NCBI RefSeq assembly: GCF_009905725.1
Contig: NZ_JAAAKV010000002.1
Span: 1 to 64,000 of the forward strand
Source: Emticicia sp. CRIBPO
Lineage (GTDB): Bacteria; Bacteroidota; Bacteroidia; Cytophagales; Spirosomataceae
DNA: 64,000 nucleotides
Direction of reading: 5' to 3'
In this document: positions 1-64,000 of the stretch, one piece after another
How the letters are laid out: the number at the start of each line of letters is the position of its first letter
Numbering within the stretch: the stretch's first letter is position 1
Program-made: the position numbers and the translations under genes
Notes under the pieces: generated by a model
Databases searched by the model: none
What the model was told of the DNA's origin: nothing
What the model saw: the letters and a program-made list of their open reading frames with translations, nothing else

Positions 1-383
1 ATTTCGGGGCGGGCATAGTCATCACTCGTTCCTTCGCCCCTTATCGCGGCTATAGGCAGGATAAAATCACCCAGCTCGGTAATCTTTTTCAATCCGCCGC
101 ATTTTCCTAAAAATAAAACGGCTTTTGGCTGGATGGCCGACAACAGATCCATCACAGTAGCCGCCATCGGGCTCCCCATCCCGAAATTGATGATGGTGAT
201 GTTACCTGCAGAAGCCATCTGCATCGGTTTATTGAGTCCTTTTACCTCCACACCGAACTGATCGGCAAACATTTGAACGTAATTTGAGAAGTTGGTCAGC
301 AGTATGTATGGGTTGAACTCATCAAGGGCCGCCCCTGTGTACCTGGGTAGCCAGTTCTTAACTATTTCTTCTTTGGTTTGCAT
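1..383 (-). CDS. amn: AMP nucleosidase (C-terminal part beyond window)
   Basis: Only the first 127 codons are present; the gene runs off the left edge. AMP nucleosidase hydrolyses AMP to adenine and ribose 5-phosphate in the cytoplasm. The N-terminus matches the short Bacteroidota form of the family: a KEEIVKNWLPRYTG-like opening, the INFGMGSP stretch, the glycine-rich FLGKCGGLK segment and the FILPIAAIRGEGTSDDY segment, all typical of the nucleoside-phosphorylase fold. The ATG at 381-383 is the natural start. The gene is divergent from the small nuclease-fold gene at 450, with 66 bp between them. I am fairly sure of the family; a purine nucleoside phosphorylase paralogue is the alternative. 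Confidence 0.85.
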   Translation of the reverse strand, partial: MQTKEEIVKNWLPRYTGAALDEFNPYILLTNFSNYVQMFADQFGVEVKGLNKPMQMASAGNITIINFGMGSPMAATVMDLLSAIQPKAVLFLGKCGGLKKITELGDFILPIAAIRGEGTSDDYARPE

Positions 384-449
384 TTGTTAATTGATTGTTT
401 AAAATTTGAAGGTTAGAACTGTAATAAAACGAAAAAGATTCCTGAAAAT

Positions 450-887
450 ATGATTTTTAATCTTGATTCATATAGTCCCAAAATTAAAGAAATCGAGGAT
501 AAGAAATATATTTTTGATGTTATCAGAAAAAAATATCTTGTGCTGACACCCGAAGAGTGGGTCCGGCAGCACTTTGTTAATTTACTGATCAACCATTACG
601 GCTATTCCAGATCACTCATTAAAATGGAAGCGGGACTGACTTACCATCAGCTGGCCAAGAGATCGGACATCCTGGTTTACAAAAACGACGGCAGCCCTTT
701 TCTGCTGGTAGAATGCAAATCTGAAGACGTCAAAATAGACAAATCCGTATTAGCCCAGGCATCGCGGTATAATCTCAAGATCAGGTCACCTTATTTGTGC
801 GTTACCAATGGCTGGAAGACATTTTGCTTCGGAGTGGATTGGGAAAACGGCACCACCGTGCAACTCAATGACCTGCCGTCATTCTAA
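450..887 (+). CDS. Type I restriction HsdR N-terminal-domain protein (orphan, 145 aa)
   Basis: This is a stand-alone PD-(D/E)xK nuclease-fold protein of the HsdR_N_2 kind. D73 (in RSDILVY) and E88-x-K90 (in LLVECKSE) make up the typical metal-binding core, preceded by an EEWVRQHF helix. Full-length HsdR proteins carry helicase domains of roughly 800 further residues; here there are none, and no hsdM or hsdS lies nearby. Such orphans are widespread and conserved in Bacteroidota, so a housekeeping nucleic-acid role is more likely than restriction, but no function is established. The stop codon overlaps the convergent stop of the LytTR gene by 3-4 bases (884-887). Confidence 0.8.
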   Translation: MIFNLDSYSPKIKEIEDKKYIFDVIRKKYLVLTPEEWVRQHFVNLLINHYGYSRSLIKMEAGLTYHQLAKRSDILVYKNDGSPFLLVECKSEDVKIDKSVLAQASRYNLKIRSPYLCVTNGWKTFCFGVDWENGTTVQLNDLPSF

Positions 888-1636
888 ATATCATTCAGCC
901 ATTCCAGGAACTCCGACTTTCTTCTTCTCGAAACCGGGATCTCATTGTTAAGCTCTGTCAGGACCAGTCCGCCTTCTCCTTTGGTGTATTTCTTGATGCA
1001 AAGCTTGTTGACCAGGAACGAATGGTGTATCCTGAAAAAATCATATGACTCAAGCAATTCCTCAAAATCCTTGATGCTCTTGGTTACGGTTATTTTAGAG
1101 CCGTTCTTCAGAAACACATGGGTATAATCTTCATCCGCTTCGCAATATACAATGGTGTCGATCTGCACCAGCTCAAGTCCGTTCAGCACCGGCAAAGGTA
1201 TTTTGCTCGACCTGTTTTTAGGCTTCCTCAGATTTTCCAGCAAAAGCTTGAAATCATTTTTGGACGACTTGTTCTCAATCCTCTTGGTAGCTTTGACAAT
1301 GGCCTCTTTGAGTTCGACGATGTTAATCGGCTTTAATAAATAATCGAGAGCAGAAAACTTGATGGCTGTAATGGCATACTGATCAAATCCCGTCGTGAAG
1401 ATCACCTCAAAGTTGATTTCCTCAAACCTTTCGAGCAGGTCAAAGCCCGAACCGTACGGCATTTCAATATCCAGAAAAACGATATCGGGTTTCTGCAGGT
1501 TGATCATCGGGAAAGCCTCGTCAATAGAATTGGCAAATCCTTTTATGATCAGGTCATTGTCACAATATTTTTTAATAATGGTGGTCAGAGTGTCTACACT
1601 CCGGCTTTCATCATCAACAATTACGCAGCTATACAT
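884..1636 (-). CDS. LytTR-family response regulator
   Basis: A 250-residue cytoplasmic response regulator. The receiver domain spans residues 1-120, with acidic residues D8-D9-E10 near the N-terminus, phosphoacceptor D56 in IVFLDIEMP and the conserved lysine in YLLKPIN. The LytTR DNA-binding domain spans about 145-250 (EADEDYTHVFLKNG, FFRIHHSFLVN and PVSRRRKSEF motifs). It is the last gene of a leftward run and sits only 4 bp after the giant LytS-type kinase at 1641, so that kinase is its likely partner. The second LytS-type kinase upstream has no regulator of its own, so both kinases may signal to this protein (inference). LytTR proteins bind direct repeats in promoters; the target is not visible here. 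Confidence 0.93.
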   Translation of the reverse strand: MYSCVIVDDESRSVDTLTTIIKKYCDNDLIIKGFANSIDEAFPMINLQKPDIVFLDIEMPYGSGFDLLERFEEINFEVIFTTGFDQYAITAIKFSALDYLLKPINIVELKEAIVKATKRIENKSSKNDFKLLLENLRKPKNRSSKIPLPVLNGLELVQIDTIVYCEADEDYTHVFLKNGSKITVTKSIKDFEELLESYDFFRIHHSFLVNKLCIKKYTKGEGGLVLTELNNEIPVSRRRKSEFLEWLNDI

Positions 1637-1640
1637 ACTT

Positions 1641-4600
1641 TTATGTTTGAGGGAATTTTATTTCTATTACCGTACCTACCTCTTCATCCGGATTATCCGA
1701 GCCTTTAATTCTGTCATCAATGGAGAAAATGATGTTTGTACCATTGATCTTACTGTAAGTTGTCAGCCTTTCCGCGGTGATTTTCAGACCTTGTGACTGA
1801 TAGCCGTTTTTAGATCTGGACTGGATTTTATTCGCATTTTTCCGACCTACTCCATTGTCTTCTATCATGCAAATTAGGAAATCCGAACTGAAATAAAAAT
1901 TAATATTTAGCTTCCCTTTTGATGATTTATATCTAAGTCCGTGATTAATAGCATTTTCCACAAACGGCTGCAGGATCATCGTCGGAATTTCCTGGTAGCG
2001 GTTCACATCCGGAGAAACAGAAATCTCAAAGTCGAATTTATTCTCAAACCTCAGTTTTTCGAGCTCCATATAAAATGTCAGCAGCCTGATTTCTTCATTC
2101 AGAGAAATGAATTTGCTTCTTGACGAATCCAGGAATAGACGGATGAGGTGGGCAAATTTCGTCAGGTAGCTGTTGGCCGTAATGATCTCATTATGGACAA
2201 CGTAGCTCTGTATGGAATTGAGGGCATTGAAAATAAAGTGAGGATTCATCTGCAACTGGAGCGTCCTCAGCTCGAGCTCTACTTTTGAACGGTTAGCGGC
2301 ATCTGCCTGTTCACGGGCAATCAGCAGTTCCCGCTCAGCATTTTTCTTTTGTGTAATATCCACGATGATACCCATGAGCATAAATGGCATATCGTTCTCA
2401 TTTTTGACAATTTTAGATTTACACTGAACCCACCTGATCTCATTGTTTGCATCATAAATCCTCAGTATCCTGTCGGAATATCCCAGCTCACTGAAGTCTC
2501 TTCCCATGGCATCCATGATTTCCTTGTCTTCAGGATGAACTTTTGAGTTCCAGATCGTAAAATCACTGATCCAGTCCTCGGTTCTGATGCCCGAAAGATT
2601 GTAATAAGAAGGACTGATGAATAAAGGTTTGCGGTCAGGAAAACTGACAGCCCAAACCACCTCGTCCATGGCGTTAAGGATCAGCGTAAGATTTCGCTGG
2701 CTTTCTTTCAGTTCCTCTTCAGACTTTTTCCTGGTGGTAATATCGCGGGTTACGATGATCACTTTTTTGACACTGCCTTTTTCATCATAAAAATAAGTGA
2801 CTGTATCTTCCCGCCAGTGATAGGAACCGTCCTTGTTCATGGCCCTGAACTGGAAATTGGTACTGGTCTGCCTGCTTTTGATGGCAATGGAATGTATCTT
2901 TTCCAGGTGTTCAATATCATCCGGATGGATGTAATCAAAAAATATCTGCTGGTCCCCCGAATTCTCTTCTTTGAAATTATAAGCCAGCAGCTTGTTAAAG
3001 GAAGGAGAGGTATATGTCACCTCCTCATTTTCAATAACAATGATCCCGTCCGATGTGTTTTCAGCAATGAATCTGAATTTTTCTTCGCTCTCACGAAGGA
3101 GCTGTTCGGATTGCTTCCGGTCGGTGATGTCCAGGCTGAGTCCCACCAGCCCGATCACTTTGCCTTCCTCATCTTTCAGCGGCAATTTGGAAACCAGGTA
3201 CCAGGACTCACTCCCGTCGGGGTTCTGGTGTTTATATTCCACTCCGTTGATCTCATTGTTGGTATTGATGACGTACATATCCTGGTCATAATACATCCTT
3301 GCGGCATCGCCGGGATAAATATCGAAATCACTCTTACCAATCAGATCTTCTTCGCTTTTAACACCGCAGAACTCTACTTCGGACTTATTGGCCAGCACTT
3401 TCCTGGTGGCTATGTCTTTCACGTAAATATTCATCGGAATATTATCTATGATAGCCCTGAGCAGCCTTCTCTCTTCAGCCAGCTTCTCTTCGGCATATTT
3501 CCTCTGGGTGATGTCCGTCAATACCTTGATATGCTGTTCCACTTCTCCGTGCTCATCCAGGATAACGGTATTGGAAACCTCCACCCACTTTTTGGCTCCC
3601 ATATAGGTAAACACCTCAATTTCGCTGGTGAAATCCCGGTCATACATGTCATCAAGAGAAGCTCCTGATTCTGCCGGATTAAAATTGAATAAATCTCTCG
3701 GCCTGAACTTATTCAGCTGCTCCAGGGTCACTTCAAAAAGATTCAGGTAACCGTCATTGGCATAGAGAGCAAACCCGTTTCTGTCTGTGACCAGAACACC
3801 ATTTCGGGTCTGGCGGGCTACTACAGAAAGCTGTTTGATTTCGTTTTCGATCAGTTTCTTCTCCGTAATATCAGAACATATCCCGGATATTCTCACCAGC
3901 TCTCCTGCTTCATTCCTGATCGCATACGCTTTTTCATTGATCCACCTTATATTTTCTTCTGTATCGAGAATCCGGTATTCTATGTCGTAGGAATTGTTCT
4001 TCAGCAGGCCTTTGAACGACCTCTTTGCCAGATCCCGGTCCTCTTCAATGATATAGTCATAAATATAGGAGTTCCTCGAATAGAAATATTCTTCTTCAAT
4101 TCCCAGAACTTTCTTACACGAAGGGCTGATAAAAATAGATTGCCTTTTGTTGACATCAAACAGCCAGAACACATCCTCAAGTGCATCATTGATCTGCCGG
4201 AAATTACTTTCACTTTCCTTGATGATCCGCTCATTGTTGATCCTTTCAATGGCATTGGCTATGTTAGAGGCCAGCGACTGCAGGAGGTTGACTTCGTCAT
4301 CAGACCAGTTTCTCTCTTCATGACAGTCATCAAAACCAATGAATCCGAAAAAAATATCTTTGATAAATACAGGGAGCAGGAGCATCGATAAAACGTCTTG
4401 CCCTTCAAGCAGGGTTTTAAGGCCCGACTCCTTCAATAACCGCGTTACACAGATGAAGGGCTGGTTAAGATCAAACGGGTCTTTCAGAAAGGTCAGGATG
4501 TCAAGCGACATATTCTGCAAAGCCGGGTCATCTATCTGAGGCTCCGTACCTTCTGAAACCCACTCTACTTTCTGACTCACCAGCTGTGTTTTACGGTCAT

Positions 4601-6878
4601 TTTCAAAATAATACGCCCTGTCGGACTTTGTGGCAATGCCTGTAAGGCACATGGTCTCTTTCAAAGTAGAGATGACGTCGCTGCTGATAAGTAACTGCTC
4701 GGTTGTTTTCCCAATAGCTGAAAGCACCTCACTTTTATAAACCAGCTGATTCTGAACGTTGATCAGCTTTTGCTCTGCCAGTTTCCTGTCGGTTATATCT
4801 GTTATGATGCCGTCAAGAAACAATAACTCCCCGTCTTCACTGAAATAACCCCTGCCCCGCTCATTTACCCAGACAATATGCTCGTCGACGCTGATCAGCC
4901 TGTACTCATGTTCATATTCTTCGTCCCTTTCAAGGTGATGATTGATGGTCTGGTTTAACACCTGCTGATCTTCAGGGTGTATAATGCTGGCAAAACTTCT
5001 TTTCGAATTATAAATAAAGTCTCCGGAATTATAACCGGTCATCCTTTCAATCGCATCACTGATGAAAATCATCGACCAATTTTCATCATTCTTGCAACGG
5101 AAAGCCACGCTGGAAATATTGGAAATCAGTGTTCTGAACTGGAACTCACTGTCCCATATTTTCTGATTGAGGGTTACTTCGTGGTCAATGTCCTGGATTG
5201 TCCCGAAAACCCTTTTGCACACCCCGTTTTCAAACTCCGCCTGCCCTATGCTTCTCACCCATTTAAGATTGCCCCTGGCTGTAAGTATTTGTGCCATTAC
5301 TTCTTCTTTCCGGCCGTTGCTGATGCAATCCTGCATCTGGCGTTCTATCTTTTCTCTCGACTCCTGGTCCTTGTAAAAACTCACTGCCGAAATAAAATCG
5401 GGCTCGAAATCTTCAGGCACTTCGTGGATTTCTTTGGTAATGTCCGACCAGAATATCTTCTGACTTTCAATGATGTACTCCCAGCCTCCGATTCTGGCTA
5501 CATGACTGGTTTCTTCCAGGAGTTCCTTCGTTTTCTTTAATTCTATTTCTGAGAGTTTCCTTTCGGTAATATTCCTGGCCACACAAATAAAGTCCTTTGG
5601 TTCTCCATCGTCGTCGAGGAAAACCGAAATGACCATATTATACCATTGCTTGTGACCTTTGATAGACAGCGAATACTCAAATGAGATGTTTTTCGAGGTA
5701 TCCTTACTCTTTTCGATGGCATCCATCATGGCAGCCAGTGTGTCTTCCGGGAAACCGACCTCATCGATTTTCCTGCCGATAAAAAAAGAAGGTTTTACGT
5801 AAAGGTCTTCAGAGCTGTCGTTGTAATATTCTGTAAAAACCAGGTCTTTGTTCAGCACCAGAACCAGGTCACCTGATTTGGTCAGCAGGGCCTCCAGCCT
5901 GTAGTTGCTCTTATGAAGCTCCGCTTCCGTTTTCCTGCTTTGGGTTACATCCCTGCCTATTTTAATCAGGAAATTCTCATCATACGGATCTTCCTGCCAT
6001 TCTATCAGTATCTGATTACCGTTTTTTGTTCTGACCCTATGAATCGCCGCGTCATTTACAGAAAGACCGACCTTATCCGTCTTGTGTTCCTCGACCGAAA
6101 TGTCAGATATGATATTCGCCCATTTCTTACCCACAAACTCGTCTTTGTTATAGCCCAGAATCTCATCCAGGTTATCACTGACAAACACCACCTTGTCATT
6201 TTCGATGCCTAAGACAATCAGTTTGCCTCTGTTGACCACATTATAAGCCATAAAGAAGCTTTCCCTGTGGTTAATGTCAATAAAATACTTGGCATAATTG
6301 ATTACAAAAGCAATAAGCCAAACCATAAAATAGATGGCAAAGACCCTGATCTCGAGATAATCGAAAACCTGGAGATAAATCAGGGTGGCAAGTACAAAGA
6401 TCAGGTAGCCAAAAAAGTGCTTCACATTATAAAAAATGTAATACGCAAAAATCAGGGGAATGAGGAATTCACAGAAAGTAACGAGTTCTGTGGAATTATG
6501 ACTGATATTGTAGAAAACAAGGATATTGAAAGCTGAATAAAAGACAATGAACAGGCGATGCAGATTGGATTTAACCAGCTTAAAGTACTCAGAAGAAAAA
6601 GCTATCAATAAGGCTATTGACCCTCCAATTAAATTGGACACCAATTCACTTTTTTCCCTCACTTTAAAAAGCTCCAGAACCAGCTCACTCACAGGCATAA
6701 AAACACCTAAAACCCAAAAAAACAATTTGTATTTTTCGTTATTTTGTCCCTGCTCTTTGTCGTAACTGATATGAGCCGCACGATTATTCGCATAATATCT
6801 CCTGATAAGTATAAAGATCGCTATTAAGGTCATTAACAACAATACAAAAACTACCCCGGACTGAACTGTAAGTTTCAT
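1641..6878 (-). CDS. Giant multi-PAS/GAF LytS-type sensor histidine kinase (1745 aa)
   Basis: The first ~210 residues contain several hydrophobic segments, giving a multi-pass membrane anchor. I then count about nine PAS/PAC repeats (roughly 215-315, 325-445, 455-565, 575-695, 875-990, 1000-1110, 1125-1245, 1255-1375, 1385-1500), each closing with a DITxRK-like PAC end, and one GAF domain (about 710-865). The kinase module is the LytS/YpdA type (PF06580): histidine near residue 1547 in QMNPHFIFNAL, then an ATPase part with PFVENAINHGL and EDNGVGRKNA. Multiple PAS and GAF domains imply integration of several small-molecule, redox or light cues; no ligand can be assigned. It starts 93 bp after the neighbouring kinase at 6972 and ends 4 bp before the LytTR regulator. 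Confidence 0.92.
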   Translation of the reverse strand: MKLTVQSGVVFVLLLMTLIAIFILIRRYYANNRAAHISYDKEQGQNNEKYKLFFWVLGVFMPVSELVLELFKVREKSELVSNLIGGSIALLIAFSSEYFKLVKSNLHRLFIVFYSAFNILVFYNISHNSTELVTFCEFLIPLIFAYYIFYNVKHFFGYLIFVLATLIYLQVFDYLEIRVFAIYFMVWLIAFVINYAKYFIDINHRESFFMAYNVVNRGKLIVLGIENDKVVFVSDNLDEILGYNKDEFVGKKWANIISDISVEEHKTDKVGLSVNDAAIHRVRTKNGNQILIEWQEDPYDENFLIKIGRDVTQSRKTEAELHKSNYRLEALLTKSGDLVLVLNKDLVFTEYYNDSSEDLYVKPSFFIGRKIDEVGFPEDTLAAMMDAIEKSKDTSKNISFEYSLSIKGHKQWYNMVISVFLDDDGEPKDFICVARNITERKLSEIELKKTKELLEETSHVARIGGWEYIIESQKIFWSDITKEIHEVPEDFEPDFISAVSFYKDQESREKIERQMQDCISNGRKEEVMAQILTARGNLKWVRSIGQAEFENGVCKRVFGTIQDIDHEVTLNQKIWDSEFQFRTLISNISSVAFRCKNDENWSMIFISDAIERMTGYNSGDFIYNSKRSFASIIHPEDQQVLNQTINHHLERDEEYEHEYRLISVDEHIVWVNERGRGYFSEDGELLFLDGIITDITDRKLAEQKLINVQNQLVYKSEVLSAIGKTTEQLLISSDVISTLKETMCLTGIATKSDRAYYFENDRKTQLVSQKVEWVSEGTEPQIDDPALQNMSLDILTFLKDPFDLNQPFICVTRLLKESGLKTLLEGQDVLSMLLLPVFIKDIFFGFIGFDDCHEERNWSDDEVNLLQSLASNIANAIERINNERIIKESESNFRQINDALEDVFWLFDVNKRQSIFISPSCKKVLGIEEEYFYSRNSYIYDYIIEEDRDLAKRSFKGLLKNNSYDIEYRILDTEENIRWINEKAYAIRNEAGELVRISGICSDITEKKLIENEIKQLSVVARQTRNGVLVTDRNGFALYANDGYLNLFEVTLEQLNKFRPRDLFNFNPAESGASLDDMYDRDFTSEIEVFTYMGAKKWVEVSNTVILDEHGEVEQHIKVLTDITQRKYAEEKLAEERRLLRAIIDNIPMNIYVKDIATRKVLANKSEVEFCGVKSEEDLIGKSDFDIYPGDAARMYYDQDMYVINTNNEINGVEYKHQNPDGSESWYLVSKLPLKDEEGKVIGLVGLSLDITDRKQSEQLLRESEEKFRFIAENTSDGIIVIENEEVTYTSPSFNKLLAYNFKEENSGDQQIFFDYIHPDDIEHLEKIHSIAIKSRQTSTNFQFRAMNKDGSYHWREDTVTYFYDEKGSVKKVIIVTRDITTRKKSEEELKESQRNLTLILNAMDEVVWAVSFPDRKPLFISPSYYNLSGIRTEDWISDFTIWNSKVHPEDKEIMDAMGRDFSELGYSDRILRIYDANNEIRWVQCKSKIVKNENDMPFMLMGIIVDITQKKNAERELLIAREQADAANRSKVELELRTLQLQMNPHFIFNALNSIQSYVVHNEIITANSYLTKFAHLIRLFLDSSRSKFISLNEEIRLLTFYMELEKLRFENKFDFEISVSPDVNRYQEIPTMILQPFVENAINHGLRYKSSKGKLNINFYFSSDFLICMIEDNGVGRKNANKIQSRSKNGYQSQGLKITAERLTTYSKINGTNIIFSIDDRIKGSDNPDEEVGTVIEIKFPQT

Positions 6879-6971
6879 TTTAGATTTCAGGCATTTCCAT
6901 TTTAGGGTTCAAAACGTTATTAAAGATCCTGACAATTAAATGATAAATTTATAATCAAAATTCCCCAATAA

Positions 6972-8147
6972 CTAATTCTTAGGAAATTTAACCTCTACTA
7001 CCGTGCCAACTTCTTCGTTGGTGTCATGGGGTTCTGCATTTTTATCCGATATCGAGAAAACGATATTGGTTTCATTGATTTTGTTGTAGGTAATCAGACG
7101 CTCAGCGGTTATTTTCAAGCCCTGAGAATTGTACCCTTTGCGGGATTTGGATTGTATCTGGTCGGCATTTCTTCTGCCTACGCCGTTGTCTTCAATTTTA
7201 CAGATGAGGTACTGCCCTTCATAATAAAACCTGATATGAAGAAAGCCTTTTTCTCTTTTGTAACGAAGTCCGTGGTTAATGGAATTTTCAACGAAGGGTT
7301 GAAGGATCATGGTCGGAATCTCAATGTATTTATTTACTTCAGGGTCTATGATCAGTTCAAAATCGAATTTATTGTCAAACCGCAGCTTCTCCATTTCACT
7401 GTAAAGTGTCAGCATCCTGGCTTCTTCAGAAAGGGAGATGAATTTACTCCGTGACGAATCCAGAAACAGCCGGATCAGGTGGGCAAATTTAGACAGGTAG
7501 TTATTGGCTGTCAGGGCATCGTGTGTCATCACATAGCTCTGTATGGAGTTGAGAGCGTTGAACACAAAGTGAGGGTTCATCTGCAACTGCAGGGTCCTGA
7601 GTTCTAATTCTACAATCTGGCGGTGATGACGCTGCTCTTCATCCGCCCAGAACTTAAGAAACCGCTCCCTGCCATAGAAAAGACCGAACAATGAAATGAA
7701 ACAGGCTCCCCAGAACCACCAGGTCCGCCACCATGGTCTTTCTATCCTGTAATTAAATCTTATGGTGTTTGAATCCCTTCCGGAAGTAGTAACGTACTTA
7801 ATTTCAAATACATACTTGCCGGGTTTGAGATCGGTATACTTTTTATAAGGGGTCTTTTCTTCCAGCCACGGGTCGTAGATCAGCCCGTTAATTGATTCGG
7901 AAATAGCCCTGAATTTGTATGATTTTATAGAATCGTAAGGAGAGGTAACCGCACATTCAATGGCCAGGATGTTTTCATAATACTGCACCTCATAAGATGG
8001 CTCGGGTGCACGGTCTTTACCGGAAGATTCTATTTTTTTGAGATAAATTTTGGGAAGTGAGGAAGGTGGTTCTGCACACACACCTTCTTCACATACGGCG
8101 AGTACCGCAATCAAAAGACAAATAAACTGAGTCCCAAAAATTTTCAA
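6972..8147 (-). CDS. LytS-type sensor histidine kinase with Y_Y_Y-like sensor stub
   Basis: A 391-residue protein with a cleavable-looking signal peptide (residues 1-25), an extracytoplasmic Ig-like Y_Y_Y-type domain (about 30-135, ending in LKPGKYVFEIKY), one membrane span (about 140-160, in the WWRTWWFWGACF region) and a LytS/YpdA kinase module with H193 in QMNPHFVFNAL. In most Bacteroidota relatives the Y_Y_Y domain follows a two-propeller sensor; here the propellers are absent. By hand alignment the last 211 residues match the giant kinase next door at about 150 positions without gaps. The start is TTG and overlaps the TGA of the phosphohexomutase gene (TTGA), which suggests translational coupling. 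Confidence 0.9.
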   Translation of the reverse strand: MKIFGTQFICLLIAVLAVCEEGVCAEPPSSLPKIYLKKIESSGKDRAPEPSYEVQYYENILAIECAVTSPYDSIKSYKFRAISESINGLIYDPWLEEKTPYKKYTDLKPGKYVFEIKYVTTSGRDSNTIRFNYRIERPWWRTWWFWGACFISLFGLFYGRERFLKFWADEEQRHHRQIVELELRTLQLQMNPHFVFNALNSIQSYVMTHDALTANNYLSKFAHLIRLFLDSSRSKFISLSEEARMLTLYSEMEKLRFDNKFDFELIIDPEVNKYIEIPTMILQPFVENSINHGLRYKREKGFLHIRFYYEGQYLICKIEDNGVGRRNADQIQSKSRKGYNSQGLKITAERLITYNKINETNIVFSISDKNAEPHDTNEEVGTVVEVKFPKN

Positions 8148-9907
8148 TTTAGTTTTAATTCTTTTGCAATATCTGCAACTTTATCTTTTAACTGCTCAAG
8201 GGTAGCATCAAAATCTTCCTTGTTTTTCAATTTTGATTTTACGCCGATATAAAACTTGATTTTAGGCTCTGTTCCTGAAGGTCTGCAGGTAAATTTCGTT
8301 CCGTCGGCAGTAAAAAACTGTAAAACATTGGAAGATTCAATTCCCAGTTTCCCTGAAGGTATCGAAACGGTCTCTTTTGTTTTAAAGTCTGTCCTGGTCA
8401 GTTGGCCATAGTCATCCATTCTGATTACTTTGGAACCGGCCAGTGTTGCCGGTGGATTAGCCCTGAAATCGGCCATCATCTGCTGAATTTCCTCAGCCCC
8501 GGTTTTTCCTTTTCTTGTTACCGACACCAGGCCTTCGTAGTAGAAGCCGTATTGCTTGTACATGTCAGCCAGAAAATCAAACAGGCTGATACCGTTCTGT
8601 TTGGCGTAGGCAGTCAGCTCGGCAATCATCGCACAGCTGGCAATGGCATCTTTGTCTCTCACTTTATCACCGATCAGGTAGCCGTAGCTTTCCTCTCCGC
8701 CACCGATAAAGGTCTCCTGGCCTTCCAGCTCACGGATCACCTGGGCAATGTACTTAAACCCTGTCAGTGTATTATAACATTTCACGCCTGATTTCTCTGC
8801 CATAGCATCGATAAGGTCAGTCGTTACGATAGTCTTGCAAACAAATTCTTTTCCCGTCAGTTTCTTGGCTTTTTTCCATGATTTCAGCAGGTAATAGATG
8901 ATCAGACTGGCGGCCTGGTTACCGTTCAGCAACTGCCATTCTCCTTTTGGGTTCTTTACCGCCATACCCACACGGTCAGCGTCAGGGTCGGTGGCAATAA
9001 CAAGATCAGCATCTATTTCCTTGGCTTTGTTCATCGCCAGCGTCATGGCTTCTTTTTCTTCAGGATTTGGATATACCACCGTCGAGAAGTTTCCGTCAGG
9101 GTTAGCCTGTTCCTTTACAATGGTCACATTCGTAAACCCTAACTGGGCCAAAGCCGGAGGCACCATCGTAATACCCGTACCGTGAATAGGTGAGAATACG
9201 ATTTTAAGATCAGACTGTTTTTTCAGCATTCTCGGGCTTACAGCAATACTTTTGACGGCTTTCAGGTATTTCTTGTCGAGTACCTCACCGATCATTTTGA
9301 TCCTTTTCTTAACGCCTTTGAACTTGATGTTTTTGACGTTGGTAATCGCGTTGACTTCCTCCACGATGTTTTTATCGTGCGGAGCTACCACCTGCGATCC
9401 ATCATTCCAGTATACTTTATAACCATTGTATTCTCTCGGATTGTGAGAAGCAGTGATTACGATACCTGAGTGACAACCCAGCTCTCTGACTGTGAACGAC
9501 AACTGAGGTGTAGGTCTGAGTTCCTTATATAGATAAACGGCAATGCCATTGGCCGAAAGAATGTCTGCTGCAGTCTGGGCAAACTCAGGGGAGAAGTTCC
9601 TGGAGTCATAGGCTATTGCTACTTTGATCGGCTCGTCTGTGACCACTTTGTTAAGATAATTGGCCAGTCCCTGGGTGGCTGCTCCTACGGTGTATTTGTT
9701 CATACGGTTCGAGCCGACACCTATTTCGCCCCGCATACCCCCTGTTCCGAATTCAAGATTCCGGTAAAATGAATCTGTAAGTTGCGTACTGTTTCCCTCG
9801 TCTATTAATTTTCTGACAGCGTCTTTTGTTTCTTCGTCGTAGCGACCGTTAAGCCAGGTTTTAATATTTTTTTCTACAGTTTTTTCAAGATTTAGATTTT
9901 TCAACAT
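8144..9907 (-). CDS. Phospho-sugar mutase (phosphoglucomutase/phosphomannomutase)
   Basis: An alpha-D-phosphohexomutase that interconverts sugar 1- and 6-phosphates, feeding glycogen and cell-envelope sugar nucleotides. Visible hallmarks are the active-site serine S154 in TASHNPREYNGYKVYW, the Mg-binding loop DPDADRVG (about residue 300), the sugar-binding loop GGGEESYGY and the C-terminal phosphate-binding loop RPSGTEPKIKFY. The length (587 aa) fits the PgcA-like bacterial group. I chose the ATG at 9905-9907 because the protein then starts in the usual helix; an in-frame TTG at 9967 would add 20 atypical residues and overlap the bestrophin stop. Whether glucose, mannose or ribose phosphate is preferred cannot be told from sequence. 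Confidence 0.92.
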   Translation of the reverse strand: MLKNLNLEKTVEKNIKTWLNGRYDEETKDAVRKLIDEGNSTQLTDSFYRNLEFGTGGMRGEIGVGSNRMNKYTVGAATQGLANYLNKVVTDEPIKVAIAYDSRNFSPEFAQTAADILSANGIAVYLYKELRPTPQLSFTVRELGCHSGIVITASHNPREYNGYKVYWNDGSQVVAPHDKNIVEEVNAITNVKNIKFKGVKKRIKMIGEVLDKKYLKAVKSIAVSPRMLKKQSDLKIVFSPIHGTGITMVPPALAQLGFTNVTIVKEQANPDGNFSTVVYPNPEEKEAMTLAMNKAKEIDADLVIATDPDADRVGMAVKNPKGEWQLLNGNQAASLIIYYLLKSWKKAKKLTGKEFVCKTIVTTDLIDAMAEKSGVKCYNTLTGFKYIAQVIRELEGQETFIGGGEESYGYLIGDKVRDKDAIASCAMIAELTAYAKQNGISLFDFLADMYKQYGFYYEGLVSVTRKGKTGAEEIQQMMADFRANPPATLAGSKVIRMDDYGQLTRTDFKTKETVSIPSGKLGIESSNVLQFFTADGTKFTCRPSGTEPKIKFYIGVKSKLKNKEDFDATLEQLKDKVADIAKELKLN

Positions 9908-9963
9908 TGGTTGATAGAGGTTTAGATTTGAACTGAACAAATTAAATAAAGTTATCAGAGGAA

Positions 9964-10824
9964 TCAAAGTATTTCATTTAAATTATCTTTTATCGTTTGG
10001 GCGATGGTATCAATCGGTAAATCGTTGGCATCACGGCCAAACGGATCCTCAATTTCCTCCGCAATCAGCTCTATACTGCCGAATACATAAAAGATAAGCG
10101 ACACGATCGGCATCGCCCAGTAACCGAATTCCCTGACGAAACCGATGGGCATCGTAAATACATATATGAAAATAACCTTGTTGATAAAAAGCCCGTAAGA
10201 ATAAGGAATCGGTGTTTTTTTTATCCTTTCACAAGCCCCTACAATATCGGTAAATGACCTGAGTTCTTCGTTGATAAAGAGCATCTGTTCATGGCTGATT
10301 TCCTTCTTTTCGATGAGCTGCTGCACTTCCCCGTAAATGGCCTTCATGATCCTGTTCGGCACATGGATGACTTCTTTGAGTTCCTTGTGTGAATAGCTTT
10401 CGGTGGCCGTTATCTCTTCCCAGATCACCCCTGCCCTCAAATGTTCTTTAATCGCAAACACGTAGTTGATCAGGTGAATCCTGAATCTTTTCTTTACTTC
10501 TTCGCTTTTGATGATCACGCTGAGTTTTAAGGCAAGGTTCCTGGAATTATTAACCATGGCTCCCCATTGTTTGCGGCCCTCCCACCAGCGGTCATATGCC
10601 GTATTGGTCCTGAAAACCAGCAAAAGTGATAAGACAAAACCTACGAGGGAATGAATGGCGGTGGTGTTTTTGAAAGAGGCGTTGAAATAATCGTTTTCCA
10701 GGTAGGCTACAATACCGGTAAACGCCGCTACTCCTAAAATTCCCGGAAGCATCATCCGGAATGTGTCACTTTTGTGGAAGGCAAATATGAGTTTTTTCCA
10801 GTCTTTGGGGTTGTAAATGACCAT
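9964..10824 (-). CDS. Bestrophin-family anion channel protein
   Basis: A 286-residue inner-membrane protein of the bestrophin/UPF0187 family. The diagnostic signature VFRTNTAYDRWWEGRKQWG lies near residues 70-90, and there are hydrophobic segments near residues 25-45, 55-75, 205-225 and 230-250. Bacterial members form pentameric channels; some conduct anions and one characterised member (KpBest) conducts cations, so ion selectivity is not assigned. It is the first gene of the leftward run with the mutase, the two kinases and the LytTR regulator. It is separated from the mutase ATG by 56 bp. Confidence 0.9.
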   Translation of the reverse strand: MVIYNPKDWKKLIFAFHKSDTFRMMLPGILGVAAFTGIVAYLENDYFNASFKNTTAIHSLVGFVLSLLLVFRTNTAYDRWWEGRKQWGAMVNNSRNLALKLSVIIKSEEVKKRFRIHLINYVFAIKEHLRAGVIWEEITATESYSHKELKEVIHVPNRIMKAIYGEVQQLIEKKEISHEQMLFINEELRSFTDIVGACERIKKTPIPYSYGLFINKVIFIYVFTMPIGFVREFGYWAMPIVSLIFYVFGSIELIAEEIEDPFGRDANDLPIDTIAQTIKDNLNEIL

Positions 10825-10914
10825 CTCTTTATTTTAAAAATTAACGGATTCAAACTTACACAATTGGTTTTATTCTGCAATGAAATTCGTGTGATGTATT
10901 TGGGGTATTTGTAA

Positions 10915-11039
10915 GGAAAAAGGAGGTTGGAAAAAGGAAAACGCAAATATAAGGGTGCCTTTTGACTTCGAGTTAAACTCAATAGAATCTAAAAATAATG
11001 AAGGAGAGGGTCTCCTTCAAACTCCGTCCTCCTTTTTCC
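10915..11039. repeat. Nested inverted repeats in the bestrophin/zinc-operon intergenic region
   Basis: Part of the 316-bp non-coding gap 10825-11140. GGAAAAAGGAGG at 10915-10926 is matched by its exact complement CCTCCTTTTTCC at 11028-11039. Between them, an 8-bp stem hairpin GAAGGAGA-GGG-TCTCCTTC occupies 11000-11018. No T run follows the small hairpin, so it is not a standard terminator. It could be the remnant of a small inverted-repeat element or a purine-rich structural element; I cannot tell which. Confidence 0.4.
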
Positions 11040-11070
11040 ACACTCCTTTCTCCAGACTAAATTTTTTATT

Positions 11071-11085
11071 TGCAACATTGTTGCA
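11071..11085. promoter_or_regulatory. Operator copy 1, TGCAACATTGTTGCA (putative Zur box)
   Basis: A 7-1-7 palindrome, TGCAACA-T-TGTTGCA, overlapping the -33 element of the zinc operon promoter. The same 15 bases recur at 11109-11123. Fur-family repressors bind palindromes of about this size, and the downstream genes are all zinc-linked, so Zur is the most likely binder. That assignment is inference. Confidence 0.75.
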
Positions 11086-11110
11086 TTAAATTCATTTCTT
11101 ATTATATTTG
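11081..11110 (+). promoter_or_regulatory. Promoter of the zinc operon
   Basis: A Bacteroidota sigma-ABfr-type promoter: TTG at 11081-11083, a 19-base spacer and TATATTTG (TAnnTTTG) at 11103-11110. Transcription should begin about 11115-11117, leaving a leader of about 25 bases before the ATG at 11141. Both conserved boxes are embedded in the two operator copies, so a bound dimer at either would block RNA polymerase. Confidence 0.75.
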
Positions 11111-11123
11111 CAACATTGTTGCA
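11109..11123. promoter_or_regulatory. Operator copy 2, TGCAACATTGTTGCA (putative Zur box)
   Basis: Identical to the copy at 11071-11085, 38 bp centre to centre. It overlaps the end of the -7 box and the expected transcription start, a classic repressor position. Confidence 0.75.
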
Positions 11124-11140
11124 TTAATTAAATTCCAGAA

Positions 11141-12343
11141 ATGAAAAAAACAATCCTTCTTTTTATCAGCACCTTTACCTTATTAGTTACCTCTTGTGAC
11201 AACGAAAAGCATGAAGAAGTAGCACCCGATGATCCTTTGGAATACAAATACATCCGCGTGATGGTCAGTGATGAAATCACCAACGCCGTATCGGTCATCA
11301 ATACCCGGACAGGGGAAACACAGTCTTTCGAGGCCCGTTTTCCGAAATCGGCTACTTACCAGACGGCTTCCGGAAGGTTCGGTGTATTGGTCAATACTGC
11401 CAATAACTATGTCCAGCTGTTTGACTCAGGCTTTGAAGGACACGGCGACCATGTGGATGTTAAAGGCACACCCAAGTGGGCGGCCATTATCGGGGATGGG
11501 AACAAGCCTACCCATTTTAAAAGCAAAGGCAATGAAATCATTCTTTTCAATGACGGAGACGGCACGCTGGACATCGGCAATGAATCAGATTTTCATGTGA
11601 CAGGCAAAAAGCTTAGCAGGATCAATGCGGGCATCGCGGCCCACCATGGTGCCATGGCCAAGTTTGACAACGGCACTTATGCCATTACCGAAAAAGACGG
11701 TTCAGTGGCCGGGACCTTACCTGAACGTGTCAAAATAATTGACGCCAACGGAAAAACAGTGTTTGCCTCCACACTTCAGACCAAAGGCATTCATGGCAAT
11801 GCGACGAATGGAAAAGTGGCCGTTTTCGGTTCTTCAAGCGGTATTCTGGTCATCGAACAAGGAGGCAACCAGAAACTGATCCCTCATCCGAACGACTTCG
11901 GCACCGCCTGGTTTTCTTCTATTCTTGAAGCAAGGGGAGCGGGTAAATTCATAGGTTATACCGCTGCTGCCGGTGCTTACCTCATTGATGCACTGGCCAA
12001 TACGGTAACCCCAATACTGGCTAATACCGACATTATGCAGTGCAAAATTGACTACGCAGGAAACAACCTCGTCGTGCTTTTACACAGCGGTGAGGTCAGC
12101 ATTTACGATTTAGCGACGAATAAACTAAAGAAAAGTGCCGTGATTTTACCGGCTACGCTGAAAACAGAAACCCAGAAACCTCAGCTGGAAGCTACAGCCA
12201 AATACCTGTATGTGACCCAGCCCAAAAGCGGGGAAATACTGCAGATCCCGGTTTCAGACCTCAGTTCCTCTAAAAAAATCAAAGTTTCAGCCACGCCTTA
12301 CCGGCTATCAATCCTGGGTATAGAATCCAGTGAAGACCATTAA
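11141..12343 (+). CDS. AztD-like zinc-binding beta-propeller lipoprotein
   Basis: A 400-residue exported lipoprotein: signal segment 1-18, then lipobox LVTSC with C19. The mature part resembles AztD, the periplasmic zinc metallochaperone that loads the AztC solute-binding protein in alphaproteobacteria. It has beta-propeller-like repeats and histidine clusters at GFEGHGDHVDV, AAHHGAM, GIHGNA and PHPNDFG. It is the first gene after a promoter flanked by two palindromic operators and is followed by two further metal-linked genes. The likely role is binding zinc at the cell envelope under zinc starvation. No aztABC transporter is present in the window, so the acceptor is unknown. The family call is by motif recognition; a general beta-propeller metal-binding protein is the fallback. 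Confidence 0.75.
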   Translation: MKKTILLFISTFTLLVTSCDNEKHEEVAPDDPLEYKYIRVMVSDEITNAVSVINTRTGETQSFEARFPKSATYQTASGRFGVLVNTANNYVQLFDSGFEGHGDHVDVKGTPKWAAIIGDGNKPTHFKSKGNEIILFNDGDGTLDIGNESDFHVTGKKLSRINAGIAAHHGAMAKFDNGTYAITEKDGSVAGTLPERVKIIDANGKTVFASTLQTKGIHGNATNGKVAVFGSSSGILVIEQGGNQKLIPHPNDFGTAWFSSILEARGAGKFIGYTAAAGAYLIDALANTVTPILANTDIMQCKIDYAGNNLVVLLHSGEVSIYDLATNKLKKSAVILPATLKTETQKPQLEATAKYLYVTQPKSGEILQIPVSDLSSSKKIKVSATPYRLSILGIESSEDH

Positions 12344-12346
12344 TGA

Positions 12347-12700
12347 ATGATTATGGAAACCAACACATCCAAATTTGACTGGGCAGGCATTTTAAGTGCA
12401 TCACTTTGTGTGGTGCACTGCCTGCTCACTCCGGTTCTTATTCTTCTTCTGTCTAATAAAGAATGGTGGCACCAGGTATCTTACCTGTTTTTAGCCATCA
12501 GTTTTTATGCGGCTTTCAAGGCCACTCAAAATTGTACGGTCAATAAAATCGTGGTGCTGATATGGCTCAGTTTTCTTATCCTGGCCGTAAGCATTCTTTT
12601 TGAAGACACTTTCACGTGGCTGCATGAACTCAGCTACCTGGCCAGCTTCGGCCTGGTGGCAGGTCATATTCTTAATATCCGTTATTGTAAACATTGCTGA
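12347..12700 (+). CDS. MerC-domain membrane protein
   Basis: A 117-residue inner-membrane protein with about four hydrophobic spans. The first carries the MerC cysteine motif CVVHCLLTP (about residues 21-29), and the protein ends with a second cysteine pair, CKHC. MerC proteins were named for mercury uptake in mer operons, but there is no merR, merA or merP here, and Bacteroidota homologues commonly occur beside zinc genes. Transport or sensing of Zn(II) or another soft metal is therefore more likely. The start is 3 bp after the upstream stop; an ATG two codons further in (12353) is equally possible. Its TGA overlaps the ATG of the next gene, indicating coupled translation. Confidence 0.85.
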   Translation: MIMETNTSKFDWAGILSASLCVVHCLLTPVLILLLSNKEWWHQVSYLFLAISFYAAFKATQNCTVNKIVVLIWLSFLILAVSILFEDTFTWLHELSYLASFGLVAGHILNIRYCKHC

Positions 12701-13908
12701 TGAAAAAATTGCCTGTAACCGTATTGTCCGGATTTTTAGGAGCCGGAAAAACAACTTTGCTCAACCATCTCCTGCACAATAAAGCGGGTCTGAAAGTAGC
12801 CGTCATTGTCAACGACATGAGCGAGGTCAACATTGATGCCCGGCTGGTGGAAAAAGAGAACACACTATCAAGAACAGAAGAAAGACTGGTGGAGATGTCA
12901 AACGGATGTATCTGCTGCACACTCAGGGAAGACCTCATGATTGAAGTGGAGAAGCTGGCCCGTGAAAATCGTTTTGATTATCTGCTGATTGAATCCACGG
13001 GTATTTCCGAACCGGTGCCGGTGGCACAGACCTTCAGTTTTACGGACGAAGCCAATGGCATAGATTTATCAAAATGGTCCTACATAGACAGCATGGTAAC
13101 GGTGGTGGATGCTTTTAATTTCAGTAAGGACTTCGGCTCTTCCGACACGATCCACTCAAGGGCATTGAATGAGGATGACAGCGATCAAAGACCGATCGTT
13201 AATCTTCTGACCGACCAGATTGAATTTGCAGACATCATCCTGATCAACAAAGCGGATCTTGTGAGTCATGAGCAGCTTCATGAACTCAGGACATTAATAA
13301 GTAAACTGAATCCACACGCTAAAATTATCCTTTCCACTTTCGGCAGGGTTGAGCCGTCTGCGATCTTAGGCACCGGGCTTTTTGATTTTGAAACGGCCCA
13401 GGCCTCCGCAGGCTGGATCCAAGAAATACAGAATCACGAAAATGGGAAAACACACCAACCGGAAACAGAGGAATATGGTATTTCATCCTTTGTGTTCAGG
13501 GATAAACGGCCTTTTCACCCTGAAAGATTCTGGGATTACATTTCGGAAGACTGGCATGCGGGCATTATCCGCTCCAAGGGGCTTTTCTGGCTAGCTTCCC
13601 GGCCTTATGAAGCCCTCAACTGGTCACAGTCAGGCGGCTCGCTCAGGGCTGAAAGTGCCGGAAAATGGTGGGTAAGTAAGCCTTTCAACGAAAGAATCAG
13701 GTATGCTTCGTTTGTTGAAAATCAGGCAGCCATCGAATCACGCTGGGATAAGCGTTTCGGTGACAGGCAAAATGAACTGGTGATCATCGGCCAGGACCTT
13801 AACTATAGACTGGTTACGGAAGAACTCCGGCAATGCCTGTGTACTGAAAAAGAGATCAGTGAAATGGAATCGGGAAAGCGTTTTAAAGACCCTTTCCCGG
13901 TTGTCTGA
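12700..13908 (+). CDS. COG0523/CobW-family GTPase, putative zinc chaperone (ZigA-like)
   Basis: A 402-residue cytoplasmic GTPase. It has Walker A GFLGAGKTT at residues 11-19, the metal-binding CxCC motif at C70-I-C72-C73, a NKAD base-recognition motif near 187, and a CobW C-terminal domain (about 255-390). COG0523 proteins bind zinc through CxCC and use GTP hydrolysis to deliver it to client enzymes; the Zur-controlled members (ZigA, ZNG1-related) act when zinc is scarce. The ATG at 12700 overlaps the merC TGA (ATGA). A longer TTG start at 12694 is possible but less likely. The operon context argues for zinc rather than cobalamin metabolism. Confidence 0.9.
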   Translation: MKKLPVTVLSGFLGAGKTTLLNHLLHNKAGLKVAVIVNDMSEVNIDARLVEKENTLSRTEERLVEMSNGCICCTLREDLMIEVEKLARENRFDYLLIESTGISEPVPVAQTFSFTDEANGIDLSKWSYIDSMVTVVDAFNFSKDFGSSDTIHSRALNEDDSDQRPIVNLLTDQIEFADIILINKADLVSHEQLHELRTLISKLNPHAKIILSTFGRVEPSAILGTGLFDFETAQASAGWIQEIQNHENGKTHQPETEEYGISSFVFRDKRPFHPERFWDYISEDWHAGIIRSKGLFWLASRPYEALNWSQSGGSLRAESAGKWWVSKPFNERIRYASFVENQAAIESRWDKRFGDRQNELVIIGQDLNYRLVTEELRQCLCTEKEISEMESGKRFKDPFPVV

Positions 13909-13916
13909 TCACCTTT

Positions 13917-16358
13917 TCACTTTACCTGGTAGGTCTTTCTACCTGTCACGGGTGTTCCCGGAAAAACGAGACCTTCCAGGTATATTTCAAAAGTAGCCTC
14001 ATTGTCGGTATTAAAATACTCAAACTTTCCTTTGCCTGTGGCATCGGTCCTGACCACAGGATTCCAGTAAACCGTAGACCTGAAATCCGGGCGTTCATTT
14101 CCCGGAATCTCCTGGTCATAGGGCGGCAAATAGAACTCGGCAGGCACCGAATACCCCTTCCAGCCAAATCTTTTTATCCCCGGAGTATTGTCATTTTTCC
14201 AGTCGTAGTCCGGATTGCCTCTTTTCGTTAAAACGGAAATCACACCGTTGCCCCCTCTTGATCCGTAAATGGCCGCAGACGGGCCTTTCAATACATCAAT
14301 ATACTCGACATCCGTTGCCGGTATCGAAAGAATAAGACTCTTGTCCACAATGGTGCCGTCCAGGATATAAGTCGGTTCCGAACTACCCGATAAAGTACCG
14401 ATGCCCCGGATCACCACGCTCGGGTTAAACATATCCCCCGAAACCTGCACCCCGGCTACCCGGCCTCTCAGTATCTCCAGCACATTGCTGTATCCGGTCA
14501 TGTTATCCGTGACTTTGATGCTGGCATCAGGCTGACCGTAAAGTACCCGCCTGTCTTTCAGCCGCTGGTCCACTTTTTTTGCCTTTACGACAAATTCGTC
14601 CAGGAAAATAACCTTGTTCAGTCTTAATTTTCTTTCCAGCTCCAGTATCTCCTTACTGAGTTTGAGATAAGCAGCCAGGTCATGGGCAGCAAAAGTAACC
14701 GGCCGGTAAGGGATTCTGATCAAATCAATCTGCCTGAAGTCATTATTACCGATGATGATGGCAGTGTTCCGGTTGTTTTTACCGGCAATGGCCTGAAGCA
14801 GCACCCTCACAGAGTCTTGCACATCCAGTCCGTAGAATTCGAAACGCCCGTCTAATTCAGCTTCGGTGAAGTACAACTGGGTTGAGCTGTCCGGTTTGGT
14901 TATCATCATGGTCAGGTTGACCGCTTTTTCAAAGTTTTTACCGTTGGGTTTGGTAATTTCCCCGGAAATGGTCAGCCCTCTTTCCAAAGGGTACAGATAG
15001 GGTTTTTCCTGGTAATTAAGCACCTGTTCCCAACCGTATCTTCTCCATCCCTGGGTCATGAGCAGCAGGTCAAGAAGCACAGACGCTTTGGGATCGCCGG
15101 CGACAAAATAGGCCGCAGGATTCTCCACATAGCCTTTTACCTCAGACTCAAGCATCAGGTAGGACCGGATATGCCGCTCATCATCGTGGTCTTTGATCTG
15201 GTTTTTATCCAGCACGGCTACAGAAAACTCCCCGGCCAGGGGCTCCCCTTTGGAACCCGAAACCTGGATTTCGACCGTCGTTTTACTTCTTTTCGCGTAA
15301 GTACTCTGAGTAAGATTAAAAGTCACTTCCGGCGACCGGCCCAGGTTGTTATAAATAAGTCTCTCACAAACCGGCCGCGACTGTATGTTGAGTAACGTGA
15401 TTTTTATCAGGCCTGCAGGCAGTTCTTCTTTAGGGATAAGGATCGCAGAAGCAGGTTTTGTGAGCTGAACGCGGGCAGAGTAAACCACCTTTCCACGGCA
15501 TTGTGCTACCAGGATCATGTCTTCAGGCTCCGTAACTGTGTTTCTGAAAACAAAGGTTTTCAGATTTTTAGGATTTGAAAAATTATCCGTCATGAGGATA
15601 TATCCTTTTTCTGCAATGTCCGGAAAAGCGATGTCTTTTTCTTCAATAGCATTAAAACTCACCCTGGCCCTGTATTTCTGTCCTTTTTCGGGAGTAAAAT
15701 TGAAGATTCCCATGCCCAGGTGCTGGCTTTCAAATTTAATAACGGTATCTCCCGCACTGTTAAAAACAGCCCCGGTTACATTTACGCCCTTTCCCAGTTT
15801 ATCGGAGGCTTTAAAAGCAATCCTGGACTGGAGTCCGCTGACGAGCTGCCCGCCCTCCGGGAAAAAGTTAAAATCGTGCTCCGGCATTTTCTCTGTTTTC
15901 CGGACTTCTTTTTCTTCAAATTCAAAGAGATAGAAATCTTTATGGAAGAATTCGCTTTCAGGAAAATTCTTCATCCAGCTGGTATAAGCCCGGATCCTGT
16001 AAGCTCCTCCGGCCAAGGTGTCTGCCAACTTAAATTCCCCGTTTCCAAAACCTTTTGTGAGTTGAATAGTCTTTGAATCCACTACCCTGCCTTTGGCTGC
16101 ATCAATGAGATCAACATATAATGGAATACTTACCGTGTCAGGATGGTTGGTCATGCCTTCGACCAGGCAGGCTTTGAACCATAATGTTTCTCCTGCGGTA
16201 TAATAAGCCCGGTCGGTATGGAGATACGCCTTTTCCTGGGGGTTATCAAAATTATATTTATCGATCTTCTGCAGAAGCGTCTCAAGTACATCATCAAAAG
16301 CAGCAAAAGAAAACAGAACGGCCAGGAAAGGGAGAATTATAAATAGCTTTTTTCGCAT
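13917..16358 (-). CDS. MG2-like/TonB-plug-domain protein without a barrel
   Basis: An 813-residue exported protein with signal peptide 1-20. The N-terminal half has macroglobulin MG2-like features (EKAYLHTDRAYYTAGETLWFKA near 40-65), followed by further beta-sandwich segments. A TonB-dependent-receptor plug domain lies at about 610-705 (LRGRVAGVQV, SVVIRGIGTL, IDVLKGPSAAIYG, NGVISVLTKRG). Only about 110 residues follow the plug, too few for the 22-strand barrel. Such plug-only proteins recur in Bacteroidota next to envelope genes, but their function is not known. It converges on the zinc operon with only 8 bp between stops. DUF4126 and yicC lie upstream on the same strand. Confidence 0.8.
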   Translation of the reverse strand: MRKKLFIILPFLAVLFSFAAFDDVLETLLQKIDKYNFDNPQEKAYLHTDRAYYTAGETLWFKACLVEGMTNHPDTVSIPLYVDLIDAAKGRVVDSKTIQLTKGFGNGEFKLADTLAGGAYRIRAYTSWMKNFPESEFFHKDFYLFEFEEKEVRKTEKMPEHDFNFFPEGGQLVSGLQSRIAFKASDKLGKGVNVTGAVFNSAGDTVIKFESQHLGMGIFNFTPEKGQKYRARVSFNAIEEKDIAFPDIAEKGYILMTDNFSNPKNLKTFVFRNTVTEPEDMILVAQCRGKVVYSARVQLTKPASAILIPKEELPAGLIKITLLNIQSRPVCERLIYNNLGRSPEVTFNLTQSTYAKRSKTTVEIQVSGSKGEPLAGEFSVAVLDKNQIKDHDDERHIRSYLMLESEVKGYVENPAAYFVAGDPKASVLLDLLLMTQGWRRYGWEQVLNYQEKPYLYPLERGLTISGEITKPNGKNFEKAVNLTMMITKPDSSTQLYFTEAELDGRFEFYGLDVQDSVRVLLQAIAGKNNRNTAIIIGNNDFRQIDLIRIPYRPVTFAAHDLAAYLKLSKEILELERKLRLNKVIFLDEFVVKAKKVDQRLKDRRVLYGQPDASIKVTDNMTGYSNVLEILRGRVAGVQVSGDMFNPSVVIRGIGTLSGSSEPTYILDGTIVDKSLILSIPATDVEYIDVLKGPSAAIYGSRGGNGVISVLTKRGNPDYDWKNDNTPGIKRFGWKGYSVPAEFYLPPYDQEIPGNERPDFRSTVYWNPVVRTDATGKGKFEYFNTDNEATFEIYLEGLVFPGTPVTGRKTYQVK

Positions 16359-16418
16359 AATAAGTTTGAATTGGATTTACAGCAAATGTAAACATTGCCT
16401 TTAAAACATCAAAAATAT

Positions 16419-17000
16419 TTAATGATCTGCAGGCTGTTTCTGTTTTTTGCCGGTAAGTGCCCTTATTACCCTGTAAACAAGATAAAGCACCAAAACGCCC
16501 ATGAAAACAGGAAGCCATATAGCCATAAACGAAATAAAAAACGAAATGATATTTTCGATCGTGCTGAAAATACCATTGCCGAAACCGGCGGTAAATTTGG
16601 TAGAAGCCAGGCGAAGCAGGCCTGTTCCGGCCTGGATGGTTCCGGCCACGCCACCTCCGGCTACGATGCCGAGTCCCCATTGTAAAACGGGGTCGTCAAT
16701 TTTAATAAATGAAGTCGTAATTAAAGCTCCGGCCGCAAAAGAAACCGGCAGAGCTACCGTATCAAGCAGGTTGTCAATAAAAGGGACATAATAAGCCCCG
16801 ATTTCCAGCAAACAGGCCAGGCCGAGAATCCATGTGAGTGTGTCGCTGGTCATCCAGGAAAAGTTTCCGGCGACTTCCACGACGCCAAACTTACCTGCCA
16901 GATTGGAGACCAAAGCAGGAATAAACACCCTGAAGCCGCTGCCGGCACTCAGTGCAATCCCTAAAAACAGGCCCGGAATCCACTCTGAAAGGTTTTCCAT
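16419..17000 (-). CDS. DUF4126 membrane protein
   Basis: A 193-residue integral membrane protein with about five hydrophobic spans. The glycine-rich N-terminal part GIALSAGSGFRVFIPAL is typical of DUF4126, a family without an assigned function. The C-terminus is basic (KKQKQPADH). It follows yicC by 18 bp on the same strand and precedes the plug-domain gene by 60 bp, so the three may be co-transcribed. Confidence 0.8.
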   Translation of the reverse strand: MENLSEWIPGLFLGIALSAGSGFRVFIPALVSNLAGKFGVVEVAGNFSWMTSDTLTWILGLACLLEIGAYYVPFIDNLLDTVALPVSFAAGALITTSFIKIDDPVLQWGLGIVAGGGVAGTIQAGTGLLRLASTKFTAGFGNGIFSTIENIISFFISFMAIWLPVFMGVLVLYLVYRVIRALTGKKQKQPADH

Positions 17001-17018
17001 CGGAATATCACTTAGATA

Positions 17019-17903
17019 TTACAAAATATTCATGGTTTGCTCCTTGATCTTTTCGAGTTCATCTTTCATCTGTACCACCAGACGCTGAATACCCGAATCA
17101 TTGGCTTTTGAACCGATAGTATTGATCTCACGGCCGATTTCCTGGGCTATGAAGTTCAGTTTTTTTCCGTTTGAAGCAATCTCAAGCTCTTTTCTGAAGT
17201 AATCCAGGTGGTTTTTAAGTCTCACCTTTTCTTCAGAGATGTCAAACTTCTCCACGTAAAAAATCAGCTCCTGTTCAAAGCGGTTTTTATCAAAATTGTC
17301 GCTTTGCATCCAGTCGCCCATTGACTTTTCCAGCTTCTCACGAATGGCCGGGATTCTCTTCGGATCAAGCTCAATCACCTGTTCCAGCAGGTTTTCTATG
17401 ATGTTCGTATATTCTTCAAATTTTTTCTTGGTCACATCACCTTCCTGTCTTCTGAACTCCTTGCATTTCAGAATAGCCTGATTGATCACCGAAAGAATCA
17501 GTTTCCATTCTTCTTCCGATTCATCCTGGCTCAGGGCGTTGGTATTATAAGAATTAGGCATCATTGTGGCCATTCTCAATACTTCTGTCGGGGTGGCAAC
17601 AATGCCCAGTTCTCCGGCAGTAGCCATCAGATCTCTAAAATAAGCCTTAACCAATGGTCTGTTGACCGTCGTTCCCGCACTTTCCTCGTCTTTCGGAACC
17701 ACATTAAGGTTGAGCTCCATTTTACCTCTTTCCAATTCTTTAGTCAGCAGATTACGAATATCAATTTCCCGGTTAGAAAAGCTGCGTGGCATCCTGCAAT
17801 AAATATCTGAAAACTTGGAATTTAGTGTTTTTACTTCTACAGAGATCGATAACTTAGTCGTATCCAAAACTGCTGAACCAAAACCGGTCATTGATTGAAG
17901 CAT
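17019..17903 (-). CDS. yicC: YicC-family endoribonuclease
   Basis: A 294-residue cytoplasmic protein. It opens with the family hallmark MLQSMTGFG, has the YicC-like N-terminal domain (about 1-155), and ends in the DUF1732 domain with the conserved GKKLNFIAQEIGREINTIGSKA region (about 245-270). E. coli YicC is an RNase acting on certain small RNAs, such as RyhB. The length is normal. It is divergent from argS across a 119-bp gap holding promoters for both. Confidence 0.9.
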   Translation of the reverse strand: MLQSMTGFGSAVLDTTKLSISVEVKTLNSKFSDIYCRMPRSFSNREIDIRNLLTKELERGKMELNLNVVPKDEESAGTTVNRPLVKAYFRDLMATAGELGIVATPTEVLRMATMMPNSYNTNALSQDESEEEWKLILSVINQAILKCKEFRRQEGDVTKKKFEEYTNIIENLLEQVIELDPKRIPAIREKLEKSMGDWMQSDNFDKNRFEQELIFYVEKFDISEEKVRLKNHLDYFRKELEIASNGKKLNFIAQEIGREINTIGSKANDSGIQRLVVQMKDELEKIKEQTMNIL

Positions 17904-17981
17904 AATTCTGTTTTTAAATTTGTTTTTTCGTAAAACTAAGTAAATGATTCGAATGATTAAGCCTTCTCAACTAAAATTGTG

Positions 17982-17989
17982 TAATTTTG
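17982..17989 (+). promoter_or_regulatory. argS -7 promoter element TAATTTTG
   Basis: A perfect TAnnTTTG box 33 bases before the argS ATG, giving a leader of about 28 bases. No clear -33 TTG or TTTG is visible at the usual distance, so the assignment rests on the -7 box and its position. Confidence 0.5.
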
Positions 17990-18022
17990 CAGGAAATTAC
18001 TATAAAAAAGCAAAGGTATTTG

Positions 18023-19798
18023 ATGGATTTAGAATTGAATATAAAATCGACGATTAAAAAGGCTATTCAGGAATTATACGGACTTGAAGAAGAAATACAG
18101 CTGCAACCCACCCGGAAAGACTTTGAAGGCACTTATACCTTCGTAATTTTCCCTTTGGTAAAACAACTTAAAAAAAGTCCGGCAGACATCGGAACAGCCA
18201 TCGGCGATTACCTGATCAGCAACAGTCCGGACATCAAAAAATACAATATTGTTCAGGGTTTTCTCAACCTGGTTCCGGATGATTCGGTGTGGTTCGGGAT
18301 TTTCAATGCCTTGTTACAAAACCCTGATCATGGAAAGCTGACCGCCAAAAACGAATCAGTGATGGTGGAATATTCTTCGCCGAATACCAACAAACCTTTA
18401 CACCTCGGTCACTTAAGAAATAACTTTCTGGGCTATTCGGTAGCCAATATTCTTGAAGCTAGTGGCTATGAAGTGATCAAATCATGCCTGATAAACGACC
18501 GCGGTATCCACATCTGCAAGTCCATGCTGGCTTATCAGAAATTCGGAAACGGTGAAACCCCGGAATCGTCAGGACTCAAAGGTGACCACCTGGCCGGAAA
18601 ATATTATGTGGCTTTCGACAGGGCCTACAAAACTGAAGTGGACGTACTTGTACAACAGGGAATCCCTGAAGATGAAGCCAAGAAAACCGCTCCTATCATG
18701 AAAGAAGCCCAGGAAATGCTTCTGAAATGGGAAAGCGGCGACGACGAAGTCATCGCCCTGTGGAAGAAAATGAATGCCTGGGTTTTTGCGGGATTCAACG
18801 AAACCTACAAAACAATAGGCGTAAGTTTCGACAAAACTTATTATGAATCAAACACTTACCTGTTAGGAAAAGATATAGTGGAAGAAGGACTGTCCAGCGG
18901 TGTCTTTTATCAGAAAGATGATAAAAGCGTCTGGATTGACCTGACCCATGAGGGCCTTGACCAGAAACTGGTGCTGAGAGGCGACGGTACTTCGGTGTAC
19001 ATTACACAAGACCTGGGCACTACCGATCTCAAATTCAAGGACTTCTCCAACAACCGCTCCATCTGGGTGGTGGGTAATGAGCAGGATTATCACTTCCAAG
19101 TGTTGTTTGCCATCATGAAACGCCTGGGCAGGTCTTATGCTGACGGCTGTTATCACCTTTCCTACGGAATGGTCGACTTGCCGTCCGGTAAAATGAAGTC
19201 CAGGGAAGGAACGGTAGTGGATGCAGACGAACTGGTAGCCGAGATGATCGCTACGGCTGAGCAAACCACCCGTGAACGTGGCAAAATAGATGATTTTGAA
19301 GAAGAAGAGGCCCAGAAACTCTTCAAAATGCTGGCTTTAGGAGCTTTGAAGTATTTCCTGCTTAAAGTAGAACCTAAAAAGAGGATGCTCTTCAACCCGG
19401 CAGAATCCATTGATTTCCAGGGAAATACAGGACCTTTCATTCAATATACTCACGCCAGGATCAAGTCTATCCTGAGAAAAGCGGAGTCACAGGGAGCTCA
19501 ACTGAAGAGTGAATTCGCCCTTCACGAACTGGCCCAGGTGGAAATCGACCTGATCTATCTTGTGAATGAGTATCATAACATTCTTGAAAAAGCAGGCAAT
19601 GATTATGCTCCGTCGGTTGTGGCCAATTACTGTTATGACCTTGCCAAAACATTCAATTCATTCTACGCTGAATTAAGTGTGATGAACGAAGAAGATACTG
19701 CCAAAAAAGAACTGAGATTGTCACTGATCAGACTCGTGGCCGATACCCTGAAAAAAGGGATGGGCTTGCTGGGCATCGAGGTGCCTGAGAGGATGTAA
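18023..19798 (+). CDS. argS: Arginine--tRNA ligase
   Basis: A class I aminoacyl-tRNA synthetase that charges tRNA-Arg. With the ATG at 18023 the protein is 591 residues. It has the ArgS-specific N-terminal Add1 domain (1-100), the HIGH box as HLGH in SSPNTNKPLHLGHLRN (about 115-130), a degenerate KMSKS loop GKMKSREG (about 392-399, usual for ArgS) and a DALR anticodon-binding domain (from about 465). The track to an earlier in-frame TTG overlaps the promoter box and is rejected as the start. The gene is monocistronic, with a strong terminator 23 bp after the stop. Confidence 0.97.
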   Translation: MDLELNIKSTIKKAIQELYGLEEEIQLQPTRKDFEGTYTFVIFPLVKQLKKSPADIGTAIGDYLISNSPDIKKYNIVQGFLNLVPDDSVWFGIFNALLQNPDHGKLTAKNESVMVEYSSPNTNKPLHLGHLRNNFLGYSVANILEASGYEVIKSCLINDRGIHICKSMLAYQKFGNGETPESSGLKGDHLAGKYYVAFDRAYKTEVDVLVQQGIPEDEAKKTAPIMKEAQEMLLKWESGDDEVIALWKKMNAWVFAGFNETYKTIGVSFDKTYYESNTYLLGKDIVEEGLSSGVFYQKDDKSVWIDLTHEGLDQKLVLRGDGTSVYITQDLGTTDLKFKDFSNNRSIWVVGNEQDYHFQVLFAIMKRLGRSYADGCYHLSYGMVDLPSGKMKSREGTVVDADELVAEMIATAEQTTRERGKIDDFEEEEAQKLFKMLALGALKYFLLKVEPKKRMLFNPAESIDFQGNTGPFIQYTHARIKSILRKAESQGAQLKSEFALHELAQVEIDLIYLVNEYHNILEKAGNDYAPSVVANYCYDLAKTFNSFYAELSVMNEEDTAKKELRLSLIRLVADTLKKGMGLLGIEVPERM

Positions 19799-19820
19799 GT
19801 TAATCCAATAAAAACATATC

Positions 19821-19862
19821 AAACCCACAGGTGTAACATAGCTCACCTGTGGGTTTCTTTTA
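19821..19862 (+). terminator. Rho-independent terminator of argS
   Basis: A perfect 13-bp stem, AAACCCACAGGTG (19821-19833) with CACCTGTGGGTTT (19844-19856), encloses a 10-base loop and is followed by CTTTTATTTC. The rest of the gap up to 20098 shows no further feature. Confidence 0.9.
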
Positions 19863-20098
19863 TTTCATCCATGCCCCACTTCTTGTTTTTCAGCAATACT
19901 AAAAAAATATCAGCCCGGACTGCCTCCTTTTACCGAAACTGCATCAATTAAGAAAATGGCCGGGTAGAAGGTAGCTATTCCTTCATCGCCGGCAAAAGAA
20001 CTCTTTCTGTGATCATATTTCATTTTGTATCAACTTGTAAAACCCCTGTATTGGCAGACAAATCAGGATTTGGTGAGATTTACAGAAAAAAAACAATT

Positions 20099-20872
20099 AT
20101 GAAAAAAACTAACATTGTCATTCTTCTGTGCCTTGGATTATTGACCTTCATGACCCAGGCCCAGTCACCGGGCATGATGAGTCCGAAAAAAAACCAAGAC
20201 AAACCAGCTACCATTTTAATGGACATTTCCCACGGTCAACGTTTCTGGAATGACCCTTCAAAAATGGAAGCGTCAAATGATCAGTTGCCCAGAGTGAAAG
20301 CCATGACAGAAGAGTTGTCAAAAACCGGGAAGTCGGTCAACGCGAAATTAGCTTATACCCAGGGGCCGATTGATGATGCACAGCTAAAAAATGCCGATGT
20401 GCTGTTTATCCATATCCCCACGCTTCAATATGCACCGGGGGAAGTTAAAGCTATTCGGAATTACCTGGAAAAAGGCGGGTCTTTATTTATCGTTACGGAA
20501 GTGGATTACTGGGCCACATTGCAACAGACCAATGTCAACGACTTACTCGAACCATTTGGCATTCAATACAAAGGAACCATTCCTGATTCGCTGATCGGAG
20601 GATATACCAAAGCCGGTGTCATCACGCCCAAACCTTTAAAAATATCTTACCATGAAGGCCGGATTGTGGAAGGTGGCACACCCTTTTGTTTTGGTGTTCA
20701 ATCAGAGAAATACCCTTTCGGAGTTTACAAGGAACTGAAAGGCGGAGGCAGGATCATCGCCATGGGCGAAGGGATGGTTTCACTTTACATGACCTCCTGG
20801 CAGGGCGTCAATGATTATCAATGCAGTGAATTTATGCATGATGTTTTCCGGTGGCTTTTAACCAAAAAGTAG
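20099..20872 (+). CDS. Secreted DUF4350/glutamine-amidotransferase-like-fold protein
   Basis: A 257-residue exported protein with signal peptide MKKTNIVILLCLGLLTFMTQAQ. The mature part resembles the GATase-like Rossmann fold found in DUF4350 and ThuA-type proteins: ATILMDISHG, ADVLFIHIPT, VKAIRNYLEKGGSLFIVTEVDY and GGGRIIAMGEG. I see no catalytic Cys-His-Glu triad in place, so a binding role is likely. The start is the ATG at 20099, directly before a positively charged signal; upstream in-frame sequence is not signal-like. The beta-lactamase-fold hydrolase gene begins 38 bp downstream on the same strand, which suggests an operon. Confidence 0.6.
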   Translation: MKKTNIVILLCLGLLTFMTQAQSPGMMSPKKNQDKPATILMDISHGQRFWNDPSKMEASNDQLPRVKAMTEELSKTGKSVNAKLAYTQGPIDDAQLKNADVLFIHIPTLQYAPGEVKAIRNYLEKGGSLFIVTEVDYWATLQQTNVNDLLEPFGIQYKGTIPDSLIGGYTKAGVITPKPLKISYHEGRIVEGGTPFCFGVQSEKYPFGVYKELKGGGRIIAMGEGMVSLYMTSWQGVNDYQCSEFMHDVFRWLLTKK

Positions 20873-20910
20873 CCGGGGCAGATCAGCAGGTAATTTTAAA
20901 ACAATACCAT

Positions 20911-22521
20911 ATGTTAAAATACTGGTTTTTCTTCCTGACTTCTTTTTCGGCTTGTGCCCAGTCGTTTGACTCGGATATCGAATATTTCGTCAGAAAATTA
21001 AAATTACCTGCCGCTGCCATCGCTGTAGCCAAAGGAGACAACCTCATTTATTTTAAAGGAATCGGCTATGGAAATGAACAGACCAGAGAAAAAATTACAG
21101 CGGATCATATTTTCAGCATAGCTTCACTTACCAAAACCTTTACCGCCCTGACTTTGGAGGAGGCGGTAAAGGAGGGGAAGCTTTCCTGGAACGACACCAT
21201 TGGCAAATTCCCGAACAGGTTTTTCACTCCGGGCCGGTGGACCCGTGAAACCACGCTGGCCCATATCGTCAGTCATACCTCTGAAAGTGCCCCCCTCGGC
21301 AGCAACTTTGTGTACAATGGCAGTAAATACAATATCGCTTTTAATGCTTTTGAGATATTAAACAATGCTGATAACACCAATGAAATTACCCGGAGATTTA
21401 CGACGGAACTTGAAAACAGAATTCTCCGGCCGCTAAAAATGGATCACACGATTGTAAGATACGACTCTGTCCAATCCCGGAACCTGGAAAACCTGGTGGT
21501 AAATCCCCGGAATTTTACAGACTCGTCAGGAGAGTACACCACTGAAAAGATCAATATGCAAGGCATCCAATGCGGGCCTGGTTTTGGGATGATGAGTTCT
21601 GCAAGTGATTTAATCAGGTATTCATCTGCTCTGAACAGACAGTTCGAAGAAAGTTTCCGGGAGATTTCAAAGCCGTTTTATCCCTGGAGTCCTTATGGCC
21701 TGGGGTGGTTTACCACTACATTTGAAGGCCTGAAAATAAACTGGGTGTATGGGTACGGCAACAATGATTCGGCCATCCTGTTAACCATACCGGAGAAAGA
21801 CCTGACATTCATATTTCTTTGTGCAACCAGTGTTTCTTCAGCTTCCATGCGGCTGGGCTATGGGAATCCTCTGAATTCGCCGCTTGTCGTTTCTTTTCTG
21901 AAGAACTATGTCCTGCATATTCCTTCCGGAGAGACCGTTGATTATCAGAAATCTGAGGCTGAAATTCTATCAAAAATCAAAGATCTGGAGAAAAAATATC
22001 ACTCAGAAATTTTCAGGGAAGAGCTCTACGCCAAAGCTTCGCTGAGGATATATCTGCCGGAATCTCTTGAAAAAGACAAAGCGGCTGCAGAAAAGTTACT
22101 GGTCTTATACCTGAACAATCCCTCCACTTATTTTGACCTTAAAAATCCGGCGGTATTTGAATTAATTGAAAAATGTACAAAAGAGAGGACCTGGCGTCTC
22201 GGGGAAAAACTGACAAAAAAATACCAGAAAGCCGGTTATTTTCACCCTTCCGTTGCTGTTTCTTCCGGCAAAATATTCGAAAAACTGGATAAAAAACCTG
22301 AGGCCCTGGCTTGTTATAAAACCTTAGCCGATTCTGATTTTTACAGGGAAAACTCTGACAAATTCTTTGCGGTCATGAAGCTGGCCCGGTTTTATTATGC
22401 CTCCAACCCGGCTCTGTCCAAAACATACCTGGAAAGGCTGATCCGCGACAAGGACTTCATCAGCTCTACCGACAGTCAATACCTGGAAGCAAAAGAAATG
22501 CTTAAAAAGATCAAAAACTGA
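20911..22521 (+). CDS. Beta-lactamase-fold serine hydrolase with C-terminal repeat region
   Basis: A 536-residue exported protein, signal peptide 1-17 ending in CAQS. The class C beta-lactamase/penicillin-binding fold spans about 20-360. The nucleophile motif is S72-L-T-K75. The segment HTSESAPLG matches the HTSG landmark, but the usual Y-x-N motif appears as FVYNGSKYN (Y135-N-G). Residues from about 370 on look helical and TPR-like (YHSEIFREELYAKAS, ALACYKTLAD). Members include esterases and D-aminopeptidases; the substrate is unknown. The ATG at 20911 is preferred over an in-frame TTG at 20851 inside the upstream gene. Confidence 0.82.
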   Translation: MLKYWFFFLTSFSACAQSFDSDIEYFVRKLKLPAAAIAVAKGDNLIYFKGIGYGNEQTREKITADHIFSIASLTKTFTALTLEEAVKEGKLSWNDTIGKFPNRFFTPGRWTRETTLAHIVSHTSESAPLGSNFVYNGSKYNIAFNAFEILNNADNTNEITRRFTTELENRILRPLKMDHTIVRYDSVQSRNLENLVVNPRNFTDSSGEYTTEKINMQGIQCGPGFGMMSSASDLIRYSSALNRQFEESFREISKPFYPWSPYGLGWFTTTFEGLKINWVYGYGNNDSAILLTIPEKDLTFIFLCATSVSSASMRLGYGNPLNSPLVVSFLKNYVLHIPSGETVDYQKSEAEILSKIKDLEKKYHSEIFREELYAKASLRIYLPESLEKDKAAAEKLLVLYLNNPSTYFDLKNPAVFELIEKCTKERTWRLGEKLTKKYQKAGYFHPSVAVSSGKIFEKLDKKPEALACYKTLADSDFYRENSDKFFAVMKLARFYYASNPALSKTYLERLIRDKDFISSTDSQYLEAKEMLKKIKN

Positions 22522-22555
22522 TGTTTTTAGCGTAAAAAAGGAAACATCTCCGGTT

Positions 22556-25000
22556 TTATTTCACCCTTTCTTTTTCTTCATCTGTATCCTGTTGTTTTGC
22601 TTTCTTTACGTTGGCGTTGCCGAAACTCCTGGAATAAGTCAGTTTAACGACCCTGTAAAAAGCCGTTTCATCCCTGTAATTTGACACTGTATTGATGTTA
22701 AAAACAATGGGCGTCATACCGCTGATGTGCGTATGAATGCTGAAAGACTGAAGCAGATCCGGCAATGCCAGTTGAATCGTCCCTTTATTGTCCTTCAGTT
22801 TTTTGGCAATCCCCAGGTTCAGGATACCAAATCCTTTGATCTTATTACTTCCGTCATAGAAAGCAAAATTTCTCCAGCCTGACAATTCCACCTCAAAATT
22901 TTCCGGCAACCTGATACTCTGTGTAAAATTGACATTCTGGAACAGGTAGGTCTTTGAAGCGGGCGACAGACTATAGGATATTTTATAGTTCCTGAGTGAA
23001 GTCGTATTCCCCAGTGATATTTTCCACCAATCCGTGAGTTCGACCGGGAAATTCAGATTCAGATTGATGCTTTTCTGATAATCCATATTTTGCGGGGATA
23101 TGATCAGTATGTCATTGGCGGCATTGGAAGTAAGCTGATAGCGGATGATGGAGTTGGTCTCATATTGAAATGTAAGCCCTGCATTGAAACCCTTCCGGGT
23201 AAACTCAGCTTTCAAAGCGTCTGTAATGCCGGGTTTCAGCAGGGGATTTCCGCCAAAAACAGCCGTAGGGTCATTGTAAAACAAATTCGAAATCAGATCG
23301 GCGTAAGCAGGCCGGCTGATCCGCCGGTTGTAATTGAAACTTATACTGTTATTGTCATTAAAACTGTGCGTGTAGAGAACCGAAGGGAATAATTTAGCGA
23401 TGGTAAAAGGCTCTTTGTAAATATTGATGCTTCTTTCCCAGTACTCATACCTCAAACCTGCCTCCAGGTTCGATTTCCGGTTAAGCAAGAATTTAAACTG
23501 GGCATAAGCTGCCATGATCTTTTCCCCGCTGTTGATCAGGCTTTGTGAGCGAGGATCTGTTTCCCAGGCATCATCTACTTTTCTCTCAATTCTGCTGTTA
23601 TTCGTATTATAAGCGTAGCTTCCTTTGGCTCCGAATTCAGCGTTGATCTTCTCATTGATCTGAGTGGTATAATCAGCTTTTAAAACACCCACCTGAATTT
23701 TCGAAACACTTTCACCCCTGTTCCCAAAGGTAAAAACGGGGTTCAGCGGAATGATCTCATTGCCTTCCCGGTCAAAATAACGCGAATTGATTAAAGTCGG
23801 ACTGTCGTTAAAATAATTGATGTAGCTGACATCCACGTTGAACTGGGAACGGGGAGAAATATTATTTTTGAAATAAACAGACGATATCATATTCCTCCTG
23901 GTATTTGTTCCGTCAGAGATAGATTTCATCCCGACAAACTCAGCGTTTCTGATATCCCAGGAGCCTCCAATTCTCACCAGGTTATCGTTATTGACAAACG
24001 ACAGGGCAAGCTCACTCCCCAAAACAGTTCTGGAACCCAGCCTGATCTCTCCTGCCAAAGCGGCATTATGAACATTCTGAACCCTTTCTGTGTACCCTGA
24101 AAACTCATTATAACCTTCTCCACCGATATTTGGGTTTGTTCCTGTACCACGGCCTTCGTAGCCCGACCTGCTCCCGTCATGTAAAAATGAATAGGAAGCA
24201 TTTAAAAAGGACCTTTTGAAACCCCTCGAAAGACTGAGCGAGGTAACTCCCTTTTCCCGGAAACCGTAACCTGCAGTGGCTGAAAAATTAACCCTCGTAC
24301 CTTCATCTTCATTCTTTTTGAATATGATATTAATGATCCCTCCTCCTCCGTCAGCATCATACCGGGCAGAAGGGGAAGTGATGAGTTCTATTTTTTCGAT
24401 ATTATCCGCCACCGTATTTTCAAGCAAAGCCATCACCTCCTCCACCGGCATAGCTACTTTTCTACCGTTGAATAATATGGTTACTCCTGACTGTCCCCTG
24501 AGGCTGAATTGATTGTTCCTCCGGTCTGTAATGACTCCCGGGAGTTTTTCCAGCACCTGCAAGGCATTACTGCCTTTGGTCATCAGGCTGCTCTGTACAT
24601 TAATTACCTGCCCGGTTTCGGTGTTTTGTATCCAGCCCTTTTTAGCGGTTATCGTGACTGCATCCAGGTCATTCGCACTCTCCTCCAAAATAAAAGTGCC
24701 AGAATCGACGCTTCTTATCACCGCACTTAATGATACAGGTTTTGAATACAAGGTTTTGTAGCCAATACTGCTTATGCTCAGCAGATATTCCCCTTCTGTA
24801 GCAATGGATATGGAAAATACCCCACTGGTATCTGTGCTGTTGCCGGTGACAAAAGTAGAGTCCCCGGCCTTTAACACGGTAACATTAACAAAAGGCATAG
24901 ACACACCCGACCTGTCGGTTACCTTGCCTGTAATTTGTCCGTAACTATTCAGGTGAATGAAGAGCAACAGAGCTGCTGTTTTATAAATAATGTTTTTCAT
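22556..25000 (-). CDS. Outer-membrane beta-barrel/TonB-dependent receptor-like protein
   Basis: An 814-residue outer-membrane protein. It has signal peptide 1-21, a CarboxypepD_reg-like domain (about 22-105; GKVTDRSGVSMPFVNVTV), a plug-like domain (about 130-230; VLEKLPGVITDR, RGQSGVTILFNGRK, DADGGGGIINIIFKKN) and a barrel of the OMP_b-brl_3 family with strands every 10-20 residues to near the end. The C-terminus is a short charged tail (KAKQQDTDEEKERVK). Many paralogues exist in Bacteroidota and the ligand cannot be inferred. There is no SusD partner beside it. It converges on the hydrolase gene with 34 bp between stops. Confidence 0.9.
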   Translation of the reverse strand: MKNIIYKTAALLLFIHLNSYGQITGKVTDRSGVSMPFVNVTVLKAGDSTFVTGNSTDTSGVFSISIATEGEYLLSISSIGYKTLYSKPVSLSAVIRSVDSGTFILEESANDLDAVTITAKKGWIQNTETGQVINVQSSLMTKGSNALQVLEKLPGVITDRRNNQFSLRGQSGVTILFNGRKVAMPVEEVMALLENTVADNIEKIELITSPSARYDADGGGGIINIIFKKNEDEGTRVNFSATAGYGFREKGVTSLSLSRGFKRSFLNASYSFLHDGSRSGYEGRGTGTNPNIGGEGYNEFSGYTERVQNVHNAALAGEIRLGSRTVLGSELALSFVNNDNLVRIGGSWDIRNAEFVGMKSISDGTNTRRNMISSVYFKNNISPRSQFNVDVSYINYFNDSPTLINSRYFDREGNEIIPLNPVFTFGNRGESVSKIQVGVLKADYTTQINEKINAEFGAKGSYAYNTNNSRIERKVDDAWETDPRSQSLINSGEKIMAAYAQFKFLLNRKSNLEAGLRYEYWERSINIYKEPFTIAKLFPSVLYTHSFNDNNSISFNYNRRISRPAYADLISNLFYNDPTAVFGGNPLLKPGITDALKAEFTRKGFNAGLTFQYETNSIIRYQLTSNAANDILIISPQNMDYQKSINLNLNFPVELTDWWKISLGNTTSLRNYKISYSLSPASKTYLFQNVNFTQSIRLPENFEVELSGWRNFAFYDGSNKIKGFGILNLGIAKKLKDNKGTIQLALPDLLQSFSIHTHISGMTPIVFNINTVSNYRDETAFYRVVKLTYSRSFGNANVKKAKQQDTDEEKERVK

Positions 25001-25150
25001 TTGTTTTGCTTATATGCCAGCAAAACAACATCCAGGTTCTCTGAAATGAAAATGTGATTGACATCAGGAGGTTTTGCATTGATGAAATGCAATTATTCTC
25101 AAAAATGAGCAGCTCGGGGTTTATTTAACGTACGTCAGGAGCATTCCGGT

Positions 25151-25891
25151 TTATCTTATAAATTTTAGCTTTCTACCCACCGCCCTGATCCATTCCCTGG
25201 CCATCAGTTCATGTCCCGCAGGCATGGGATGAATGCCGTCCCAGATCCAATACTCTGCCGGAGCTTTTTTAAGAGCCTGGTCAAAGACTTGCTGAAAACC
25301 CAAGAAAACGGCATTAAACTCAGCCGCCAGTTTTCTGACCACAGCTTGTCTTTTTTGGGTTTCAGAGAGATAGGCTTCCCATTTTTCTGCTACCCCGCCC
25401 ACTTTCAGGATAAAGGGTTCACATAAAACCAGCTGAACACCCGGCAGGGCATCAACTGTCCTTTTCAACAACTCACGGTAATCTTTTTCATAGTTTTCTG
25501 CACTCATGGCTTCATTACCTTTCAGATACGCCGATATATCATTAATCCCCACCAGAATACTGACCAGGTCAGGTTTCAGGTCAAGGGCTTCCTTCTGCCA
25601 CCTCCCGGCCAGGTCCACCACTTTGTTTCCGCTGATGCCCCTGTTGAAAAAATGAAATCCCCTGTCAGGATGATCCGCCCATAAACGGCTTGAAATAGAA
25701 AAAGCAAAACCATGCCCCATCACATGGTTCCAGTCGTTATTGCGGGTTCTGTTGCCGTCTGTGATAGAATCTCCCTGAAACAGGATGGTGTAGCTCCCTT
25801 CCGGAGCAGATTCATCGTCTAATTTAACAAATACAGGCAATAAGCCCATCGGAAGGGTTTTGCTTAAAAATGCTCTTCTGTTTTCCTTCAT
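25151..25891 (-). CDS. SGNH/GDSL-family hydrolase, putative Tat substrate
   Basis: A 246-residue secreted lipase/esterase-like protein. The N-terminus has NRRAFLSKTLPMGLL, which resembles a twin-arginine signal. SGNH blocks: block I FQGDSITDG with S42, a G in NRGISGNKV, N in GINDISAY and the D-x-x-H pair in WDGIHPMPAGH. These enzymes deacetylate polysaccharides or cleave small esters. It is monocistronic and lies 150 bp upstream of the receptor gene on the same strand. The substrate is unknown; carbohydrate acetyl ester is the usual one in this clade. Confidence 0.88.
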   Translation of the reverse strand: MKENRRAFLSKTLPMGLLPVFVKLDDESAPEGSYTILFQGDSITDGNRTRNNDWNHVMGHGFAFSISSRLWADHPDRGFHFFNRGISGNKVVDLAGRWQKEALDLKPDLVSILVGINDISAYLKGNEAMSAENYEKDYRELLKRTVDALPGVQLVLCEPFILKVGGVAEKWEAYLSETQKRQAVVRKLAAEFNAVFLGFQQVFDQALKKAPAEYWIWDGIHPMPAGHELMAREWIRAVGRKLKFIR

Positions 25892-26057
25892 GGTTACGGT
25901 TTCATTCTGTTGTCAAATAGTGAATAAAATTGCCGAAATGCAAGTTCATCAATGCAGTTTTTCCAGGCTTTTTATGAGTTAAAAGCGTATTTACCCTTCA
26001 GACTTCCATTTAACAATTTGATAATAAGCTTTAACCTGTTTTAAAATCAGGAGTTTT

Positions 26058-26065
26058 TAACTTTG
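26058..26065 (+). promoter_or_regulatory. -7 element TAACTTTG ahead of the 58-residue gene
   Basis: A perfect TAnnTTTG box only 4 bases before the ATG at 26070, so transcription would start at or within a base or two of the start codon. No convincing -33 element is visible. Either the mRNA is leaderless or the box is coincidental. Confidence 0.35.
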
Positions 26066-26069
26066 TGAT

Positions 26070-26246
26070 ATGAAAACACAAAATAGAATCTACCGCAGCC
26101 ACTGGAGCAACTACGGCCCCAAATTTGGCTTACTAGAAGAATCAGAAATCGAAAATTCTGATTGGGAGCATGTTTTAAGCCCTTATGACCTTGACTTTAC
26201 AGAGGTCGAAGAGGACGATGATTTTACCTCTATTAATGAGAAGTGA
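26070..26246 (+). CDS. Small acidic protein, 58 aa, unknown
   Basis: ATG at 26070, TGA ending at 26246. The first ~20 residues are basic and aromatic (RIYRSHWSNYGPKFG); the rest is strongly acidic, with a cluster FTEVEEDDDF near the end. There is no signal peptide or membrane span. It stands alone between the SGNH gene and the deacetylase gene in an otherwise non-coding 460-bp interval. I recognise no family. The strong charge split and a promoter-like box directly ahead favour a real gene over chance. Confidence 0.5.
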   Translation: MKTQNRIYRSHWSNYGPKFGLLEESEIENSDWEHVLSPYDLDFTEVEEDDDFTSINEK

Positions 26247-26350
26247 TCATTCAAAAGTGAAGAGGAGTACCTCCTCTGTTTAATCGAAAATATTTCCTTA
26301 TTTATATATAACTACCACACCACTTACCTTCATTCCGCTCATTTTCCCGA

Positions 26351-27253
26351 TCAGAAATACAAATCATTCGCCACCCGGTAGGTATTACAATGGGCTTCGA
26401 CAATATCGGCGATTTTCGGAGAATAACCTCCTCCCATCACTGTAACAATGGGTAATCTGAAGTCCTTAGCCATCTTAAACACAAACTCATCCCTTTTCCG
26501 GCAGCCTTCCGGCGACACACTCAGTTTTCCGAGCTTATCTGTTTTCAGGATGTCCACTCCGGAAACGAAAAACAGGAAATCAGGTTGTTGCCCGGTGAGA
26601 ATCCGTGGCAGATGATCATATAAGAGCGACAGATAAGCTTCATCTTCACAATGCGTCGGTAGTTCAATGTCCAGATCAGACTTTTCTTTGTGCAGCGGGT
26701 AATTGTCTTTACCATGCATGGAAAAGGTAAAAACACGGGAGTCGTTTTCAAAGATCCTGGCCGTTCCGTTGCCCTGATGAACATCCAGGTCTATCACCAG
26801 GATTTTAGCGGCCAGTTTGTTTTCAAGAAGATAATGTGAGGCCACCGCCACATCATTGAGCAGACAAAAACCCTCTCCGCTGTCAGCATAAGCATGATGC
26901 GTGCCACCGGCCACATTGAAAGCCACGCCATGTTCAAAAGCGTAATGGCAACATGTTATGGTACCCTGGGTAATGGTCAGCTCTCTTTTTACCAGTGTTT
27001 CGTTCAGGGCGAAACCGATTTTCCGTTGTGCTTTGGGGCTCAGTCTCAGATGAAGAAGATCATCCAGGTATTCGGCCGTATGAACTCCCAAAATCCACTG
27101 ATGATCCACTAAACCGGGAGAAAAGAAATTGTCTTTCGTGCAGGTGCCTTCATAAATCAGTTGCTCCGGAATAAGCTCGTATTTTAACATCGGGAACCTG
27201 TGTCCTTCAGGAAGCGGATGAACATACACCGGATCAAAAGCAATTTTCAGCAC
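26351..27253 (-). CDS. Histone-deacetylase-family (AcuC/class IV-like) hydrolase
   Basis: A 300-residue cytoplasmic zinc amidohydrolase of the arginase/deacetylase fold. Catalytic landmarks: tandem histidines H119-H120 in GGTHHAYADSGEGFC, zinc ligands D155/D157 and H159 in VIDLDVHQGNG, a second aspartate in FFVSGVDIL and the closing GGGYSP. Substrates in bacteria include acetyl-lysine proteins, acetylpolyamines and small amides; this one is not assigned. The start is GTG at 27253 (homologues begin at LKIAFDPVY), 6 bp after the mutS stop, so the two are probably co-transcribed. Confidence 0.93.
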   Translation of the reverse strand: MLKIAFDPVYVHPLPEGHRFPMLKYELIPEQLIYEGTCTKDNFFSPGLVDHQWILGVHTAEYLDDLLHLRLSPKAQRKIGFALNETLVKRELTITQGTITCCHYAFEHGVAFNVAGGTHHAYADSGEGFCLLNDVAVASHYLLENKLAAKILVIDLDVHQGNGTARIFENDSRVFTFSMHGKDNYPLHKEKSDLDIELPTHCEDEAYLSLLYDHLPRILTGQQPDFLFFVSGVDILKTDKLGKLSVSPEGCRKRDEFVFKMAKDFRLPIVTVMGGGYSPKIADIVEAHCNTYRVANDLYF

Positions 27254-27259
27254 AGTAAT

Positions 27260-29872
27260 TTATTCAATCAGTCGTTTCAGTTCATTTAACTTCAGCAAGG
27301 CCTCAATAGGCGACATGGTGTTAACATCCAAAGCTTTCAGTTTGTTTTTCACTTCTTCAGCTTTAGGGTCAACAGGGTCAAAAAAGCTCAGCTGGATATT
27401 GTTTTTCGGAGCTTCCCTTATTTTTTCCTTATTGGTTTCCTTAATATGGTCTTTTTCAAGATGATGAAGGATCTCGTTAGCCCTCAGGACCACAGTTTGC
27501 GGCATACCGGCAATCTGGGCCACATGAATACCAAAACTGTGCTCACTGCCCCCTTCTTTTAGTTTTCTCAGGAAAACCACCTTACCATTCAGCTCTTTCA
27601 CCGAAACATTGAAATTCCTGATCCGCTTAAAGTCTTCTGTCAGCTGGTTCAGTTCATGATAGTGGGTAGCAAAAAGTGTCCATGGCTTAAACTTAGGGTG
27701 GTTATGCAGATACTCGGCGATACTCCAGGCAATGCTGACTCCGTCATAAGTACTGGTTCCCCGGCCGATTTCGTCCATAATGACCAGACTTCTGTCGCTG
27801 AGGTTATTCAGGATTGAAGCTGTTTCGGTCATTTCCACCATAAATGTACTTTCTCCTCTCGACAGGTTATCGCTGGCTCCGACCCTGGTAAATATTTTAT
27901 CGACCAGGCCGATTTCCGCCGCCGTAGCCGGCACATAGCAGCCTATCTGGGCCATGAGTACAATCAGGGCTGTCTGGCGTAGCAAAGCCGACTTACCGGC
28001 CATGTTGGGCCCGGTAATGATGATGATCTGTTGCTGCCCGTCGTCGAGGAAGAGGTCGTTAGGTACATACGTTTCACCCAGCGGCAATTGCTGCTCAATC
28101 ACCGGGTGTCTGCCTTCGCTGATGTTGATGACTTTGGTTTCAGAAACAACCGGCTTGCAGTACTTGTGTTTTTTGGCCACCCTCGCAAATGATAACAGGG
28201 CATCCAGCGTGGAAATCACTCGGGCGTTCTGCTGTATCTGGGGCACAAATTCTCCGGCGGTGATCACCAGGTCATTGAAAATCCGGTATTCTATTTCAAA
28301 AATCTTGCTTTCGGCAGTAAGGATTTTCTCTTCATATATCTTCAGTTCTTCCGTAATGTATCTTTCTGCATTGACAAGCGTCTGCTTCCTGATCCACTCT
28401 ACCGGCACTTTGTTCTTATGGGCATTAGATACCTCCAGGTAGTATCCGAAGACTTTATTATAGGCAATTTTCAAAGAAGGGATTCCTGTACGGTCCGCCT
28501 CCCGCTGCTGCAGGTCTATGAGATAATCTTTCCCGGAAAAAGCAATTTTATGCAATTCATCCAGGTCAGTATCTACCCCTGTGCAGATCATTCCTCCCTG
28601 GTTACTCAGGGCCGGAGCATCTTCACGAAGCTCTGCTACGATTTTCTCTGTCAGGAACTTACAATCATTCAGTTGATTGATGTATTTCTCAAAAACCCTG
28701 GCATTCAGTCCCATCTCAGCCAGCTGGGCTTTGATCGGTTCTATCTGGACCAGGGCACGTTTCAGTTGCACCAGCTCCCGTGGACTGATCCTCCTTACTG
28801 CCACTTTTGAAATAAGCCTTTCCAGGTCACCGATCGGCTTTAACAACTGCGTCAGATTCGGAATCAGGTCCTCATCACTCAGAAAAACCTCCACGGTATC
28901 CAACCGCTCCTGTATCGGGGCTTTTTCTTTCAACGGAAGCACCATCCATTTACGAAGCAGCCTCGCCCCCATTGGCGTGCTGGTAAAATCAAGAATGTCG
29001 ATCAGCGGCACCCCACCTTCGTGCTGTGCAAAGACCAGTTCGAGGTTCCTGATGGTAAAACGGTCGAGCCAGACATATTTTTCTTCGTCCAGTCTGGTAA
29101 TGCTTGATATGTGTCCGATCTCTTTGTGTTCGGTATCCGACAAATATTGAAGGATCACCCCGGCAGCTATTATGCCTTCACGCAGGTTTTCAACCCCAAA
29201 ACCCTTCAAAGAGTTGGTTTTGAAGTGATTGATCAGCATCGGGTAGGCAAAGTCGTAGGTAAATGCCCAGTCTTCGAAAGTGAACGTATTGTATTTGTCT
29301 CCGAAAAGCTGTTCGAATTTTTGTCTGTGTCTTTTACAGAAAAGTATCTCGGCAGGGCCAAATCCCTGTATCAGTTTATCGATGTAGGCTATATTACCTT
29401 CAGTAGTCAGAAATTCTCCGGTAGAAATATCCAGAAAAGAGACCCCGATCAGGTCGTCCGAAGCAAAATGAACGGAAGCCAGGTAATTATTATGCTTGAC
29501 ATCCAGCACGTTATCGTTATAGGAAACGCCCGGTGTTACAAGTTCCGTTACACCTCTTTTTACAATGCCTTTGGCTTGAGAAGGATCTTCTAGCTGGTCA
29601 CAAATGGCTACCCTTTGTCCGGCACGCACCAGTTTAGGCAGGTAGTTATCCAGCGAGTGATGCGGAAATCCCGCTAACTCTTCATTGGCTCCGCCATTAT
29701 TTCGTTTGGTCAGTACAATTCCGAGGATTTTGGAGGCTTTGATGGCATCTTCTCCAAAGGTTTCGTAAAAGTCACCGACCCTGAACAACAACATTGCCCC
29801 CGGATATTTTATTTTGATCTGATTATATTGCTTGCTTAAAGGAGTTTCTTTCGGAGTTCCGGGTTTTGCCAT
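27260..29872 (-). CDS. mutS: DNA mismatch repair protein MutS
   Basis: An 870-residue mismatch-recognition ATPase. The F-x-E wedge is in [11 protein letters not shown] (about residues 31-41). The connector and lever/clamp domains follow. The ATPase domain has Walker [14 protein letters not shown] (about 625), Walker [13 protein letters not shown], and the THYHEL segment. The C-terminal part carries the MutS dimer-tetramer tail. It is normal length for Bacteroidota. It is first in a two-gene unit with the deacetylase-family gene. Confidence 0.98.
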
Positions 29873-29916
29873 GCCTGTTGCAGATAATTCTGTATGAGTA
29901 TAGATTAATTAATTTT

Positions 29917-29924
29917 CAAAAATA
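29917..29924 (-). promoter_or_regulatory. Possible mutS -7 element TATTTTTG
   Basis: Read on the minus strand this is a TAnnTTTG box 45 bases upstream of the mutS ATG. A -33 element at the usual spacing is not evident. The remaining gap up to 30147 shows nothing further that I can support. Confidence 0.35.
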
Positions 29925-30147
29925 GAGAAATTTGTCCTATTTTGCCTTACTCAATTTGAATATTGTTTCATTTTCATCCGTTTTAATCCGGCAATGCTAA
30001 AGAATCAGCAGGTCATCATTTTAAATCTTCCTTTAAATTCCGGATCATCAGGAAAAATCAAAATCACAGGTTCAGAAAACCGTATTCTCCAACCAGGTTC
30101 ATAAATCCTGAAGAAAAGCTTAATTATGCCAAATCAATGCTGCGGAC

Positions 30148-30178
30148 TTGATCAGGTGCCTTTTTTTTGTTATTTTCG
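30148..30178 (+). promoter_or_regulatory. Promoter of the glycan islet
   Basis: TTG at 30148-30150, a 20-base spacer and TATTTTCG at 30171-30178, a common TAnnTTCG variant of the Bacteroidota -7 box. This gives a leader of about 25 bases before the glycosyltransferase ATG at 30209. Confidence 0.45.
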
Positions 30179-30208
30179 TGACGTATTTTATATAAAAACT
30201 TTTGATTA

Positions 30209-31138
30209 ATGACTCTTACTCCGCTTGTCTCTATCGTTATTTCAACATTTAATCGAAGTAATATTCTAAAATACACCATTGCAACCGTTCTAAAACAAAC
30301 TTATCAGCATTTCGAGATCATCGTAATAGGTGATCACTGCACTGACGACACGGAAGAAGTGGTTAATTCTTTTGCAGATGACAGGATAAGTTTTTATAAT
30401 CTTGAAGAAAATTTCGGTGAACAGTCTTATCCGAACAATATCGGATTTCAAAGAAGTAAAGGAGAATTGCTGGCCTGGCTAAATCACGATGATCTATGGT
30501 ATCCTGAACACCTCCAGGTACTTGTGGATGAGATATCCAGGACTGATTCCGACCTGGTATATTCATGGTATTTACCGTACAATTTTCAGCAATTTAACCG
30601 GTTTTACAATCTCCCGGTGTTCAATGAGGAAAATAAACATTACCCGTTTCTGACGATACCGGCTTCAACCTGGCTTCTGAAAAGTAAATTGGTTACTGAA
30701 ATCGGGCTATGGAAAAGTGCGTGGGAAATTTATAATGTCCCCTCTCAGAACTGGCTCGGCAGGGTATACAAAGCAGGTAAAAAAATAACTATTGTTAATA
30801 GGTTAACCACGATAGCGATACACTCAGGATGCCGTAAAGACTCATATTTAAACAGAGAAGAGAGTGAACATGAAGAGGTTTTTAATCAGATGTATACTGC
30901 AGAGTTCAGAGAGAGTATTTTAACAGAATTATGTACTCATATGGCTTACCGTTTTAACAGAATTTCCCTGAAACAGTATATTAAAAACATTTTCAAAATA
31001 CCCCTTAATTTTCTGATCATCAAATATCAACTGAATCCGAACGCATGGTTTTCAGTATTTATTTTTAAGAAAAAAGGAGGGGCTGTTAATCATTACCGTT
31101 CAGTACGTGGGTTGCCGCATTTAAACAGAAATAACTAA
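30209..31138 (+). CDS. Family 2 glycosyltransferase
   Basis: A 309-residue GT-A-fold glycosyltransferase. It has the GT2 opening PLVSIVISTFNRSNIL (about 5-20), the ALKQTYQHFEIIVIGDHCTDDTEE-type nucleotide-binding region and a D-D motif LNHDDLWYPEHL (about 92-103) for metal/UDP-sugar binding. There is a C-terminal hydrophobic stretch. The sugar donor and acceptor are unknown. It is followed after 16 bp by a cupin epimerase-like gene and then a flippase, so it probably adds a sugar to a surface glycan. The segment is visibly more A+T-rich than its neighbours. Confidence 0.9.
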   Translation: MTLTPLVSIVISTFNRSNILKYTIATVLKQTYQHFEIIVIGDHCTDDTEEVVNSFADDRISFYNLEENFGEQSYPNNIGFQRSKGELLAWLNHDDLWYPEHLQVLVDEISRTDSDLVYSWYLPYNFQQFNRFYNLPVFNEENKHYPFLTIPASTWLLKSKLVTEIGLWKSAWEIYNVPSQNWLGRVYKAGKKITIVNRLTTIAIHSGCRKDSYLNREESEHEEVFNQMYTAEFRESILTELCTHMAYRFNRISLKQYIKNIFKIPLNFLIIKYQLNPNAWFSVFIFKKKGGAVNHYRSVRGLPHLNRNN

Positions 31139-31154
31139 CTCAGAATATAGTCAT

Positions 31155-31676
31155 ATGATAAAAGATTTTAAGAGAGACCCTCAGAGCATTACTGCGGATT
31201 GGGAACCCTATAATTTTTCACCCATCAATGGTGTAGTACACAGAGAAGTGAGAAATGTAATTAAGGACAACGGCTATCTGACAGAGATGTTCAGACCTGA
31301 ATGGTTTGAAAACACTGCTATCGGCCAGGTATTCAGGGTCAGCTTACAACCGGGTGCTATATCCGCCTGGCATGTTCATGAAGAGACAACAGACCGCCTT
31401 TCTATTATCCTGGGAGTTGTCAAAGTGGTTCTGTATGATGCCCGCCCAGATTCTCCTACCGCCGGGATGATAAATGAGTTCAAATTAAGTGAAAACAGAC
31501 CAGGAACAATCTTTATTCCTCCGGGAGTTTGGCATGGCGTACAAAACATTCATTATCAGGGCAGTGCTATCATAAACATGGTTGACAAAGCATATAAATA
31601 TGAAAATCCGGATCATTTACGTATCCCTTTCAATGACCCTCAAATACCATATACCTTTGAAAAAAGGAGCATCTAA
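31155..31676 (+). CDS. Cupin protein of the dTDP-4-dehydrorhamnose 3,5-epimerase (RfbC) type
   Basis: A 173-residue RmlC-like cupin. Typical elements are an opening FSPINGVVHREVR, GQVFRVSLQPGAISAWHVHEETTDRL (about 55-80) and the PPGVWHGVQN segment (about 120). RfbC converts dTDP-4-keto-6-deoxyglucose to the rhamnose precursor, but rfbA, rfbB and rfbD are not adjacent. The N-terminal third diverges from classical RmlC. A ketoisomerase or other sugar-nucleotide cupin is possible. Confidence 0.7.
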   Translation: MIKDFKRDPQSITADWEPYNFSPINGVVHREVRNVIKDNGYLTEMFRPEWFENTAIGQVFRVSLQPGAISAWHVHEETTDRLSIILGVVKVVLYDARPDSPTAGMINEFKLSENRPGTIFIPPGVWHGVQNIHYQGSAIINMVDKAYKYENPDHLRIPFNDPQIPYTFEKRSI

Positions 31677-31688
31677 TCTCTCTGTTTA

Positions 31689-32987
31689 TTGATCAGGCAA
31701 AGAGTATATCAGTACGGATTTTCCCTGGTAATGATCCGGGGAATTTCCTTTTTGTTCAGTCTGCTGATTATCCGGTCATTAGCACTGTCCGATATCGGTA
31801 ATTATTCCTATCTGATTGGCATAGCCTCTTTTCTTGAGGTTTTGACTACTTTAGGCAGCCCCGTTTCCATCCAGACACAAAGCGGAAAAAGCAAAAACAG
31901 CAACCTGGCGGTTTCAGCCTCTGTATTGGGCATTGGCTTTTGCCTTGTCATGCTCGCAATTTTCTTTACTATCCCCCTGCGATGGATACCGGATCCGTTA
32001 AGGCAAAACACAGCTGCTTTTTTTGTACTGACTACTGTTTTAAGTAATACCGTTATAGCCGTCGCTGTGGCTTATTACCGCAGCATGCTGAACGTAAAAA
32101 ATGATCACTATATATTGCTCGGCAGAGAGCTTTTGAAGTTCATTATCATTCTTTTAATCAAAATCATATTTTCACTCGACCTGAACAACATTCTGTTCAT
32201 AATGAGTGCGGTAAATATCCTGACTGTTATGTTTGTTTTGTCAGATCTCGTTACAAGATCAGATAAAACCTATTTTCAGCTAAAAGAGAATATTCTGTTC
32301 CTGATCAAAAATGGCGTTCAATTAATGCTCACTTTCTTTACTTACGCTTTTCCGTTAATTTTCGTACGTTTATTTAGCTACACGCACTTTGGCAAAGAAG
32401 CAGCAGGCCTTTTAAACATCTGCATGGTTACCAACGCCGGATTCCAGCTGTATGCCGTGAGCTGGGGCATGGCCATAAAACCAGTCATAGGTAAATTAAA
32501 CAACGAACAGAACTTCCCTGCCATCTCAAAATTGTGGAAAGATTACGGTAATGTTTATTTAGCCGGATGCCTTGTGTTATACATTACCTGCCTTGTTTTT
32601 TACGGCCCTGTCCTGAGCCTTTTCAAATTAGACCCAAATAATACCACGACAAAGCATTTGTACTTTATAGTTCTTTTATTTAATCTGGTCTACAGCATCG
32701 GATCTATAAATAATAGTTTTCTCCAAATGCTGAAATTAACCCGGTTTGAATTAAAAGGTCTTGCCTGGGGTCTGCTACTCTATCCTCTGGTCGTATGGTA
32801 TTGTCGTGACAAAGACATCCTGACCCTTGCCTGGGCCATTGTATTACTCGAATTATTCAAACTGATTGTTCAGGAATTTGTATTTTACACAAATAATCGG
32901 TTAAAACCTCCGTATAGGCTCTTATTCCCGGCACTCATTATAATCGCGGCATCATTTTTTACATGGAAGTTTTCTATGTTATTTTAA
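31689..32987 (+). CDS. Oligosaccharide flippase-family (Wzx-like) membrane protein
   Basis: A 432-residue polytopic membrane protein with about 12 hydrophobic segments, in the polysaccharide-transporter branch of the MOP superfamily. Such proteins flip lipid-linked glycan repeats or lipids across the inner membrane. The start is TTG at 31689, 12 bp after the upstream stop; the alternative ATG at 31731 removes 14 residues preceding the first span. It is the third gene of the A+T-rich glycan islet. No polymerase (wzy) or other transferase follows, so this is only part of a pathway. Confidence 0.8.
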   Translation: MIRQRVYQYGFSLVMIRGISFLFSLLIIRSLALSDIGNYSYLIGIASFLEVLTTLGSPVSIQTQSGKSKNSNLAVSASVLGIGFCLVMLAIFFTIPLRWIPDPLRQNTAAFFVLTTVLSNTVIAVAVAYYRSMLNVKNDHYILLGRELLKFIIILLIKIIFSLDLNNILFIMSAVNILTVMFVLSDLVTRSDKTYFQLKENILFLIKNGVQLMLTFFTYAFPLIFVRLFSYTHFGKEAAGLLNICMVTNAGFQLYAVSWGMAIKPVIGKLNNEQNFPAISKLWKDYGNVYLAGCLVLYITCLVFYGPVLSLFKLDPNNTTTKHLYFIVLLFNLVYSIGSINNSFLQMLKLTRFELKGLAWGLLLYPLVVWYCRDKDILTLAWAIVLLELFKLIVQEFVFYTNNRLKPPYRLLFPALIIIAASFFTWKFSMLF

Positions 32988-33199
32988 GTTTTACATAAGA
33001 GTAAGCAACTTACAGCATGTTTAAGCACATTTTGTGGCCCTGTAATTTCACAACAAAGAATTTTACCTTATTTTGTTTTCTTATCCGCTGAATAGAATAT
33101 TATATCAAATATTAAGTTTATAAACAGCGGGAACATTTTTTTATATATAAGTACCTTGAAAACCTTAAAATAAAATATTATCTCTAAATTCTCAGAGCT

Positions 33200-33610
33200 A
33201 TGTTAAATATTGAACACATTGGTATTGCTGTAAAAGATCTGATGGCGTCTAATACGCTGTTTTCCAAACTGCTGGATTCGTTCCCTTATAAAGAGGAATA
33301 TGTGGAATCGGAGGGAGTCAAAACCTTATTCTTCAAAACCGGTCAGACGAAGATCGAGCTGCTGGAATCAACCCGCTCCGACAGCCCCGTGGCCAGTTTT
33401 ATCGAAAAAAGAGGCGAGGGCATACACCATATAGCTTTTGAAGTGGCTGACATCTGGGCTGAAATGGCCCGGCTGAAATCCGAAGGTTTTGTTCTACTCA
33501 GCGACGAACCCAAAAAGGGAGCAGATAATAAGCTTATTTGCTTTGTTCATCCCAAATCTGCCAACGGGGTCCTGATTGAATTATGCCAGGAGATCCAGAC
33601 TCCCGAATAA
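33200..33610 (+). CDS. mce: Methylmalonyl-CoA epimerase
   Basis: A 136-residue vicinal-oxygen-chelate protein with two beta-alpha-beta-beta-beta modules. Metal ligands are visible as H6 in NIEHIGIAVKDL, the HHIAFEV pair near residue 77 and the terminal glutamate in GVLIELCQ. It interconverts (R)- and (S)-methylmalonyl-CoA in propionate metabolism. The length is normal. Methylmalonyl-CoA mutase genes are not in the window. It converges on the FAD-oxidase gene with 17 bp between stops. Confidence 0.92.
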   Translation: MLNIEHIGIAVKDLMASNTLFSKLLDSFPYKEEYVESEGVKTLFFKTGQTKIELLESTRSDSPVASFIEKRGEGIHHIAFEVADIWAEMARLKSEGFVLLSDEPKKGADNKLICFVHPKSANGVLIELCQEIQTPE

Positions 33611-33627
33611 TTCGTTCCGAAAGGATT

Positions 33628-34917
33628 TCACGAGACCAGCACTTCCCGGAGATAGTCACTCAAGAAAATCCCTTCAGGATCCTGGGTTTTTCTGACTGCC
33701 TGAAAATCCTCCCATTTCGGATAAATTTTCTGAAAATCAGCAGCTTGAAGGGTATGCATTTTACCCCAATGTGGTCTACCATCATAACTTCTGCAAATGT
33801 CTTCCATCACTTTAAAGTAATGCTGATGCGGATTTCCTTTGTAAACATGGAAGGCTATATAGGCCGATTGCCGCTGATATGCCGGACTCAGCCAGATATC
33901 ATCTCCTTTCACAAACCTGTTCTCGGTCGGAAAATGGACATCGAATTTCCTGTCTTTAAATACCCTGACTACTTCCTTTTTCACGTCGGCAAAAGCTTCG
34001 TAGGGTACATTGTACTCCATCTCATTAAATAACACCGTACGGGGCAAAGCATACACCTTATGGCTCCAGTTGACCTTGCTACTCGTTCCTGACAAGGCCG
34101 CGGAAAGCTTAGCCACCGAAGAACTCAGGGAAGGAATATACCGGGTAGGAAACGACACGGCATTGAATAAATGATTTTCCATCACATTATCAAACCACAA
34201 ACCCAGCTTATTGTCTTTTGCCTCCTTTTCTGAAACATTGCTGTACTTGGTCTGTACGGTTTCAGTATGCGGAAACCAGTAGAACTCAAAATTCCGGGTT
34301 GTTTTATTGATCTCATCGTACCGTCCCAGTACGTCAAATAAATTTTCTTTTCCGCTCGTAAATTCGAGTTTATAAGACTCAGTCAAACGAAAAGTAAGTT
34401 CCAGAATAATCCCGAAGCTCCCCAGAGAAATCTGGGTTGCCTTGAAAATATCATGATTATCCGTTTCGCTGCAATTGACAACCTCTCCTTTTCCATTAAC
34501 AAACCGTATGGCTGTGACCTGGGTGGATATATTCCCGAAGCCGATTCCTGTGCCGTGTGTGCCTGTACTGATACTCCCGGCCATCGACTGCCGGTCGATA
34601 TCCCCGAGGTTTTCCTGGGCAAGTCCAAGCTGATGAGAAAGATCTCCGAATTCATAAATTTTAGTACCGGCTTTCACGGTTATTTCTCTGGCTTCTTTAT
34701 TGACTGAGACAATGCCCTTATAATGATCCAGGCTGATCAGCACCTGGTCTGTCTCACATAATCTCGTAAAAGAATGCCCGCTGCCGATGATCCTTATTTT
34801 CTTTTTAAGGTCAATACAATTCCGGACAATTTTCACCAGTTCATCTTCCGAAGAAGGACTAAAAATCTGAGAGGGAGTGTACCTGACTGAGCCACTCCAG
34901 TTGCTCATCGTATGCAT
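33628..34917 (-). CDS. FAD-linked oxidase, D-arabinono-1,4-lactone oxidase type
   Basis: A 429-residue flavoprotein of the VAO family. The N-terminal FAD-binding domain (1-170) has IIGSGHSFTRLCETD and the SMAGSISTGTHGTG phosphate-binding region. The C-terminal ALO domain ends in the family marker PHWGKMHTL (about 390). Relatives oxidise sugar lactones or alditols and pass electrons to O2. It follows the PLP-enzyme gene at 34929 by 11 bp, and this pairing looks like a conserved unit, suggesting they act on the same substrate. The exact substrate is unknown. The start is ATG at 34917, or a slightly shorter ATG three codons on. Confidence 0.85.
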   Translation of the reverse strand: MHTMSNWSGSVRYTPSQIFSPSSEDELVKIVRNCIDLKKKIRIIGSGHSFTRLCETDQVLISLDHYKGIVSVNKEAREITVKAGTKIYEFGDLSHQLGLAQENLGDIDRQSMAGSISTGTHGTGIGFGNISTQVTAIRFVNGKGEVVNCSETDNHDIFKATQISLGSFGIILELTFRLTESYKLEFTSGKENLFDVLGRYDEINKTTRNFEFYWFPHTETVQTKYSNVSEKEAKDNKLGLWFDNVMENHLFNAVSFPTRYIPSLSSSVAKLSAALSGTSSKVNWSHKVYALPRTVLFNEMEYNVPYEAFADVKKEVVRVFKDRKFDVHFPTENRFVKGDDIWLSPAYQRQSAYIAFHVYKGNPHQHYFKVMEDICRSYDGRPHWGKMHTLQAADFQKIYPKWEDFQAVRKTQDPEGIFLSDYLREVLVS

Positions 34918-34928
34918 CTGATTATTGT

Positions 34929-36116
34929 TTACATAAAACTTTTACCTTCTCCGCGATAGGTTTTAAAACGATCAATGACCTTCCCTTCAGAAACGACATA
35001 TAACTCATTAAACCGCTCGCATATTTCACCCGCCTTGCTGTGTCGCATGATCACAGGATCTCCCACACTTAATTTCTGCTGACCTGAATATACAAACGGA
35101 GTCTGAACTTCCCCCGCCCCTTCATTAGGAATGAGATTTACCCCTTCAGGCAGATAAGGCAAAGGCAGTTTATTAACGCCAACAGCTCCCGAGGCTACAT
35201 ACCCCCCACCTGCACAGGTAAAAATACCGGGCTGAGGATTCCTGGTAATATCCAGCATAAAAGCCACGGCAGGGCGGTGCTTAAACTGACGATAGGAATC
35301 AAAAAGATGGGAACTGTAAAATCCGGAGCCTACTGTCACTTCCGTCACCCAGGGCTCTTCACGGGTTGACTCCAGCGAACCTGTTCCACCACCATTGACC
35401 ACTTCAATAGTAAAACCCTGCTGAGTCAGGTACTCTAAACACTCCTGACGGCGTTGCCGGACCTGCCCTACAGATATTTTTTTCAAAAACCTAATGACGC
35501 TGTTCTTCAACACTTCTCCCTGCACTTTGTCTCCCAAACCGGCAATTTGTGACTCATAACCCATGATGGCACTCAACCGGACATCTGGACAGGACTGAAT
35601 ATATTCTGCTATCCGTTTCAGACTTTCGAGGTTTTTCACGGAACTGCGGTATACCCCGAAATACAGAAAAGGGAACCTGCTGCTCATATCGATATCGAGG
35701 CAGATTTCGGCTGTTACATGACGTTTTGATGCTGCTTCCTGTATCAACCTTACATGGTCAACCAGATCAGCCATAAAGTAAATTTTCTTCCCTGCAGCCA
35801 CATACCTGCACAGATCGTCCAGCTGACGGGTATCTACCACCGGGTAACCCAGCATAATATTATCAAAACCATGCTCCAGCAAATGAATGGTTTCGTCGCC
35901 CGTAAAAGACATCAGCCCTATAAAATGATCCTTATCCTGAAGGAGATATTTCAGCACGGCAATACTCCGCACAGACTTGGAAGCCACCCTGATCTTTTTT
36001 GAGGATGATCTTAGTAAAATATCCTTAATATTCTGATCCAGCATATCGCGGTCAAGAAATGCCAGCGGCTTGCTTTCTTTTTCAAAAATCTGCTTGTAAT
36101 AAGCATATACATCCAT
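34929..36116 (-). CDS. PLP-dependent amino-acid deaminase/aldolase (alanine-racemase fold)
   Basis: A 395-residue enzyme of the D-threonine-aldolase/D-serine-dehydratase group. The N-terminal TIM barrel has the PLP-lysine region RVASKSVRSI (about 42-52), a phosphate-binding NGGGTGSLEST (about 240) and VTVGSGFYSSHLFD. The C-terminal domain has the HSKAGEICERFNELYVVSEG segment, where metal ligands sit in this group. The predicted reactions are retro-aldol cleavage or deamination of beta-hydroxy D-amino acids. It is co-directional with the FAD oxidase downstream. Confidence 0.82.
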   Translation of the reverse strand: MDVYAYYKQIFEKESKPLAFLDRDMLDQNIKDILLRSSSKKIRVASKSVRSIAVLKYLLQDKDHFIGLMSFTGDETIHLLEHGFDNIMLGYPVVDTRQLDDLCRYVAAGKKIYFMADLVDHVRLIQEAASKRHVTAEICLDIDMSSRFPFLYFGVYRSSVKNLESLKRIAEYIQSCPDVRLSAIMGYESQIAGLGDKVQGEVLKNSVIRFLKKISVGQVRQRRQECLEYLTQQGFTIEVVNGGGTGSLESTREEPWVTEVTVGSGFYSSHLFDSYRQFKHRPAVAFMLDITRNPQPGIFTCAGGGYVASGAVGVNKLPLPYLPEGVNLIPNEGAGEVQTPFVYSGQQKLSVGDPVIMRHSKAGEICERFNELYVVSEGKVIDRFKTYRGEGKSFM

Positions 36117-36170
36117 GCAGTCAAAAAGATTGAATAGCTAAATATAGAAAATATCCTGAACGCCACAAAC

Positions 36171-36204
36171 AAAAAAACGGGTGAAGTTTCAGCTTCACCC
36201 GTTT
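36171..36204 (-). terminator. Terminator of murA
   Basis: On the minus strand, AAACGGGTGAAG and CTTCACCCGTTT (36175-36186 and 36193-36204) form a perfect 12-bp stem with a 6-base loop, followed by a T run from the A tract at 36171-36177. It lies 22 bp past the murA stop. Confidence 0.88.
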
Positions 36205-36225
36205 CATTTAAAATCTATGGAGCAG

Positions 36226-37530
36226 TTAAACCCTAACAATCTCCGCACCTATGGCATTAAGCCTGCCGTCGATGTTCTGGTAACCACGATCAATCTGTTC
36301 AATGTTGTCAATAATACTGGTACCGTCAGCTGATAAAGCGGCGATCAGCAACGCTACCCCCGCACGGATATCCGGCGAAGTCATGCGGATACCTCTCAGG
36401 TTATACTCACGGTTCAAACCAATCACGGTAGCCCTGTGCGGATCACAAAGAATGATCTGGGCTCCCATGTCAATCAGTTTATCAGTAAAGAACAATCTCG
36501 ATTCAAACATTTTCTGATGGATCAGAACGGTTCCTTTGGCTTGTATGGCCGTCACGAGAATGATCGAGATCAAGTCAGGTGTGAAGCCGGGCCAAGGAGC
36601 ATCGTAGATAGTCAGGATAGAACCGTCAATCAGTGTACTGATCTTATAATTCTCCTGGGCAGGGATGAAAATATCATCGCCCCTGAACTCCATTTCAATG
36701 CCTAATTTCCTGAATGTATCCGGTATGATACCCAATTCTCTGATCTGACAATTTTTGATCGTGATTTCCGATTTGGTCATTGCTGCCAGGCCGATAAAAC
36801 TGCCGATCTCAATCATATCAGGAAGCATGGTGTGCTCACATCCGTGTAATTCCTTCACGCCTTTGATCACCAGCAGGTTTGAACCTACACCGGAGATTTT
36901 AGCCCCCATGCTGTTAAGCATTTTGCACAACTGCTGAAGATATGGCTCACAGGCCGCGTTATAAATAGTAGTTGTTCCTTCAGTAAGAACAGCGGCCATT
37001 AAAACGTTGGCGGTTCCCGTCACTGAAATCTCATCCATCCAGACATAAGTGCCTTTCATGTTTTTACCTTCGATGGTATAGAAAGCATCTTCGGGATCAT
37101 ACAGAAATTCGGCCCCAAGCTTCTGAAAACCCACAAAGTGAGTATCCAGCGGTCTTCTTCCGATCTTATCTCCTCCCGGACGCGGGGCTTTTCCTTTGCC
37201 GAAACGACCCAGCATCGGCCCAAGCAGCATGATGGAGCCTCTCAGCTCTGCCGCTTGTCTTTTATATCCGTCTGTTTCAAAATAGTCAAAATTGACCTGG
37301 TCTGCTTCAAAACGGTAAGAACCCTCTCCTACTTTGGTTCTTCTCACACCCATGTCCTCCAGCAGTTCCATTAACTTGTTCACATCCCTGATGTTCGGAA
37401 TGTTGTTAATGGTGACAGATTCCTTAGTAAGCAATACCGCACATAATATTTGCAAGGCTTCGTTTTTAGCCCCTTGTGGAATGATCTCCCCCTGTAATTT
37501 CTTTCCTCCTGTTATTTTAAATGACGACAT
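36226..37530 (-). CDS. murA: UDP-N-acetylglucosamine 1-carboxyvinyltransferase MurA
   Basis: A 434-residue EPSP-synthase-fold enzyme for the first committed step of peptidoglycan synthesis: transfer of enolpyruvate to UDP-GlcNAc. The substrate lysine K22 is in PQGAKNEAL. The catalytic-loop position that is Cys115 in E. coli (PGGCxIGxRPxD) is aspartate here: D121 in PRPGGDKIGRRPLD. Aspartate at this place keeps activity and prevents covalent attack by fosfomycin in characterised enzymes. The gene is preceded by the DUF4290 gene with a 20-bp gap and followed by its own terminator. Confidence 0.96.
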   Translation of the reverse strand: MSSFKITGGKKLQGEIIPQGAKNEALQILCAVLLTKESVTINNIPNIRDVNKLMELLEDMGVRRTKVGEGSYRFEADQVNFDYFETDGYKRQAAELRGSIMLLGPMLGRFGKGKAPRPGGDKIGRRPLDTHFVGFQKLGAEFLYDPEDAFYTIEGKNMKGTYVWMDEISVTGTANVLMAAVLTEGTTTIYNAACEPYLQQLCKMLNSMGAKISGVGSNLLVIKGVKELHGCEHTMLPDMIEIGSFIGLAAMTKSEITIKNCQIRELGIIPDTFRKLGIEMEFRGDDIFIPAQENYKISTLIDGSILTIYDAPWPGFTPDLISIILVTAIQAKGTVLIHQKMFESRLFFTDKLIDMGAQIILCDPHRATVIGLNREYNLRGIRMTSPDIRAGVALLIAALSADGTSIIDNIEQIDRGYQNIDGRLNAIGAEIVRV

Positions 37531-37550
37531 ACTGTTCTGATGTATTTTGC

Positions 37551-38279
37551 TTAAGGCCTCCTGCGGTTATTATCTCTGAAACGGTTTTTATTGTTGTTGT
37601 TGCTTCCATTGCGGTTATTCCCGTTACCGTTCCTTTCCATCGGAGGTCTGCTGTTTCTTTCATTACCTCTCTCAGCCGGACGGCGTTCATTGTTCCGCTC
37701 AGGACGGGCAAAATTCTGAAACTGCTGTCTTCCGCGGTTACCGCTGCCGTCTCTCGGGCTGGCATCTTCCACCAATCCGTTGACTCTCAGATCATCAATT
37801 TCAGCCTGCAGTTTGTATCCCGAAAGCTCCAGGATCTGCTGAAGACATGAATTTGTTTCGATGGTGTCTTTGTTCCAGTTCAGGAAAAAGCTCTTCATCA
37901 GCCTTACCAGGTAGGAAACAAAAGCCTTACGCTCATCGAAGGTGTCGGCCAGCATGGCTTTCAAAACCAGCAATTCCACATTACGTCCATAAAACCTGTG
38001 TTTCAGTTTTTGCTGGTTGTAAGGAATCTGCATAGGTTTTCTACCCAAAATCTCTTTCGGAGGCGGAGGAAAGGGGCTGTCTACGATCAGGTCAAAATTG
38101 GCCATGATGTAAAGGTCGTCCCACAGTTTTTTATTATAATCCATACCATCCCTCATCTGCGGATGGATCTGACGCATAAGTTCTATTAAAATATGAGCGT
38201 GCTTTGTACGGGTCTCAATATCAGGTATACTGATAATGTGCTCGACAAGTTTTTGAACGTTACTTCCGTATTCTTTCAT
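37551..38279 (-). CDS. DUF4290 protein with Arg/Asn-rich tail
   Basis: A 242-residue protein. Residues 1-185 match DUF4290, a Bacteroidota-specific family (MKEYGSNVQKLVEHI, MRDGMDYNKKLWDDLYIMA, PYNQQKLKHRFYGRNVELL). Its function is unknown. The last ~55 residues are low-complexity Arg/Asn/Gly-rich sequence (ERNGNGNNRNGSNNNNK), likely disordered and possibly RNA-binding. It lies 20 bp upstream of murA on the same strand, and this neighbourhood is usual in the phylum, pointing to a cell-envelope link. Confidence 0.85.
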   Translation of the reverse strand: MKEYGSNVQKLVEHIISIPDIETRTKHAHILIELMRQIHPQMRDGMDYNKKLWDDLYIMANFDLIVDSPFPPPPKEILGRKPMQIPYNQQKLKHRFYGRNVELLVLKAMLADTFDERKAFVSYLVRLMKSFFLNWNKDTIETNSCLQQILELSGYKLQAEIDDLRVNGLVEDASPRDGSGNRGRQQFQNFARPERNNERRPAERGNERNSRPPMERNGNGNNRNGSNNNNKNRFRDNNRRRP

Positions 38280-38637
38280 AAAGTACTTTCCGTTAACAGG
38301 GAAATTTTTCCGGGCGAAGAATAATTATCTAAATCAATTAAAGATTGCGAAGCTAAAATCTGCCACAATTGAATGGACCAAGGATTTTCAATTCGGATAA
38401 CAAAAGTAATAAAAAATACGATTCACATAAATTTTTATATTCTTTTTTAGCAATTAAGAACGGCTTTGTTATCCGCTGCTTTCAGCTGGGTAGTAAAAAC
38501 CGGGATGTGAATAAAAATAAATCCCTGCTTAAACACCTTCTTAACGCTCCGGCCCGTTTATAATTATCAATATCAACAGTATAATCTCACGGAATTATGC
38601 TTAACTTTAAATATCAATCGGCTTTTAAATCCTGTTT
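38280..38637. other. Non-coding gap between divergent DUF4290 and GHL10 genes
   Basis: 358 bp, A+T-rich. It must hold both divergent promoters. A TAACTTTA near 38602-38609 is a weak -7 candidate for the GHL10 gene. A 64-codon open frame at 38369-38563 has no recognisable features and is not called. I see no RNA gene. Confidence 0.5.
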
Positions 38638-40203
38638 ATGTTCTCAAAAAATACCATTTACCTTCTTTTGCTGGCCGTTCTTTTCGGGCAATGTTCTCCC
38701 AAATCATCCAAAAACAAACGCATTCAACATGCTGAAATAACCTCTCCGAAACGCGAGTTCAGGGCTGCCTGGATAGCCACCGTGGCCAACATCGACTGGC
38801 CCTCCAAAAAAGGTTTGAGTTCAGACATTCAGAAAAGGGAATTTACACAGATCATCAATACATTGAACAGAACAGGCATCAATGCCGTCCTGGTCCAGGT
38901 AAGGGCCGCCTCAGACGCCCTTTATGCCAAAAGCAACGAACCCTGGTCGGAATGGCTGACCGGGAAACAGGGCCAGCCCCCGGTCCCGTTTTACGACCCC
39001 ATGGAATTCATGATTGAAGAGACCCACAGCCGCGACATGGAGTTTCATGCCTGGCTCAATCTTAACCGGGGCACACACAAGGCTTCAGACGGGGTAATCG
39101 CCAAAAATCATATTACCAAAACAAAACCGGAATGGTTTCTGACCTATGACGGCCAGCAACTCTTTAATTTCGGGCTGCCCGAAGTACGGGAATACATCCT
39201 GGATATCGTGATGAACATCGTCAGAAATTATGACGTAGACGGGATCCATTTTGATGATTACTTTTATCCCTATACCGTCACCGGTCAAACCCTCAAAGAC
39301 GGTGAAGCTTATCGGAGATATGGCAAAGGCTTCAACTCCATTGAAGACTGGCGTAGGAACAACCTCGACCTGCTCATTCATGACATCGGGAAAGCCATCG
39401 AAAAAGAAAAAAGATGGGTAAAATTCGGTGTCAGCCCGTTTGCTGTATGGCGAAACAAATCTGCTGATTCCGCCGGGTCAGACACCGATGGCGGGCAGCC
39501 TTCTTATGATAATTTATATGCCGATACCCGGAAATGGGCCAGGGCGGGCTGGATTGACTATATCGCTCCTCAGAACTACTTTTCTTTTGAACACGATAAA
39601 GTCCCTTATCAGCCCGCGGCAGAATGGTGGAGTCGCAATCACGGACCTCATCATCTTTATATCGGACACAGCACCTACCGTGCAGATATTCAGAGTCCGG
39701 ACAGAAACTGGGCCAACCCCAACCAGATTCCCCGACAGATACAATATAACCGGAAGAACCCGGAAATCAGCGGAAGTATTTTTTACAATACTTCGTCTCT
39801 CCTCAAAAACAACCTGGGTGTGAGAGACTCCCTCGCCAGTTATTTCAGACTTCCGGCATTACTCCCGGTCATGCCATGGAAAGACAACACGCCTCCGAAT
39901 GCCCCGGAAAAGCTCAGGTTAAAGAAAATATCAGATTCGGAATCTGAAATCAGTTGGAGCCTGCCTGAAAAACCGGCCCGGGACAAGGAAGATATCCGGA
40001 GGTTTATCATCTACAGGTTTGACCACGATGAAACCGCGAACCTCAGTAATCCGGCCAGGATTCTGGCCATTGTGAAAAACAACGGAGCTCTGAAATATAA
40101 CGACAAAACGATCGTCAGAAAAAAGAGATATTACTATGCCATTACGGCCCTTGACCGCCTTCAGAATGAAAGTCAAAGGTCTGATTTTATTATCCTTAAG
40201 TAA
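38638..40203 (+). CDS. Family-10-like glycosylhydrolase lipoprotein (GHL10, DUF187)
   Basis: A 521-residue exported lipoprotein: signal 1-18 with lipobox LFGQC. The TIM-barrel GHL10 domain spans about 38-360, with REFRAAWIATVANIDWPS, LVQVRAASDALY, MEFHAWLNLNRG and the acidic active-site-like segment DGIHFDDYFYP (about 201-211). A fibronectin-III-like module closes the protein (about 420-515). Related proteins (DigH) cleave denuded peptidoglycan glycan strands, so cell-wall turnover is a good guess. The gene is probably monocistronic. Confidence 0.88.
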   Translation: MFSKNTIYLLLLAVLFGQCSPKSSKNKRIQHAEITSPKREFRAAWIATVANIDWPSKKGLSSDIQKREFTQIINTLNRTGINAVLVQVRAASDALYAKSNEPWSEWLTGKQGQPPVPFYDPMEFMIEETHSRDMEFHAWLNLNRGTHKASDGVIAKNHITKTKPEWFLTYDGQQLFNFGLPEVREYILDIVMNIVRNYDVDGIHFDDYFYPYTVTGQTLKDGEAYRRYGKGFNSIEDWRRNNLDLLIHDIGKAIEKEKRWVKFGVSPFAVWRNKSADSAGSDTDGGQPSYDNLYADTRKWARAGWIDYIAPQNYFSFEHDKVPYQPAAEWWSRNHGPHHLYIGHSTYRADIQSPDRNWANPNQIPRQIQYNRKNPEISGSIFYNTSSLLKNNLGVRDSLASYFRLPALLPVMPWKDNTPPNAPEKLRLKKISDSESEISWSLPEKPARDKEDIRRFIIYRFDHDETANLSNPARILAIVKNNGALKYNDKTIVRKKRYYYAITALDRLQNESQRSDFIILK

Positions 40204-40351
40204 TATTCTGATTCAGTTAAAGAAATAAAACCGGATATTGCAGGTTATTATCTTTAGACCGGCTGCGGATTTGAAACATAATTTGCAAAACAAAGGGAAC
40301 GTGGCCCGGTTTATGATTGTTAAGGACTTAATAATTTAGGGAATATACACT

Positions 40352-41164
40352 ATGGACAGAGCATTTTTACAACATATCTTCGTGAAACACCAGGATACGG
40401 AGGCAGTGCCGCCGACCAAGGAAATTGCGGGTTGGGCATTGAAGGTCATTCGCCTTTTATATCCTCAGCAATCCAAAGATTTCTTCCCCAGCATCGATGA
40501 AATCGAAGGGGAATTCTGGAATCTGGGAAATGAATTGAAATTTATTCTCAATTCGACAGACGGTTGTAAAGATTGTGACAATGAACAGAAAATAAAGAAG
40601 TTCCAGGCGGCTATCCCTGAATTGTACCGTGTGCTCAACACCGATGTTCAGGCCATTTTATCCGGCGACCCCGCCGCTAAAAATGAATATGAAGTCATCA
40701 GGGCTTATCCGGGATTCTATGCCATCAGTTTTTACAGGCTGGCACACCTCCTGAATGACCTTGAAATATCAATCATCCCAAGGATTCTTACGGAATATGC
40801 CCACTCCAGAACAGGCATCGACATACATCCCAGTGCAGAAATCGACGAATATTTCTTCATTGATCACGGCACAGGCCTCGTGATTGGTGAGACCTCGGTC
40901 ATCGGAAAACACGTCAAGCTCTACCAGGGAGTTACGCTCGGAGCCCTGAGTGTTAAAAAGTCGCTGGCCAATACCAAACGACACCCTACTGTGGAAGACA
41001 ACGTGGTGATCTATTCAGGAGCCACTATTCTGGGTGGTGATACCATCATCGGGGCCAACAGTGTTATAGGCGGTAACGTCTGGCTAACCAAAAGTGTGCC
41101 TCCGGGATCAGTGGTATACCATAAGCCTGAAATAAAAGTAGTAGAAAAAGAAAGTCTGGTGTAA
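40352..41164 (+). CDS. cysE: Serine O-acetyltransferase
   Basis: A 270-residue acyltransferase making O-acetylserine from serine and acetyl-CoA, the first step of cysteine synthesis. It has an N-terminal helical region (1-150) and a left-handed beta-helix built of hexapeptide repeats (about 165-255), with IDIHPSAEIDEYFFIDHGTG and the catalytic His/Asp surroundings. KRHPTVEDNVVIYSGATILGG-type repeats are clear. It resembles the longer EpsC-like Bacteroidota form. cysM follows 39 bp downstream. Confidence 0.93.
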   Translation: MDRAFLQHIFVKHQDTEAVPPTKEIAGWALKVIRLLYPQQSKDFFPSIDEIEGEFWNLGNELKFILNSTDGCKDCDNEQKIKKFQAAIPELYRVLNTDVQAILSGDPAAKNEYEVIRAYPGFYAISFYRLAHLLNDLEISIIPRILTEYAHSRTGIDIHPSAEIDEYFFIDHGTGLVIGETSVIGKHVKLYQGVTLGALSVKKSLANTKRHPTVEDNVVIYSGATILGGDTIIGANSVIGGNVWLTKSVPPGSVVYHKPEIKVVEKESLV

Positions 41165-41203
41165 ACTTCAGGCCAACACCTCCTCATAAGCAAAAAACAT
41201 AGC

Positions 41204-42076
41204 ATGGCAACCATTTTAGATCTGGTGGGAAATACCCCCCTTGTAGAAATCCGTAAACTGAATCCCAACCCCAAAGTTAAAATTTTCGGCAAACTCGAAG
41301 GAAACAATCCCGGCGGGAGCGTCAAAGACCGCCCTGCCCTGAATATGATCCGCAGTGCCGTTGAAAGAGGAGACATCAAACCCGGCATGAAGCTCATAGA
41401 AGCCACCAGCGGCAATACGGGCATAGCCCTGGCGATGATTGCCAGGCTATATGACCTGGAAATAGAATTGGTCATGCCATCCAACTCCACTAAGGAAAGA
41501 ACGCTTACGATGGAAGCTTACGGAGCGAAGGTTACTTTACTGGACAACATCGAGGTCTGCCGCGATTACGCAGAAGAAAAATCACAATCGGATGAATTCC
41601 TGATGCTGGATCAGTTTGCCAATCCTGACAATTACATGGCCCATTACAAGACCACCGGGCCTGAAATCTGGAGAGATACAAATCAGCAGATCACGCACTT
41701 TGTATCTTCCATGGGCACCACCGGCACCATCATGGGCACATCGAAATATCTGAAAGAAGTTAATCCGGAGATACAGATCATCGGTTGTCAGCCGACAGAA
41801 GGTTCGTCTATTCCCGGCATCAGAAGATGGCCGGAAGAATACCTGCCCAAGATTTTTGATCCTTCAAGAGTAGACAGGGTGATGGACATCTCCCAGGCAG
41901 AGTCTGTTGAAATGTCGAGACAACTCGCCAGAGTTGAAGCGATATTCTGCGGGATGAGTTCAGGAGGAGCAGCCACAGCGGCCATCAGGCTGGCCAGGGA
42001 GCTTGAGAGCGGCACGATAGTCTTTATTTGCTGCGACAGAGGCGACCGCTACCTCAGCAGCGACCTCTTCGGCTAA
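41204..42076 (+). CDS. cysM: Cysteine synthase B
   Basis: A 290-residue PLP enzyme that combines O-acetylserine with sulfide or thiosulfate. The PLP lysine is in NNPGGSVKDRPAL (about 40-52), the substrate loop is TSGNTGIALA (about 68-77) and the phosphate-binding loop is SMGTTGTIMG. The short length and the N-terminal LVGNTPLVEI fit the CysM branch. It is paired with cysE and ends at a palindromic terminator shared with convergent pyrE. Confidence 0.93.
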   Translation: MATILDLVGNTPLVEIRKLNPNPKVKIFGKLEGNNPGGSVKDRPALNMIRSAVERGDIKPGMKLIEATSGNTGIALAMIARLYDLEIELVMPSNSTKERTLTMEAYGAKVTLLDNIEVCRDYAEEKSQSDEFLMLDQFANPDNYMAHYKTTGPEIWRDTNQQITHFVSSMGTTGTIMGTSKYLKEVNPEIQIIGCQPTEGSSIPGIRRWPEEYLPKIFDPSRVDRVMDISQAESVEMSRQLARVEAIFCGMSSGGAATAAIRLARELESGTIVFICCDRGDRYLSSDLFG

Positions 42077-42102
42077 AAGGCTCATGCCCCAAGGCATGAG
42101 CC
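42075..42102 (-). terminator. Palindromic terminator between cysM and pyrE
   Basis: GGCTCATGCC (42079-42088), loop CCAA, GGCATGAGCC (42093-42102): a perfect 10-bp stem, followed by TTTTA when read on the minus strand, so it best serves pyrE. On the plus strand there is no T run. Its GGC-rich arm and TAC flank resemble the hairpins at 53150 and 59102. Confidence 0.75.
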
Positions 42103-42110
42103 TACGATGA

Positions 42111-42740
42111 TCAGATCCCCCATTTGGCAGGATTCCTTCTCCATTTCTTTAAAGATTCCACATCATTGGCAGAGATGTATTCCTGCTGCAATGCTTCATC
42201 TATCAGGTAATTATAATGACTCAGGGTTACAAGCTTAACCCCTTTTTCTTCAAAATTAACGTCGGCGACTTTAAAACCATAGGTAAAAATGGCGATCATA
42301 CCTACCACTTCAATACCCTGCTCTCTCAAAGCATCAACCGCCTTTAAAGAGCTCCCCCCTGTAGAGATCAGGTCTTCCAATACCACTACTTTCTGACCTT
42401 TTTCAATCTTTCCTTCTATCTGGTTCCCCATACCATGCTCTTTCGGTTTCGGGCGGACATAGGCAAAAGGAAGATTAAGAACATCAGCCACCAGAGCACC
42501 CTGGGCGATGCCGGCAGTAGCTACCCCGGCAATCAGATCTGCTTCAGGAAACTGCTTTTTAATGGCCTTAGCCAAAGCTTTCTTAATGAATGTTCTGGCC
42601 TCAGTATCAGATAAGGTGATCCTGTTGTCACAATAAATCGGCGAATTCCAGCCGGAGCTCCATTTGAAAGGCTTGTCCGGGCTTAATTTTACAGCTTTCG
42701 TTTTCAAAAGAAACGAAGCGATCTTACGTGCAGTAGTCAT
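42111..42740 (-). CDS. pyrE: Orotate phosphoribosyltransferase
   Basis: A 209-residue type I phosphoribosyltransferase of pyrimidine synthesis: orotate plus PRPP to OMP. The PRPP-binding motif is VVVLEDLISTGGSSL (about 120-134), with the RPKPKEHGMGNQIEG loop (about 98-112) over the active site. The length is normal. It follows the CorC-like gene by 39 bp and ends at the palindromic terminator. Confidence 0.95.
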   Translation of the reverse strand: MTTARKIASFLLKTKAVKLSPDKPFKWSSGWNSPIYCDNRITLSDTEARTFIKKALAKAIKKQFPEADLIAGVATAGIAQGALVADVLNLPFAYVRPKPKEHGMGNQIEGKIEKGQKVVVLEDLISTGGSSLKAVDALREQGIEVVGMIAIFTYGFKVADVNFEEKGVKLVTLSHYNYLIDEALQQEYISANDVESLKKWRRNPAKWGI

Positions 42741-42779
42741 ACAAATTTAATATAAAAGTAGTCCGTCCCGGACCGTTGG

Positions 42780-44069
42780 TCAATCTTCTCCCTCAGTCTT
42801 TTTGGTGACCAGGATTTTATCAATCCGGTTTTTGTCCATATCCACAATCTCGAAAAGATACTCTCCCCATTCAAAGGTATCACCGGTGTCAGGAATTTCT
42901 TTAAGTATTTCCAGTGAAAAGCCACCCATGGTGTCAAAACCACTGTACTCTTTTCGGTTTGGCAGGTCTATTTCAAACTCATTCAGGAAGTCATCAAAAG
43001 GCAAGGCTGCATCGATCAGGAAGCTTCCGTCTTCACGTTCTGTAATTTCAAATTCAAATTCATTTGTTTCAGATATATCCCCAACCAATGCATCAAGGAT
43101 GTCATTCATCGTCACGATACCCTGAACGTTCCCATATTCGTCAACGATAATTCCGAAGTGAATTCTCTCTTTCTGGAATTTCTCAAGCAATTGGTACGCA
43201 TGATTATTCTCAGGAACATAAAGAGGTTCTCTCAGCAACTTATCAAGGTTTTTGATCTCTTCCTCAAATGATTTACCCAGCAAATCCTTGATATAAAGCA
43301 GTCCTACCATGTCGTTGATACCGTCTTTACAAACAGGGTAAACCGAATGCTTCTTCTGGATGATCTTCTCCATGTTTTCAGACGGATCATCATCAATGTC
43401 CAGGTAAGTCACTTCGTTGATATTGGTCATCAGTGAGGTAATTCTCCTGTCTCCCAGATGAAAGACGTTCTGAACTATTTCATGCTCGATCTCCTCAATT
43501 GTACCGCCTGTGGCTCCTTCCTGCATCAGTGTTTTGATCTCTTCTTCCGTCACAGAAGTGTCGTTTTCGACCAATCCGCTTATTTTAAAGAGGATATCGG
43601 ACGATTTACTCAGTAACCAGATAAATGGTGCGGTGATCTTGGAAAGCACATTCATAGGCTTCACCACAAACATGGCAATCTCTTCAGACTTCGCCATACC
43701 TATCCTTTTCGGAACAAGTTCTCCGAAAATCAATGTGAAGTAGGTAACACAAATGGTAATCACACCGACAGACAATGAGCTGGCATAAGGTTGCAGTACC
43801 GGGATTCTTTCAAAAAACGGCATGACATATTCCTTCAGCTGATCGCCTGAGTAAATACCGGTAAGAATGCTGATGAGAGTTATTCCGATTTGGACAGTTG
43901 ATAAGAATCTTGCGGGAGAATTTGCTAAATCCAGAGCAGCCTGGGCTCTTTTATTTCCATTTTTGGAAGCTATTTCTAATTTGGTCTTTCGAGAGGATAT
44001 CAGGGCTATTTCAGCCATTGAAAACATCCCATTCAAAATAATTAGAAAAAGAATAATTATTATTTCCAT
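42780..44069 (-). CDS. CNNM/CorC-family transporter (hemolysin-like, CBS domains)
   Basis: A 429-residue membrane protein. The DUF21/CNNM transmembrane domain (about 1-195) is followed by a tandem CBS pair (about 205-335; VYPVCKDGINDMVGLLY and FGIIVDEYGNVQGIVT) and a CorC_HlyC domain (about 345-425). CNNM proteins are Na+-coupled Mg2+ exporters, with CBS domains sensing Mg-ATP; the hemolysin name is historic. It is co-directional with pyrE, 39 bp away. Confidence 0.93.
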   Translation of the reverse strand: MEIIIILFLIILNGMFSMAEIALISSRKTKLEIASKNGNKRAQAALDLANSPARFLSTVQIGITLISILTGIYSGDQLKEYVMPFFERIPVLQPYASSLSVGVITICVTYFTLIFGELVPKRIGMAKSEEIAMFVVKPMNVLSKITAPFIWLLSKSSDILFKISGLVENDTSVTEEEIKTLMQEGATGGTIEEIEHEIVQNVFHLGDRRITSLMTNINEVTYLDIDDDPSENMEKIIQKKHSVYPVCKDGINDMVGLLYIKDLLGKSFEEEIKNLDKLLREPLYVPENNHAYQLLEKFQKERIHFGIIVDEYGNVQGIVTMNDILDALVGDISETNEFEFEITEREDGSFLIDAALPFDDFLNEFEIDLPNRKEYSGFDTMGGFSLEILKEIPDTGDTFEWGEYLFEIVDMDKNRIDKILVTKKTEGED

Positions 44070-44225
44070 TAAGTTTGTCGGAAACTGACTTCAGTTTCCT
44101 AATGAGTTTACGGTGCAAAGAAACGAAATTAAAAAAAAAGTTTAGTCGTTTGATATAAAAAAATTATTACTTTCTAAAATATATCATACTTATTGATTTA
44201 ATTTTACGCCTCAAAATTTATTTTC

Positions 44226-44906
44226 ATGGTAATATTCGTCAACAACAAGCCCATCCACCTCGTTCAAAGTGATAAAATAAAGGTACTGAATATAAATCAA
44301 TATGACGTAATTATAGACGGCAAAAATTCGGTTTTTAAGCCTTCTGTATGGTCTGGAGAGGTTTTGGTTCAAAATACGATGACTGAGAATATCACCTCGT
44401 TCTTCAAATTCGCTAAAAAGAACAGCCTTGATCACCTTTCCTCTGTTACCTTCCTGGTGAAAGACAAAGCAACGGCCAAATCTGAGATCAAACAACTTTT
44501 TAGTGTTGTCAAAGCCGCCGGAGGGATGGTTTTTAACGCCGAAGGTAAGGTCCTGATGATGAAAAGGCTCGGTTTCTGGGACTTGCCAAAAGGAAAAGCC
44601 GAGAGCGATGAAAATTCAAGACTTACGGCGATCAGGGAAGTGGAAGAAGAATGCGGCGTAAAAGTAAAGATTGATAAAAAACTATGCACTACCTGGCATA
44701 CCTACCTGCTTAAAGGTAAACCCGTCATCAAACGCACCAAGTGGTATGCAATGACCCTCCTGGATGACCGCAAAATGAAGCCTCAGGCCGAGGAAGGGAT
44801 TGAAGAACTGAGATGGATGACCCCGGAAGAAATGGAAGAAGCCTTAAAAATTTCTTACGCTTCTATTATCCATGTCGTTAAGTCTTCTCATCAGGCAACA
44901 GAATAA
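44226..44906 (+). CDS. NUDIX hydrolase with N-terminal extension
   Basis: A 226-residue protein. The Nudix box G-x5-E-x7-R-E-x2-E-E-x-G occupies about residues 123-145 (GKAESDE...REVEEECGV), so the catalytic domain spans about 95-220. The first ~90 residues form a separate domain (VIFVNNKPIHLV, VTFLVKDKATAK) that I do not recognise. Nudix enzymes cleave nucleoside diphosphates linked to another group; the substrate is unknown. The stop codon abuts the convergent coaD stop with no spacer. Confidence 0.9.
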   Translation: MVIFVNNKPIHLVQSDKIKVLNINQYDVIIDGKNSVFKPSVWSGEVLVQNTMTENITSFFKFAKKNSLDHLSSVTFLVKDKATAKSEIKQLFSVVKAAGGMVFNAEGKVLMMKRLGFWDLPKGKAESDENSRLTAIREVEEECGVKVKIDKKLCTTWHTYLLKGKPVIKRTKWYAMTLLDDRKMKPQAEEGIEELRWMTPEEMEEALKISYASIIHVVKSSHQATE

Positions 44907-45383
44907 TCAATCCTGTTTCTGGATGAGTTTTTCCATATTGTAAGGAATATAACCGGAAATATCAGCCCCGTATTTGTGCAGTTCTCTTACGATGGTAGAA
45001 CTGATCGGGGCAAGCTCAGGTGACGTAATTAAAAATACGGTTTCCAATTCAGGAGAAAGCTGCCTGTTTACCTGGGAAATCGTATTTTCATATTCAAAAT
45101 CCGTGGTATTTCTTAGCCCCCGTAGAATGAAATTCGCTCCGAAATCATCTGCCACTTTGGCCGTCAGATCATCATAATGGACGACTTTGACCCTGGGTTC
45201 ATCTTTAAACGCCCCCTTGATCACCGCATCAATGACTTCTATATCAAAGTATCTCTTTTTGGTTGTATTGGTACCTATGCCGATGATGATCTCGTCAAAA
45301 ACCCTGAGGCCTCGCTCAACGATATCTGCATGTCCTTTCGTAAAAGGGTCAAAAGAGCCGGGAAAAAAAGCAGTCCTTTTCAT
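44907..45383 (-). CDS. coaD: Pantetheine-phosphate adenylyltransferase
   Basis: A 158-residue nucleotidyltransferase: 4'-phosphopantetheine plus ATP to dephospho-CoA. The HxGH-type motif is TKGHADIV (about 15-22), with FPGSFDPF at the N-terminus, ILRGLRNTTDFEYE (about 86-99) and the ISSTIVRE loop (about 126-133). It is the standard length. It follows exbD by 80 bp on the same strand and ends flush against the Nudix gene. Confidence 0.97.
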   Translation of the reverse strand: MKRTAFFPGSFDPFTKGHADIVERGLRVFDEIIIGIGTNTTKKRYFDIEVIDAVIKGAFKDEPRVKVVHYDDLTAKVADDFGANFILRGLRNTTDFEYENTISQVNRQLSPELETVFLITSPELAPISSTIVRELHKYGADISGYIPYNMEKLIQKQD

Positions 45384-45463
45384 TCTTAAAGTTATTTAGT
45401 CTTAATTTACCAGAATCTGGAACAAAGAAAATAACAATTTTCAACAAACAGTAAAGAATTCGG

Positions 45464-45865
45464 CTATTTGCTCAATTCAGTCGCTAAAACCATCCTGATC
45501 TTCAGTCTTGCCCCCATGGCCATTACGTCCACAAGGTCCTGGATCGTCAGCGTTTGTTCAGCTCTCAGAATGACAGTAGGCTCTTCCATCTTCGCGGTAG
45601 CTTCTGCCAGACGGGCCTCCAGCTCAGGAAAAGGAATAGGCGTTTTATCTATGAAGTACTCCTTGTCTTTGGTCACGGATAAAGTAACCGGCTGCTTGCT
45701 TACGTCATGAGCCGAGTTATCAGACTTGGGTAAAAGGAGTTTAATTACATTCGGACTGCCTAAGGTAGATACAATAAGGAAAAACAACAACAGGAAGAAC
45801 ATGATGTCATTTAACGATGCTGTCTGTACCTCGGCTTCAAACCGGCGTTGTCTTTTGAATTTCAT
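45464..45865 (-). CDS. exbD: ExbD/TolR-family biopolymer transport protein
   Basis: A 133-residue inner-membrane protein with one N-terminal span (about 20-40) containing the proton-coupling aspartate in SLNDIMFFLLLFF, and a periplasmic ExbD domain. With ExbB it forms the motor that drives TonB or Tol systems. It follows exbB by 11 bp. No TonB gene is adjacent, so the partner is encoded elsewhere. Confidence 0.93.
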   Translation of the reverse strand: MKFKRQRRFEAEVQTASLNDIMFFLLLFFLIVSTLGSPNVIKLLLPKSDNSAHDVSKQPVTLSVTKDKEYFIDKTPIPFPELEARLAEATAKMEEPTVILRAEQTLTIQDLVDVMAMGARLKIRMVLATELSK

Positions 45866-45876
45866 CTGTGTTCAGT

Positions 45877-46560
45877 TTAACGTACCGGTTCGTTCAATGT
45901 ATCAAGAAAATCCATCACAGTAGCCTGAAGGTTAATGCTGAATTTATCGACCATCATGTTGATGGCATGATAAGCAGAGTAAGCAATCAAACCTACTACC
46001 AGTCCGGAAAAACTTGAGATCATTTTTTCGTAAAGACCGTTTGAAATGGATTCGATGGAGAAATTACCGGTAACCGATATCTCATAAAAAATCCTGATGA
46101 TACCCGAAATCGTACCTACGAATCCTAAAGTAGGAGCTACACCGGCAATAAGACCCAGGTAACCCATGTTCTTTTCCATTTTCGATATCTCGAGGTTGGA
46201 CTGGATTTCCATGGCACTTTCGATGTCTTTTACGGGTCTGCCGATCCTGGTAATTCCTTTTTCAAGGATCCTTGAAATCGGACGGTTGGTACCCTTGCAA
46301 AGAGAGCTCGCCGTACGGATATCACCTCTGAGGATATTATCTTTCAATGATCTCAGGAAACCGAAATCAATGGTTGAAGCATTTTTAATAAACAGGTAAC
46401 GCTCAGTCATCAGGAAGAATGTGGCAAAAAGCAAAATGAGAATGGGATAAATGACCACCCCGCCTTTGAGCAACAATTCGAAATAATTAATACTTTGTGG
46501 GCTGGCTATAAGCGTCGAATCGGTCGCAGCGGGTACCTGAAGCAATATATTATTTAACAT
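45877..46560 (-). CDS. exbB: MotA/TolQ/ExbB proton-channel-family protein
   Basis: A 227-residue inner-membrane protein with three spans (about 30-50, 130-155, 180-200) and the family signature GLIAGVAPTLGFVGTISGII near 135-155. It forms the pentameric proton channel that works with ExbD. It lies 106 bp after the hisB stop on the same strand. Confidence 0.93.
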   Translation of the reverse strand: MLNNILLQVPAATDSTLIASPQSINYFELLLKGGVVIYPILILLFATFFLMTERYLFIKNASTIDFGFLRSLKDNILRGDIRTASSLCKGTNRPISRILEKGITRIGRPVKDIESAMEIQSNLEISKMEKNMGYLGLIAGVAPTLGFVGTISGIIRIFYEISVTGNFSIESISNGLYEKMISSFSGLVVGLIAYSAYHAINMMVDKFSINLQATVMDFLDTLNEPVR

Positions 46561-46666
46561 ACAGAAAAGGGTATTGTTGTTTTTATGGTAATTAACTTTT
46601 ATTAACTTCTAATTATTATGCAAATTAAGGATTTTTTAAAGTGATATGCATTTAAAGTCTTTTTTT

Positions 46667-47788
46667 TCAGAGCACTCCCTTGGTACTCGGCAAAGAATTC
46701 AGGTCACGGATATCCCTTTTTACAGCCATCTTTATCGCTTTCGCCCAGGCCTTGAAAATCGACTCGATTTTGTGATGTTCATTATCTCCTTCACACTCGA
46801 TATTCAGGTTACTCTTCGAAGTATCACTGAATGATTTGAAGAAATGCATGAACATTTCAGTAGGCATCTCTCCTATTTTTTCTCTTTTAAATGAGGCGTC
46901 CCAAACCAGCCACGGGCGACCTGAGAAGTCAATAGCTACCTGTGCCAGGGCTTCATCCATCGGCAACAAAAATCCGTACCTGCTGATGCCTTTTTTGTCT
47001 CCCAGGGCTTTCAGATAAGCCTCGCCTAGAGCCAGTGCGGTGTCTTCAATTGTATGGTGTTCATCAATGTGAAGGTCGCCTTCCACTTTAATAGTCAGAT
47101 CGGCACCTGAGTGCTTGGCCAGCTGATCCAGCATGTGATCAAAAAAGCCCAGGCCTGTACTGATATCGGCGTGTCCCTTACCATCAAGGTTTACTTCTAC
47201 AAAAATATTGGTCTCTTTCGTTACCCGGTTAACAGAAGCCACCCTGGCCGGAAGTTTCAAAAACTCATAAATAGCGTCCCAGTCATTGGAGATCAGAGCT
47301 GTAGCTGCCTTCTGCTCATCGGTAGCGTTTTCAGATTCACTTTCGCCGATAAATATACCTTTTGCTCCCAGGTTAAGGGCTAACTGAATGTCTGTCAGAC
47401 GGTCTCCGATAACATAAGAATTGGCAAGGTCATATTCTCCGTTAAAAAACTCCGTCAGAAGCCCTGTCCGCGGCTTACGCGTCGGAGCATTTTCATGTTC
47501 AAAAGTCCTGTCGATAAACACCTGGCTGAAACGGATATTTTCACCTTCAAGGGTTTTCATCATTTTCTGCTGAGCCGGCCAGAAGGTATCTTCCGGAAAA
47601 GAATCTGTTCCGAGACCATCCTGATTAGTCACCATGACCAACTGATAATCAGTCTCTTCTGCAATTTTGCGAAGATTGGAAAGTACTTTTGGAAGGAATT
47701 CCAGTTTTTCAAGAGAATCTACCTGGAAATCCAGAGGGGGCTCAACGATAATGGTGCCGTCACGATCAATGAATAAGACTTTTTGCAT
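46667..47788 (-). CDS. hisB: Bifunctional histidinol-phosphatase/imidazoleglycerol-phosphate dehydratase
   Basis: A 373-residue fusion for two steps of histidine synthesis. The HAD phosphatase domain (1-165) has the DxDxT motif D8-R-D10-G-T12 and the RKPRTGLL and [12 protein letters not shown] segments. The IGPD domain (about 180-373) has the metal-binding DEHHTIED and DNEHHKIES motifs. The fusion is usual in Bacteroidota and enterobacteria. No other his genes are adjacent in this window. Confidence 0.96.
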
Positions 47789-48226
47789 GCTTTGGTTTAT
47801 ATTTCCCTAATTATTTTTTTGCAAAACTAAAATTTTAAAAGCGATTTCGGGAAATTAAATCCGAATAAGTTTTAGTAAACAGGGGAAAACGAAAAAAGGG
47901 AAAACGAAAATGCGGGAGTTTCCGGCAGTAAGTCTGAAAAACGGGAAGGTGAGATTTAACCGGTAAACCGGCACTGTTTCTTATCGATTTTCCAGTGGGT
48001 TCGCCCCTGTAAATCACTGCTTTACGCCCACATTCATTCAAAAAATCAGTCCTTTACCGTCTCGTTATTCTTCATTTTCATCAAACACCCGGAATCTGAC
48101 GGCCGAAATCTGCCCAGAAAAAGAACCCTAGCAAAACATCATTTGGATTTTTTTTATGAAAAATGTAAAATAACAATTAATTTTAAAGATTTGGGATATT
48201 TCACACCACTATTTTCAGAATATTAT

Positions 48227-48256
48227 TTTGTATTAGAAAATAAAGAGGTATCTTTG
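48227..48256 (+). promoter_or_regulatory. Promoter of the DEAD-box helicase transcript
   Basis: TTTG at 48227-48230, an 18-base spacer and TATCTTTG at 48249-48256, a full Bacteroidota promoter. Transcription should begin about 48262. The preceding gap 47789-48226 shows only a 13-bp direct repeat (GGGAAAACGAAAA at 47883 and 47898) and nothing I can call a gene. Confidence 0.65.
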
Positions 48257-48261
48257 CAAAG

Positions 48262-48463
48262 TTTTTAATCGAACGCATCCGTTCGAGACTCTGCAAATGG
48301 TAAATCGTCTTAAAAGATAAGGCCCTTTTATCCCCATTTTCCCTTCAGAGCAGGCAGCGGATGAATCCGTGATGTTCACGTAAGGGCGTATCGCAATCGC
48401 CTCAATTTATTTATTATTTAAGCAATTTTGGACGAAAGCGAAGCGTCCAATCCAAGATTTTTT
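48262..48463 (+). promoter_or_regulatory. Long structured 5' leader of the helicase mRNA
   Basis: About 200 bases lie between the inferred transcription start and the ATG, far longer than other leaders here. It contains hairpins TCGAACG-CATC-CGTTCGA at 48269-48286 and TTGGACG-(9)-CGTCCAA at 48428-48450, the latter ending 13 bases before the start codon. Cold-inducible DEAD-box and csp genes in other bacteria have long temperature-responsive leaders; a similar role is inference. Confidence 0.5.
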
Positions 48464-50230
48464 ATGCAAACTTTAAAGTTTAATGAACTTCCTGTGTCTG
48501 AATTTATTCTTAACGCAGTAGAAGAAATGGGTTTTGATGAAACCACGCCGATTCAAGCCGCCGCTATTCCTTTGATTTTAACCGGAAGAGACGTCATCGG
48601 ACAAGCTCAGACCGGTACCGGTAAAACTGCCGCTTTTGGTATTCCCGCTATTGAGCACGTAGAAGTTGAAAATCGCAGCACCCAGGTATTGATCATGTGT
48701 CCTACCCGTGAACTTGCACTTCAGGTAAAAGAGCAGATCCAGAAATTAGCCAAATTCAAAAAAGGACTTCTTGTAACAGCTATTTATGGTGGAGAGTCTT
48801 ACGAAAAACAATTCCTTGCCCTTAAAAGAGGTTCGCAGATTGTTGTAGGTACTCCCGGCCGTATCATGGACCACATCGACCGTAAGACCCTGAAACTGGA
48901 AGACATTTCAATGGTAGTATTGGATGAGGCAGATGAAATGCTGAACATGGGCTTCAGAGAAGATATTGAAAAAATCCTTTCTTATGCTCCGGACGAAAGA
49001 CAAACAGTGTTGTTTTCGGCAACGATGTCAAAAGAAATCCTGAACATTACCAAGAAATTCCAGAAAAACCCTGAAATCATCAAAGTGACCCGCAAGGAGA
49101 TCACCAACGATAATATTGAGCAGGCTTATTTCTCTGTAAGAAGAGAAGCTAAGTTTGAAGTGATGACCCGTCTGATAGATGTACATGATCTTAAGCAGAT
49201 CATTGTATTCTGTAATACCAAGTCAAAAGTGGACGAGGTCGTTGAAGAGCTTCAGGTGAAAGGTTACGCAGCAGAAGGATTGCACGGTGACTTGCGTCAG
49301 ACTGCCAGAAACCAGGTCATGAGCAAATTCCGTAGCGGAAACACCACTATCCTTGTAGCCACTGACGTTGCCGCCAGAGGTATTGACGTGAGCGGTATTG
49401 ATGCCGTATTCAACTTTGACCTTCCGATGGACCTTGAATATTATGTACACCGTATCGGTCGTACAGGTCGTGCAGGTAAATTGGGTAAAGCCTTCTTATT
49501 TGTATCAGGAAGAGACAGATCAAGACTGAGAGAACTGGAAAACTACACTAAAGTTGCCATCACTCAGGGTAAGATCCCTACTTTCAAAGATATGATGGAA
49601 GTACGTCAGACCAGGTTTATGGAAAAAATCAAAGCGAACATTTCTGAAGAAGGAAATGAAGTTTTCGAAGATATCGTTGACAAACTGAAAGGTGAAGGAT
49701 ATTACACTCACCACATTCTTTCAGCTCTTTTGAGAATGCAGATCGGTAACCAAACCGAGCCTGCAATGAGAGATGAAGATCTTTCAGACGAAAGAAGAGG
49801 TGACAGAAGACCAGCCGGAAGAGATTCAAGAGATGGCAGAAACAGCGGCGGAAGAAGCAGAGGTTTCGAAAGCCGTGGTGAGTTCCGTCCTGAAGGTCGT
49901 GGCGGCGAACGTGGTTTTGACCGTGGCGGCGACAGAGCAGGTTTTGCTCCGAGACGCAACGCCGGTGGTGCTCCGGGAGCTGGTTCAGGCGAGCCGGGTA
50001 TGGTGAGATTGTTCATCAGCTTGGGTCGTAAAGACAACGTATCTCCAAATCACATCGTTGGAGCCATCGCTTCAGAAGCCAGAATCCCTGGCCGTGTGAT
50101 CGGACAAATTGATATGTATGACAAATTCAGCTTTGTTGAAGTACCACAAAAAGATGTAGATAAAGTGATCCAGGGCATGAGAGGTAAAACAATCAACGCC
50201 AGAGAAGCCAGCATCGAAGTAGCGAAATAA
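48464..50230 (+). CDS. DEAD-box RNA helicase with DbpA-type RNA-binding domain
   Basis: A 588-residue ATP-dependent RNA helicase. It has a Q motif (TPIQAAAIP, about 28-36), Walker A AQTGTGKT (48-55), DEAD in VLDEADEML (about 151), SAT in LFSATMS and HRIGRTGRAG (about 327). A low-complexity Arg/Gly/Asp-rich linker (about 440-510) precedes a C-terminal DbpA-type RNA-binding domain (about 515-588). Such CsdA/DeaD-like proteins help ribosome assembly and mRNA turnover in the cold. The ATG at 48464 is chosen; an earlier TTG at 48428 falls in the leader hairpin. Confidence 0.95.
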   Translation: MQTLKFNELPVSEFILNAVEEMGFDETTPIQAAAIPLILTGRDVIGQAQTGTGKTAAFGIPAIEHVEVENRSTQVLIMCPTRELALQVKEQIQKLAKFKKGLLVTAIYGGESYEKQFLALKRGSQIVVGTPGRIMDHIDRKTLKLEDISMVVLDEADEMLNMGFREDIEKILSYAPDERQTVLFSATMSKEILNITKKFQKNPEIIKVTRKEITNDNIEQAYFSVRREAKFEVMTRLIDVHDLKQIIVFCNTKSKVDEVVEELQVKGYAAEGLHGDLRQTARNQVMSKFRSGNTTILVATDVAARGIDVSGIDAVFNFDLPMDLEYYVHRIGRTGRAGKLGKAFLFVSGRDRSRLRELENYTKVAITQGKIPTFKDMMEVRQTRFMEKIKANISEEGNEVFEDIVDKLKGEGYYTHHILSALLRMQIGNQTEPAMRDEDLSDERRGDRRPAGRDSRDGRNSGGRSRGFESRGEFRPEGRGGERGFDRGGDRAGFAPRRNAGGAPGAGSGEPGMVRLFISLGRKDNVSPNHIVGAIASEARIPGRVIGQIDMYDKFSFVEVPQKDVDKVIQGMRGKTINAREASIEVAK

Positions 50231-50253
50231 TACTGAAGATAGTATGATATGGA

Positions 50254-50291
50254 AAGCGTGTAACCTGGAGGTTGCACGCTTTTTTGTTTTT
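50254..50291 (+). terminator. Terminator of the helicase gene
   Basis: AAGCGTGTAACC (50254-50265), loop TGGA, GGTTGCACGCTT (50270-50281), then a long T tract. The 12-bp stem has one G-T wobble. Confidence 0.9.
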
Positions 50292-50369
50292 TTAATTACT
50301 TAAAATTTTGCAAACATTAAATTCTTCCGGCAGTATTGCTTAAATTGTAGTAAAATACACCCTTTTACT

Positions 50370-50873
50370 ATGAAAAAATTATTCTTACTCCTGTTTATCT
50401 TATTCCATTTTGATTCAATAGCCAGTGATTCACTGACTGTAAAGAAAAATGTTCTTTCAGTAGATCTGATAGCTCCTCCCTTATTTTCAATCAATTACTA
50501 CAGGACATTGAGCAACAAGAATTTTAAAAGCTCGGCCAGATTCGGGATATCCTTGCATGATGCCCTTATTTTGGGTTATTCTGCTGAATTTGGGAAACGT
50601 CAGAATCGCTTTCAGACCGAAATTATACTTGTTAATCAATACTCCTTTGGAAAATTTTACAAAGAGATGGGCCCTGGTTACAAAAGGCTGACTACTATCG
50701 GCATTCCTCTCTTTTCCTATAAAAGATTGAATAAAAGGCAAAATTTATTTATTAAGGCTACATTCCAGCCCCTTACTTTGTATTTGAGAGGTAATGATTC
50801 AGATACTCCACTTATTCAACCGATTGATTCTCCGCTTTTTCTATTCGGGGTTGGTGCAGGTTTCGAATTTTAA
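50370..50873 (+). CDS. Exported protein, probable small outer-membrane beta-barrel, unknown
   Basis: A 167-residue protein with signal peptide MKKLFLLLFILFHFDSIAS. The mature part alternates aromatic and polar residues in short strands (FSINYYRTL, LILGYSAEFGKR, RFQTEIILVNQY, FIKATFQPLTLYLRG) and ends in phenylalanine (VGAGFEF), as outer-membrane barrel proteins do. The size would allow about eight strands. I recognise no named family. It is monocistronic and lies after the helicase terminator. Confidence 0.7.
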   Translation: MKKLFLLLFILFHFDSIASDSLTVKKNVLSVDLIAPPLFSINYYRTLSNKNFKSSARFGISLHDALILGYSAEFGKRQNRFQTEIILVNQYSFGKFYKEMGPGYKRLTTIGIPLFSYKRLNKRQNLFIKATFQPLTLYLRGNDSDTPLIQPIDSPLFLFGVGAGFEF

Positions 50874-50922
50874 TCATGAAAGTAGTTTTATTGTAACCGA
50901 TCTTTTTGCACTCCTGTATTTC

Positions 50923-51048
50923 CATACGGGAGCTTCCCATCCAACAGCTTAATCATACTCAGAAGGTTTTACCATCTGCCGAATCGTTTCTACCGGAAAA
51001 AGCAAAGATGTGCTCAACGAAAAACTGGGTGGCGGATACCGACTTTAA
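50923..51048 (+). pseudogene. Decayed duplicate of the N-terminal part of the Gfo/Idh gene at 52067
   Basis: These ~126 bases align without gaps to 52119-52240 of the intact gene. From 50965 to 51040 only about 4 of 76 positions differ, and the encoded EGFTIC-IVSTGKSK-VLNEKLGGGY is preserved. Upstream the match weakens, the ATG codon reads ACG, and a frame-preserving shift creates a TAA (GCT TAA for GCT TAT). It ends exactly at the stop codon of the convergent endonuclease gene. It is a dead fragment, not an expressed gene. Confidence 0.85.
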
Positions 51049-51818
51049 TATTTCATTACCCCGTAAACAGGTACGTGGTCAGACGCCAGCGACTGCAGGG
51101 TTTTGATTTCCTTTACTTTCCAGCGATGATTTTTGGACAAAAAGATATAATCGATCCTGTTTTTCGGAGCTTCTGACGGATAAGTATTTTCCGGATGTCC
51201 GGCTATCACCGCCATATCATAAAAATGTTTTGTAATAAACTGATATTCTTCCGAATCAGGGCGGAAATTAAAGTCTCCCGCCAGCACCATGGGTAATTTC
51301 TCTTTCTCATAGTAGGCCACAATGGCCCCGAGCTGTGCCAGGCGGTTAGCTACATGCTGATGACAAAGGTGCGTTCCGGCCAGAATCAGTTTCTTTTTAC
51401 CCGATTCATCCTTTACTCCGATAAGTGCTCTCCCCTCTCCCCCGCTCGGAACAGGCAATGATAAGCGGATGATCTCAGACGGATTCTTAGTCAAAATGCC
51501 TTCTCCATAACCTCCGTCACTGAAGTCGATGGCCTTGGCAAAGTAACCGTTCCGGTTGGTTACCCCACCCAGTGCCCTGGCAATATCCACTTTCTTTCCG
51601 TTACTAAAAGTGGCCGTCCGGTTGGTCATGCTGTCCACTTCCTGGAGAAAAACCACGTCAGGATCAAGATTTTTTATCAGGGTTGAGACTTCCTCCTGGT
51701 TGCTCTGTCCCTTTTTATATGGACTTTCCCCATGATAAATATTATAAGTCAGTACAGAAAGTGATGAAGAACAGGAGCAAGCCATTATGGCGAGAGCTAA
51801 GAACACTAAATATCTCAT
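51045..51818 (-). CDS. Endonuclease/exonuclease/phosphatase-family lipoprotein
   Basis: A 257-residue exported protein with signal 1-14 and a lipobox-like ACSCSSS. The EEP fold is shown by SVLTYNIYHG (about 20-29), DVVFLQEVDS with the metal-binding Glu, the MVLAGDFNFRP segment (about 170) and the terminal SDHVPVYG with catalytic Asp-His. Members hydrolyse phosphodiesters, including nucleic acids, sphingomyelin and inositol phosphates; the export signal argues for an extracytoplasmic substrate. Its last codons adjoin the decayed Gfo/Idh fragment. Confidence 0.88.
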   Translation of the reverse strand: MRYLVFLALAIMACSCSSSLSVLTYNIYHGESPYKKGQSNQEEVSTLIKNLDPDVVFLQEVDSMTNRTATFSNGKKVDIARALGGVTNRNGYFAKAIDFSDGGYGEGILTKNPSEIIRLSLPVPSGGEGRALIGVKDESGKKKLILAGTHLCHQHVANRLAQLGAIVAYYEKEKLPMVLAGDFNFRPDSEEYQFITKHFYDMAVIAGHPENTYPSEAPKNRIDYIFLSKNHRWKVKEIKTLQSLASDHVPVYGVMKY

Positions 51819-52025
51819 AGTATTTCGATGTTTGTTTAATCAGGTTGACATAAGTGATGAAAAATAAAGAAACAAAGTGAGAATCCGTCTTTCGGGCTGA
51901 TTTTATTTTTTCAATGGTTCATAAGTTTTGAGATTCGCACAAGTTGTGACGGTCTACCTGCTCTTCTCGTCCGGGTATTATTAAAATAATTTAAAAACCT
52001 TCTTCAGAATTCTTGACAAAAATCG

Positions 52026-52033
52026 TATCTTTG
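52026..52033 (+). promoter_or_regulatory. -7 element TATCTTTG of the Gfo/Idh gene
   Basis: A perfect TAnnTTTG box 33 bases before the ATG at 52067, giving a leader of about 27 bases. A matching -33 element is not obvious at the usual spacing. Confidence 0.5.
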
Positions 52034-52066
52034 AGAAATAATCATAATTTTTCAGCCTGAAATTAT

Positions 52067-53149
52067 ATGTCAAATACTCATTCTCCAGTACGTGTTTTAG
52101 TAGTTGGTTGTGGCAATATGGGAGCGTCCCATGCTACGGCTTATCATACATCAGAGGGTTTTACCATCTGCGGAATTGTCTCTACCGGAAAAAGCAAAGA
52201 AGTGCTCAACGAAAAACTGGGTGGCGGATACCCGCTTTTCTCTGATTATACAGAAGCCCTGGCTGCTACAAAGCCGGATGCCGTTTGTATTTCTACCTAC
52301 CCGGACACCCACGAGGAATTTGCCATCAAAGCCCTGGAAGCAGGAGCTCACGTATTTATAGAAAAACCCCTTGCCGATACCGTTGAGGGATCGATAAGAG
52401 TAGTGGAAGCAGCCAAAAAAGCCAATAAAAAAGTAGTGGTCGGATATATACTCAGACACCATCCTTCATGGGAGAAGTTCGTTGAACTGTCGCACCAGCT
52501 TGGCAAACCTTTGGTGATGAGAATGAACCTCAACCAGCAAAGTCACGGCGTGATGTGGGATGTGCACCGTAACCTCATGAAAAGCCTCAGCCCTATCGTC
52601 GATTGTGGTGTTCACTACATAGATATTATGTGTATGATGACCCGCTCCAAGCCGCTGCAGGTGACTGCGATCGGTGCCAGGATGACCGACGATATCCCTG
52701 AAGACAATTACAACTATGGTCAGCTGCAAATCCGTTTTGAAGACGGCTCAGTGGGCTGGTATGAAGCCGGATGGGGCCCGATGATGAGCGAGACCGCTTT
52801 CTTTGTGAAGGATGTGATCGGACCGAAAGGTTGTGTATCCATTGTGGCTAAAGAAGCCGGAGCTTCCGGAAAATCAGATAATGTGGATTCCCACACCAAG
52901 ACCGAATCGCTGAGGTTCCACCATGCGGATATCAACGAGAAAAATGAGTTTATCAAACAAGACGAATGGATCAATCTGACCGATGAACCGGATCACCAGG
53001 AGTTGTGTAACAGAGAACAAAAATATTTCCTGAAAGCCATTACCGAAGACATCGACCTGACAGACCACCTGGCGGATGCGGTCAACAGTCTTAAAATTGC
53101 TTTTGCCTGTGATGAATCGGTGAGAACCGGACAGGTAGTTAAGGTTTGA
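52067..53149 (+). CDS. Gfo/Idh/MocA-family NAD(P)-dependent oxidoreductase
   Basis: A 360-residue sugar or inositol dehydrogenase-like enzyme. The Rossmann motif VVGCGNMG is at residues 11-18, with the conserved EKPLADT (about 99-105) and the C-terminal alpha/beta domain containing DCGVHYIDIM (about 180-190), where the catalytic histidine usually lies. Many family members act on sugars or sugar nucleotides. It stands beside two aldo-keto reductases and a GH9 glycosidase, suggesting sugar catabolism. A damaged copy of its 5' part lies at 50923-51048. Confidence 0.92.
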   Translation: MSNTHSPVRVLVVGCGNMGASHATAYHTSEGFTICGIVSTGKSKEVLNEKLGGGYPLFSDYTEALAATKPDAVCISTYPDTHEEFAIKALEAGAHVFIEKPLADTVEGSIRVVEAAKKANKKVVVGYILRHHPSWEKFVELSHQLGKPLVMRMNLNQQSHGVMWDVHRNLMKSLSPIVDCGVHYIDIMCMMTRSKPLQVTAIGARMTDDIPEDNYNYGQLQIRFEDGSVGWYEAGWGPMMSETAFFVKDVIGPKGCVSIVAKEAGASGKSDNVDSHTKTESLRFHHADINEKNEFIKQDEWINLTDEPDHQELCNREQKYFLKAITEDIDLTDHLADAVNSLKIAFACDESVRTGQVVKV

Positions 53150-53192
53150 TTTTTTGTAGGCCCGTGCCTCGAAGCTCGGGCCTACAAAAAAA
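53150..53192. terminator. Bidirectional palindromic terminator
   Basis: TTTTTTGTAGGCCCG (53150-53164) pairs perfectly with CGGGCCTACAAAAAA (53177-53191), giving a 15-bp stem with T and A tracts on both sides, so it can end transcripts from both the Gfo/Idh gene and the convergent aldo-keto reductase. The 12-base loop contains TGCCTCGA, also found at the centre of the palindrome at 59102. Confidence 0.88.
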
Positions 53193-53193
53193 A

Positions 53194-54183
53194 TTATGCT
53201 AAAATATCTTCGATATTTTTCAATTCCGAGTCATCAAAAGCCAGATTATTCAGACTCTTAAGCGAATCCTGCAGCTGCGTTACCCTGCTGGCACCAATCA
53301 AAACAGAAGTCACCCTGCTGTCTTTCAATAACCACGCTAAGGCCATCTGAGCAAGCGTCTGTCCTCTTCCAACCGCAAGGTCATTCAACTTCCTGATTTT
53401 GGCAACTACCTCATCACTTACCTGGTCTTTTTGAAGGAATCCATGGTCTTTGGCAGCTCTTGAATCGGCCGGAATGCCTTTCAGGTATTTGTCGGTCAAT
53501 AAACCTTGTGCCAACGGAGAGAACGGAATACATCCCACACCATTTTCACCCAGAACATCCATCAAACCACCCTCAACCCATCTCTCAAACATAGAATATT
53601 TAGGCTGGTGAATCAGACAGGGAGTTCCCAGGCCTTTCAAAATACTGATGGCTTTGGCTGTATCTTCCGCACTGTAATTGGATACGCCTACATAAAGAGC
53701 CTTACCTTGTCTTACCATCAGGTCCAGGGCACCCATCGTTTCTTCAAGAGGAGTGTCAGGATCAGGACGGTGCGAATAGAAAATATCGAAATAATCAAGT
53801 CCCGTACGCTTGAGGCTCTGGTCAAGACTGGCAATCAGGTATTTTTTAGAACCCCATTCGCCGTAAGGCCCGGGCCACATATGATACCCTGCCTTGCTTG
53901 AGATAATCAGCTCGTCACGGTAAGGCAAAAAGTCTTTTTTCAGAATGGAGCCGAAGTTCTCTTCTGCCGAGCCCGGAGGGGGGCCATAATTATTGGCCAG
54001 GTCAAAATGCGTAATGCCCGCATCAAAGGCTACTTTTAATATATCGCGGTAATTTTCATAGACGTCTACTCCGCCGAAATTATGCCAAAGGCCTAAAGAA
54101 ATAGCCGGTAATTGTATTCCGCTTTTTCCGCAGCGACGGTAAGTCATGGAAGAATACCTTTCCGGATTTGCTAAATAAGTCAT
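53194..54183 (-). CDS. Aldo-keto reductase, YghZ/GAP-reductase type
   Basis: A 329-residue NADPH-dependent reductase. It has the tetrad Asp/Tyr in FDLANNYGPPPGSAEENFG (about 59-77), the Lys in LIISSKAGY (about 97) and the His in DIFYSHRPDPDTP (about 131). The long PPPGSAE insert and N-terminal YSSMTYRRCGKSGIQLPAI fit the YghZ (AKR14) group, which reduces L-glyceraldehyde 3-phosphate. It is followed 28 bp upstream by another aldo-keto reductase on the same strand. Confidence 0.92.
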   Translation of the reverse strand: MTYLANPERYSSMTYRRCGKSGIQLPAISLGLWHNFGGVDVYENYRDILKVAFDAGITHFDLANNYGPPPGSAEENFGSILKKDFLPYRDELIISSKAGYHMWPGPYGEWGSKKYLIASLDQSLKRTGLDYFDIFYSHRPDPDTPLEETMGALDLMVRQGKALYVGVSNYSAEDTAKAISILKGLGTPCLIHQPKYSMFERWVEGGLMDVLGENGVGCIPFSPLAQGLLTDKYLKGIPADSRAAKDHGFLQKDQVSDEVVAKIRKLNDLAVGRGQTLAQMALAWLLKDSRVTSVLIGASRVTQLQDSLKSLNNLAFDDSELKNIEDILA

Positions 54184-54211
54184 TGTTTATCAGTTTAATT
54201 TAAATGTTGAA

Positions 54212-55198
54212 TTACCACCAGTGATGTATCGTTGCCTTGAAATACTTGTCGTATATCTTCTTCACCCCATCCATTTCTGCTTCTGACAAAGGTGCCAGCT
54301 CCAGGGCATCAAAATTGGTTTTTACCTGGACTTCTCCTGACGCTCCCGGAATTACGCAGGAAACATCGGTAAACATCAGGATCCATTTAAGAGCGAGGGC
54401 CGCCAGCGGGGCATTCTCTCCAAAAAGCTCTTTTAGTTCTCCTACCGCTTGTAGTCCTGTTTCATAATCAATACCTGAAAAAGTCTCTCCTTTATCAAAT
54501 TTCTCCCCATTACGGTTGAACTGGCGGTGATCTCCTGCAGTAAAAACAGAACCGGTCGAAAATTTACCGGTAAGCAAGCCGCTGGCCAAAGGCACCCGGG
54601 CAATCACCCCGACATTCTTTTTGCGGGCCTGCTCAAAAAACAAGCCGGACGGCCGCTGCCTGAACATGTTAAAAATGATCTGGACAGAGGTCACATTATC
54701 AAATTCAATGCCTTTTAATCCCTCTTCCACTTTTTCAACACTGATTCCCAGGTTCTTTATCTTCCCTTCTTCTTTAAGCCTGTCAAACAACTCAAATATC
54801 TCAGGGCGGTAATACACCTGTGTCGGCGGACAGTGGAGCTGAATCAGGTCAATCGTTTCCAGGCCCATATTCTTCAGGCTACCTTCCACAAACTTTCTCA
54901 ATACATCCGGCTGATAGGCCTCACTGATATGCGGGCTCAGTTGCCGGCCGCACTTGGTAGCCACAAAAATCTCCTCCGATCTTGATTTTACAAATTTACC
55001 GACCGCTTTTTCACTTTCACCATCTCCGTAAACATCCGCCGTGTCTATAAAATTAACTCCGCCGTCTACGGCTTCGTTTAATATCCTTTCAGCCAGGTGG
55101 TGGTCGAATGGCTCTCCCCACTTTCCTCCTACCTGCCAGGTACCAAGGCTGATTTCTGATATTTTAAGTCCAGTTTTTCCTAAAAATCTGTAGTTCAT
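54212..55198 (-). CDS. Aldo-keto reductase
   Basis: A 328-residue TIM-barrel oxidoreductase. Catalytic Asp/Tyr in FIDTADVYGDGESEKAVG (about 50-67), Lys in VATKCGR (about 82) and His in LIQLHCPP (about 120). It belongs to the potassium-channel-beta/GSP69-like branch. The substrate is unknown. Stop and start spacing to the GH9 gene is 13 bp to its putative leader, and 28 bp separates it from the YghZ-like gene, so GH9 and both reductases form one leftward unit. Confidence 0.9.
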   Translation of the reverse strand: MNYRFLGKTGLKISEISLGTWQVGGKWGEPFDHHLAERILNEAVDGGVNFIDTADVYGDGESEKAVGKFVKSRSEEIFVATKCGRQLSPHISEAYQPDVLRKFVEGSLKNMGLETIDLIQLHCPPTQVYYRPEIFELFDRLKEEGKIKNLGISVEKVEEGLKGIEFDNVTSVQIIFNMFRQRPSGLFFEQARKKNVGVIARVPLASGLLTGKFSTGSVFTAGDHRQFNRNGEKFDKGETFSGIDYETGLQAVGELKELFGENAPLAALALKWILMFTDVSCVIPGASGEVQVKTNFDALELAPLSEAEMDGVKKIYDKYFKATIHHWW

Positions 55199-55199
55199 A

Positions 55200-56945
55200 T
55201 TATTTTTTATTAAGTGCCTCTATCGCAGCGGCTAAATAGGCCATAGGAGCATTCCAGTTGATCGCAATTTCATTTGAGGCATAGGAACAGTCATCGTCCG
55301 TAAAACACTCGTCCGGTACATCAGAAGTATAAGTGGTACACTTGTCCTGTTTACCGGGATTAGGCCCGCCGGAAAGCAAACCCGGAACGGGATCATTCAC
55401 CCCGTCAGCAATAGAAGGTCTGTGATGGGGATGCATGACTTTTTTAGAACCAAATCCGGTCAGGAAATTATACGCGGTACCGTTCCGGCCCATCAGGTAA
55501 TCCAGGTTATCAATGGCCTGATTGAGGTACAGCTCATTTTTTGTCAGCTGATAAGCCTGAATCAGGGCGACTCCCTGGTTGGCGGCTACAGAGCTGCTCC
55601 CCCAGCTGAAATCCCTGGCTATTTTACCCATGGGTGTATTAAGATAATGTTTTTCGGTATCCTTGGTCAGCCTGTCGGCCAGTTCGGTCACTTTTTTGAT
55701 CACCACCGGTATATCATTTTTTGCCGGCCCTTTACTCAGCTGGTCTTTAAACCTGGACATGGAATAGTAAGCCAAAGTCTGCACATTCGGCCAGGAGGGC
55801 ACATTCAGAAATACGTTGGGCGAAACTTTAATATCTTCATAATAAGTCTTGTCTCCGGTAGTAATCAATAACTCCGCCGCAGCCCAGCTCCATTCATCCA
55901 GGAAATTCTTATCACCATATCCCCCCGTCACAATTTTCGGGGCAAAGGTCTTATTCATTTCATCCTGGTTATATTCCAGGGCAGGGTTCTGTTTTGCCCA
56001 TTTCCAGGCCAGCTGAGAGGCTTTCAGACAGGAATCAGAAAGGCCGGGCAAAGCAGTTTCATAAGCCTTAAAAACCCTTGAGGCCTGTGCTGTAACCGCC
56101 GCAAAATCAAGAGCTGCGGCCGTTCCTTTCTGCACCACATATCTTTTATTCAGGGTTTCGTGGGGCATGATCATCCCGTCAAAACCCGGATTTGTCAGTT
56201 TGTTGTACACTCCCCCGTCTTCCGGGTCCTGCATGGTAAGCATCCAGCGTAAATTCCATAAAACCTCGTCCAGCAAATCAGGAATTTTATTGCCGCTCTC
56301 AGGGATATTCAAATCCAGGGTTTTCGAAAAAGCAGGAAAATCTTCGTACAAGGAGAGCAATGTCCCCATCGTAATACCCGAATTGACAATGTATTTGTTG
56401 TAATCACCGGCATCCAGCCAGCCTCCCGGACTGGAGATTTTCGTCCCCTCAGGCCGTTTTTCTGTAGCAGCAGAGCCGTGAATATAGACTTTGGTATCAG
56501 GATTCCCGGCGGGTCTGGCCCACTGTCCGGCATATTTGGCTTCCAGGGGTATGCCCAGTCTTTGGAAATAAAAGCCTTTTATGGAAGCTTTAGCTACTTC
56601 TTTATGGACTTCAGTCCTGATCTCAAAACTATAGGATTTACCCAGGGCAGGCACTTCGACATAGTAGGTACCCGCCTTTTTGACAGCGGAGAAATCAGCA
56701 ATTTTGGTGTACTTATCTGAAAACGGCGACTTTCTCTTTTCGCTCAGCTTACCTCTGAAAACCGTCTTGTTGTCTTTTTTTGATTTCACCGCAAAATTCA
56801 TGGCGTCCGAATTTACGATCACGGCCATTTTAGGTTTATCAGGATAAAAACCTACCTGGTTTATCAAAATTCTTTCTTGCGGAGACTGAGCAAAAACAGA
56901 TGAAAAACATAGAAAAAGCAGAACCGGACCTAGTACTTTTCGCAT
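55200..56945 (-). CDS. Glycoside hydrolase family 9
   Basis: A 581-residue exported enzyme with signal peptide ending near VFAQS. An N-terminal Ig-like CelD_N domain (about 20-105; ERILINQVGFYPDKPK) precedes the (alpha/alpha)6 catalytic domain (about 115-575). The catalytic aspartates lie in GGWLDAGDYNKY (about 175-186), the histidine segment is HPHHRPS, and the acid glutamate is in SNEIAINWNAP near the C-terminus. Targets are beta-1,4-glucans or mixed glucans. I chose ATG at 56945 over a TTG 18 bases upstream. It ends 1 bp before the aldo-keto reductase start. Confidence 0.92.
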   Translation of the reverse strand: MRKVLGPVLLFLCFSSVFAQSPQERILINQVGFYPDKPKMAVIVNSDAMNFAVKSKKDNKTVFRGKLSEKRKSPFSDKYTKIADFSAVKKAGTYYVEVPALGKSYSFEIRTEVHKEVAKASIKGFYFQRLGIPLEAKYAGQWARPAGNPDTKVYIHGSAATEKRPEGTKISSPGGWLDAGDYNKYIVNSGITMGTLLSLYEDFPAFSKTLDLNIPESGNKIPDLLDEVLWNLRWMLTMQDPEDGGVYNKLTNPGFDGMIMPHETLNKRYVVQKGTAAALDFAAVTAQASRVFKAYETALPGLSDSCLKASQLAWKWAKQNPALEYNQDEMNKTFAPKIVTGGYGDKNFLDEWSWAAAELLITTGDKTYYEDIKVSPNVFLNVPSWPNVQTLAYYSMSRFKDQLSKGPAKNDIPVVIKKVTELADRLTKDTEKHYLNTPMGKIARDFSWGSSSVAANQGVALIQAYQLTKNELYLNQAIDNLDYLMGRNGTAYNFLTGFGSKKVMHPHHRPSIADGVNDPVPGLLSGGPNPGKQDKCTTYTSDVPDECFTDDDCSYASNEIAINWNAPMAYLAAAIEALNKK

Positions 56946-57204
56946 GTAATTAATTATTTTCAAAACAAACTCCTGACTTTTGTACTCAAAATAAAATCCA
57001 AAAGAAAACCTCAGGATTCATCTGTGCCCGGTCAGAATAAGTATGTTTTAAGGATGAATAAATGTTTAACTGACAAATATAGCGAAGTAATCACAAAATG
57101 GCCGGAATATACGACACAGAATTCACTGAAAATATCAGAAAAATAATTATACCCTGCCGGAAAAAACTATTGTCATTTCAAGAGGCTTGAATTCTTCCGG
57201 ATTA

Positions 57205-57244
57205 TGACAATCTGTCAGCAATCTGCCGTTTGGAATGCCGTTTG
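57205..57244. promoter_or_regulatory. Operator-like repeats upstream of htpG
   Basis: In the 346-bp gap before htpG, TGACA-ATC-TGTCA at 57205-57217 forms a 5-3-5 palindrome, and TGCCGTTTG occurs twice in tandem at 57224-57232 and 57236-57244. Both lie 48-87 bases before the htpG ATG. A heat-shock regulator site is possible but not established. The rest of the gap shows nothing I can support. Confidence 0.35.
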
Positions 57245-57291
57245 ATAGTATCCGTCTGTTGAAGTTTCACAGTTTTAAAAAAATATATAAA

Positions 57292-59100
57292 ATGGTTACA
57301 GAAAAAGGTACGATTTCGATTAACACGGAGAACATTTTTCCTATAATTAAAAAATTCCTTTATTCAGACAATGAGATTTTTCTTCGCGAATTAGTCTCAA
57401 ACGCAGTTGACGCCACTCAAAAACTTAAAAAATTGTCTTCATTAGGACAATTTGACGGAGAACTGGGCGACCTTAAGATCAAGGTTTCTGTAGATAAAGA
57501 AAACAAAACCATCACTATCTCCGACAAAGGCCTCGGTATGACGGCTGACGAGATCAAAAAATACATCAACCAGATTGCTTTTTCTGGAGCCAAGGAGTTT
57601 TTGGAAAAATACAAAGACGAAAGTGACAAAACGCAGATCATCGGACAGTTTGGTCTGGGCTTCTATTCAGCCTACATGGTAGCCAAAGAGGTCGAAATCA
57701 TCACCAAATCGTACCAGGATGCTCCCGCAGCCCGCTGGATTTGTGACGGTAGTACGGCGTTCGAAATTTCTGAATCAGACAGAACCGAAAGAGGAACCGA
57801 TATCATTCTTCATATCGCTGAAGATTCTGAAGAGTTCCTCGAAGAATCAAAACTGGAGCAAATTCTTGAAAAATACGGCAAATTCCTTCCTGTAGAGATT
57901 GAATTCAACGAAAAAGTTATTAATAATCCGAACCCTGTCTGGGTTAAGCCTCCTTCTGAACTGACTGACGAAGACTACCTGGCTTTCTACAAAGAACTTT
58001 ACCCTTACGGTGAAGATCCTTTGTTCTGGATTCACCTGAACGTAGACTACCCTTTCAATCTGACAGGAGTACTGTACTTCCCTAAAATCAAAAAGGATTT
58101 CCAGCTTAACCGTGAGAAAATCCAGTTGTACAGCCGCCAGGTATTTATTACAGATGACGTAAAAGATGTTGTCCCTGAATTCCTTCAGTTGCTTCATGGG
58201 GTGATCGATTCACCGGACATTCCTTTGAACGTGTCGAGGAGTTATCTTCAGGCTGATGGCAATGTAAAAAGAATCAACTCGCACATCACTAAAAAAGTGG
58301 CTGATAAACTTCATGAACTTTTCAATAATGACAGAAAAGCATTTGAAGACAAATGGGAAAGTATCGGTCTGTTTGTTAAATACGGTGTTATTTCGGATGA
58401 GAAATTCTATGACAGGGCCAAGGACTTTATCTTACTGAAAAATGTTGATGATCAATATTTCACGATAGAAGAATATAAAACCAAACTGGAAGCCAATCAG
58501 AAAGACAAAGACGGCAACCTGGTAGGTTTGTATGCGAGTGACAAAGCCAAACAGGACGCTTACATCAGCGGAGCCAAAAAACGCGAATTTGATGTCATTA
58601 TCTTTGACGACGTGCTTGATTCTCACTTTATCAATACGATTGAATCTAAAATTGAGAAATTCAGCTTTAAACGTGTGGATGCAGACACCTTCGAAAAACT
58701 GATCGACAAAGGCCTTAAGTCGGAAAGTGTTCTGAGCGAAGATGAGAAGAAAAAAGTAGAAGAAACTTTCAAAGAACTGGTGGGGACCAACATCGTACAA
58801 ATTGAAGCTTTACCGACTGACGAACTTCCTGTGAGCATTGTCATGCCTGAGTTTATGCGTCGCTGGCAGGATATGTCCAAAGTGAACGGACAAGCCGGAA
58901 TGTTTGGTTCTATGCCGGTTACTTACAATCTTGTAGTGAACGGCAACCACCCGCTGATCGGCAAAATTGCCAACGAAGAAAATGAAGAGGTCAGAAAGAG
59001 TCTTTCCAAACAATTGCATGATCTGGCCTTATTGTCACAAGGCATGCTGAGCGGAAATGACCTGACCAGGTTTATCGAAAGAACTGTAGGGACACTATAA
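57292..59100 (+). CDS. htpG: Chaperone protein HtpG (Hsp90)
   Basis: A 602-residue cytosolic ATP-dependent chaperone. The GHKL ATPase domain (1-215) shows FLRELVSNAVDA (about 25-36), the ISDKGLGM lid segment and GQFGLGFYSAYMV (about 118-130). The middle domain has the QLNREKIQLYSRQVFI catalytic-loop region (about 275-290). The C-terminal dimerisation domain ends in LTRFIERTVGTL. The ATG at 57292 is the homologous start; an earlier in-frame ATG at 57235 adds an atypical stretch. It ends 1 bp before a perfect palindromic terminator. Confidence 0.97.
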   Translation: MVTEKGTISINTENIFPIIKKFLYSDNEIFLRELVSNAVDATQKLKKLSSLGQFDGELGDLKIKVSVDKENKTITISDKGLGMTADEIKKYINQIAFSGAKEFLEKYKDESDKTQIIGQFGLGFYSAYMVAKEVEIITKSYQDAPAARWICDGSTAFEISESDRTERGTDIILHIAEDSEEFLEESKLEQILEKYGKFLPVEIEFNEKVINNPNPVWVKPPSELTDEDYLAFYKELYPYGEDPLFWIHLNVDYPFNLTGVLYFPKIKKDFQLNREKIQLYSRQVFITDDVKDVVPEFLQLLHGVIDSPDIPLNVSRSYLQADGNVKRINSHITKKVADKLHELFNNDRKAFEDKWESIGLFVKYGVISDEKFYDRAKDFILLKNVDDQYFTIEEYKTKLEANQKDKDGNLVGLYASDKAKQDAYISGAKKREFDVIIFDDVLDSHFINTIESKIEKFSFKRVDADTFEKLIDKGLKSESVLSEDEKKKVEETFKELVGTNIVQIEALPTDELPVSIVMPEFMRRWQDMSKVNGQAGMFGSMPVTYNLVVNGNHPLIGKIANEENEEVRKSLSKQLHDLALLSQGMLSGNDLTRFIERTVGTL

Positions 59101-59101
59101 T

Positions 59102-59143
59102 TTTTGTGTGGGTTCGTGCCTCGAGGCACGAACCCACACAAAA
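59102..59143. terminator. Perfect 42-bp palindrome, bidirectional terminator
   Basis: The 42 bases are an exact inverted repeat with no loop: TTTTGTGTGGGTTCGTGCCTC followed immediately by its complement. It has T and A tracts at the ends, so it can terminate both htpG and the convergent doxX unit. Arm length and loop-free centre are unusual. Its core CGTGCCTCGA is shared with the hairpin at 53150. Confidence 0.88.
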
Positions 59144-59155
59144 TACAACAAAAAA

Positions 59156-59503
59156 TCAGATATAAAGATAAGCCCACCAGACCAGTACAAACTGAAGCGG
59201 AAGACGCCCCCATTTGATCCAGGCAGGGACTTTATGAAATCTTTCTGAAGTAGCCATGTAAACATTCGCCGGGAAAACAGCCACCAGCAAAAATATAATA
59301 CCATAAGCCGAAAAGCTCCTGGAAGGCTCAAACAACAAACCCACACCCAGCAGTACTTCTGCCAGCCCGCTTACCCAGACCGCCGTTTTATGAAAAGGAA
59401 AATAGGGCGGCATAATTTTCAGGTAAAACCCGGGATTGACAAAGTGATAAACTCCCGCAGCTATATAAAAAACCGCCATGATATAAAGAGGAATTTGCTC
59501 CAT
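59156..59503 (-). CDS. DoxX-family membrane protein
   Basis: A 115-residue integral membrane protein with four hydrophobic spans (about 4-22, 42-60, 66-85, 97-114). The opening MAVFYIAAGVYHFVNPGFYLKIMP is characteristic of DoxX-like proteins. Some members influence oxidative-stress defence or quinol-linked redox reactions; the role here is unknown. It starts one base after the stop of the response-regulator gene, so it belongs to the same transcript. Confidence 0.85.
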   Translation of the reverse strand: MEQIPLYIMAVFYIAAGVYHFVNPGFYLKIMPPYFPFHKTAVWVSGLAEVLLGVGLLFEPSRSFSAYGIIFLLVAVFPANVYMATSERFHKVPAWIKWGRLPLQFVLVWWAYLYI

Positions 59504-59504
59504 A

Positions 59505-60185
59505 TCAGCAGATAAATTTAAAACCTACACCGTGTACGTTCTCAATCTTGATATTAGGATCTCCCGAAAGCATTTTCCGGATACGCGTCACAAAAACATC
59601 CAGGCTTCTGCCCAGGAAATAATCGTCTCTGCCCCAGATGGCTGTCAGGATGTCTTCGCGTTTGATGACCTGGTTTTTTCTTTCACATAAGAATTTCAGC
59701 ACTTCCGCTTCCCTGTGAGTGAGTTTCTGTACATCAGATTTATGTGTCAGGGATAACTGTGAGAAACAGAAATCGTATTTCCCGCAGGAAAAATTATCAG
59801 AAGTATTGGTAGAATCCGAAATGGCGTTTCTTTTCAGAAAAACCTTGATCCTCAGAACGAGCTCGTCTATACTGAAGGGCTTTGTGATGTAGTCATCCCC
59901 CCCGATTTTAAGCCCGGCTATCTTATCTTCATGCAATGACTTGGCCGTAAGAAAAATGATAGGCACCTGCTGGTTCTGTACCCTGATTTTTTCAGCCAGT
60001 GAAAACCCGTCAAGCTCCGGAAGCATCACGTCTAACAGACATAAATCGAATTTCTCTTTTTTGAAACTTTTCCAGGCTTCTTTACCATCTGAAAAATGAA
60101 GAATTTCGAAACCTTCTTCTTCCAGGCTGTCCTTGGTCACAAACCCGAGGTTAGGATCATCTTCAACATACAAAATCTTGGCCAT
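59505..60185 (-). CDS. OmpR-family response regulator
   Basis: A 226-residue two-component regulator. The receiver domain (1-120) has E8-D9-D10, phosphoacceptor D52 in LCLLDVMLP and the ITKPFS lysine. The winged-helix DNA-binding domain (about 130-226) has LTHREAEVLKFLCER and the RSLDVFVTRIRKML recognition helix. It is 56 bp after the kinase stop on the same strand; its stop lies one base before the DoxX gene. The target genes are not visible. Confidence 0.95.
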   Translation of the reverse strand: MAKILYVEDDPNLGFVTKDSLEEEGFEILHFSDGKEAWKSFKKEKFDLCLLDVMLPELDGFSLAEKIRVQNQQVPIIFLTAKSLHEDKIAGLKIGGDDYITKPFSIDELVLRIKVFLKRNAISDSTNTSDNFSCGKYDFCFSQLSLTHKSDVQKLTHREAEVLKFLCERKNQVIKREDILTAIWGRDDYFLGRSLDVFVTRIRKMLSGDPNIKIENVHGVGFKFIC

Positions 60186-60241
60186 TATGCTCTATTAAAT
60201 TAAGGTTGTTTTTTGTTATTGCCTGTTCATTTTTACCGGAA

Positions 60242-61498
60242 TCAGGTGGACTGAGAAATCACAATCCTGAACGTTGTTCCCATATTGTATTCACTGTCCA
60301 CTTCAATGGTCCACTTGTGAGATTTCACGATCTCTTTGACATAACTGAGCCCCAGTCCGAAACCTTTTACGTTATGTAAATTACCGGTCGGAACCCTGTA
60401 AAACTTGTCGAAAATCTTAGATACGTATTCTCTGGGAATCCCGATGCCTTTATCAACGATTTCAAGAACCAGGTTGTTGCCTTCGTTTTTGGTGGTGATC
60501 GAAATATCCGGCGGTTTGGGCGAATACTTTACAGCGTTGTCTATCAAATTCCTTACCACATTCATCAGGTGCATCCTGTCTGCGTAAATACTGGTACGTT
60601 CTGCTTTAAGGTCCAGGCTCAGGCCGTCTTCCAGCTCAGCCCTCACCCCTTCTGTTACTTCGACGATCAGCGAATGGATTTCCTGCAATTGTATATCCAG
60701 CTCAATATTCCCTTTTCCTATTCTTGCAGTCGCCAAAACGGCCTCCACCTGGTTTTTCAGACGGTTATTCTCCTGCCTGATAATGTTTACGTATTTTTTG
60801 AGACGCTCAGGCTGGTCCAGTATTTTTTGCTGGGCCAGTACATCCGTAGCCACCCTTATGGTTGAAATAGGGGTCTGAAACTCATGCGTCATGTTATTGA
60901 TGAAGTCACGCTGCACTTCACTCAGCCTTTTCTGCTTCAGGATCACAAACATAGAATAACCAAAGAAAGCCGTAACGACCAGCGTAATAAAAGAGGATAT
61001 GATCCAGAAGTCCAGTTTACTGGTCAGATAGCTCTTTCTTTCGGGAAATTTAACCCCGAAATAGTTGAGAAACTTGTCTGTTTTCGGCAGAATAACCGGA
61101 TTTTTGGCATCGGCTTCATAATTGGCATTGATGAAGGCCCCGTAAACGATCTTGTCGGTATCACAGTCATAAATACCATATTCAAAATCCGTTTTCAGGT
61201 TATTTCTTTTGAATTCTTCTTTAAGATAATGCTCCAGGACCTGTTCGTCTAGAGGAGTTCGAAGGTTGACCACATAATAATCAGAGGAGTACTCGCTTAC
61301 CGGATTATCAATACTGGAAAGTTTGTAGGCTTTAGAGATGTGGTTGGCTACGTTACGAAGGGCTACCATGACGGTCTGTCGGAATTGCTGATTTTGAAGA
61401 TCGAAGGCACGCTTTACCCAATAGGCCTGTACAGCTATGATCCCGCTAATTGACAAAACGCCAAGCACAATTATTAGTCGAATGGTATTTCTGCTCAA
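60242..61498 (-). CDS. Sensor histidine kinase (HisKA type)
   Basis: A 418-residue membrane kinase, two spans (about 8-28 and 170-190) enclosing a ~140-residue periplasmic sensor domain. The H-box is MTHEFQTPISTI (about 207-218), with the usual HE(F/L)xTP histidine. HATPase_c shows NLIDNAVKY (N-box), VDKGIGIP (G1), GFGLGLSYV (G2) and GTTFRI. The start is TTG; no in-frame ATG with better context is visible. It is first in the kinase-regulator-DoxX unit and is divergent from the symporter. The signal is unknown. Confidence 0.93.
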   Translation of the reverse strand: MSRNTIRLIIVLGVLSISGIIAVQAYWVKRAFDLQNQQFRQTVMVALRNVANHISKAYKLSSIDNPVSEYSSDYYVVNLRTPLDEQVLEHYLKEEFKRNNLKTDFEYGIYDCDTDKIVYGAFINANYEADAKNPVILPKTDKFLNYFGVKFPERKSYLTSKLDFWIISSFITLVVTAFFGYSMFVILKQKRLSEVQRDFINNMTHEFQTPISTIRVATDVLAQQKILDQPERLKKYVNIIRQENNRLKNQVEAVLATARIGKGNIELDIQLQEIHSLIVEVTEGVRAELEDGLSLDLKAERTSIYADRMHLMNVVRNLIDNAVKYSPKPPDISITTKNEGNNLVLEIVDKGIGIPREYVSKIFDKFYRVPTGNLHNVKGFGLGLSYVKEIVKSHKWTIEVDSEYNMGTTFRIVISQST

Positions 61499-61664
61499 AA
61501 CAAAGTATTTTAGAGTGAATCTGGCTAAAATTTCATTTCAAAACTCTGAAATAAAGACAAATATAAGCTTATTTTTCTCCGGCCTAAAAAAAACCTTGAA
61601 ATAATCAACAATCTCCGCTTTATTTGTGGGTTTTAAAACTATCAATATTTAACCCTATATAATT

Positions 61665-63266
61665 ATGCAGCAACTCCAGACTTTGGATTATTTTGTCTTC
61701 TTATTCTACTTTTTTGTTGTCGCCGGATATGGATATTGGATTTATAATAAGAAAAAAGCCAAAGAAGCTTCCACAAAAGACTTCTTTTTAGCTGAGGGTT
61801 CATTGACCTGGTGGGCCATTGGTGCCTCACTGATCGCCTCAAATATCTCCGCAGAACAATTCATAGGAATGTCAGGAAACGGTTTTTCGATGGGACTCGC
61901 TATTTCAACTTACGAATGGATGGCCGCCGCCACACTGATCATCGTAGCGGTGTTTTTTATGCCTATCTATTTGAAGAACAGAATTTTTACTATGCCGCAA
62001 TTCCTCAACCAGAGGTATAACAAATCCGTGAGTCTGATCATGGCCATTTTCTGGTTAGGTCTTTATATCCTGGTTAACCTTACCTCTATCCTTTACCTTG
62101 GGGCTCTTGCGGTTTCCGGTATTTCAGGTATTGATTTCTGGGTTTGTATGTGGGGTCTGGCCATTTTTGCCATCATCATCACCATCGGAGGTATGAAAGT
62201 AATCGGCTTTACCGATGTTATTCAGGTGTTTTTCCTGATCATCGGAGGTCTGGCTACCACTTACCTGGCTCTGAACCTTGTTTCTGACGAATTCGGCATG
62301 AAAGGCCTTGTCAACGGCTTTAAGCTGATGACTGAGAATCATGACGATCACTTCCACATGATCTTCAAAAAAGGCACCACATTTTATTCTCAGCTTCCGG
62401 GACTTACCGTACTGATCGGTGGTATGTGGATCGTGAACCTTAACTACTGGGGATGTAATCAGTACATTACACAGAGAGCCCTGGGTGCCGATCTTAAAAC
62501 TGCCAGAAACGGTATCCTCTTCGCCGCCTTCCTGAAATTACTGATGCCGGTTATCGTGGTATTGCCGGGCATTGCAGCTTATACATTGCACAGCAAAGGA
62601 TTGTTCCAGCAGGAAATGCTCGGAGCTGACGGCTCTATAGCCCCTGACAAGGCTTACCCTGTGCTGTTGGGCTTACTTCCGGTAGGATTAAAGGGCCTGT
62701 CATTTGCAGCCCTTACCGCTGCCGTGGTAGCCTCACTGGCCGGAAAAGCCAACAGTATTTCGACCATCTTTACCCTGGATATATTTAAAGAGTATTTCGG
62801 AAAGAATAAAACTGAAAAAGAACTGGTTAAAATCGGCCAGATCGTGATTCTTGTTTCGATGGTATTGGCCATCGTTGTTTCTCCTTACATGGGTATTGAC
62901 AAAAAAGGCGGCTTCCAGTTTATCCAGGAAATGACCGGCTTGGTTTCTCCTGGTGTGTTCGCAGCCTTTATCATGGGTTTCTTCTGGAAAAAAACCAACT
63001 CTGCCGGAGCTTTATTTGCTATCGTCGGAGGTTTCCTGATCGCCCTTACCATGCATTTCATGCTTGACGAGATCCCTTTCCTTGACAGAATGGGCCTTGT
63101 GTTTGTGATCTGTGTATCGGTGATGCTGGCTTTGGGAGTGATGATGCCTGATGAGAAAAAAGGTCTTGAAATCGATGCCTCCATGTTTAAACCTAACCAA
63201 AGTTTCGCTATCGGAGCCGGGCTGGTCATTGTTATCATTGCTGGTTTATACTATTACTTCTGGTAA
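61665..63266 (+). CDS. Sodium/sugar symporter, vSGLT-like (SSS family)
   Basis: A 533-residue polytopic membrane protein with about 14 hydrophobic spans. It closely resembles Vibrio SglT throughout: WAIGASLIASNISAEQFIGMSG, ISTYEWMAAATLI, ILVNLTSILYLG, TDVIQVFFLIIGG, NLNYWGCNQYITQRAL and EMTGLVSPGVFAAF. The segments carrying the sugar-contact residues of vSGLT (the Gln in SAEQ, the Glu in YEWM, the Asn/Tyr in NLNYWG) are kept, so a hexose is the likely substrate, taken up with Na+. It is divergent from the two-component kinase and followed by a strong terminator. Confidence 0.93.
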   Translation: MQQLQTLDYFVFLFYFFVVAGYGYWIYNKKKAKEASTKDFFLAEGSLTWWAIGASLIASNISAEQFIGMSGNGFSMGLAISTYEWMAAATLIIVAVFFMPIYLKNRIFTMPQFLNQRYNKSVSLIMAIFWLGLYILVNLTSILYLGALAVSGISGIDFWVCMWGLAIFAIIITIGGMKVIGFTDVIQVFFLIIGGLATTYLALNLVSDEFGMKGLVNGFKLMTENHDDHFHMIFKKGTTFYSQLPGLTVLIGGMWIVNLNYWGCNQYITQRALGADLKTARNGILFAAFLKLLMPVIVVLPGIAAYTLHSKGLFQQEMLGADGSIAPDKAYPVLLGLLPVGLKGLSFAALTAAVVASLAGKANSISTIFTLDIFKEYFGKNKTEKELVKIGQIVILVSMVLAIVVSPYMGIDKKGGFQFIQEMTGLVSPGVFAAFIMGFFWKKTNSAGALFAIVGGFLIALTMHFMLDEIPFLDRMGLVFVICVSVMLALGVMMPDEKKGLEIDASMFKPNQSFAIGAGLVIVIIAGLYYYFW

Positions 63267-63281
63267 TAACCATCCCTATAG

Positions 63282-63318
63282 AAAAGGTGCTTCTGACCAA
63301 CGGAAGCACCTTTTTTTG
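63282..63318 (+). terminator. Terminator of the symporter gene
   Basis: AGGTGCTTC (63285-63293) pairs with GAAGCACCT (63303-63311), a 9-bp stem extended by flanking A and T tracts, loop TGACCAACG, then a run of seven T. Confidence 0.88.
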
Positions 63319-63393
63319 TATCAGATTTTCAGTAATATCGCTGTCATTGCCGGTATGATTGATTATCTTGCTTAATTAAAAAACAATCAGACC

Positions 63394-64000
63394 ATGACCA
63401 GACCCACTGCCCTGGTAGCCGGATCAAGCGGTTTAACCGGAAGCCTACTTACTGATCAATTGCTGGCCGGTAATGACTACGAGAGAGTCATAGTTCTCGT
63501 CCGTAAAAAATCAGGCAAAGAACATCCGCTGCTGACGGAAATCGTTTTTGACTTTGACCGGCCCAAGGCTTCAATGGTAAAAGCCGACCACGTTTATTGC
63601 TGCCTGGGCACTACGATCAAAAAAGCCGGAAGCAGGGAAGCATTTTATAAAGTTGATTTTACTTATCCTTTTGAACTGGCTGAAATGGCCAAAAATAACG
63701 GCACTGAGTATTTTGCCATTGTGACAGCCATGGGTGCCAATGCCGGGTCTTCTATTTTTTACAACCGTGTAAAAGGAGATATTGAAACCGCATTAAAAGG
63801 GCTGGGTTTTGAAAAACTGGGTATTTTCAGACCTTCGATGTTACTGGGAGACAGAAAAGAAAACAGGGCTGGAGAATCCTTCGGACAAAAAGTGATGTTG
63901 TGGCTGGACTTCTTAATTCCTAAAAAATACAAGGCGATACAAGCTGCAAGAGTAGCAGAAGCCATGATCAAGGCTGGCCGGGACTCATTTAAAGGGGTTA
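63394..64000 (+). CDS. NAD(P)-binding Rossmann oxidoreductase (3' end beyond window)
   Basis: 202 codons are present and the gene runs off the right edge. The N-terminus has the nucleotide-binding loop VAGSSGLTGSLL (about 8-19), with CCLGTTIKKAGSREAFYKVDF (about 70), IVTAMGAN and a YNRVKGDIE segment (about 128-136) with the short-chain-dehydrogenase-like Tyr-x3-Lys. This matches the YbjT/HIM-like atypical SDR group of NAD(P)H-binding proteins, whose substrates are mostly unknown. The ATG at 63394 follows the symporter terminator. Confidence 0.85.
   Translation, partial: MTRPTALVAGSSGLTGSLLTDQLLAGNDYERVIVLVRKKSGKEHPLLTEIVFDFDRPKASMVKADHVYCCLGTTIKKAGSREAFYKVDFTYPFELAEMAKNNGTEYFAIVTAMGANAGSSIFYNRVKGDIETALKGLGFEKLGIFRPSMLLGDRKENRAGESFGQKVMLWLDFLIPKKYKAIQAARVAEAMIKAGRDSFKGV

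Follow-up and report, generated by a model that had tools for sequence, protein, structure and literature searches.

An operon of three genes, encoding an AztD-like lipoprotein, a MerC-family membrane protein and a ZigA-like COG0523 GTPase, was found in the window, i.e., the whole stretch of 64,000 nucleotides of Emticicia sp. CRIBPO that was analysed (genome of 6.06 Mb, 97.8 % complete), and its control by zinc starvation is highly probable. As best guess for its function, with a probability of roughly 0.6, a chain is proposed that leads from Zur control over zinc capture by the lipoprotein and import by MerC to delivery by the GTPase. With plentiful zinc, Zur would hold both palindromes of the promoter region and cover the -33 and -7 elements; under zinc shortage the operon would open. 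The lipoprotein would be exported and lipid-anchored, bind zinc at two sites and serve as capture or hand-over protein alongside the TonB receptor and the lipoproteins under common control. MerC would take over the part of the missing AztABC or ZnuABC systems and move the metal across the inner membrane, and the ZigA-like GTPase would hand the scarce zinc to client proteins. The preliminary description had sketched such a pathway as a conjecture, with MerC either moving or sensing zinc; movement gained comparative support, whereas no support was found for sensing.

The three genes stand in one tight row behind twin palindromes, as had been described and as open reading frames, family matches and exact repeats bear out (Table 1). 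The 3-bp gap between the first two genes was given correctly, but the second junction, taken for an ATGA overlap, is a TGATG with an overlap of 1 nt. This spacing suggests a single promoter and co-transcription of the trio. The flanking genes run in the opposite direction. For the MerC gene an alternative start is possible at the second ATG (12353); for the GTPase the ATG at 12700 was taken as start, while the open reading frame is listed from a TTG at 12694.

Table 1. Features of the operon in the window and loci of the operator box in the source genome
Feature	Position	Strand	Basis or remark
Operator box 1, TTGCAACATTGTTGCAT, overlapping the -33 element	11070..11086	.	exact palindrome
Operator box 2, TTGCAACATTGTTGCAT, overlapping the -7 element	11108..11124	.	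exact palindrome
Bacteroidota-type promoter: TTG, 19 nt, TATATTTG (11103-11110)	11081..11110	+	motif comparison over AztD-like loci
AztD-like beta-propeller lipoprotein, predicted to bind zinc, lipobox LVTSC, 400 aa	11141..12343	+	ORF call, profile and structure matches
MerC-family (PF03203) four-helix membrane protein, 117 aa, LCxxHCxxxP invariant, candidate zinc importer	12347..12700	+	
ZigA-like COG0523 GTPase, CICC motif, 402 aa, candidate cytoplasmic zinc chaperone	12700..13908	+	
Box locus: AztD-like/MerC/ZigA operon			two sites
Box locus: between a second COG0523 GTPase gene (His-rich loop) and a divergent TonB receptor gene			
Box locus: small lipoprotein gene right after another TonB receptor gene			two sites
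Box locus: gene of a small secreted protein			
Box locus: His-rich lipoprotein gene with divergent M14-like peptidase gene			
Box locus: thioredoxin-reductase-like gene with divergent adenosylhomocysteinase gene			no plain zinc link
Box locus: response-regulator gene			no plain zinc link

The exact sequence TTGCAACATTGTTGCA occurs at 11070 and again at 11108. Five matches to the palindrome with up to three mismatches were counted in the window versus a mean of 1.1 in shuffled sequences, and five were reached in one of 100 shuffles. Promoters of Bacteroidota follow the consensus TTG (-33) / TAnnTTTG (-7); a scan for sigma-70-type promoters gave no match at the boxes, in line with the expectation for this phylum. 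The TTG (11081-11083) lies inside box 1, and TATATTTG ends within box 2. The same arrangement was observed among the 37 AztD-like loci with at least two boxes, window included: a TAnnTTTG overlapped the downstream box in 36, a TTG lay inside the upstream box in 36, both motifs were present together in 35, and the spacer from TTG to TAnnTTTG measured 18-21 nt in 33. Since the promoter motifs are partly common with the box sequence, what these frequencies support is chiefly the TA and the spacing. A repressor occupying both boxes would block RNA polymerase.

Genome-wide, the palindrome was matched 11 times on the forward and 10 times on the reverse strand with up to two mismatches, and the reversed-pattern control on neither strand. 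The 21 matches represent nine palindromic sites at seven loci (Table 1) and three one-strand matches, which have two mismatches each and were treated as weak. The palindrome is common to zinc genes, the mark of a Zur operator. Three small exported proteins encoded behind boxes had no family match in Pfam or NCBIfam, and a box-linked TonB receptor presented a weak match to ZnuD (115 bits, cut-off 950). Among the proteins found to be encoded directly behind a box in the source genome, MerC alone is a multi-helix membrane protein. A Zur-type box before TonB receptors is likewise a feature of the Zur-controlled receptor uptake of ZnuD and Caulobacter; in the source genome, however, the receptors lie away from the operon, while some Flavobacterium loci cluster all components. 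In relatives, homologues of each of the three genes lie behind the box, frequently with a gene for a Zur-like Fur protein next to them. The distribution of the box over the genome and the relatives upholds the zinc-type operator of the operon, and the palindrome is, as far as can be judged from sequence, very probably the operator of Zur, the regulator of zinc starvation.

The source genome has four Fur-family genes, and the palindrome could belong to another regulator of this family, responding to iron, manganese or peroxide, so that the operon would not primarily serve zinc. A weak match of the E. coli Zur model to the Fur_L040 paralogue (27 bits vs 167) fits such a view, which we nevertheless regard as improbable. 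The targets are of zinc type: the AztD-like protein, COG0523 GTPases, ZIP, a His-rich lipoprotein and the TonB receptor with the ZnuD match below cut-off. The Fur proteins encoded beside MerC, found at 12 family loci, form one orthologous group, albeit in a weakly supported tree, and match the product of the gene at C36:24126 with 186-205 bits vs 97-112 bits for Fur_L040. Most likely, the Zur of the source genome is therefore the Fur-family protein encoded at G000:C36:24126-24422; this candidate gene has no box of its own. Fur_L040 (C36:105631) was dismissed as Zur, the former protein being closer to the MerC-adjacent ones.

Transporter genes of the relatives were also compared with respect to the box. 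It was present upstream of four of 23 ZIP genes examined, one of which adjoins a Zur-like gene. The sole sampled family genome with ZIP but without MerC (G197) carries an exact box some 35 bp upstream of the ZIP gene, in contrast to the other nine fetched ZIP genes of the family, all in MerC-bearing genomes and all without box. Thirteen further ZIP genes, picked for high score from the list of the order, included three box-linked ones (two directly, one behind ZigA). ZnuA-type systems were rejected as Zur targets in the order: at none of 20 ZnuA loci, picked from the 106 order genomes with a ZnuA match, was a box observed. An MntR-like gene or domain was present at 11 of these loci, in the form of a separate gene at eight; three of the separate genes were typed and scored under the curated MntR cut-off. 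With such genes or domains and no box, the ABC systems of these loci resemble importers of manganese or iron. The boxes at ZIP genes, the box-free ZnuA loci and the match of the MerC-adjacent Fur proteins together point to Zur and zinc as the signal behind the palindrome.

The lipoprotein is almost certainly a homologue of AztD. It matched the NCBIfam AztD profile with an E-value of 2.3e-26 and 92.4 bits, below the curated cut-off of 400, and the solved AztD proteins in phmmer comparisons with 2.1e-20 and 7.1e-17. In its AlphaFold2 model (pLDDT 88.4, pTM 0.86) the beta-propeller fold of AztD was recognized: nine AztD chains ranked first in Foldseek with E-values of 1.1e-24 to 2.2e-22, the next match being at 2.6e-12, and TM scores were 0.82-0.85 by target. 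Acidic residues stand directly after the lipid-bearing Cys in nearly all aligned rows, and such residues after a lipidated Cys fit surface export. All seven ligand positions of the two zinc sites are kept, site 1 mapping to H125, H169 and H218, and site 2 to H101, H104, D106 and the C-terminal H400 (ligands after Neupane et al. 2019, PMC6689063). The six internal ligands were conserved in 31 of 31 rows of alignment A2 and in 18 of 18 rows of alignment A1, there with the exception of position 106 (13 Asp, 5 His). For the C-terminal His, A1 and the window protein were used, as the rows of A2 end one residue short; 15 of the 18 A1 rows have a His within the last four residues. No Cys is present in the window protein at the positions aligned to the AztD disulfide (Cys214-Cys231 in P. 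denitrificans). With fold and ligands kept, but disulfide and curated score missing, the protein is predicted to work in an AztD-like manner, as a distant homologue outside the curated family. The structure-based comparison thus sustained the initial assignment.

The system closest for comparison is the AztABCD importer of Paracoccus denitrificans. Common features are the eight-bladed fold of AztD, the two zinc sites with the C-terminal His among their ligands, a Zur-type control and a COG0523 gene nearby. According to Neupane et al. (PMC6689063), aztD often has CobW genes close by, and about half of 577 AztD sequences have a ZnuA-type gene in their vicinity; the word 'Bacteroid' does not appear in the main text of that paper. 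The operon in the window differs by the absence of AztABC, with MerC in place of the ABC genes; neither the ABC permease nor the cluster A-I binding protein that characterize AztABCD was found. The AztD-like protein itself differs as a lipoprotein in a Gram-negative bacterium, with about 20-23 % identity and without the Cys residues of the disulfide that stabilizes the site.

The GTPase has the domains cobW (5e-58) and CobW_C (2e-24) in Pfam and the motif CICC, a form of the CxCC motif of such GTPases; this combination and the zinc-type operator upstream are features of the ZigA or Zur-linked COG0523 GTPases. It differs from them in its operon partners, the AztD-like protein and MerC, and in a NCBIfam ZigA score of 547.7 bits over residues 4-400 of 402, where the curated cut-off is 600.

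The membrane protein belongs to the Pfam family MerC (PF03203; E-value 1.4e-15, 58.2 bits, gathering score 27.6). Its model of middling quality (pLDDT 75.6) presents four helices with CxxHC in helix 1. Invariant among 67 MerC sequences were G14, C21, H24, C25 and P29. Apart from the gene in the window, 62 of 66 family MerC genes were tied to a box, 53 directly and nine via the first gene of their operon; this count, which covers the 67 places over the cut-off less that of the window (two places under it were left out), rests on re-anchored starts and operon walking. The four genes without box include the second MerC gene of the source genome (C37). With strict ORF starts, 49 of 66 had a box, compared with 0 of 66 for the reversed pattern and 0 of 1320 shuffles. 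Other ORFs of the same loci had a box in five of 114 cases, all five being regulon members or divergent neighbours.

The distribution of importers makes MerC conspicuous. The source genome belongs to the family of Dyadobacter, a genus that NCBI places in Spirosomataceae. The ABC-3 permease (PF00950) had no match in the source genome and none in the 61 family genomes, whereas 13 of 14 well-known genomes were positive in the control; the lack of an ABC partner, noted early for the operon, thus holds for all family genomes sampled. ZnuA (PF01297) had no match in the source genome, nor in the 17 family genomes of the order sample. ZIP was present in 11 of the 61 genomes and MerC in 51, including 41 of the 50 without ZIP. 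A strict replacement of ZIP by MerC was discarded, because 10 of the 11 ZIP-bearing genomes also carry MerC. The common zinc pumps thus appear to be missing from the family, and MerC is the best candidate for its inner-membrane zinc importer. The chances of such an import function are put at about even.

It is a possible, though rather unlikely, alternative that the operon is a true Zur operon in which MerC serves as an accessory (a docking protein, a metal buffer or a sensor), while the zinc is taken up by transporters such as those of the NRAMP, Pit or CorA type. The screen for importers covered ABC-3, ZnuA, ZIP and MerC. Both MerC and ZIP are missing from nine of the 61 family genomes, of which six are 98 % complete or more; these nine must possess a different importer, which is a real weakness of the reading of MerC as importer. 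MerC is moreover small, and its model had no match among solved structures at E<=0.001. Against a mere accessory role stand the tie of nearly all family MerC genes to the box and the position of MerC as sole multi-helix protein directly behind one in the source genome. Titles that PMC3847078 cites refer to MerC of the mer type as a transporter of the heavy metals cadmium and mercury in bacteria, which makes a transport of zinc chemically plausible.

The name MerC stems from mercury resistance, and an operon for the defence against toxic metals such as mercury or cadmium, instead of zinc import, might be suspected. This is very improbable: no mer-type genes were present among the ORFs neighbouring the operon, the regulon of the operator consists of acquisition-type genes, and 72,556 plasmid records yielded one distant match to MerC and no close relative. 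With the MerC of mercury resistance the protein shares PF03203, the small four-helix structure and the Cys pair in helix 1. It differs by its chromosomal location behind a Zur-type box, where mer-operon MerC adjoins mer genes, and by the invariant His in CxxHC.

Zinc import by MerC, our preferred reading, would name a candidate for zinc uptake in bacteria without ZnuABC or ZIP. What is new is the pattern of absent ABC-3, infrequent ZIP and widespread, box-tied MerC in the family; the operator defines a zinc regulon in Cytophagales, and C21, H24, C25 and P29 form a residue set. If true, AztD would have a role without ABC partner and MerC one outside mercury resistance, where it could be a borrowed zinc carrier. 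In a wider form, which might equally hold or fail, a Zur-controlled MerC would stand in for ZnuABC and ZIP as the main zinc importer of the inner membrane, in Spirosomataceae and probably in many further Cytophagales, as part of an ABC-free route with TonB receptor, lipoproteins and the AztD-like protein outside and ZigA inside. A link of MerC to Zur or of AztD to Bacteroidota was not found in titles or abstract starts among the literature matches listed, which cover few subscription journals; in Haas 2009 (PMC2770081), the text matches to 'MerC' were the author name Merchant.

In the order sample of 194 genomes, own included, the AztD-like gene was present in 19 (own included), MerC in 103 and a ZigA-like gene (E<=1e-80) in 70. 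The box was found at all 18 relatives' AztD-like loci fetched from the order search (the gene being broken in one, L077), at 19 of 30 MerC loci and at 25 of 30 ZigA loci. The trio as a conserved unit was rejected, as it is rare among relatives: both MerC and ZigA lay within about 6 kb of the AztD-like gene at six of 80 named loci, and 28 loci had no gene of the six partner types that were searched for. Recurrent are the pairs MerC-ZigA and AztD-like-MerC and the common operator with its regulon; the co-occurrence considered at the outset is thus borne out in part. Seventy-nine of the 80 named loci had enough upstream sequence for a count of boxes, and 38 of them had one within 250 bp upstream; those without belong largely to Flavobacterium and related bacteria, in which a TonB receptor or the small lipoprotein is often encoded ahead of the AztD-like gene. 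Most Dyadobacter loci have the AztD-like gene alone behind two boxes. In three Flavobacterium loci (L126, L128, L157), a Zur-like Fur protein, MerC, ZigA, a small lipoprotein, the AztD-like protein and a TonB receptor are encoded in one cluster, and Arundinibacter roseus (L097) provided the only locus seen with the gene order of the window.

The small lipoprotein of the regulon, which is defined by copies of the very probable Zur operator in Emticicia sp. CRIBPO, has homologues that are encoded repeatedly next to genes for Zur, MerC, the AztD-like protein and TonB receptors; it is perhaps a partner of the TonB receptor. Homologues of the two other unnamed exported proteins, one of them His-rich, repeatedly adjoin ZigA and MerC. 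Two operator copies elsewhere in the genome precede or separate further genes (Table). For the thioredoxin-reductase-like and adenosylhomocysteinase genes flanking the exact copy, a connection to zinc is not plain.

Table. Coordinates of unnamed exported proteins, operator copies, a second MerC gene and a ZIP gene
Feature	Position	Remark
Small lipoprotein	L027:6136-6681	family without Pfam or NCBIfam name
Exported protein	L028:6129-6587	no name; same operator regulon
Exported protein	L031:5802-6218	no name; same operator regulon
Operator copy, exact	G000:C35:58062 (= L026:6063)	between thioredoxin-reductase-like and adenosylhomocysteinase genes
Operator copy, near-exact	G000:C34:146260 (= L030:6261)	upstream of response-regulator gene, followed by PAS histidine kinase gene
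Second MerC gene of Emticicia sp. CRIBPO (G000)	G000:C37:151847-152164	without box; adjoins MreB-like gene
ZIP gene of genome G197	L284:2472-3268	box immediately upstream

Only one sampled genome of the Spirosomataceae, G197, possessed a ZIP gene and lacked MerC. Among the ZnuA-type operon loci of the Cytophagales (L313-L332), MntR-like genes or domains were present in 11 of 20; the domains reside in proteins of approximately 430 amino acids that resemble fused permeases. Damaged genes were observed at two loci in relatives: the AztD-like gene of L077 is broken, with two internal TGA codons, and the ZigA-like gene of L151 is split into three pieces.
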